A stretch of DNA of 28,583 nt from a virus: the IMG/VR virus record IMGVR_UViG_3300035160_000015, positions 1 through 28,583 of that record, one strand, 5' to 3'. Shown one piece after another: positions 1 through 28,583 of the stretch (the stretch's first letter is position 1; every line of letters starts with the position of its first letter). The translations under genes and the position numbers were made by a program. The notes under the pieces were generated by a model. The model ran no database searches, was not told the origin of the DNA, and saw only the letters and a program-made list of their open reading frames with translations.

Positions 1-897
1 ATAGGTCAAACTCATTTTCTGACTTCTCATGATGTAGAGACTGGTAGTCCTACTATCGATCAACCGACTCTAAGTGAAACTCCTGGTTTAGAAGCGCAAG
101 ATATTGTTACAGGGAACCCTGTAATTGACCAAGCAACTATAGGTCAGACTCACGTTTTGACTTCTCAAGATGTAGAGACTGGATCACCGGTAATAGATCA
201 ATCTACTATCGGTCAGACTCATATTTTGACTTCTCAAGATGTAGAGACAGGTAGTCCTGTTATAGATCAACCAATTCTTGCTGAAACACCACCACTTGAA
301 GCACAGGATATTGTTACAGGTAATCCTACTATTGACCAAGCAACTATAGGTCAAACTCACGTTCTGACTGCTCAAGATGTTGAGACTGGTAGTCCCGTAG
401 TAGATCAATCTACTATAGGTCAGACTCATATTCTAACAAGTCAGGATATAGAAACTGGCGCACCTGTAATAGATCAGCCGTCTTTAGCTGAAACTCCAGC
501 TTTAGAAGCGCAAGATATTGTTACGGGGAATCCTGTAATCGATCAACCAAGTTTGGGACAAACGCATATTTTGAATAGCGTTGACGTTATAACTGGAGAT
601 CCAGATTTAGAGTCTCCTACTATAGGTCAGACGCATATTCTTAATAGTGCTGATGTAGAGACAGGTGCCCCGATAATAGATCAACCGACTCTGACGGAGA
701 CTCACGCTTTAGTCTCTCAAAATGTCGAAACTGGTAGTCCTACTATCGATCAACCAGCTATAACTCAAACTCATATTCTATCTGCTATGGGTGTTGTTAC
801 TGACACTCCTGTTATTGACATGCCAGTATTTGGACAGATTCATATTCTGACAGGTCAAGACGTAGTTACAGATTTACCAACAATAGGTATGCCTATA
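1..897 (+). repeat. 69-bp tandem coding repeat, 13 units, 207-bp higher-order period
   Basis: Thirteen in-frame 69-bp units each encode 23 residues. Units 2, 5 and 8 are of the ETP/LEAQDIVTGNP type; units 1, 3, 4, 6 and 7 are of the GQTH/SQDVETGSP type. The period is therefore three units (207 bp). Units 9-13 drift away from both consensuses, as expected for an older end of the array. The array runs off the left edge. Confidence 0.85.
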
Positions 898-1044
898 CTT
901 GCGTTGGAGTTACCAGTAACGCCTATAGATAGAATTTTGTTTGTATATTTTGAGGACAGGGTCGTTTACGTAGAGCCTGAAGATAGAACTATAGACATTG
1001 AATACGAAGACCGAACCGTGCGAGGTGACGATGAAAACTTTTAA
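1..1044 (+). CDS. Repeat-rich phage structural protein (5'-truncated)
   Basis: The frame is open from the first base, so the gene begins upstream and only the C-terminal 347 residues are seen. Residues 1-299 are thirteen tandem 23-residue (69-bp) units of the form IGQTHILTSQDVETG-SP-x-IDQ. A second version has L(A/S)ETP-x-LEAQDIVTGNP, and units 1-8 follow an A-B-A pattern with a 207-bp higher-order period; the last units diverge. The C-terminus carries three closely spaced EDR motifs (FEDRVV, PEDRTI, YEDRTV). Position directly before tail genes suggests a virion protein, perhaps a head fibre or decoration protein. That role is inferred; the repeats are seen directly. The stop overlaps the next gene by 14 bp. 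No catalytic motif is visible. Confidence 0.8.
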   Translation: MGQTHFLTSHDVETGSPTIDQPTLSETPGLEAQDIVTGNPVIDQATIGQTHVLTSQDVETGSPVIDQSTIGQTHILTSQDVETGSPVIDQPILAETPPLEAQDIVTGNPTIDQATIGQTHVLTAQDVETGSPVVDQSTIGQTHILTSQDIETGAPVIDQPSLAETPALEAQDIVTGNPVIDQPSLGQTHILNSVDVITGDPDLESPTIGQTHILNSADVETGAPIIDQPTLTETHALVSQNVETGSPTIDQPAITQTHILSAMGVVTDTPVIDMPVFGQIHILTGQDVVTDLPTIGMPILALELPVTPIDRILFVYFEDRVVYVEPEDRTIDIEYEDRTVRGDDENF

Positions 1045-1297
1045 AAAAGATCCAGATGGAAAACTTGACTATGCCTGGGATTGGACTGATTGGTTAGACG
1101 GTGATACGATATCAACTTTTGATTTTATTCTTCCTGCAGATTTTACGTTGGAAGACTCTTATGAAGTTGGTGGCGTAGTTACAGCTTGGTTATCTGGAGG
1201 ATTAGAAAACAAAACTTACACTGTCACTTGTTCTATAGTAACTGCTTTAGGTAGAGAAGACGATCGATCAGCTATATTTAACCTAGAAGAAAGGTAA
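1031..1297 (+). CDS. Small conserved phage structural protein
   Basis: An 88-residue protein. The ATG at 1031 is preferred over an upstream TTG at 998 because GAGGTG lies 4-9 bases upstream and the N-terminus MKTFKKDPDGKLDYAWDWTDWL then begins at the conserved part. The D-x-L-D-Y-x-W-D-W-T-D-W-L start and the WLSGGLENKTYTVTCSI core followed by EDDRS resemble small proteins found near head-tail and tail genes in many siphophages. They may be fibre-associated or decoration proteins. It overlaps the repeat protein by 14 bp, so the two are probably translationally coupled and may act together. The exact function is not known to me. Confidence 0.75.
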   Translation: MKTFKKDPDGKLDYAWDWTDWLDGDTISTFDFILPADFTLEDSYEVGGVVTAWLSGGLENKTYTVTCSIVTALGREDDRSAIFNLEER

Positions 1298-1311
1298 TTG
1301 AAAGGAGAAAA

Positions 1312-1704
1312 ATGCTTAAAAAGACAATTAAATACACGGATTATAATGGTAATGAACGAGAGGAAGATTTTTATTTCAATTTAACAAAGGCTGAAGTTGC
1401 TGAGATGGAACTCTCTATCAATGGTGGTCTTGCTGCTTTAATCACTAAGATTACGCAGGAAATAGATCAAGCAGCTATTGTTGAGTTGTTTAAGGAATTG
1501 ATACTTAAATCCTATGGTGAGAAATCTCTTGATGGTAAATATTTCATTAAGAATGAAGAAGTTCGCACCAAATTTTCCCAGACAGAAGCCTATAGCGAGC
1601 TTTTCATGGAAATAGCAACAGAAACTGATGCCGCTATAGAATTTGTAAATGGGATCGTTCCCCCAATGCCTAATCCGCCACCAGTACCTGTGGAAAAGAA
1701 CTAA
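1312..1704 (+). CDS. Tail assembly chaperone (first, gpG-like)
   Basis: A 130-residue protein starting at an ATG with AAAGGAG upstream. The N-terminus (KKTIKYTDYNGNEREEDFYF) and the following NLTKAEVAEME segment match the common form of phage tail assembly chaperones, and the gene sits two genes before the tape measure, the usual position. Such proteins bind and protect the tape measure during tail polymerisation and are not in the finished virion. The C-terminus is a proline-rich tail (PPMPNPPPVPVEKN). The next chaperone gene lies in the -1 frame; that frame is open from 1674, giving a short overlap. No canonical slippery heptamer is seen there. Confidence 0.75.
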   Translation: MLKKTIKYTDYNGNEREEDFYFNLTKAEVAEMELSINGGLAALITKITQEIDQAAIVELFKELILKSYGEKSLDGKYFIKNEEVRTKFSQTEAYSELFMEIATETDAAIEFVNGIVPPMPNPPPVPVEKN

Positions 1705-1727
1705 TAGTTATATTTAGGAGGCCAAAG

Positions 1728-2270
1728 ATGCTAACGATAAGAATACCTGATCGTGAGCTATTTAATGACGAAACTAGTGAATTTTTTGTAGTAAAGGGTC
1801 AGGTTTTAAAATTAGAACATTCTTTGGTCTCCTTATCGAAATGGGAATCTAAGTGGTTAAAACCATTTTTAACGACAGAAAACAAGACAGAAGAAGAATC
1901 TATTGATTATATTCGCATGATGACTATAACACAGAATGTCAACCCTAATGTTTATTCAAACATTAACTCTGAAGTAATAGATCAAGTAAGTAATTATATT
2001 GCTCATCCTATGACAGCTACAACTTTTGCAGAGAATAGAAGACATGTAATCAATAGAGAAGTAATCACGGCAGAGATTATATATTATTGGATGATAGCTC
2101 TTAATATACCTTTTGAATGTCAAAAGTGGCATCTTAATAGGTTATTAACACTTATTAATGTGTGTAATATTAAGAATCAACCAAAGAAAAAGATGAGAAG
2201 AAGCGAAATCTATGCGCGTAATCATGCACTTAATGAAGCTAGAAAAGCTCAACTTAACACAAGAGGATAA
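1728..2270 (+). CDS. Tail assembly chaperone (second, gpT-like)
   Basis: A 180-residue protein with an excellent AGGAGG site 6 bases before its ATG, so it is translated independently. The N-terminal motif (VKGQVLKLEHSLVSLSKWES) followed by WLKPFL and a MTITQNVNPNVYS segment is typical of the second chaperone gene in Gram-positive siphophages, where the two chaperones are often separate genes rather than a frameshift product. The C-terminus is strongly basic (PKKKMRRSEIYARNHALNEARKAQ). It lies 23 bp after the first chaperone and 3 bp before the tail-completion-like gene. Family assignment rests on motif resemblance and position. Confidence 0.72.
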   Translation: MLTIRIPDRELFNDETSEFFVVKGQVLKLEHSLVSLSKWESKWLKPFLTTENKTEEESIDYIRMMTITQNVNPNVYSNINSEVIDQVSNYIAHPMTATTFAENRRHVINREVITAEIIYYWMIALNIPFECQKWHLNRLLTLINVCNIKNQPKKKMRRSEIYARNHALNEARKAQLNTRG

Positions 2271-2273
2271 GGT

Positions 2274-2651
2274 ATGATTACATTTAAACATAAAGGTAAT
2301 TTCAACAACACAGAAAGATTTTTTACAAGAGCTCGACGGATCCAGGTTCGTAATATTTTGGAAAAATATGGCTCCGCGGGAGTTTCGGCTCTTTCAAATG
2401 CAACTCCACAAGAAACGGGTTTAACTGCTAGCTCATGGGATTATAAAATAGAGCTGACAAGTGTGGGTGCATCTGTAGAATGGTATAATCGTAACGTTGT
2501 TAATGGTACACCAATAGCTATATTAATACAATATGGTCATGGTACTGGAACTGGAGGTTATGTTCCGCCTAGAGATTATGTTAATCCTGCTATGGCACCT
2601 ATATTTGATAAGATGGCAGAAGAAATCTGGAAGGAGGTATCCAAAATATGA
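2274..2651 (+). CDS. Tail completion / HK97 gp10-like protein
   Basis: A 125-residue protein. The block ending IAILIQYGHGTGTGGYVPPRDYVNPAMAP is characteristic of HK97 gp10-like and virion-morphogenesis proteins, which act at the head-tail interface or cap the tail tube. The PQETGLTASSW segment in the N-terminal half is also typical of this fold. The stop overlaps the tape measure start (ATGA), implying translational coupling. Placement between chaperones and tape measure, rather than in the connector cluster, is less common but occurs in Gram-positive phages. Confidence 0.7.
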   Translation: MITFKHKGNFNNTERFFTRARRIQVRNILEKYGSAGVSALSNATPQETGLTASSWDYKIELTSVGASVEWYNRNVVNGTPIAILIQYGHGTGTGGYVPPRDYVNPAMAPIFDKMAEEIWKEVSKI

Positions 2652-5600
2652 GTTCTACTGTTGATAATCGTGTTGTTGATATGCAATTCAACAACAAACA
2701 ATTTGAAACAGGCGTCGAACAAAGTACAAAATCTCTTGATAAACTAAAGAAAAGTCTAGATTTTACAGAGGCAAGTAGAACTTTATCAGGTCTTGATAGT
2801 GCTAGTAGAAAATTGAATCTTGGTAATATTGGCGAAAATGTACAGAACATTTCGGATAGATTTTCTATATTAGGTGCTATAGGTTTTACTGTTTTACAAC
2901 GCCTTACTAATGCAGCTATTGATTTTGGAAAGAAGATGGTCAACAACGTGTTGACGCCCATGAAAACCGGTTTCCAGGAATACGAAGTACAGATGAATGC
3001 TATTCAAACTGTACTTGCAAACACAGAATCTAAGGGAACAACACTAAAAGATGTTAGCGACGCATTAGACGAATTAAACACTTATGCAGATAAGACTATC
3101 TATAATTTCACAGAAATGACTAGAAACATAGGTACATTTACTGCAGCGGGTGTAGATCTAGATACTTCAGTAGCAGCTATTAAAGGTATTGCTAACTTGG
3201 CCGCGGTTTCCGGTTCAACCTCACAACAAGCAAGTACTGCGATGTATCAGCTTTCTCAAGCTCTATCATCTGGTACAGTGAAACTTATGGACTGGAACTC
3301 TGTTGTTAATGCTGGTATGGGTGGTCAAGTATTCCAAGATTCGTTAAAAGAAACAGCTAGAGTTAATGGTATAGCAATAGACAACTTGATTGAGCAACAC
3401 GGAAGTTTCAGAGAGACTTTATCTGAAGGTTGGTTAACCAGTGATGTACTGTTACAGACTTTGCAGAAGTTTACGGGAGATTTAACTGCAGAACAGCTAA
3501 CAGCTATTGGGTACACAGAAGAACAAATTGTAGCTATTACTAAGCTGGGACAAACAGCTAATGATGCTGCTACAAAAGTAAAGACGTTTACTCAATTGAA
3601 AGACACCTTAGCAGAAGCTCTACAATCTGGTTGGACACAGAGTTGGGAGATAATCATAGGTGACTTTGAAGAAGCAAAAGCTGTTTTTACAGAAATTAGT
3701 GATACTTTAGGCGCCATGATAGGGGCATCCGCAGATGCAAGAAACAAGATGCTCCAAGAATGGAAAGACATGGGAGGACGCATATATCTTATAGAAGCTA
3801 TAAGAAATGCTTTCTCCGGAGTTCTTAGCATTATAGCTCCTATTAAGGAAGCTTTTAAAGAAATATTTCCTAAAGAATTTACAGGGGCAGACCTTCTTAA
3901 AATTACTGCAGCTATCAACGACTTTGCTAAGAAACTAAATTTGACAGGTGAAACAGCAGAGAAAATTAAGAGAATCTTTAAGGGTGTCTTTGCTATATTT
4001 GACATCTTTAGAATGGGTCTTGTAGCTATTATGGGTATATTCCCAAGTTTCTCTGACTCAATCGGGCCTGCTAGTAGTAATCTCTTGGATTTCTTAGCTA
4101 ACGTTGGAGATTTTATAGTTCGGATCAGAGATGCAATTAAAGAAGGAGACTTATTTAATGTAGCTATTGATCGAATAAGAGAAACTATAGAGTTGGTTAG
4201 AGGTAAAGTAAAAGAATTTGGCGATGAAGTAAAGGCGCAATTTGAGATTGCATCGAAATGGTTTACTGAGTTATTTGCTAATGTGGATACTTCAGGTATA
4301 GAATCATTTTTCGACAAATTTCAAGTACGATTTAAACCTTTTGAGACTTTGTTAAAAGGGGTTGGGGCTATATTTGGTGGACTAATTAAGATAGGTCAGA
4401 AACTAGCTCCAAGTTTATTTAAATTAGCTGGATCCATTGGTGAGTTTGTAGGTAAGATTGCTGCAGCTATTGTCGATGGGCTTGCTAATTTGGATATTAA
4501 TGCTGCTTTTGACACTATCAATACAGGTTTAATAGGCGCTATTCTTTTAGCTATTCGTCAATTCATAACCTCTGGATCTGGGTTTATAAATGAAGCTAGT
4601 GGTATATTTGGTGGAATCTCTGAGATTCTAGACGGTGTTAGAGGATCTTTGGAGGCTTATCAACAGAACCTAAAAGCTAAGACTCTATTACTAATAGCAG
4701 CGGCAATAGGCATATTAACTATATCTTTAGTTGCTTTATCGATGATAGATTCAAAGAAGCTTACACTTGCTTTGGGTGCGATAACTGCTTTATTTGTTGA
4801 ACTGATGGGTGCTCAGGCAGCTTATGGAAAACTTGGTAGTAGCGGAGTTATGCAAAGTGCCGGATTAGTTCTTATGGCTGGTGCTATATTAATAATGTCT
4901 GTAGCTTTATCACGATTAGCAGAAATAGATAGACAGGCTATGAGCGATGCTCTTGGAACTATATTAGCACTAGCTGCTGGTATGGCTATATTTAGCAAGT
5001 TAATGTCTGGTGGTAGCACCAAAGGTATGATAAGTGGTTCATTAGGGCTAGTTATATTTGCAGGGTCTTTGTTAATCCTAACTGAGGTTGTTAAGAGGTT
5101 GGGGGCATTAAAGCCTGAACAATTAACTAACGGTTTGATAGGAGTTGGGGTAATGCTTGCAGAGATAGCTGCTTTTATGAAGCTTGCTAACCTTGACAAG
5201 ATGGGTGTTACCAGCGGTATAGGACTCTTAGTTTTAGCTGCTGGGATATTAGTTTTATCTTCTGTTGTTGAGAAATTCGGCAACATGGATGTAGGTAAAC
5301 TCCAGCAAGGTCTAATAGCTATGGGTGCTATATTAGCTGAGATAGCAATCTTTACAAGACTAAGTGGTGATGGTAAGGGAATGATAGCTATATCTGTAGG
5401 TATGACTATTCTAAGTCTTGCTATGCTTATGTTTGTAGAGGTGATAACTAGATTAGCTAATTTGTCTTGGGAAGAACTTGCTAAGGGTTTAGTTGGAATG
5501 GGTGGCGCTTTACTTATTATCGCTGTAGCTATGCGGGCTATGCCTAAGAATATGTTACTTCAAAGTATAGCTTTAATTGGTGTAGCAGCTGCTCTAGTAA

Positions 5601-7153
5601 TAATGTCCAAAGCTTTAGAGACAATGAGTGGAATGACTTGGGAAGAAATAGGTAAAGGACTTCTTGTTCTAGCTGGTTCTCTTGGCATATTAGCTATAGC
5701 TTTATATGCTATGACTGGAACTTTAGCAGGAAGTGCAGCTTTACTTATAGCATCTGTATCTTTACTAGCTTTGACTTTCGTTCTACAACAACTTGGATCT
5801 ATGGCTTTAACCGAAATAGGTATAGCTTTACTAGCTCTCGCTGGGGTATTTCTTTTACTTGGCATTGCTGGTGTAGCTTTAACGCCTTTGGTTCCAACTT
5901 TACTAGGTCTTGGGACATCTATGTTATTGATAGGTGTGGGTACTGCTCTTATTGGTGCAGGTCTATTAGCCTTCTCTTTAGGTTTATCTGCTTTAGCGGC
6001 ATCAGGTATGGCCGCTGCAGTAGTAATAGTTGGTATGGTTTCAACTATATTAGGTCTTGTTCCTTTAATAATCAATACTCTCATTGACGCAATAATTATA
6101 TTTGCCCAGGGTATAATCAAAGCAACACCTGTAGTAGCTAAAGCTATAACAGAATTATTGTTGGGTGTGCTACAAATTATTATTGATGTTACACCGAAAC
6201 TATTAGAGGCACTAACGATATTGTTGTTAGGATTAATACAGCTTATAGTTGATGTTACTCCAGACTTCATAGCTGCTGTAGTCCTTCTATTAGTTACACT
6301 GCTACAAGAGATTGCAGCAAAGATGCCCGATTTCATTCAGGCAGGTTTCGATATTTTAATAGCATTCCTAGAAGGTATCAGGGATAATATTGCAGAAGTC
6401 GTAACCGTTGTGACTGAGATTGTGGTTGAATTTCTTGGTGCAGTAGCGGATAATTTGCCAGACATTATTCAAGCGGGCTGGGATTTAGCGATAGCCTTTA
6501 TTGATGGTATGGCAGATGGTATCGATAATAATATGCAACCTGCTATTGACGCTGTTATTCGATTGGCTGGAGCAATAGTTGATGGGCTTGCACAGGGCAT
6601 AAAAGACTTAGCTTGGAAGATTACCGCAGCTTTGATCAAGTTGGCAAAGGATGCATGGAAAGCAACCAAAGACTGGTTGTTGTCTCAATCTCCATCGAAG
6701 AGATTCATGGAATTAGGCTACACTATTCCAGAAGGTATGGCTATTGGAATAGAAAGAATGGCTAATAAAGTGACAAATGCTTCTGAAGAACTTGGCGAGT
6801 CTGCATTAAATAGTGTGAGCAGTGCTATATCTTCTGTAGCAAGCGGTTTATCCGGAGATATGACTTTAGATCCAGTGATAAGACCTGTAGTTGATTTATC
6901 CGAGGTTAAATCTAGTAGTAAGTTAATAGATGATATTCTTGGTAAATCAACACTTATGCCTGCTTTGGCTATATCTGGTAATGTTGCTAGTGGAATGAAT
7001 ACGACAGTTGATGCTAATGGAAACATCATTGCTCAACCTGCAGGTATATCATTGGTGCAAAACAACTATTCACCTAAAGCTTTGTCTCGTTTTGAAATTT
7101 ATAGACAGACAAAGAATCAATTACTAACTGTGAAAGGATTGGTAAGGTCATGA
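2648..7153 (+). CDS. Tail tape measure protein
   Basis: At 1501 residues this is the longest protein in the window and determines tail length. Residues about 80-290 contain the conserved tape measure N-terminal domain (MKTGFQEYEVQMNAIQ, then IYNFTEMTRNIGTFTAAG). Residues about 680-1110 are strongly hydrophobic imperfect repeats of about 60 residues (for example LSWEELAKGLVGMGGALLII and MTWEEIGKGLLVLAGSLGIL). A second hydrophobic block around 1130-1260 has repeated TPxxxxAI and MPDxIQAG motifs. Residues 1348-1353 (SPSKRF) followed by GYTIPEGMAIGI form the usual C-terminal signature. By the rule of about 0.15 nm per residue, the tail would be somewhat over 200 nm. ATGA overlaps occur at both ends, so the genes are coupled to their neighbours. 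Confidence 0.95.
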   Translation: MSSTVDNRVVDMQFNNKQFETGVEQSTKSLDKLKKSLDFTEASRTLSGLDSASRKLNLGNIGENVQNISDRFSILGAIGFTVLQRLTNAAIDFGKKMVNNVLTPMKTGFQEYEVQMNAIQTVLANTESKGTTLKDVSDALDELNTYADKTIYNFTEMTRNIGTFTAAGVDLDTSVAAIKGIANLAAVSGSTSQQASTAMYQLSQALSSGTVKLMDWNSVVNAGMGGQVFQDSLKETARVNGIAIDNLIEQHGSFRETLSEGWLTSDVLLQTLQKFTGDLTAEQLTAIGYTEEQIVAITKLGQTANDAATKVKTFTQLKDTLAEALQSGWTQSWEIIIGDFEEAKAVFTEISDTLGAMIGASADARNKMLQEWKDMGGRIYLIEAIRNAFSGVLSIIAPIKEAFKEIFPKEFTGADLLKITAAINDFAKKLNLTGETAEKIKRIFKGVFAIFDIFRMGLVAIMGIFPSFSDSIGPASSNLLDFLANVGDFIVRIRDAIKEGDLFNVAIDRIRETIELVRGKVKEFGDEVKAQFEIASKWFTELFANVDTSGIESFFDKFQVRFKPFETLLKGVGAIFGGLIKIGQKLAPSLFKLAGSIGEFVGKIAAAIVDGLANLDINAAFDTINTGLIGAILLAIRQFITSGSGFINEASGIFGGISEILDGVRGSLEAYQQNLKAKTLLLIAAAIGILTISLVALSMIDSKKLTLALGAITALFVELMGAQAAYGKLGSSGVMQSAGLVLMAGAILIMSVALSRLAEIDRQAMSDALGTILALAAGMAIFSKLMSGGSTKGMISGSLGLVIFAGSLLILTEVVKRLGALKPEQLTNGLIGVGVMLAEIAAFMKLANLDKMGVTSGIGLLVLAAGILVLSSVVEKFGNMDVGKLQQGLIAMGAILAEIAIFTRLSGDGKGMIAISVGMTILSLAMLMFVEVITRLANLSWEELAKGLVGMGGALLIIAVAMRAMPKNMLLQSIALIGVAAALVIMSKALETMSGMTWEEIGKGLLVLAGSLGILAIALYAMTGTLAGSAALLIASVSLLALTFVLQQLGSMALTEIGIALLALAGVFLLLGIAGVALTPLVPTLLGLGTSMLLIGVGTALIGAGLLAFSLGLSALAASGMAAAVVIVGMVSTILGLVPLIINTLIDAIIIFAQGIIKATPVVAKAITELLLGVLQIIIDVTPKLLEALTILLLGLIQLIVDVTPDFIAAVVLLLVTLLQEIAAKMPDFIQAGFDILIAFLEGIRDNIAEVVTVVTEIVVEFLGAVADNLPDIIQAGWDLAIAFIDGMADGIDNNMQPAIDAVIRLAGAIVDGLAQGIKDLAWKITAALIKLAKDAWKATKDWLLSQSPSKRFMELGYTIPEGMAIGIERMANKVTNASEELGESALNSVSSAISSVASGLSGDMTLDPVIRPVVDLSEVKSSSKLIDDILGKSTLMPALAISGNVASGMNTTVDANGNIIAQPAGISLVQNNYSPKALSRFEIYRQTKNQLLTVKGLVRS

Positions 7154-8052
7154 TAAATACTATACGCGTTACTAATCCAGCAAATGAAACTTTGGTATTA
7201 GAGCTGAGGAACCCTGCATCGTCAGGGTTCTCAGTTCGCCATATTGAAGGTCTTGGTCCAAGTAAAGCAAATGTATCTTTAACTAAGAGAGCTGGAACTG
7301 ATGGTGCAATTTATAATTCAGCAAGAGCTAATCATAGAAACATAGTTATAAGTCTTGGATATTTTGGTCTAGATACAGAACAATCACGAATAGATTCATT
7401 CAGATATTTTCCAATAAAGAAAAATGTTAGAATTGAATTTATAAGTGATCATAGAGATGCTTATATAGAAGGTTATGTAGAATCTAATGAAGCCGACGTG
7501 TTTAGCGAAGAAGCAGGTTGTGTTATTTCTTTGCTCTGTCCTGAAGCATATTTATTTGATATTGAGCCATCTATTAATCCTTTCGGTTCTATAAGTCCGT
7601 TGTTCGAATTTCCATTTTCTAACGAATCTTTAGTTGCCCCTTTGCTAGAGCTTAGTGAAATAAATTTAGATACAGAAAAAGTGGTATACTATGATGGTGA
7701 TTCTCCTATAGGCTTTCTTATGCATATTCATGCTATAGGAAGTGCTACCGGTGTGACTATAACTGATTCATTTACACTAGAAACTATATCTATAAACGAT
7801 ACTAAGTATTCTGCTATTGTTGGATCAGGAATTTCTCTTGGTGATGATATTTATATATCTACAGTTATTGGAAATAAATTTGCTATTGCGGTTAGAGGAA
7901 GTACAACCTATAACATTCTAAATGCTTTAGGAACAGACCCAACCTGGTTTCAGCTGGAAAAAGGAGATAATGCTTATGCATATACAGCAACTTCAGGTCT
8001 TACAAATTTAGAGTTTATAATAACTAATAATATAGCATATGAGGGAGTTTAA
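7150..8052 (+). CDS. Distal tail protein (Dit, siphovirus tail component family)
   Basis: A 300-residue protein immediately after the tape measure, with an ATGA overlap. The N-terminal segment SSGFSVRHIEGLGPSKANVSL followed by GTDGAIYNSARANHRNIVISLGY is the typical start of the siphovirus Dit / tail-component family (Pfam Sipho_tail). Dit forms a hexameric ring joining the tail tube to the baseplate or fibres. The LLCPEAYLFD segment near residue 135 ends the N-terminal domain; the C-terminal half is a beta-rich domain as in longer Dit proteins. The next gene starts 2 bp after its stop. Confidence 0.85.
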   Translation: MINTIRVTNPANETLVLELRNPASSGFSVRHIEGLGPSKANVSLTKRAGTDGAIYNSARANHRNIVISLGYFGLDTEQSRIDSFRYFPIKKNVRIEFISDHRDAYIEGYVESNEADVFSEEAGCVISLLCPEAYLFDIEPSINPFGSISPLFEFPFSNESLVAPLLELSEINLDTEKVVYYDGDSPIGFLMHIHAIGSATGVTITDSFTLETISINDTKYSAIVGSGISLGDDIYISTVIGNKFAIAVRGSTTYNILNALGTDPTWFQLEKGDNAYAYTATSGLTNLEFIITNNIAYEGV

Positions 8053-8054
8053 GT

Positions 8055-9125
8055 ATGGAGATATATTTTTTGAATTCGGATTTAGAAGATATATGGGTTT
8101 TAGATACTTTTGATTCCCTCATATGGACTGATAGATATTGGTCTTGTGGGGATTTGGACCTTACCTGTGCACCGACTATAGAGATACTAACAATATTGGC
8201 AGGAACTTCATATTTTAGAATAAAAGAATCTCCTCATATAATGGTTCTGGAAACAGCAGCAATCGAGTATGATCAAGAAGATGGCGATTTGCTAGTTATA
8301 CAAGGAAGATCTTTAGAGTCTATTCTTGATAGGCGTATAGTCTGGGATGGAACAGCTTTGAGTGGAAATCTTCAAACTCAGATTATATCTAGACTTTTAG
8401 ATGAATCTATAATAAATCCTACCGATACTGATAGAGACATATCTAATTTTATAACTTCTACTTCTACAGATCCATTAGTTACTGCTTTAACTGTAGACAC
8501 TCAGTTTGTTGGTGAATACATATATACTGCTATAGCAAATCTTTGTGAAGCAAACGGAATAGGCTTTAGAGTTTTTCCTTTATATTCAACTAATCAGTTT
8601 GAGTTTAAACTCTATGCTGGTGTAGATAGGAGTTATGATCAATCTACAAATCCTTCTGTAGCTTTTACCGCTGACTTAGATAATTTGATTAGTTCTAATT
8701 ATGTTGAAAGTTCTAAATTTGAAAAGACAGTGGTCCTTGTCGCGGGAGAAGAAGGAGTAGGAAACACTAGAACAACTGTAGAAGTTGCTGCTCCAGGCGG
8801 ATCAAAGACTGGATTAGCAAGGAAAGAGATGTATTTTGAAGCAAACATAAATAGAAATTCTCCCGATGGAGAATTGACTGAAGCTGAATACATAGATCAA
8901 TTAACAGGAAAGGGTGTTGAAGAACTTGCTAAGAATATTTACGTGCAAGACTTTGACGGAGAAGTTGATACTACTATGTATAACTACGGAGATGAATTTT
9001 CTATGGGAGATATTTTACAAATAGCTGATAAATACGGTCATCAAACTAAATCTAGAGTTATCGAAATGATATATTCTCAGAATGCGGAAGGTATTAAAGC
9101 TTATCCGACATTTCAAACTGTTTAA
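8055..9125 (+). CDS. Tail hub / ReqiPepy6 Gp37-like protein
   Basis: A 356-residue protein. The N-terminus (MEIYFLNSDLEDIWVLDTFDS) with IWTDRYWSCGDLDL, and the later IQGRSLESILDRRIVW motif, match the Siphovirus ReqiPepy6 Gp37-like family. These proteins occupy the tail-hub or tail-associated position after Dit. The C-terminus (YNYGDEFSMGDILQIADKYG, RVIEMIYSQ) is also typical. It probably forms the trimeric hub at the tail tip; no lytic domain is visible here, unlike many Tal proteins. Good ribosome binding site GGGAG before the ATG. Confidence 0.82.
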   Translation: MEIYFLNSDLEDIWVLDTFDSLIWTDRYWSCGDLDLTCAPTIEILTILAGTSYFRIKESPHIMVLETAAIEYDQEDGDLLVIQGRSLESILDRRIVWDGTALSGNLQTQIISRLLDESIINPTDTDRDISNFITSTSTDPLVTALTVDTQFVGEYIYTAIANLCEANGIGFRVFPLYSTNQFEFKLYAGVDRSYDQSTNPSVAFTADLDNLISSNYVESSKFEKTVVLVAGEEGVGNTRTTVEVAAPGGSKTGLARKEMYFEANINRNSPDGELTEAEYIDQLTGKGVEELAKNIYVQDFDGEVDTTMYNYGDEFSMGDILQIADKYGHQTKSRVIEMIYSQNAEGIKAYPTFQTV

Positions 9126-9137
9126 TAAGGAGTTGCT

Positions 9138-10280
9138 ATGACGTTTACTTATGGGTTTTACGACTCTGTTTCGTCAGACAGACTATACACTGCAAGACAA
9201 TTTGGCCAGTTATTTGATGGTCTTATTTATGATGGAGTGTATGAAGATTATGGCGATCACTTTGAAGTCGTTGAAGATTCGGGAATGAATATTCTTATAA
9301 AGTCGGGTAGAGCTTGGTTTAAATCTACTTGGAGTTTAAACGACTCGAACCTAAGTGATACTGTTCCTACAGCAGATCCTCTTTTGCCCAGAATCGATAT
9401 TGTATATTTAGAAATTAATCTTGGTAGTGGGGTTAGGGCGAACAAGATTGATATTGTAACTGGTACTCCAGCATCATCTCCAGTTCCTCCTACCTTAACT
9501 CAATCTGGTGATGTTTGGCAGTATCCACTTGCACATATTTATGTAGGTGCTGGGGTTACATCTATATCTGACGCAAACATTACCAACAAGATGGGAACTG
9601 TAGACTGTCCATATGTGACAGGTCCAGTATCTGGTAACTTTGCTGATCATGATCATACTGCAGGACAAGGCGGAAACATCGGTTCAACAGGCATATCAAA
9701 TAGTGCAATTGTAGAGACAAAAATAGCCGACGGTGCTGTTACAGTTAACAAGATTGGTTCTCTTGCAGTATCAACAGCTAAGATAGCGGCAAACGCTGTA
9801 ACCACGGATAAAATTCCAAATAGAACAAGACGTATATGGTTCGATCTCGGTAGTCTTTATCTTTATGGTGCATCTCCTTTATTACTTAAAGGTGCTCATA
9901 TTGATTTTGATGAAGACGTTGATCAGTGGGTTGCGGCGCAATTTCCTCTTCCTGCAGATTTTGTTTCTGGATTTACGGTTAAGATTTATCCGTTTGCTTT
10001 CACTGCAGCAACGGGAACAGTTGTTTGGGATCTTCAAACAATAGACGTGCCTGTAGGAACAGATTTAGATGTTATATCCTTTACAAGCCATCGAGTTGAG
10101 CAAAGCGTATATGCAGCGAATCATCGCTATCTTATAGAATTCAGTCTTGGATCTTGGACTGTTTCTGCGGGGGATCATTGTATTTTTCAGCTTTATAGAA
10201 AGGGGACTGACGTATACGATAATTACGACGTTCCTTATACTATAGCTGGGATAGCGTTCGAATATACTGCGGATAGTTAA
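9138..10280 (+). CDS. Baseplate / distal tail fibre protein
   Basis: A 380-residue protein starting with TYGFYDSVSSDRLYTARQFG and LFDGLIYDGVYED. This N-terminal form is widespread in tail-tip proteins of Gram-positive siphophages. Residues about 190-230 carry a low-complexity segment of repeated ITxxKIxxxAVTTDKI type (KIADGAVTVNKIG, AVSTAKIAANAVTTDKI), the usual linker between a virion-anchoring domain and a C-terminal receptor-binding domain. The C-terminal ~150 residues (from about TRRIWFDLGSLYLYG) form a beta-rich domain that may contact the host surface. Position as the last tail gene, just before the lysis genes, supports this. The receptor-binding role is inferred. Confidence 0.78.
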   Translation: MTFTYGFYDSVSSDRLYTARQFGQLFDGLIYDGVYEDYGDHFEVVEDSGMNILIKSGRAWFKSTWSLNDSNLSDTVPTADPLLPRIDIVYLEINLGSGVRANKIDIVTGTPASSPVPPTLTQSGDVWQYPLAHIYVGAGVTSISDANITNKMGTVDCPYVTGPVSGNFADHDHTAGQGGNIGSTGISNSAIVETKIADGAVTVNKIGSLAVSTAKIAANAVTTDKIPNRTRRIWFDLGSLYLYGASPLLLKGAHIDFDEDVDQWVAAQFPLPADFVSGFTVKIYPFAFTAATGTVVWDLQTIDVPVGTDLDVISFTSHRVEQSVYAANHRYLIEFSLGSWTVSAGDHCIFQLYRKGTDVYDNYDVPYTIAGIAFEYTADS

Positions 10281-10293
10281 TCAAGGAGGTTTC

Positions 10294-10650
10294 ATGGAAT
10301 TGCTAGATGCCCATTTAAAATACATAAATATTATCATTCCTATAATAACCGCCTTGCTAGCATCTTCTGGTTTCTGGTTGTTTTTAGATAAGACCAGACA
10401 GACTTCTAGTTTGAGTAGGCGTTTATTAATAGGTCTCGCCCATGATAGGATTATATGTTTGTCTATAGAATATATTGAACGTGGTTGGGTTACTCAAGAT
10501 GAATATGAAAATCTGTTCAAGTTTCTATATACCCCATATATAGAATTGGGGGGTAACGGTTCAGCGAACCGATTAATGGTGGAAGTAGATAAACTTCCGA
10601 TAAGAAATATTCCACTATATAAAGGAGATACAAATGTTTCAGATCAGTGA
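10294..10650 (+). CDS. Small membrane protein preceding holin
   Basis: A 118-residue protein with AAGGAGG 6 bases before the ATG. One clear transmembrane segment lies at residues about 11-32 (INIIIPIITALLASSGFWLFL), followed by a charged cytosolic-type domain containing LLIGLAHDRIICLSIEYIERGW and an EYENLFKFLYTPY motif. Proteins of this shape occur between tail genes and holins in Gram-positive phages and are sometimes annotated as holin-like. It overlaps the holin gene by 17 bp, suggesting joint expression and a role in lysis control or as an accessory holin. The function is inferred from position only. Confidence 0.75.
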   Translation: MELLDAHLKYINIIIPIITALLASSGFWLFLDKTRQTSSLSRRLLIGLAHDRIICLSIEYIERGWVTQDEYENLFKFLYTPYIELGGNGSANRLMVEVDKLPIRNIPLYKGDTNVSDQ

Positions 10651-11083
10651 TGGACTGTACGACGCCTTGAAAAAGGTAGCGCAATTTGTGTTACCTGGAT
10701 TGGCTACGTTATATTTTGCGGTTGGAGGTATTTGGGGGTTGCCTTATACTGAACAGGTTGTAGCAACGATCGTTGCCCTGGATGTATTTCTTGGCGCTAT
10801 ATTAGGATTAAGTAATGCTACTTATGGTGGTGATCCTGTCAATAAGGAAGAGAAGTTTGTCAAGTTTTCTTCATTAGCTATGCCCTCTACAAACTATGAA
10901 TGGATGAAGTGGATAACTTTGCTGTTGCTCCCAGCTCTTGGAACGTTATATTTCACTCTGGGACAACTCTGGAATTTCCCATATGGCGAGGAAGTTGTTG
11001 GTACTATTGCCGCAATTACTACCTTTATGGGTCTTATGTTGGGTGTAAGTACAAAGCAGTTTAATAAATTTTATAATGGTTAA
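10634..11083 (+). CDS. Holin, r1t-type, internally duplicated
   Basis: A 149-residue membrane protein built from two copies of a small holin domain. Residues 9-64 and 88-143 align without gaps over 56 positions with 24 identities; shared landmarks are K-x7-P-x-L-x-TLYF, then W-x2-PY-x-E-x-VV-x-TI and the G-x2-LG-x-S end. Each copy predicts two transmembrane segments with a short polar turn around the W/PY/E motif. This is the pattern of phage r1t/phiLC3-type holins, which are usually single-copy and about 70-80 residues. Holins oligomerise in the cytoplasmic membrane and trigger lysis. The linker (residues 65-87) is charged and contains NKEEKF. GGAG lies upstream of the ATG within the preceding gene. 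Confidence 0.85.
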   Translation: MFQISDGLYDALKKVAQFVLPGLATLYFAVGGIWGLPYTEQVVATIVALDVFLGAILGLSNATYGGDPVNKEEKFVKFSSLAMPSTNYEWMKWITLLLLPALGTLYFTLGQLWNFPYGEEVVGTIAAITTFMGLMLGVSTKQFNKFYNG

Positions 11084-11090
11084 TTTCCTT

Positions 11091-11115
11091 TCGCGTAAAA
11101 ATTCATTGCTATAAT
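11091..11115 (+). promoter_or_regulatory. Promoter P1 (TCGCG-N14-TATAAT)
   Basis: TCGCG at 11091-11095 and TATAAT at 11110-11115 with exactly 14 nt between, as in five other copies in the window. The expected start site (about 11122) would fall in the ribosome binding site of the gene at 11130, leaving almost no leader. This is the most degenerate copy (no GGT before the -10) and may be weak or give a near-leaderless transcript. Confidence 0.55.
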
Positions 11116-11129
11116 GAAAGGAGATTACT

Positions 11130-11405
11130 ATGTTTTGGAAAAAGAAAGACAGATATAAGATTGGCGATGAGATCGAAATGTTGTTAATTGAAATGAGTAA
11201 GATGGACCGTGGAGGCGAAGAGTATGGTCGCGCAGCACAAACATTAAGAGTTCTAAAAGATGCAGAAAGAATGAATCTGATAGACTATAATGTTGTTGCT
11301 ACCGGCGTAATAACTTTGCTACAAATGGCCGGACTTCTATATTTCGAGAGATTCAATGTTTTGACCAGCAAGGCCGTCGGGTTTGTTTGGAAATCCAGAC
11401 GGTAA
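11130..11405 (+). CDS. Small membrane protein
   Basis: A 91-residue protein with GAAAGGAG upstream. The N-terminal half is charged (FWKKKDRYKIGDEIEMLL) and probably cytoplasmic. A hydrophobic segment at residues about 55-72 (VVATGVITLLQMAGLLYF) is followed by E-R-F and a V-L-T-SKA-VGF-V-x-K-x-R C-terminus. That SKA ending recurs in small phage membrane proteins I recognise only as conserved hypotheticals. It is flanked by promoter P1 and a terminator, so it may form its own single-gene unit. Function unknown. Confidence 0.75.
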   Translation: MFWKKKDRYKIGDEIEMLLIEMSKMDRGGEEYGRAAQTLRVLKDAERMNLIDYNVVATGVITLLQMAGLLYFERFNVLTSKAVGFVWKSRR

Positions 11406-11420
11406 TCCTCCAAAAGAGTT

Positions 11421-11451
11421 GGCGTGTTAAAAGCACGCCTTCTCTTTTTTT
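11421..11451 (+). terminator. Intrinsic terminator
   Basis: Stem GGCGTG (11421-11426) pairs with CACGCC (11434-11439) around a 7-nt loop, followed by TTCTCTTTTTTT. It ends the unit of the gene at 11130-11405 and directly abuts promoter P2. Confidence 0.8.
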
Positions 11452-11452
11452 C

Positions 11453-11477
11453 TCGCGTGAAAAACATGTGGTATAAT
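11453..11477 (+). promoter_or_regulatory. Promoter P2 (TCGCG-N14-TATAAT)
   Basis: TCGCG at 11453-11457, TATAAT at 11472-11477, 14 nt apart. The intervening GAAAAAC is shared with P3, P4 and P5. TGG precedes TATAAT (extended -10) and a TGGT/ACCA inverted repeat flanks the -10. It drives the gene at 11513, about 35 bp downstream. No TTGACA-like -35 box is present. Confidence 0.8.
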
Positions 11478-11512
11478 AGAAACCAGAATATTATCTAAAA
11501 GGAGAGATTACG

Positions 11513-11761
11513 ATGAAATTCCAGAGTTTATATACCAATACCAGCAACCCCAAGGCTATTGCGGGGTTATTATTAGTAACCGTAGCTGTAGCATATTGCC
11601 AGAGTCATGCGGATCAAATTGTTGATGGTGCAGTAAGCATCGTCAAGGATTGCCCGCGTAAAGCTGAACAATTGCTTCACTATGGAAAGCGAAAATACCA
11701 CGTATGCAAGCAGGATTTTGATGGTAACGTGGTTGACACCGGGAAAGTAGTTTGGAAATAG
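11513..11761 (+). CDS. Small membrane protein
   Basis: An 82-residue protein with AAAAGGAG upstream. One hydrophobic segment at residues about 14-28 (KAIAGLLLVTVAVAY) is followed by a basic C-terminal half with two cysteines (DCPRKAEQLLHYGKRKYHVC). It has its own promoter (P2) and terminator (11776-11802), so it is an independent transcription unit. I do not recognise the family. The short N-terminus before the membrane segment and basic C-terminus would allow membrane anchoring with a cytoplasmic domain. Confidence 0.72.
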   Translation: MKFQSLYTNTSNPKAIAGLLLVTVAVAYCQSHADQIVDGAVSIVKDCPRKAEQLLHYGKRKYHVCKQDFDGNVVDTGKVVWK

Positions 11762-11775
11762 ATATATTTAAAAGG

Positions 11776-11802
11776 AGAAGTTGGATACTTCTTCTTTTTT
11801 TT
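11776..11802 (+). terminator. Intrinsic terminator
   Basis: AGAAGT (11776-11781) pairs with ACTTCT (11787-11792) around loop TGGAT, followed by TCTTTTTTTT. It ends the unit of the gene at 11513 and is immediately followed by promoter P3. Confidence 0.75.
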
Positions 11803-11804
11803 CT

Positions 11805-11829
11805 TCGCGTGAAAAACCATTGGTATAAT
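11805..11829 (+). promoter_or_regulatory. Promoter P3 (TCGCG-N14-TATAAT)
   Basis: TCGCG at 11805-11809 and TATAAT at 11824-11829, 14 nt apart, with GAAAAACC and an extended TGG before the -10. Unlike P2 it reads first into a structured non-coding segment that ends in a terminator-like hairpin before the gene at 11952. Confidence 0.8.
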
Positions 11830-11830
11830 A

Positions 11831-11927
11831 GAGACTAGAAAAGAGAATCTTTTGGCAGGTGATGGGAAGACACCCATTAAGAGAAATCCTGACCCCCGAT
11901 TTGATTCTAGTCTCTATTATTTTTTCT
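11831..11927 (+). ncRNA. Putative structured small RNA
   Basis: The segment between promoter P3 and the next gene has no convincing reading frame but folds extensively. A 16-bp perfect inverted repeat joins 11825-11840 to 11905-11920 and is followed by a T-run (11920-11925). Within it are AAAAGA/TCTTTT (11839-11853), CAGG/CCTG (11856-11859 with 11888-11891) and ATGGG/CCCAT (11862-11866 with 11873-11877, 6-nt loop). With a start about 7 nt after the -10 box, a product of about 90 nt would begin inside the closing stem and end at the T-run. It could be a free small RNA or an attenuating leader for the gene at 11952. It lacks the D- and T-loop signatures of tRNA. Confidence 0.6.
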
Positions 11928-11951
11928 CAACCTATTTGAAAGGAGATAATG

Positions 11952-12161
11952 ATGTACGGTGTTGGCGGTTTTGATAAAGATTTTGAAAGGGCTTGGTATA
12001 TTTTGAAAAAGGATGATGATTATCAAATAGTGTCTTGTTTTGAGGGTCAAGATCCTTTATTTGGAAATGGTTCATGGACAGAATTTGGTGGACCATATAG
12101 TTCATGGAAGGAAGCAGAAGAAAACGTTCCTACTTCCCAATATAATACAATTCAAAAGTAA
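11952..12161 (+). CDS. Small hypothetical protein
   Basis: A 69-residue acidic, soluble protein. ATGs occur at 11949 and 11952; the second is 6 bases from GAAAGGAG and is preferred. The sequence is rich in aromatic residues and glycine (MYGVGGFDKDFERAWYILKK, FGNGSWTEFGGPYSSWKEAE), and its WYILKKDDDYQIVSC then SWTEFGGPYSSWKEAEE layout suggests a small beta-strand/helix domain. No membrane segment and no recognised motif. It lies downstream of the structured RNA and terminator-like hairpin, so its expression may depend on readthrough. Confidence 0.65.
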   Translation: MYGVGGFDKDFERAWYILKKDDDYQIVSCFEGQDPLFGNGSWTEFGGPYSSWKEAEENVPTSQYNTIQK

Positions 12162-12280
12162 AAATTTCCCCGGAAGGAATTTTGGAGAAACCAATCCGGA
12201 GGTGTGCTATGTGAAACCATAACGCAATACCGGTCGAAGACCAGGTCCCTCGCATATGGCCTATGTTTGAGGGACTTGGC
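12162..12280 (+). other. Structured intergenic segment with consecutive hairpins
   Basis: This gap between the genes at 11952 and 12304 contains four or more adjacent potential hairpins: 12161-12169 with 12176-12183, TTGG/CCAA (12182-12185 with 12191-12194), TATG/CATA (12208-12211 with 12218-12221), GGTC/GACC (12232-12242), and a long stem CCAGGTCCCTC with GAGGGACTTGG (12241-12251 with 12269-12279), continued by GCATA/TATGT. There is no long T-run after the last stem and no clear promoter. It may be an RNA leader for the membrane-protein operon at 12304 or a processed small RNA. Confidence 0.5.
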
Positions 12281-12303
12281 TATATTCTTGAAAGGAGAAT
12301 GAA

Positions 12304-12429
12304 ATGGATATAAATTGGATGCAGGTTTACTTTTCTATAAAGGTAATTGGCGGCGCCATATGTTTAGGGGCTTGGGGTATTTTTGCTCTGGTTAACATAA
12401 TTCAGTGGTTGAGGGGAAAAGCTCAATAA
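12304..12429 (+). CDS. Single-pass membrane microprotein (41 aa)
   Basis: ATG at 12304 with GAAAGGAG upstream opens a 41-residue frame. The N-terminus is MDINWMQVYFSIKVI, followed by a transmembrane segment GGAICLGAWGIFALVNII and a basic C-terminus (WLRGKAQ), so the C-terminus is probably cytoplasmic. The stop overlaps the next start (TAATG at 12427-12431), implying translational coupling. The strong ribosome binding site, the transmembrane segment and the coupling support a real gene despite its size. Function unknown. Confidence 0.7.
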   Translation: MDINWMQVYFSIKVIGGAICLGAWGIFALVNIIQWLRGKAQ

Positions 12430-12626
12430 TGGAAACGAAAGATGTTGTATACGGTTTTCAAGAAGTCAAGTTAATATTTTTCTTAAGGTCTCGTAAAATA
12501 CCAATGGGCGACATTAAGAAACTACTAAAAGATATTGAACGGATTAGAACGGATTATTTTGAAAGGAGAGAAAATGCACGAAATAGCAAGAAACACGCTG
12601 CGACAGATCCAGAAGGAAAGTCCTAA
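12429..12626 (+). CDS. Small hypothetical protein, overlaps next gene
   Basis: A 65-residue frame starting at the ATG that overlaps the stop of the preceding microprotein (TAATG). It has an amphipathic, charged sequence (KLIFFLRSRKIPMGDIKKLL then KDIERIRTDYFERREN) with a probable C-terminal helix. It overlaps the next gene by 53 bp and contains that gene's GAAAGGAG site. Coding status is supported by coupling and reasonable composition up to about residue 50; the overlapping tail may be a by-product. No family recognised. Confidence 0.5.
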   Translation: METKDVVYGFQEVKLIFFLRSRKIPMGDIKKLLKDIERIRTDYFERRENARNSKKHAATDPEGKS

Positions 12627-13335
12627 TATTTTGACTATATTAGGCGTTTCTGGGTTGATCGCGACTGTACTACTAGCAATAGAAGCCACACCTAAGGCAT
12701 ATTCTGAGCTGTCTAAAGAGGAAAACGACAGACTAACGGAGTCTGATACCTTCTATGTCAAATTAAACCCGTTAGAGGTCGTTAAACTGGTATATCCTTA
12801 TTATGTTCCTACAGCCTTATCTGGACTCTTAACTATAGGCTGTATCATAGGTGCAAATCGTGTTTCTGCAAGACGAACCGCCGCGTTAGCGGCTTTATAT
12901 TCTATTGCGGAGACAAGTGTGAGGGATTATCAGGAAAAAATTGTGGAGATAGTTGGCAAGAATAAGGCTTCCAAAATTGAAGAGGCCATTGTTCAGAAGA
13001 AATTAGACAATGATCCTATAGAAGGCAAGACAGTAATAATAACTGGAGATGGGGATCATTTGATATATGATGAGTTCTCAGGTCGATATTTCAAGTCGAC
13101 TATAGAGAAGATTAAGCAATCAGTTAATGAGTTTAACCGCGAACTATTAATAGATATGTACAAACCGATAAACGACTTGTATGATCTATGGGAATTAGAA
13201 CCTATAGAAAGTGGTAGAAACATGGGTTGGGATGTCGATAACGGTCTTTTAGAGATCGTGTATACTACTAAGTTAGCCACAAATAATGAACCTTGTGTAG
13301 TTTTGTCATATTCTGTTCAGCCAAAGTATCTTTAA
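12574..13335 (+). CDS. DUF6353-like membrane protein (copy A)
   Basis: A 253-residue protein; ATG at 12574 with GAAAGGAG is preferred over a TTG at 12535. Two transmembrane segments are evident, at residues about 19-37 (ILTILGVSGLIATVLLAIE) and 72-93 (YVPTALSGLLTIGCIIGAN). Then comes NRVSARRTAALAALYSIAE and a helical linker rich in lysine and glutamate. The C-terminal soluble domain ends with NDLYDLWELEP and CVVLSYSVQP. The same order is seen in the protein at 16087-16992, so the two are paralogues of what I take to be the phage DUF6353 family. Molecular role is unknown. It ends just before promoter P4. Confidence 0.75.
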   Translation: MHEIARNTLRQIQKESPNILTILGVSGLIATVLLAIEATPKAYSELSKEENDRLTESDTFYVKLNPLEVVKLVYPYYVPTALSGLLTIGCIIGANRVSARRTAALAALYSIAETSVRDYQEKIVEIVGKNKASKIEEAIVQKKLDNDPIEGKTVIITGDGDHLIYDEFSGRYFKSTIEKIKQSVNEFNRELLIDMYKPINDLYDLWELEPIESGRNMGWDVDNGLLEIVYTTKLATNNEPCVVLSYSVQPKYL

Positions 13336-13360
13336 TCGCGGGAAAAACCACTGGTATAAT
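13336..13360 (+). promoter_or_regulatory. Promoter P4 (TCGCG-N14-TATAAT)
   Basis: TCGCG at 13336-13340 starts right after the stop codon of the preceding gene; TATAAT is at 13355-13360, 14 nt away. GAAAAACCA and extended TGG are present, and GGT/ACC flanks the -10. It drives the small gene at 13392. Confidence 0.8.
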
Positions 13361-13391
13361 AGAAACCCATATATTAAGAAAGGAGATTAAA

Positions 13392-13571
13392 ATGTTTGAT
13401 AAGCTAAAGACGTTTGTTGAAACCAATCCGGATGTTGTTAAGAAGATTGCGGTTGTCAGCGGAATTGCTGCAGGAGGAATCCTGTTAGCAGTTATACTGA
13501 AGAACCAAGATGCTTTTGACTTCGCCGAATTGGCGAGCGACTTAGCCGAAGAGGCAGAAAAAGTCGAGTAA
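13392..13571 (+). CDS. Small membrane protein
   Basis: A 59-residue protein with AAAGGAG upstream. It has a short N-terminal amphipathic region (FDKLKTFVETNPDVVKK), a glycine-rich transmembrane segment at residues about 19-35 (IAVVSGIAAGGILLAVI) and an acidic C-terminus (DFAELASDLAEEAEKVE). Promoter P4 and the terminator at 13583 make it a single-gene transcription unit. Separate transcription suggests it is needed at a different level from its neighbours. Family not recognised. Confidence 0.72.
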   Translation: MFDKLKTFVETNPDVVKKIAVVSGIAAGGILLAVILKNQDAFDFAELASDLAEEAEKVE

Positions 13572-13582
13572 TATTGGGCAAT

Positions 13583-13614
13583 GGTGTCATGGAAACATGG
13601 CACCTTATTTTTTC
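13583..13614 (+). terminator. Intrinsic terminator
   Basis: GGTGTCAT (13583-13590) pairs with ATGGCACC (13597-13604), eight pairs including one G-T, around loop GGAAAC, followed by TTATTTTTTCTT. It ends the unit of the gene at 13392. Confidence 0.8.
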
Positions 13615-13630
13615 TTGAAAGGAGTTTTAG

Positions 13631-13759
13631 ATGAAGGCTAGGTGGAAGCCTCTGACACAACGTGAGATAATAGGACTTATAGTTCTTATTATCTTGCTGC
13701 TTATATTTCTGATCCAGGTCAATGCGTATCTGGTCCAATTCGGCTGGTATCATGGCTGA
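13631..13759 (+). CDS. Single-pass membrane microprotein (42 aa)
   Basis: ATG at 13631 follows GAAAGGAG. The 42-residue product has a basic N-terminus (MKARWKPLTQREI), a very hydrophobic stretch (IGLIVLIILLLIFLIQV) and a short C-terminus (YLVQFGWYHG). It overlaps the next small gene by 8 bp (ATGGCTGA). The basic N-terminus predicts an N-in orientation. It resembles in size and form the spanins and accessory lysis peptides, but no lipobox or coiled coil is present, so I leave the function open. Confidence 0.7.
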   Translation: MKARWKPLTQREIIGLIVLIILLLIFLIQVNAYLVQFGWYHG

Positions 13760-13877
13760 GATATTGCAGTCTTGGACAATTGCTATATTATTAGTGATTC
13801 CTACGATGACTATAGGGATCATATTTGCCGTGATAGTGCTTAAGATATTAGATAAAGTAATAGATAGGTGGTTTTGA
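13752..13877 (+). CDS. Single-pass membrane microprotein (41 aa)
   Basis: Starts inside the end of the previous gene (8-bp overlap). The 41-residue product is MAEILQSW followed by a long hydrophobic segment (TIAILLVIPTMTIGIIFAVIVL) and a basic/acidic C-terminus (KILDKVIDRWF). No separate strong ribosome binding site is evident, so it is probably translated by coupling. One base separates its stop from the next start. Together with the genes at 13631 and 13879 it forms a tight trio of membrane-associated small proteins. Confidence 0.65.
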   Translation: MAEILQSWTIAILLVIPTMTIGIIFAVIVLKILDKVIDRWF

Positions 13878-13878
13878 G

Positions 13879-14070
13879 ATGGCTATTGGAATTAAAATAA
13901 CTGGTCTTGAGGAGGTTTCCAAAAAGGCCAAGGATACAGTTAGGGAGCTGGTAAGTACGCCGGTTCCCCTAGGCAAGACGGTGCTTGTTACTGGCGCGGT
14001 AATCGGTCTTGCGCAGATCTATATTTTCCGGAAAGCTGGTGTCGTTTTGGTTCTCGCGAGAAAAACATAG
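13879..14070 (+). CDS. Small membrane-associated protein
   Basis: A 63-residue protein starting one base after the preceding stop, with AGGTGG upstream. The N-terminal part is an amphipathic charged helix (GLEEVSKKAKDTVRELV) and the C-terminal part is hydrophobic (GKTVLVTGAVIGLAQIYIF, then AGVVLVLARKT). The last codons lie within promoter P5 (TCGCG at 14054), so coding and promoter sequence overlap here. Unknown family. Confidence 0.65.
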   Translation: MAIGIKITGLEEVSKKAKDTVRELVSTPVPLGKTVLVTGAVIGLAQIYIFRKAGVVLVLARKT

Positions 14071-14078
14071 GTTATAAT
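14054..14078 (+). promoter_or_regulatory. Promoter P5 (TCGCG-N14-TATAAT)
   Basis: TCGCG at 14054-14058 and TATAAT at 14073-14078, 14 nt apart, with GAAAAAC between. ATAGGTT (14067-14073) and AACCTAT (14081-14087) form a 7-bp inverted repeat around the -10 box. It overlaps the 3' end of the preceding gene and drives the gene at 14105. Confidence 0.8.
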
Positions 14079-14104
14079 AGAACCTATATTTGAAAGGAGA
14101 CGAA

Positions 14105-14356
14105 ATGAACATCGGAAAGATAGTTTTAGTTAAAGGAACTGAAGTCGTGACAGGCTTTGCAGTTGCTAAGGCAATATCAATTGTAATCAGAAAAGTTAAC
14201 CCAAATTTAGTAAAAGAACCTGAAGAGCAGGCAAGCATTCAGGAAGTTTTAATATATTTGTGGGTAGCTATTATGATAGCAGTGATTGCTACCGGCAGTG
14301 CAGAGTTTGTAAGCGGTAAAGTATCCGACAAATTCTATCCAGAAATAGAATCCTAA
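14105..14356 (+). CDS. Small membrane protein
   Basis: An 83-residue protein; ATG at 14105 lies 5 bases after GAAAGGAG and is preferred over a TTG at 14090. The N-terminus (GKIVLVKGTEVVTGFAVAKA) is mildly hydrophobic and a clear membrane segment follows at about 50-66 (LIYLWVAIMIAVIATGS). The C-terminus is charged. Transcribed from P5 and closed by the terminator at 14368. Function unknown. Confidence 0.7.
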   Translation: MNIGKIVLVKGTEVVTGFAVAKAISIVIRKVNPNLVKEPEEQASIQEVLIYLWVAIMIAVIATGSAEFVSGKVSDKFYPEIES

Positions 14357-14367
14357 GGTTAAAAGTT

Positions 14368-14394
14368 AGGCGCTTAACAGCGCCTTTCTTTTTT
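14368..14394 (+). terminator. Intrinsic terminator
   Basis: AGGCGCT (14368-14374) pairs perfectly with AGCGCCT (14379-14385) around loop TAAC, followed by TTCTTTTTT. It ends the unit of the gene at 14105. Confidence 0.85.
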
Positions 14395-14405
14395 CGGAGG
14401 TGTGT

Positions 14406-14714
14406 ATGAGTTATATGTGGTGTTGGTGTAAGCCTTGTATGGATCGTACAGGGCACCAATATGTAGAGCAATTACGTGGATGGGTATGCGTACATTGTCA
14501 TAATGTAAACACGAATATTAGACCCCAAATGGAGGAAAAAGTGTCAACAAAGGCTCAAGCAGAACAATTAGTTGAAGAACACGCAGCGGGAGTAACTCCA
14601 AACATGGATAGGGCGGACATGTATGCATTTTATTCGCAATATTGTGCAGATTCTGAAGTTATAGATGATGCAATAGTCCTAACGGAGCGAAGTATATATG
14701 GGACGGAAACTTAG
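14406..14714 (+). CDS. Zinc-ribbon-like small protein
   Basis: A 102-residue protein with GGAGG 6 bases before the ATG. Two CxxC pairs are visible, C8-x2-C11 and C28-x2-C31, with an extra C6, in the sequence MSYMWCWCKPC then GWVCVHC. This spacing fits a zinc ribbon. The remainder is acidic and helical (KAQAEQLVEEHAAGV, then ADMYAFYSQYCADSE). Zinc ribbons of this size in phages usually bind nucleic acid or protein partners. It overlaps the next gene by 17 bp and begins a run of soluble genes after the membrane-protein cluster. Confidence 0.7.
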   Translation: MSYMWCWCKPCMDRTGHQYVEQLRGWVCVHCHNVNTNIRPQMEEKVSTKAQAEQLVEEHAAGVTPNMDRADMYAFYSQYCADSEVIDDAIVLTERSIYGTET

Positions 14715-15069
14715 AGCAACTTTAGAAGAAGCACGAAAGCTACATGAAGTTAATCAGTTACGTTACAGAAGCGAAATATCTTTCATACTCAAGATTTTGG
14801 AAGATATAATGGTAGTTCCTATGAGCGATGTTTGGATTTATCCTGCATATCCCGAGGGTTTTATGGGAGTCGTTGGGGGAATGGAAATTGATGAGTTTGC
14901 ATCCCAAGATTATGTATACGTCATGGACGTTATAGACGGTTTAGTAACTATAAATCGTTATAAACCTGCAGGGTTTAATCCAAATGGAAGTTTAAGATTT
15001 AAGTCTGATGAGAAAGTAAGATTTGCTAGAGATGTAGGATTTGAAGATTATACATTCTGGCCATATTAA
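14698..15069 (+). CDS. Hypothetical protein
   Basis: A 123-residue soluble protein whose ATG lies within the end of the preceding gene; CGGAG lies 9 bases upstream. The N-terminus is a basic amphipathic helix (GRKLRATLEEARKLHEVN) and the rest is mixed, with aromatic and acidic residues (DVWIYPAYPEGFMGVVGG). No known motif or membrane segment. Tight overlap with the zinc-ribbon gene suggests co-expression. Confidence 0.65.
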   Translation: MGRKLRATLEEARKLHEVNQLRYRSEISFILKILEDIMVVPMSDVWIYPAYPEGFMGVVGGMEIDEFASQDYVYVMDVIDGLVTINRYKPAGFNPNGSLRFKSDEKVRFARDVGFEDYTFWPY

Positions 15070-15086
15070 TCTCTTGAAAGGAGAGA

Positions 15087-15479
15087 ATGATGCACGAAGG
15101 TATTACGATCTGGATTGTAGGGGATGTAAGTACTGGAAATGTTGGCTATAAAGCTCGTATGTTCGAGTACTTATTTTGGCATGACCTGGAGAACCTGTGG
15201 GTTTCTTCCGGGTTGTATGAGATTTTTTATAAGCGTTGTAACGTTTCGCTAATGGAGTTGGCTCCCCAGTTTGTTGCCGCCCTTGTCGACCTGCATATTT
15301 GTAAGAACGATTACAAGAGTAATATTCTTCAAGATCTAGACTGTATGGTCGGTTTAAATGGGGCTGGCAAGGAACTTATGGAAAACGCGTTAATAGAGAA
15401 GGCGCAGTGGTTATTAGCTGAGTTAATCTATAAAGCGAAGTTATATCCTCATTGTAAGTTAGTAACATCAGCTAAGTAG
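15087..15479 (+). CDS. Hypothetical protein
   Basis: A 130-residue protein with GAAAGGAG directly before a double ATG (15087/15090). The sequence has an N-terminal beta-like segment (GITIWIVGDVSTGNVG) followed by helices rich in leucine (FEYLFWHDLENLWVSSG, MENALIEKAQWLLAELI). It could suggest a helical binding domain, but no catalytic signature or membrane segment is evident. It sits in a co-directional cluster of conserved hypotheticals leading to the second DUF6353-like gene. Confidence 0.65.
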   Translation: MMHEGITIWIVGDVSTGNVGYKARMFEYLFWHDLENLWVSSGLYEIFYKRCNVSLMELAPQFVAALVDLHICKNDYKSNILQDLDCMVGLNGAGKELMENALIEKAQWLLAELIYKAKLYPHCKLVTSAK

Positions 15480-15487
15480 GAGTTAAT

Positions 15488-16075
15488 ATGACACGAATTA
15501 ACAGAGAGGAGTATCCCAGTAACTCCAAATCAAGGGGTACTCCTCAAAAGAAAAAAGCAGTTGCGCAGGGCAGAGTAATCAAGAAAAGAGAATCTATTCT
15601 TGGAAGGATATTTGGTGAAAATGCCCGAAGTGTTGGTAATTATGTGCTCTGGGATGTTATTATTCCAGCGGCTAAGAGCACAATTTCCGATATAATTTCA
15701 AATGGGATCGAAATGCTATTGTATGGGGAACCAGATCGACGCCATATTCGAAGAGATCGCGGAAGATCATATGTACGCTATAATAGTATATATGATGATA
15801 AGCGTCGTACAAGAACTTCGAGACAAAGGGCTAAATCTAAATTCGATGACATAGTATTCGAGACACATGGGGAAGCCGATGAAGTTTTGAGCCAATTAGT
15901 AGAGTGTATTGAAAACTATGAAGTCGCAACTGTGGCAGACTTCTACGATTTGGCAGGAATAAATAGTGATTGGGCAGATAACAAATACGGTTGGTATAAT
16001 CTTGCCCCATCGAAAGTTGAACGTGTTCGTGAGGGATATGTATTAGTACTCCCTCGTACAGAAGTGTTAGATTGA
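15488..16075 (+). CDS. Conserved basic phage protein
   Basis: A 195-residue protein with TAGGAG upstream. The first 40 residues are lysine/arginine-rich (GTPQKKKAVAQGRVIKKRES) and another basic block lies at about 80-118 (PDRRHIRRDRGR, KRRTRTSRQRAKS). The C-terminal domain contains FDDIVFETHGEADEVLSQL then VATVADFYDLAGINSDWADN, and a YGWYNL segment ending in VREGYVLVLPR. I recognise this C-terminal pattern from hypothetical proteins of Gram-positive phages and related elements, without a known function. Basic N-terminal and central regions would fit nucleic-acid or envelope association. Its stop overlaps the ribosome binding site of the DUF6353-like gene. Confidence 0.7.
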   Translation: MTRINREEYPSNSKSRGTPQKKKAVAQGRVIKKRESILGRIFGENARSVGNYVLWDVIIPAAKSTISDIISNGIEMLLYGEPDRRHIRRDRGRSYVRYNSIYDDKRRTRTSRQRAKSKFDDIVFETHGEADEVLSQLVECIENYEVATVADFYDLAGINSDWADNKYGWYNLAPSKVERVREGYVLVLPRTEVLD

Positions 16076-16086
16076 AAGGAGAAACG

Positions 16087-16992
16087 ATGAAAATCAAAGG
16101 TATTAAATTAGCCAGGGCAAAACTCCTAGCCCAGAAGCATTCACCAGAGTTATTAATGGCTGGTGGTATTGTCTGTGCTGTAGGTGCTGTTGCCTGGGCA
16201 GCCAAAGCGTCTTGGGCAGATGGTCCAAGGGTTTGGAAAAATTATAAATTTACAACGGAACAATTATCGCGGGCTCAAAACTGGAGTCCAACTGAAGAAG
16301 AGGAGAAAGATTTCGCACAATTCCAAACTATGGCTGCGGTTGAGATGGTCATGGGTATGGCAAAGGTGTATGGTCCAGCAGTAGTTTTGTTGGCTATGAG
16401 CATTGGAATGTTTGCTGGTTCGAACCGGATCCTCAATAAGCGATATGTCGGAGTACTTGGCGCATATAAATTGGTTGACGAAGGTTTCAAGAAATATCGT
16501 CAGCGCGTTATTGACGAGCTTGGTCCAGAGACGGATCACTATTTCCGATATTTGAAGAAGTCTGACAAAGATTTGTCGATTGTAGAGACGAAAGGCAAGA
16601 AAGAATTTAAGCCTCATGAGGAACAAGCAGATCTCCCAGGTGAAATTGAAGATCTAGAAGTTGGATCCATATATGCGCGTTGGTTCGATAATCACAGCGT
16701 GCAATGGCGAAACGATCAATCCCTAAATCATTATTTTTTGAGTGCCCAGCAGAACTTCATGAATGATATGCTTCATCTAAATGGACATTTATTCTTGAAT
16801 GAAGTTTATGATGTACTGGGCATTCCAAGATCTAAAGAAGGTGCCCTTGTTGGATGGGTTGAAGGGCATGGTGATAGCTTCGTTGACTTTGGGATATTTG
16901 ATCCTGTGAATAAGAAGTTTATTAATCGATATACAAACGAAGGCATTTTGTTGGATTTCAACGTTGATGGGATTATTTGGGATCTTATCTGA
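16087..16992 (+). CDS. DUF6353-like membrane protein (copy B)
   Basis: A 301-residue protein; ATG at 16087 is 5 bases after GAAAGGAG. Membrane segments lie at about 22-40 (SPELLMAGGIVCAVGAVAW) and 95-115 (YGPAVVLLAMSIGMFAGSN), followed by NRILNKRYVGVLGAYKLVD. The C-terminal domain holds FLNEVYDVLGIPRSKEGALV, the GWVEGHGDSFVDFGIF core and ends ILLDFNVDGIIWDLI. That is the form I associate with the phage DUF6353 family. Copy A (12574) shares the same architecture but is shorter and more divergent. After its TGA the same frame stays open for 41 codons. Confidence 0.8.
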   Translation: MKIKGIKLARAKLLAQKHSPELLMAGGIVCAVGAVAWAAKASWADGPRVWKNYKFTTEQLSRAQNWSPTEEEEKDFAQFQTMAAVEMVMGMAKVYGPAVVLLAMSIGMFAGSNRILNKRYVGVLGAYKLVDEGFKKYRQRVIDELGPETDHYFRYLKKSDKDLSIVETKGKKEFKPHEEQADLPGEIEDLEVGSIYARWFDNHSVQWRNDQSLNHYFLSAQQNFMNDMLHLNGHLFLNEVYDVLGIPRSKEGALVGWVEGHGDSFVDFGIFDPVNKKFINRYTNEGILLDFNVDGIIWDLI

Positions 16993-17104
16993 CTTGATGC
17001 GATAATCTTCGGGAAAGATTATATATTAGAGACCTGCGATCCTGAAGAGTATATTTATGACAATGGTCTCTACGATAGAAATCCTAGGAAAGGAGAGCTA
17101 GTAA

Positions 17105-17815
17105 ATGGACAAAACTAAAGTAGTTTATATTGTATTAGGGGCGGCAGCTGGAGGATTAGTTGGATATTTGGTAGGAGATTTTATCGCTACCAAGATTTAT
17201 AATTCGAGATTCGAAGTTAACGATGAATCAGTAGTTGTAGACGAATTAAATAAGTGGTTTCCTGAAGAGGATGACGGTATCGTTGTTCTCAAAGAAAACC
17301 AAGAAAAAGAACCTCCAGTAGGTGCACGAAGAATTATTAATTATGCGGCAGATAAAGGGAGTTTAGCAGAATTGGCTAGTAAGTATAAGGACGATGATAA
17401 GGTTGAAAAGATTCAGATAGTCGGAGAAGACGGCTTTGCTGAAACTAGATACCACGTTATCGAATTAACATTCTATGACGAAGATGGCGTATTTACCGAT
17501 GTTAACGGAGAAATGGTCATCAATCCTGCAGAATTGGTGGGAGAAGATTTACCATATCAGTTTGGGATAATGGATGGACAAGATCCGGATATTGTCTATA
17601 TTCTCAATCACAGCCTTACTGTGGCATATGAAGTAACTGCTGTTCACGGTAGTTATCAGGAATTAATTCTAGGCGATGAACCTGAACCAGAATTGCCACC
17701 TGATCCCCCGAAAACTACCAAATCAAAGCGAGCGCGCAGGGCTGCTACACCCAAACCGAAAGTCGATAAGGTAGATGATGAGACCGGAGAAGTCACATCA
17801 GAGGAACCGGAATAG
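17105..17815 (+). CDS. Membrane-anchored conserved phage protein
   Basis: A 236-residue protein with GAAAGGAG upstream. An N-terminal transmembrane anchor (VVYIVLGAAAGGLVGYLVGDF) is followed by an acidic soluble domain containing GDDLPYQFG-like spacing (GEDLPYQFGIMDGQDPDIVY, then ILNHSLTVAYEV). The C-terminal ~45 residues are low complexity, first acidic and proline-rich (EPEPELPPDPPK), then basic (KSKRARRAATPKPK). The DPD-IVY-I-N-H-x-L core recurs in uncharacterised phage proteins found together with DUF6353-like genes. It overlaps the next gene and ends a run of membrane-linked genes. Confidence 0.7.
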   Translation: MDKTKVVYIVLGAAAGGLVGYLVGDFIATKIYNSRFEVNDESVVVDELNKWFPEEDDGIVVLKENQEKEPPVGARRIINYAADKGSLAELASKYKDDDKVEKIQIVGEDGFAETRYHVIELTFYDEDGVFTDVNGEMVINPAELVGEDLPYQFGIMDGQDPDIVYILNHSLTVAYEVTAVHGSYQELILGDEPEPELPPDPPKTTKSKRARRAATPKPKVDKVDDETGEVTSEEPE

Positions 17816-18314
17816 TCCGGAGGAAGAATATTTTCTCTGGTTATGCGCTAAAGTGAATTGTAAAGAGGAGTGGATTGAAACTCTAAGAGAGCTTTATGAA
17901 ACTCCTTTTTTCTTTTCAGTAGCTAACGATGACAATAGAGGTAATGATGGATTCGATCTGAGAGATGAATTTTTAGATGAACATCTACTATCCGATACAA
18001 GTCTTATCAGTTTTTCTAACGTCTTAGAAGTATTAGTAGCTATTGCCCAGAGAATGGACTTTATTCTATTCGATCCGGATGTAGAAGAGAGTCAGACACC
18101 AGAATATTTTTGGGAATTGATAGAAAATTTAAAATTATTGCCGAATTCCCCCACAAATCGTATAAAAATTTCAAAATTCTTGAATAGGAAGTATTCTCCA
18201 GAAGGTATAGGTGGAATATTTCCCTTGAATGATACAGAAAGAGATCAAAGAGAAGTGGAAATTTGGTATCAGATGCAAGAATATATCACAAAGGAGATAT
18301 TAGAAGATGACTGA
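17778..18314 (+). CDS. Conserved hypothetical phage protein
   Basis: About 178 residues. Tandem ATGs occur at 17775 and 17778; AAGG at about 17768 favours the second. The conserved part appears to begin at EEYFLWLCAKVNC. Recognisable segments are PFFFSVANDDNRGNDGFDLR, VLVAIAQRMDFILFDPD, a YFWELIENLKL motif and the ending GGIFPLNDTERDQREVEIWY. I know this pattern from widespread phage hypotheticals in Gram-positive hosts. No catalytic motif is assigned. The start overlaps the preceding gene by 38 bp in another frame; no in-frame ATG, GTG or TTG lies between there and the conserved part. Confidence 0.7.
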   Translation: MRPEKSHQRNRNSPEEEYFLWLCAKVNCKEEWIETLRELYETPFFFSVANDDNRGNDGFDLRDEFLDEHLLSDTSLISFSNVLEVLVAIAQRMDFILFDPDVEESQTPEYFWELIENLKLLPNSPTNRIKISKFLNRKYSPEGIGGIFPLNDTERDQREVEIWYQMQEYITKEILEDD

Positions 18315-18585
18315 ATCAAATGTACGACAATATGTAGTAATCCCGGCTGGCGAAACTGTAGAAACAATGGCCGGAAAGGAAGTAGAAACCATCGAACTTC
18401 CTGCAGGTTATCGTAATGATGCCAATATGGCGAACTGGTATTACGCTAACAAAAAGGGTGGAGATCCGAATTCAACATGCGTAGCGTTTGAGGTATTTGC
18501 AGGTGTAAAACCTCCCGAACCAACTCCTCATAACCTTGAAGCACAGGATATTTATGTCGAAGAAGGGTGGAATTTAGACGAGTAA
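18307..18585 (+). CDS. Small hypothetical protein
   Basis: A 92-residue acidic protein overlapping the previous stop by 8 bp; AAAGGAG lies about 10 bases upstream. The sequence includes QYVVIPAGETVETMAGKEVE, NMANWYYANKKGGD and an acidic C-terminus (EAQDIYVEEGWNLDE). No membrane segment or known motif. It is the last gene before the iteron array, so its operon ends at or in the putative origin. Function unknown. Confidence 0.65.
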   Translation: MTESNVRQYVVIPAGETVETMAGKEVETIELPAGYRNDANMANWYYANKKGGDPNSTCVAFEVFAGVKPPEPTPHNLEAQDIYVEEGWNLDE

Positions 18586-18846
18586 AAGTGTAACATTTGT
18601 GACACTTTTGCTTTGGTGTTTTTCTCTCTGTAGCTAAGTAGGGTGAAAAGTGTGACAAAAAAGTGTAACATTGTGACACTTTTGAAACGAAAGTGTAACA
18701 GGCGATTTTGCCTTCTAAGGGTGTTTTTCGTAAACCTAAGCGATTTTGCGAGATTTTGTGACACTTTTGCACTTTTTCACCCTACCTTAGTTATAGAAAA
18801 AAATCATATATTTTAAAAGTTTTAAAATTTAAGCAAAAGTGTAACA
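18584..18846 (+). repeat. Iteron array (eight copies of AAAAGTGTAACA)
   Basis: Eight copies of a 12-bp motif, consensus AAAAGTGT(A/G)ACA, occur in both orientations. Forward copies: 18584-18595, 18646-18657, 18659-18670, 18689-18700, 18835-18846. Reverse copies (TGTGACACTTTT): 18598-18609, 18672-18683, 18757-18768. A longer arm, CTAAGTAGGGTGAAAAGTG (18634-18652), is repeated in reverse at 18770-18790 with two single-base insertions. GCGATTTTGC occurs twice (18702 and 18740). Such arrays are typical binding sites for a replication initiator or a cooperative regulator. Confidence 0.85.
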
Positions 18847-18864
18847 CGTTGAAAGGAGACCTGG
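18586..18864. other. Putative origin of replication
   Basis: This 279-bp gene-free interval combines the iteron array, a large inverted repeat and an AT-rich tract at 18791-18840 (runs such as AAAAAAATCATATATTTTAAAA) that could serve as an unwinding element. It lies directly before the helicase-primase-polymerase gene, the common place for a phage origin. The alternative is an operator controlling the replication gene. No TATAAT promoter of the P1-P6 type is found here. Origin function is inferred from layout. Confidence 0.65.
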
Positions 18865-21800
18865 ATGGATTTTTACCAAATCAAGCAAAGGTCAACCAGG
18901 AATGGTACCATAGAAATCTATCCTGACTTTAAGGTAACAAGGTCTAAGGATTTGATGGTTAGGGGGAAATCGTTTTATGCTATATGGGATGCTGAAAAGG
19001 GTCTTTGGTCTACGGACGAGTATGACGTTCAGAGATTAGTTGATAATGAGCTAATGGAAGAGCGTGCAAAAATCTTGAGAAGGACAGATGGTGTAATTCA
19101 TGTCAAGTTTATGAGCGATTTCTCAACAAATGCCTGGAGTAAGTACAGAACATATCTTGCCCATATTTCAGACAATGCGCATCAATTAGATGAGAATCTT
19201 ACTTTTCTAAATACACCTGTCAAAAAGACGGACTATGTTAGTCGAAGATTACCATATTCTCTAGAACCTGGAGAAACTGAGGCTTACGATAAGCTGATGA
19301 AAACTATATATTTGCCAGAGCAACGCCGAAAGCTCGAATGGGCTATAGGATCAATAGTTGCTGGTGAAGGTAAAGATATTCAGAAGTTTATTGTCCTTTA
19401 TGGTGAAGGTGGAAGTGGTAAGAGTACATTCTTAAACATATTGCAAAAACTTTTCGTTGGATATTACACCACATTTGAAGCTAAAGCATTGACGTCAAAC
19501 GCTAATGTTTTCTCTACAGAAGTGTTCCGTAATAATCCGCTTGTAGCTATACAACACGATGGAGATCTATCAAGGATTGAGGATAACACTAAGTTGAATT
19601 CGATTGTATCTCATGAAGAGATGACTATGAATGAGAAATATAAACCTAGCTATACGGCTAGAGTTAATTGTTTCTTATTTATGGCAACGAACAAACCTGT
19701 GAGAATCAGCGACGCTAAATCAGGAATTATTCGCAGATTGATAGATGTAACTCCTAGTGGTAAGAAAATTCCAATAAATCAATATCATAGCTTAATGTCA
19801 AGAATTGACTTTGAGTTAGGAGCAATAGCTGACAAGTGTCTTAAAATCTACAGGGAAATGGGGAAGAACTATTATTCTACCTATAGACCATTAAGTATGA
19901 TATTTCAAACAGACATATTCTTTAACTTTGTCGAAACAAACTACTATACGTTTTTACAACAAGATGGTGTTTCGCTTACTCAAGCTTGGACTATGTATAA
20001 AGAATTCTGCGAGGAATCTCTTATTGATTTTAAGTTACCACGTTATAAGTTTCGTGATGAGCTTAAGAATTACTTTAGAGAGTTTCTTCCTGTAACTAGG
20101 ATAGATAATAAACAGATAAGGAGTTATTATTCGGGTTTTATCGTAGATAAATTTAAAGATAAAGCCGAACAACAAGAAGAACCGCCTCCTGGCTGGTTGT
20201 CCTTAGATGATACTAAATCTATATTTGATGAGGTTGCTGCTGGGTACAAAGCTCAGTATGCCACAGAAAAATATGAAACTCCAGCTTCTCCATGGGACAA
20301 AGTATCTACAACCTTGAGTGATTTAGATACTAGTAAGTTGCATTATGTGCAAGTTCCTCTTAATCATATTGTAATAGACTTTGATATTCGAGACGATAAA
20401 GGAAAGAAATCAGCAGAACTGAATATTGAAGAAGCCAGTAAATGGCCTCCAACTTATGCTGAATTTAGCAAATCTCAGTGTGGAATACATTTACATTACA
20501 TATATGATGGTGATCCAGAAAGACTTAGTGCGCTATATGCGGAAGGAATAGAGGTTAAGGTTTTAAAGGGAAACTCAGCATTGCGAAGAAAACTTAGCAA
20601 ATGTAATAGTAACCCCATAGCAACTATTAAAACCGGTTTACCTTTGAAAGAAAAGAAGATGATTAACTTTGAGGTTGTTCAGTCTGAAAAAGGTATTAGG
20701 GATTTGATTATACGTAATCTAAATAAAGAAATACATCCAGGCACAAAACCTAGTGTTGACTTTATTTATAAGATTCTAGATGATGCCTATAATTCAGGAA
20801 AACCATATGACGTTAGAGATTTGCGACCCAGAGTTCTTAGCTTCGCAGCAAATAGTACGCACCAATCTCAGTACTGTGTTAAGCTTGTCAGTAAGATGAA
20901 GTTTAATTCTGAGGAAACAAGCGAAGATATAGGAGTCTATCAAGATGAACGAATTGCGTTCTTTGACGTTGAGGTTTTTCCTAATCTCTTCATCGTAAAC
21001 TGGAAGTACGAAGGCGAAGAGAATGAATGTGTTCACATGATTAATCCAACACCACAAGATGTGGAAGGATTACTCAAGCTTAAGTTAGTAGGCTTTAATA
21101 ACCGTCGATATGATAATCATATATTGTACGCTCGATATTTGGGGTATGATAATGATATGATTTATGATGTAAGTAGTCGGATTATTGATGGTTATAAGCG
21201 AGCCTTATTTACTGAGGCGTATAATTTGTCATATGCTGACGTCTACGACTTCAGCACTAAGAAACAAAGTTTGAAAAAGTTTCAATTGGAATTGGGGATT
21301 CATCACCAGGAATTAGGTATACCTTTTGATGAACCAATTGCTGAAGAACTTTGGCCTTTAGCTATAGAGTATTGCGATAATGATGTTATATCTACAGAAG
21401 CTGTTTTTCATGCTCGTAAACAGGATTTTATAGCTAGACAAATTTTGGCAGATCTAAGTGGGTTGACTGTAAATCATTCAACCCAAGCACACACAGCAAA
21501 GATTATATTTGGGAACGATAGAAATCCTCAAGAACAGTTTATCTATACTGATCTTAGTGAACAGTTTCCTGGCTATACATTCGATGCTGGTAAAAGTAGT
21601 TACCGTGGAGAAGATCCCGGTGAAGGAGGTTACGTTTATGCAGAGCCTGGGTGTTATGAAAAAGTTGCGTTACTTGATATTGCAAGCATGCATCCGAGTT
21701 CTATTGTTCTTCTTAAAATGTTCGGCCCATATACTGATATTTATGAAGAACTTATCAAAGCAAGATTGGATATTAAGCATGGAGATGTCGACAGTGCCGG

Positions 21801-22620
21801 AAAAAGATTCGGAGGGATATTTGAAGAACATCTTAAGAAAGGCGACAGTGAACTACGAAGTAGTCGCGAAGACTTAGCATATGCTCTTAAAATCGTAATC
21901 AATATTGTATACGGATTAACCTCTGCTAGTTTCTCTAATAAGTTTAGAGATTCTAGGAATGTTGATAATATTGTAGCAAAACGTGGTGCTTTATTTATGA
22001 TAGATTTAAAGCATGCAGTACAAGAGCAGGGCTATCAAGTCGCTCACATTAAGACTGATAGTATAAAAATACCAAAAGCTACAAAGAAGATTATAAATTT
22101 TGTAATCAAGTTTGGTAAGGAGTATGGTTATACTTTCGAACATGAGGCAACTTATGATCGGTTTTGTTTAGTGAACGACGCTGTATATATTGCGAGGAAA
22201 TCTACTGGAGACTGGGTGGCTGTAGGAAAAGAGTTTCAGCATCCATATGTATTTAAGACTTTATTTAGTAAAGAACCAATAGAGTTTGAAGACATGTGCG
22301 AAGTTAAAACTGTTACTACAGCTTTATATCTTGACTTCAACGAAGGGATGGACGAAGATGTACATAATTACCACTTTGTTGGACGAGCTGGTTCTTTCGT
22401 CCCGGTTGTCTCTGGTAGTGGTGGAGGTATTTTGCTACGAGAAAAGGACGGGAAATATTACGCTGCTTCGGGTACTAAGGGTTGGCGCTGGATGGAATCC
22501 AGCCTTGTACAAGAATTAGGAAAGGAGAATGATATTGATATAGAATATTTTAGAAAGTTAGTAGATAGTGCGGTAGATCATATTTCGGAGTACGTTGATT
22601 TTGAAACATTTGTAAATTGA
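18865..22620 (+). CDS. Fused SF3 helicase / primase-like / 3'-5' exonuclease / family B DNA polymerase
   Basis: A 1251-residue replication protein with GAAAGGAG upstream. Residues 1-170 resemble the region preceding D5-type helicases. Residues 180-188 are the Walker A GEGGSGKST (K186); HDGD at 231-234 and ATN at 274-276 are the SF3 Walker B and motif C positions. Residues about 505-570 fit an archaeo-eukaryotic primase core: D505-F-D507, then GIHLHY (H542, H544), then IEVKV (E563). Exonuclease motifs are D701-V-E703, NNRRYDN (D750) and YCDND (Y836, D840). Polymerase motif A is DIASMHPSS (D938), motif B K1009-x3-N1013-x2-YG1017, and motif C KTDS (D1065). FQHPYVFKTLF lies in the thumb region. 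All catalytic positions are kept. The primase call is the least certain part. Confidence 0.85.
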   Translation: MDFYQIKQRSTRNGTIEIYPDFKVTRSKDLMVRGKSFYAIWDAEKGLWSTDEYDVQRLVDNELMEERAKILRRTDGVIHVKFMSDFSTNAWSKYRTYLAHISDNAHQLDENLTFLNTPVKKTDYVSRRLPYSLEPGETEAYDKLMKTIYLPEQRRKLEWAIGSIVAGEGKDIQKFIVLYGEGGSGKSTFLNILQKLFVGYYTTFEAKALTSNANVFSTEVFRNNPLVAIQHDGDLSRIEDNTKLNSIVSHEEMTMNEKYKPSYTARVNCFLFMATNKPVRISDAKSGIIRRLIDVTPSGKKIPINQYHSLMSRIDFELGAIADKCLKIYREMGKNYYSTYRPLSMIFQTDIFFNFVETNYYTFLQQDGVSLTQAWTMYKEFCEESLIDFKLPRYKFRDELKNYFREFLPVTRIDNKQIRSYYSGFIVDKFKDKAEQQEEPPPGWLSLDDTKSIFDEVAAGYKAQYATEKYETPASPWDKVSTTLSDLDTSKLHYVQVPLNHIVIDFDIRDDKGKKSAELNIEEASKWPPTYAEFSKSQCGIHLHYIYDGDPERLSALYAEGIEVKVLKGNSALRRKLSKCNSNPIATIKTGLPLKEKKMINFEVVQSEKGIRDLIIRNLNKEIHPGTKPSVDFIYKILDDAYNSGKPYDVRDLRPRVLSFAANSTHQSQYCVKLVSKMKFNSEETSEDIGVYQDERIAFFDVEVFPNLFIVNWKYEGEENECVHMINPTPQDVEGLLKLKLVGFNNRRYDNHILYARYLGYDNDMIYDVSSRIIDGYKRALFTEAYNLSYADVYDFSTKKQSLKKFQLELGIHHQELGIPFDEPIAEELWPLAIEYCDNDVISTEAVFHARKQDFIARQILADLSGLTVNHSTQAHTAKIIFGNDRNPQEQFIYTDLSEQFPGYTFDAGKSSYRGEDPGEGGYVYAEPGCYEKVALLDIASMHPSSIVLLKMFGPYTDIYEELIKARLDIKHGDVDSAGKRFGGIFEEHLKKGDSELRSSREDLAYALKIVINIVYGLTSASFSNKFRDSRNVDNIVAKRGALFMIDLKHAVQEQGYQVAHIKTDSIKIPKATKKIINFVIKFGKEYGYTFEHEATYDRFCLVNDAVYIARKSTGDWVAVGKEFQHPYVFKTLFSKEPIEFEDMCEVKTVTTALYLDFNEGMDEDVHNYHFVGRAGSFVPVVSGSGGGILLREKDGKYYAASGTKGWRWMESSLVQELGKENDIDIEYFRKLVDSAVDHISEYVDFETFVN

Positions 22621-22632
22621 AAGGAGGTAAAA

Positions 22633-22965
22633 ATGAATGATAGGCACGCGTTAAAACTCATGACAATGGTGATCGTTTTTGTGGCTTTGATAATTTTAAT
22701 TTATCAACCATTTGAAAGTGATGTTGATTTGAAATTAAAATATCCTTCATGGATTAACGGAGATGTACAGACAGCTCAGGCATATCCTGTTCCTACAGTG
22801 CAACCTACAGCGGATGTGAATCCGCCTGTAACTGTATATTATCCATATCCGTATCCCCACTATGTTACCTATCCTCATAGGTATCATATTCCGCCAGAGA
22901 ACGTATATCCTGTTTGGTTTCAGAACATATTAGACATTTTAGAAGAATTCTTGAAAGGAGAATAA
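22633..22965 (+). CDS. Membrane-anchored Pro/Tyr-rich protein
   Basis: A 110-residue protein with GAAAGGAGG upstream, 12 bp after the polymerase gene. An N-terminal transmembrane anchor (LMTMVIVFVALIILIY) is followed by an extracytoplasmic-type stretch. A low-complexity Pro/Tyr/His region follows (VTVYYPYPYPHYVTYPHRYH), then a short amphipathic C-terminus (VWFQNILDILEEFLKGE). A membrane protein between polymerase and single-strand-binding genes could tether replication to the membrane, but that is only suggested by position. No homologue recognised. Confidence 0.7.
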   Translation: MNDRHALKLMTMVIVFVALIILIYQPFESDVDLKLKYPSWINGDVQTAQAYPVPTVQPTADVNPPVTVYYPYPYPHYVTYPHRYHIPPENVYPVWFQNILDILEEFLKGE

Positions 22966-22966
22966 A

Positions 22967-23479
22967 ATGCCTGAAGTAAAAAGTCTTATAGAAATTGAAA
23001 ATGCTCGTATAGGTTTTCGTAATTTTTCAGGAAAGCAAGGAAGATTTAATCCAGCAGGGAGTAGAAATTTCTGTGTTTTCTTGGATGACGATCTTGCGAA
23101 AACTCTTGCGAAAGACGGTTGGAATATAAAATATTTAGATCCACTAGAAGCAGAAGATCCACCTCAACCATATTTACAGGTTGCTGTTGCATATACAAAT
23201 TATCCCCCAAAGATTATGTTAATTAAAAACAGAAGTGATGGGGGAGACACTAGAACCTATCTAGATGAAGGTTCAGTAAATGTTTTAGATTATGCTGATA
23301 TTGAAACTGTGGATTTAATTATTCGTCCTTACAACTGGAACGTTAATGATAAGAAAGGTGTTAAGGCGTATATTAAAAGTATGTATGTTGTTATTCGAAC
23401 TGATAGGTTCGAAGAAAAATATACCAACGTTCCTGATGCTGCTCTTGATAATTTAGAAGAGCCGCCTTATGACGAGTAA
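22967..23479 (+). CDS. Probable single-strand DNA-binding protein
   Basis: A 170-residue protein starting one base after the preceding stop. The form IEIENARIGFRNFSGKQGRF, then NPAGSRNFCVFLDDDLA, DGWNIKYLDP, and later IIRPYNWNVNDKKGVKAYIK matches phage proteins annotated as OB-fold single-strand DNA-binding proteins in genomes with the same replication genes. The C-terminus is acidic (DALDNLEEPPYDE), as in SSBs that recruit partner proteins through an acidic tail. Location between polymerase and helicase supports a role in coating template strands. The helicase start overlaps its last codons (11 bp). Confidence 0.75.
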   Translation: MPEVKSLIEIENARIGFRNFSGKQGRFNPAGSRNFCVFLDDDLAKTLAKDGWNIKYLDPLEAEDPPQPYLQVAVAYTNYPPKIMLIKNRSDGGDTRTYLDEGSVNVLDYADIETVDLIIRPYNWNVNDKKGVKAYIKSMYVVIRTDRFEEKYTNVPDAALDNLEEPPYDE

Positions 23480-24611
23480 GCTTTTTGATTATCAGAAAAA
23501 AGCTGTAGGCCAGTTGAAGACCGGCTGCATCTTATGTGGTGGAGTCGGTTCTGGTAAATCGTTAACGGCTTTGGCTTATGTTAAATCTTCACATCCTCCA
23601 TGGAGCAAGGTATATGTAATTACTACAGCAAAGAAAAGAGATACTGGAGATTGGGAAAGAGAAGCAAAATCTTTAGGTTTTTTAGAGCTTGTTGTAGACT
23701 CCTGGAATAACATTAAAAAGTATATAGATGTAACTGATTCGTTTGTTATATTCGACGAGCAGAGAGTAGTTGGATCTGGCGCCTGGGTAAAATCGTTTTT
23801 GAAGATAACATCTAAGAATGATTGGATATTGTTAACTGCTACTCCAGGTGACACCTGGATGGATTATGTTCCTGTCTTCATTGCGAATGGTTTCTATAAA
23901 AATAGAAGTCAATTTCTCAGGCGCCATGTCGTTTTTAGTCCTTTTACTAAATTTCCAAAAATTAGTAGATATGTTGATACTGATAGATTGGAAAAGATAA
24001 AATCTGACATTCTTATTATGATGGATTATAAGAAACCTGCAATAGCTATATATGATAATATTTATGCAGATTTTGACAAAGATAAATTTAGTATAGTACA
24101 GAAGAAACGATGGAATCCATATACAAACAAACCTATAAGAGACATAACAGAGTATTTTCTTACTATGAGAAAAGTAGTCAACTCTGATCCTAGTAGATTT
24201 GCTAAAATAGAAATGCTAGTAGAGAAGCATAGTAAGCTTATAGTCTTTTATAATTTCAACTATGAGCTGGAACTGTTGCGAGAGTTGAAATCGTTTGTTA
24301 CAGTTGCAGAATACAATGGTCATAAACATGAAGCAATTCCAGAAACAGATCGATGGGTATATTTAGTTCAGTATCTTTCTGGTAGTGAAGGCTGGAACTG
24401 TATTGAAACTAATGCTGTGGCTTTCTACTCTTTAAATTATTCTTATCGAATCATGACTCAAGCAGCTGGTCGTATAGATAGATTGAATACGCCGTTTGCA
24501 AAATTGTTTTACTATAAAATAATGTCAGCTTCATGGATAGATAAGGAAATTAATAAAGTTCTTTTAACTAAAAAGAATTTTAATCAGTCGCGCTATAAAC
24601 ACATGCTATAA
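23469..24611 (+). CDS. SF2 DNA helicase (SNF2/DEAD-like)
   Basis: A 380-residue protein, compact for the family. Motif Q region LFDYQKKAV (residues 5-13), Walker A GGVGSGKS (24-31, K30), motif II DEQR (96-99) in place of DEAH, motif III TATP (123-126), and C-terminal motif VI QAAGRIDR (331-338) are all present. The YLSGSEGWNC segment forms motif V. This is the minimal two-RecA-fold core common among phage helicases that act in replication or recombination. The 3' end contains promoter P6, whose TATAAT overlaps the TAA stop (24609-24611). Confidence 0.88.
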   Translation: MTSKLFDYQKKAVGQLKTGCILCGGVGSGKSLTALAYVKSSHPPWSKVYVITTAKKRDTGDWEREAKSLGFLELVVDSWNNIKKYIDVTDSFVIFDEQRVVGSGAWVKSFLKITSKNDWILLTATPGDTWMDYVPVFIANGFYKNRSQFLRRHVVFSPFTKFPKISRYVDTDRLEKIKSDILIMMDYKKPAIAIYDNIYADFDKDKFSIVQKKRWNPYTNKPIRDITEYFLTMRKVVNSDPSRFAKIEMLVEKHSKLIVFYNFNYELELLRELKSFVTVAEYNGHKHEAIPETDRWVYLVQYLSGSEGWNCIETNAVAFYSLNYSYRIMTQAAGRIDRLNTPFAKLFYYKIMSASWIDKEINKVLLTKKNFNQSRYKHML

Positions 24612-24612
24612 T
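24588..24612 (+). promoter_or_regulatory. Promoter P6 (TCGCG-N14-TATAAT)
   Basis: TCGCG at 24588-24592 and TATAAT at 24607-24612, 14 nt apart, inside the last codons of the helicase gene. The element is the only copy outside the small-gene region. The predicted start (about 24619) falls in the terminator stem at 24613-24645, so transcripts would begin with an attenuator-like hairpin. Confidence 0.65.
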
Positions 24613-24653
24613 AGAAGGAGAGTGACTCTAAACCACTCTCTTTCTTTTTTTCT
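24613..24653 (+). terminator. Intrinsic terminator / attenuator hairpin
   Basis: AGAAGGAGAGTG (24613-24624) pairs with CACTCTCTTTCT (24634-24645), twelve pairs with one G-T, around a 9-nt loop, followed by TTTTTTTCTTT. It closes the helicase operon. The 5' arm starts immediately after the P6 -10 box. Confidence 0.8.
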
Positions 24654-24668
24654 TTGAAAGGAGAGAAA

Positions 24669-24965
24669 ATGTTACTAGAAAGCCAATTTCAATCCAAATT
24701 GATTAAGAAAATTAAAAATCTATTTCCAGATTGTATAATTATAAAAACCGATCCTGGATATATTCAAGGATTTCCAGATTTAATAATTCTTAACGGAAGA
24801 AAATGGGCAGCTCTTGAAGTTAAGAGAAGTAAAAATGCTTATAAAGGTCCGAATCAAGTTCATTGGATAGTTGAATGTGATCTTAGAGCTTATGGAAGTT
24901 TTGTATATCCTGAGAATGAAGAAGAGGTTTTAGATGAATTGGCAGAAGCATTACAACCTTATTAA
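24669..24965 (+). CDS. VRR-NUC-type PD-(D/E)xK nuclease
   Basis: A 98-residue single-domain nuclease; ATG at 24669 follows GAAAGGAG. The core is E4, then KTDPGYIQGFPDLIIL with catalytic D37, then WAALEVKRS with E50 and K52, and PNQ near residue 62. These match the VRR-NUC family, which includes small phage nucleases acting on branched DNA or flaps. The C-terminus YPENEEEVLDELAEAL is also typical. It likely resolves replication or recombination intermediates. It overlaps the next nuclease gene by 32 bp. Confidence 0.82.
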   Translation: MLLESQFQSKLIKKIKNLFPDCIIIKTDPGYIQGFPDLIILNGRKWAALEVKRSKNAYKGPNQVHWIVECDLRAYGSFVYPENEEEVLDELAEALQPY

Positions 24966-25509
24966 TCAACACGCTTTTCTAAGTCCTTCAAAAGCCCATT
25001 GGATAAATTATACAGAGGAAAAATTAGTTGATGTATATTTAAAAAATCTAGCTGTGAAAAGAGGAACGCTTTTACATGCTTTAGCGTCTAATTGTATTAG
25101 GCTGGGAGTTAAACTTCCTTCTAATAAAAAATCGATAAATCAATTTGTAAATGATGCTATCGGTTTTAGAATGATGACTGAAGTGGTTTTGTTTTATTCT
25201 ATGAATGCTTTTGGAACAGCAGATGCTATTTCTTTTAGAAACAACTTTCTAAGAATTCATGATCTTAAAACTGGGACAATTCATGTGAAGATGACTCAGT
25301 TAGAAATATATGCTGCTTTATTTTGTTTGGAATATGAAGTTAAACCAACAACAATAGATATAGAATTAAGAGTATATCAATCTAGTAATATTGTTATTCA
25401 TAATCCAGAAGCAGCTCATATTAAAATGATCATGGAGAAGATTATATTTTTCGATAAGCGAATAGAAGAACTTAAAAAAGAGGAGGAGAATCCATGGCAA
25501 CCTTTTTAA
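24934..25509 (+). CDS. RecB/Cas4-like exonuclease
   Basis: A 191-residue nuclease. Motifs in order: KRGTLLHALA with H48, FGTADAISF with D97, LRIHDLKTG with D110 and K112, and QLEIYAALF with Q122 and Y126. This H - D - DxK - QxxxY series defines the RecB/Cas4-type PD-(D/E)xK exonucleases. The cysteine set that binds the Fe-S cluster in true Cas4 is not evident. There is no CRISPR array or other cas gene nearby, so a role in replication or recombination is more likely. Ends within the start of the RNA polymerase-like gene (16-bp overlap). Confidence 0.78.
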   Translation: MNWQKHYNLINQHAFLSPSKAHWINYTEEKLVDVYLKNLAVKRGTLLHALASNCIRLGVKLPSNKKSINQFVNDAIGFRMMTEVVLFYSMNAFGTADAISFRNNFLRIHDLKTGTIHVKMTQLEIYAALFCLEYEVKPTTIDIELRVYQSSNIVIHNPEAAHIKMIMEKIIFFDKRIEELKKEEENPWQPF

Positions 25510-28193
25510 AGCATTACGGGATTCTTCGCCGTTCAGGAAGATATCCTTGGGGATCTGGTAAAGACCCATATCAACGTAGAGGAGATTTTCTATCTCTAGT
25601 TGCTGATATGAGAAAAGAAGGTTTTACAGATGCAGAGATAGCTAAAGGCTTTGATATGACTACAAAGCAATTTAGAGAACGGCACTCAATTGAAAAGAAT
25701 CGTCAACGTGCTGCAGATGCTGCGTTTGCTATGAGGCTTAAAGAAAAAGGTTGGTCAGATACAGCTATTGGAGAACGGATGGGAAGGAATGAATCCTCTA
25801 TTCGTTCTCTTTTAGATCCACATCTTTTGGAGAAGACATTAGTTATAGAAAATACAGCTAATGTTCTTCGTGATGCTGTAGAAACTCAAGGTCCTATTGA
25901 TATAGGTAAAGGTGTAGAAACTCATTTAGGAATTACTAGAACTAAGATGGATACATCAGTACGAGTGTTAATGGACCAAGGATACAAAGTTTACTATTTA
26001 CAAGAACTGCAGCCCGGTACTGGTAAATATACAAGCATAAAAGTACTTGCTCCACCTGGTATGGAATATGCAGATGTATATAGAAATCGTGCAGATATAG
26101 GTGTTCCGTGGAAACATTATTCTGAAGATGGTGGACATACTTATACTTCTGTAGTCTTTCCTATGTCTGTTGATGGAAAGCGTATAATGATTCGTTACGG
26201 TGATGAAGGTGGATCAGCTAAAGATGGTGTTATAGAACTTAGAGAAGGTGTAGCAGATATTTCTTTAGGTGATAATCGTTATGCTCAAGTTCGAATAGGT
26301 GTTAACGATACTCATTATATGAAAGGAATGGCTGTTTATGGAAAAGATATGCCTCCTGGTGTTGATATAATATATAATACGAAAAAAGCTTCTGGAACTG
26401 ATCCTTTTGACGTTTATAAACCAATGAAAATTGATAAAAGAACAGGAGAGATAGATCAGGAAAATCCATTTACTTCAGCTATTCGTCAAACGTATTATGT
26501 TGATGCTAACGGCAAAAAACACCTGTCTGCTATAAATATGGTTGGTGTAAAAGAAGGCGCAGGAGAAGAAGGCTCTTGGGGAGAGTGGAGTAGAAATCTA
26601 TCATCCCAGGTACTTTCAAAACAAACCCCCGCCCTTGCTAAAAAGCAATTAGGATTGGCATATAAGATCAAAGAAGAAGAATTTGACGAAATAATGAAAC
26701 TTACGAATCCTAGTGTTAGAAAAGTTTTATTACAGTCATTTGCTGATGATGCAGATGCTGCAGCAGTTCATTTGAAGGCTGCTGCTTTACCTCGTCAAAA
26801 TAATAAAGTTTTACTTCCCCTAACATCTATTAAAGAAAACGAAGTCTATGCTCCAGGTTATAATAATGGAGAAGAATTAGTTTTGATAAGGCACCCTCAC
26901 GGGGGAACCTTTGAGATACCCGTAGTAAAAGTTAATAATAGAGTTAGAGAAGGTGTAAGAGTAATAGGTAATCAAGCTCAAGATGCTATAGGAATTCATC
27001 CCAATGTGGCAAAGCGTTTATCAGGTGCAGACTTTGATGGAGATACTGTTTTAGCGATTCCTACAAAAAATCAAAGACTTAAAATTTCTGGACCTTTAAA
27101 AGGTGTTGCAGATTTTGATCCAATTACTTCATATCCTAAATTTCCAGGTATGAAAGTAATGAAAAACAAAGATCAAAAAATGGGTGATATTTCTAATCTT
27201 ATTACAGACATGACTATTAAGGGTGCTAGTCATGATGAGATTGCTCGTGCTGTAAGACATTCAATGGTAGTAATTGATGCAGAAAAGCATGAGTTAAATT
27301 ATCTTCAATCGTATAAAGATAATGGTATTAGTAGTTTAAAAGAAAAGTATCAAGGCGGTCCTAGAGGTGGAGCATCAACAATAATTTCTAGAGCTAAATC
27401 TCCTGTTCGTGTAGATCATAGAGTTGAGGGTGCTTATGTAAAAGACCCTAAAACAGGAAAGACGAGAAAGCTGTATATAGATCCTGACACAGGGGCCAAG
27501 CTCTATACTAAGACTGGTGAGACTTACATTAATAAAGCAGGTAAGCTAGTTAAAAGAATGACCAAGTCTACACGTATAGCAGAAGAAGCTGATGCTTTTG
27601 CATTATCATCAGGTACAGTAATGGAAGGCATCTATGCTAAGCATGCTAATTCTTTAAAGGGTTTAGCTAATAGAGCAAGAAAGACTATGATAGAAACTAA
27701 AGCTATACCATGGTCTAGCTCTGCTAGAAGAACCTATGCTAAAGAAGTAGAGTCTCTTGCTAATAAGGTACGGGCTGTCTATAGAAACAAACCACTTGAA
27801 AGAAAAGCCATACTGTTAGCTAATAAGCTGGTAGCACAGAGAAAGAAAGCACGCCCCGATATGGATGCAGATGAACTACGTACAGTTAAGTTCCGGTCTT
27901 TAGAAGAAGCACGTGCTAGAGTTGGTGCTAAGAGAGTACAGGTGGAGATAACGGATAGGGAGTGGCACGCCATACAGGCCGGGGCTATAAGCCCCACCGC
28001 CTTAGAAAAGATACTTTTAAATACCGATACCGCGGCTCTCAAACAAAGAGCAATGCCCCGTACTCAGAGATTAATGTCCTCTCCTAAGATAGTAAGAGCT
28101 CAGACTATGTTGAGAACTGGCTATACTAGGAAAGAAGTAGCTGATGCACTAGGAGTATCACTATCTACATTAGACCTAGCTCTTAAGGAATAG
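25494..28193 (+). CDS. Putative single-chain DPBB RNA polymerase (YonO/RdRp-like) with HTH segments
   Basis: An 899-residue protein with GGAGGAG upstream. The decisive feature is GADFDGDTVLAIP at residues about 511-523, with D513, D515 and D517 in DxDxD spacing. It is preceded by IGIHPNVAKRLS, which parallels the bacterial beta-prime segment before NADFDGD. An upstream segment HYMKGMAVYGKDMPPG (K277, K284) may be the lysine-bearing barrel. Helix-turn-helix-like segments lie at about 35-60 (EGFTDAEIAKGFDMTTKQF), 80-105 (KGWSDTAIGERMGRNESSI) and the C-terminus (TRKEVADALGVSLSTLDLAL). The length is close to that of SPbeta YonO (about 900 residues). It may transcribe middle or late phage genes; it could alternatively be a primase- or processing-type enzyme. 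Confidence 0.68.
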   Translation: MATFLKHYGILRRSGRYPWGSGKDPYQRRGDFLSLVADMRKEGFTDAEIAKGFDMTTKQFRERHSIEKNRQRAADAAFAMRLKEKGWSDTAIGERMGRNESSIRSLLDPHLLEKTLVIENTANVLRDAVETQGPIDIGKGVETHLGITRTKMDTSVRVLMDQGYKVYYLQELQPGTGKYTSIKVLAPPGMEYADVYRNRADIGVPWKHYSEDGGHTYTSVVFPMSVDGKRIMIRYGDEGGSAKDGVIELREGVADISLGDNRYAQVRIGVNDTHYMKGMAVYGKDMPPGVDIIYNTKKASGTDPFDVYKPMKIDKRTGEIDQENPFTSAIRQTYYVDANGKKHLSAINMVGVKEGAGEEGSWGEWSRNLSSQVLSKQTPALAKKQLGLAYKIKEEEFDEIMKLTNPSVRKVLLQSFADDADAAAVHLKAAALPRQNNKVLLPLTSIKENEVYAPGYNNGEELVLIRHPHGGTFEIPVVKVNNRVREGVRVIGNQAQDAIGIHPNVAKRLSGADFDGDTVLAIPTKNQRLKISGPLKGVADFDPITSYPKFPGMKVMKNKDQKMGDISNLITDMTIKGASHDEIARAVRHSMVVIDAEKHELNYLQSYKDNGISSLKEKYQGGPRGGASTIISRAKSPVRVDHRVEGAYVKDPKTGKTRKLYIDPDTGAKLYTKTGETYINKAGKLVKRMTKSTRIAEEADAFALSSGTVMEGIYAKHANSLKGLANRARKTMIETKAIPWSSSARRTYAKEVESLANKVRAVYRNKPLERKAILLANKLVAQRKKARPDMDADELRTVKFRSLEEARARVGAKRVQVEITDREWHAIQAGAISPTALEKILLNTDTAALKQRAMPRTQRLMSSPKIVRAQTMLRTGYTRKEVADALGVSLSTLDLALKE

Positions 28194-28203
28194 GGTGTAT
28201 ACT

Positions 28204-28530
28204 ATGAACAATAACAGTAATGTAGATGATGTAGTACAACATAGTAATACAATTAAAAGGTATATGTTAACTACATTAGATAATCCTTTTAATCCTTTTA
28301 CACAGTACGATCTATGGTTAAGTTATGATCTCCGTAACAATTACAATACGCTTGCTTACTTAGCAAGAATTGCAAAAGTTCCTGATGATTTAAGTGAAAA
28401 TGATGAGACCGCCGCCATAAATGAAGCCATAGACGAAATTGTGATGTACAATATTACTGGATTGTATGTAAAAGTAGAAGAAGGAAACTTTATAGATAGA
28501 AGTCAATCTGTTAACCTATCTGTAGACTAA
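28204..28530 (+). CDS. Small conserved phage protein
   Basis: A 108-residue protein. ATG at 28204 has AGGGTG upstream; a GTG at 28195 with AAGGA is an alternative adding three residues. Key segments are MLTTLDNPFNPFTQYDLWLS, a YNTLAYLARIAKVPDDL helix and INEAIDEIVMYNITGLYVKV. This layout recurs as a conserved hypothetical directly after RNA polymerase-like genes in related phages that I recall, so the two may be functionally linked, perhaps ahead of the terminase. No catalytic motif. The G8/C8 hairpin follows its stop. Confidence 0.72.
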   Translation: MNNNSNVDDVVQHSNTIKRYMLTTLDNPFNPFTQYDLWLSYDLRNNYNTLAYLARIAKVPDDLSENDETAAINEAIDEIVMYNITGLYVKVEEGNFIDRSQSVNLSVD

Positions 28531-28544
28531 AAACTATTTAAGGG

Positions 28545-28578
28545 TAGGGGGGGGTCTCGCGATTGATACCCCCCCCTA
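28545..28578. other. Perfect G8/C8 inverted repeat
   Basis: TAGGGGGGGGT (28545-28555) and ACCCCCCCCTA (28568-28578) are perfect complements separated by a 12-nt loop containing TCGCGA. It lies just after the last gene and just before the window edge. It lacks a T-run, so it is not a standard intrinsic terminator. It may be a processing site, a packaging or end-associated signal, or a structural block to transcription. Confidence 0.6.
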
Positions 28579-28583
28579 TGCAT

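Follow-up and report, generated by a model that had tools for sequence, protein, structure and literature searches.

Background

The HelPrimPolB group, in which a family B DNA polymerase (PolB) carries an SF3 helicase and a PrimPol in its N-terminal part, was named in 2020 by Kazlauskas et al., who credited their own 2016 paper, placed the group in the EpsilonN-like PolB clade and described deviations in polymerase motif C as one of its traits (PMC7544198). A protein of this type, GP55 of Lactococcus phage 1706 (YP_001828703), was purified by Zhang et al. in 2025 (NAR gkaf542; PMC12205980), who also found over 1000 homologues of it. Polymerase, 3'-5' exonuclease, helicase and RNA-primer synthesis activities were shown for GP55. 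According to the same study, the protein is mainly dimeric by SEC-MALS, its helicase runs on UTP or dTTP only, and its primase and polymerase cooperate in trans. The helical domain that follows the archaeo-eukaryotic primase (AEP) domain is essential; priming depends on D509 as well as on Y655 and F667 (PMC12205980). Another described system, NrS-1 PrimPol (PDB 6a9w, 7rr3), both primes and synthesises DNA with a single catalytic centre, and its helix-bundle domain is a different one (PMC12205980).

In this work, we analyse a 28,583-nucleotide stretch of DNA (hereafter, the window). This IMG/VR fragment comes from a tailed phage and encodes a replicase of the same kind. This class of proteins matters in that it places the core replisome activities on one chain, a point that is already published. 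The four-in-one architecture is thus not new, the group having been named in 2020 and GP55 assayed in 2025. To this the window contributes a clean orthologue, encoded by an uncultivated phage and lying next to a compact repeat array that recurs in relatives. Since the replicase system itself has been described and assayed, the interest of the locus is modest, and it rests on this array and on the natural splits of the gene in relatives.

The replicase gene and its relatives

18865..22620, + strand: replicase gene, HelPrimPolB / GP55-type (one ORF, 1251 aa; phrog_4210; 39% identity to GP55)

The ORF begins with the ATG at 18865, preceded by a AAAGGAGA ribosome-binding site at 18852-18859, and runs without any internal stop to a stop codon that ends at 22620. 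A preliminary description of this DNA had proposed a single gene here, encoding a helicase, a primase-like domain, an exonuclease and a family B polymerase in one chain. Its reading as a one-chain replicase with four activities is supported: the frame is uninterrupted, all the quoted motifs are present, the corresponding domains or folds were found, and the orthologue GP55 has been shown to have the activities. In particular, profile scans and structure matches show SF3 helicase, AEP and PolB following one another along a single chain. In the PHROG profile scan, phrog_4210 covers aa 1-1250 (E=0), and the phage collection that we searched contains 252 phage records with homologues over at least 80% of the length, many of which are named "DNA primase/polymerase" or "DNA polymerase".

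The window replicase is 39% identical to GP55 from end to end (1304 aligned columns) and has the same domain order, that is, SF3 helicase, PriS-like AEP, helical domain (aHD), and PolB with exonuclease. All seven mutation-tested residues of GP55 are identical in the window replicase: K189, D509, Y655, F667, D712, E714 and D949 of GP55 correspond to K186, D507, Y648, F660, D701, E703 and D938, respectively. The two systems differ in that the sequences have diverged, phage 1706 has no AAAAGTGTNACA array (see below) upstream of GP55, and the activities were shown on GP55 only. We are nearly certain that the window replicase is an orthologue of GP55, a multifunctional replicase of the HelPrimPolB group of tailed phages, and that it most likely works in the same way. 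Compared by domain content and motif C, it shows no difference from the HelPrimPolB group, with which it shares the N-terminal SF3 helicase and PrimPol and an atypical KTDS motif C.

Closer in sequence are the actinophage "DNA primase/polymerase" proteins of Gordonia phages Petito and Avazak and Rhodococcus phage ReqiPepy6 (57-59% full-length identity), although the genomes of these phages are longer and have extra genes between the members of the module. Among the closest relatives of the replicase is also L176 (71% in the primase region), a 10986-base contig titled as a Candidatus Bathyarchaeum MAG; this is possibly a phage contig that was mis-binned.

Domain architecture

The following regions were delimited in the protein:

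19321..20175, + strand: SF3 helicase region (aa 153-437; DUF5906, PHROGs, PDB 7ola)
20209..20652, + strand: predicted AEP (PriS-like) catalytic domain (aa 449-596; AlphaFold2 model, Foldseek, residue invariance)
20659..20916, + strand: alpha-helical domain, the aHD of GP55 (aa 599-684; four helices in the model)
20947..21504, + strand: DnaQ-like 3'-5' exonuclease domain (aa 695-880; D701, E703, D750, Y836, D840)
21577..22617, + strand: family B polymerase catalytic region (aa 905-1251; motifs A-C)

To evaluate the conservation of catalytic residues, we used a 162-row alignment consisting of the window replicase and its non-redundant relatives. The residues checked are invariant in this alignment except for three in the helicase region, namely S187 in Walker A (159/162) and D232 and D234 in Walker B (159/162 and 160/162, respectively). 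The earlier statement that all catalytic residues are kept goes slightly too far for polymerase motif C, which reads KTDS.

The helicase region contains every SF3 hallmark considered: Walker A (GEGGSGKST, with K186), Walker B (HDGD, with D232/D234), the sensor asparagine N276 and the arginine finger R290. Profile scans matched DUF5906 at aa 178-291 (E 2.3e-14) and phage DNA primase/helicase PHROGs (down to E 9e-24), and the DNA primase of PDB 7ola matched aa 153-406 (E 2e-5).

The primase assignment was the least obvious from sequence. Single-sequence scans of the AEP region gave weak matches to known primases, and a profile search of the central region against PDB sequences returned nothing useful, so that the region was resolved only by PHROG profiles and folds. 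Among 69 relatives of aa 425-700, 44 touched Pfam Prim-Pol (best E 0.007), and several PHROG DNA-primase families were matched by 47 to 66 of them (best E 1.6e-6). An AlphaFold2 model of aa 425-700, built from 69 sequences, had a pLDDT of 87, and its top Foldseek match was NrS-1 PrimPol (E 1.4e-5, prob 1.00). The two superpose with a Z of 9.9 (VIA; 3.5 A over 140 residues); lower-ranked matches include pRN1 ORF904, cyanophage S-2L PrimPol and LigD polymerase domains, with human primase among the lower-scoring rows. Over the whole length, the TM-score against NrS-1 PrimPol is low, at 0.35; the probable reason is that NrS-1 has a different helical domain, the fold of the AEP catalytic domain being alike.

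The AEP superfamily is defined by motifs I (hhhDhD/E), II (sxH) and III (hD/E) (PMC5862659). All three are found in the window replicase, as D505/D507 in IVIDFD (502-507), H542/H544 in GIHLH (540-544) and E563 in IE (562-563). These residues as well as R574 and R575 are invariant in the 162 rows, a count that is biased because about half of the relatives in it were found by AEP-derived patterns. The AEP motifs are likewise conserved in a first alignment, most of which consisted of 80 loci retrieved with the whole protein. The model thus indicates that aa 449-596 is an archaeo-eukaryotic primase catalytic fold. The preliminary description had suggested that residues 450-620 be examined by structure prediction and Foldseek, and had named the lack of a primase fold there as evidence against it; given the PrimPol fold match and the invariant motifs, this was not what was found. 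In the aHD that follows, Y648 and F660 map to the two helical-domain residues required by GP55 for priming.

An AlphaFold2 model of the C-terminal part (aa 685-1251; pLDDT 92, pTM 0.85) finds family B polymerases as its top matches in the PDB (Foldseek E to 2e-16; VIA Z to 14.5); E. coli Pol II matches aa 919-1067 (E 8e-6). Together with this fold, the protein has ExoI-III and polymerase motifs A (D938), B (K1009-N1013-Y1016-G1017) and C (K1063-T-D-S), and all the exonuclease and polymerase residues checked are invariant in the alignment. Motif C is atypical: most PolBs have DTDS, and where these have the first Asp the window replicase has K1063, which is itself invariant across the 162 rows. 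Priming by a terminal protein was considered and rejected, as RNA/DNA-primed polymerases head the list of fold matches and the protein also contains an AEP primase.

Genome neighbourhood

To the left of the replicase gene lie tail genes (tape measure, Dit and minor tail). To the right are four further members of the replication module:

22967..23479, + strand: ssDNA-binding / strand-annealing protein (Phage_ssDNA_bind, E 1.8e-60; phrog_4787)
23469..24611, + strand: SF2-type helicase (phrog_62, E 1.6e-51)
24654..24965, + strand: small endonuclease (phrog_93, E 9e-11)
24934..25509, + strand: exonuclease (phrog_3953, E 1.7e-75)

The annealing protein-to-exonuclease part is kept in Lactococcus phages 1706 and P162; phage 1706 resembles the window in its downstream genes for strand-annealing protein, helicase, endonuclease and exonuclease. 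Gordonia phage Avazak has the same downstream order with extra genes in between. In Streptomyces phage RosaAsantewaa, the annotated order of helicase, endonuclease, exonuclease and HTH-protein is kept, and the gene at the place matching the 24654-24965 endonuclease is annotated as VRR-Nuc.

The next protein (25494-28193) has the PHROGs label "RNA-dependent RNA polymerase", HTH regions at both ends and a DFDGD motif, which we take to be that of two-barrel RNA polymerases. Its counterpart in Avazak likewise lies near the end of the replication/recombination module. Two proteins of the window (12535-13335 and 16072-16992) belong to phrog_2152, a family of unknown function, one of them being encoded just upstream of the replication module. 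No Rfam family was found in the window.

The preliminary description also held that the window contains no separate primase or DnaB-like helicase. Nothing found here speaks against this, but with its 28.6 kb the window is a fragment, and it does contain a separate helicase, of SF2 type. In 10 records of relatives, all 10 of which carry the replicase, there was no match to DnaB_C or DNAG_N.

The upstream repeat array

18584..18846, no strand: AAAAGTGTNACA array just before the replicase gene (8 sites, in both orientations; may serve as origin or operator)
18790..18834, no strand: AT-rich stretch in the array region, before the last repeat

When both strands of the window were searched with at most one mismatch allowed, AAAAGTGTNACA was found 8 times, always within the 263 bp of 18584-18846, whereas 0.97 matches would be expected in the whole window. 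The repeats that the preliminary description called a neighbouring iteron origin are therefore real, but "iteron" is a loose label, because the sites occur in both orientations and are irregularly spaced.

To examine how widely the array occurs, we defined its presence as at least three AAAAGTGTNACA sites in the 500 bp before the gene, where about 0.03 sites are expected per relative. By this definition, an array is present in 35 of the 167 non-redundant relatives, a number that includes the window, while a control stretch inside the gene contained no sites and few were found elsewhere. Presence is scattered on the tree of relatives (15 changes). The nearest relatives L001 and L176 have drifted GTGACAC-type sites upstream; in others of the nearest relatives no repeat sites were seen by eye, and none of the Gordonia/Rhodococcus records among the IMG/VR loci that we examined showed the array. 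From this scattered presence, and from the absence in phage 1706 and other relatives, we conclude that the array is a genuine and recurring feature, but one that is not tied to this enzyme. The array at first seemed strongly associated with the nuclease and RNA-polymerase-like genes downstream (21/21 versus 15-17/73), but this association disappeared on the tree (0-2 of 8 independent pairs) and was dropped.

What the array does can be read in several ways. A serious possibility, to which we give somewhat less than an even chance, is that it is the operator or promoter region of the replication module, used for autoregulation or by a phage regulator, and not an origin. The sites are inverted 12-mers, as for a dimeric repressor, and they stand just before the gene that opens the module; however, a simple operator would hardly be expected to have as many as eight sites over 263 bp, and no sigma-70-type promoter-like site was found in the array region, which is weak evidence. 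It is doubtful, by our estimate, that the array is a replication origin recognised by the four-in-one enzyme or by a phage partner. It is nevertheless a concrete candidate for the place where such enzymes start, with the AT-rich stretch as a possible unwinding element judging from its base composition, and if it were the origin, a few hundred base pairs and one protein would make an almost complete minimal replicon. Improbable, finally, is the stronger proposal of a self-contained initiator and replisome, in which the replicase itself binds the array as the origin-binding initiator and starts replication there. The density of sites directly upstream, their recurrence at the same place in relatives and the adjacent AT-rich stretch would all suit such an initiator, but most relatives as well as phage 1706 lack the array despite having the same enzyme, profile scans of the replicase found no known DNA-binding domain, and an operator would look alike.

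In the literature examined, no replication origin is described for the HelPrimPolB group, and neither the AAAAGTGTNACA array nor the natural gene splits (see below) were found described for these replicases. A text search of the literature for AAAAGTGTNACA gave no phage or replication-origin paper among the matches listed.

Proposed mode of replication

By analogy with GP55, the window replicase would combine helicase, primase, polymerase and exonuclease activities and would act as a dimer. The AEP and the following helical domain would make short RNA primers on a single-stranded template, and the C-terminal family B polymerase would extend these with DNA while its exonuclease proofreads. The N-terminal SF3 helicase would open the duplex ahead and give strand displacement, probably with UTP or dTTP; the ATP-dependent unwinding that the preliminary description had put forward for assay is probably wrong, because GP55 used these two nucleotides only. 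Note that with an identity of only 39%, the NTP preference and the primer start site may differ from those of GP55. The upstream repeat array, or DNA close to it, may be where replication starts.

It is highly improbable that the protein is instead a fusion of helicase and polymerase around a degenerate AEP-like spacer that does not prime, the primers being supplied by host DnaG or by transcription, e.g., from the RNA-polymerase-like protein at 25494-28193: the central region is only weakly similar in sequence to known primases and a two-barrel RNA polymerase-like gene lies within the same module, but the AEP catalytic residues are all invariant, the fold matches PrimPol, and the orthologue GP55 primes by means of three residues that are all conserved here.

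Natural splits of the gene in gut-phage relatives

In eight relatives (L108, L140, L141, L150, L151, L153, L198 and L214), the replicase is split, with the N-terminal ORF ending near residue 900. The split point falls between the exonuclease and polymerase motif A, so that a helicase-primase-exonuclease ORF is followed by a polymerase ORF. Similar splits occur in T4-like PolBs and in one archaeal PolB. The split regions are 7437-8000 in L140, 7386-8157 in L141, 7371-7647 in L153 and 11371-12525 in L214. HNH-type ORFs, read by eye, lie in the gaps of L140 and L214, and the gap of L141 contains a tRNA; a search of the split relatives for catalogued introns found none, and two tRNAs were seen there. 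In L153, the second ORF has its own AAAGGAGG ribosome-binding site. At least four changes on the tree of relatives are needed to explain the splits. These natural splits near residue 900 in gut phages suggest that the polymerase portion is also able to function on a chain of its own. A further relative, L211, has its break between motifs A and B, and there the frames overlap; this looks like a frameshift and was not counted as a fission.
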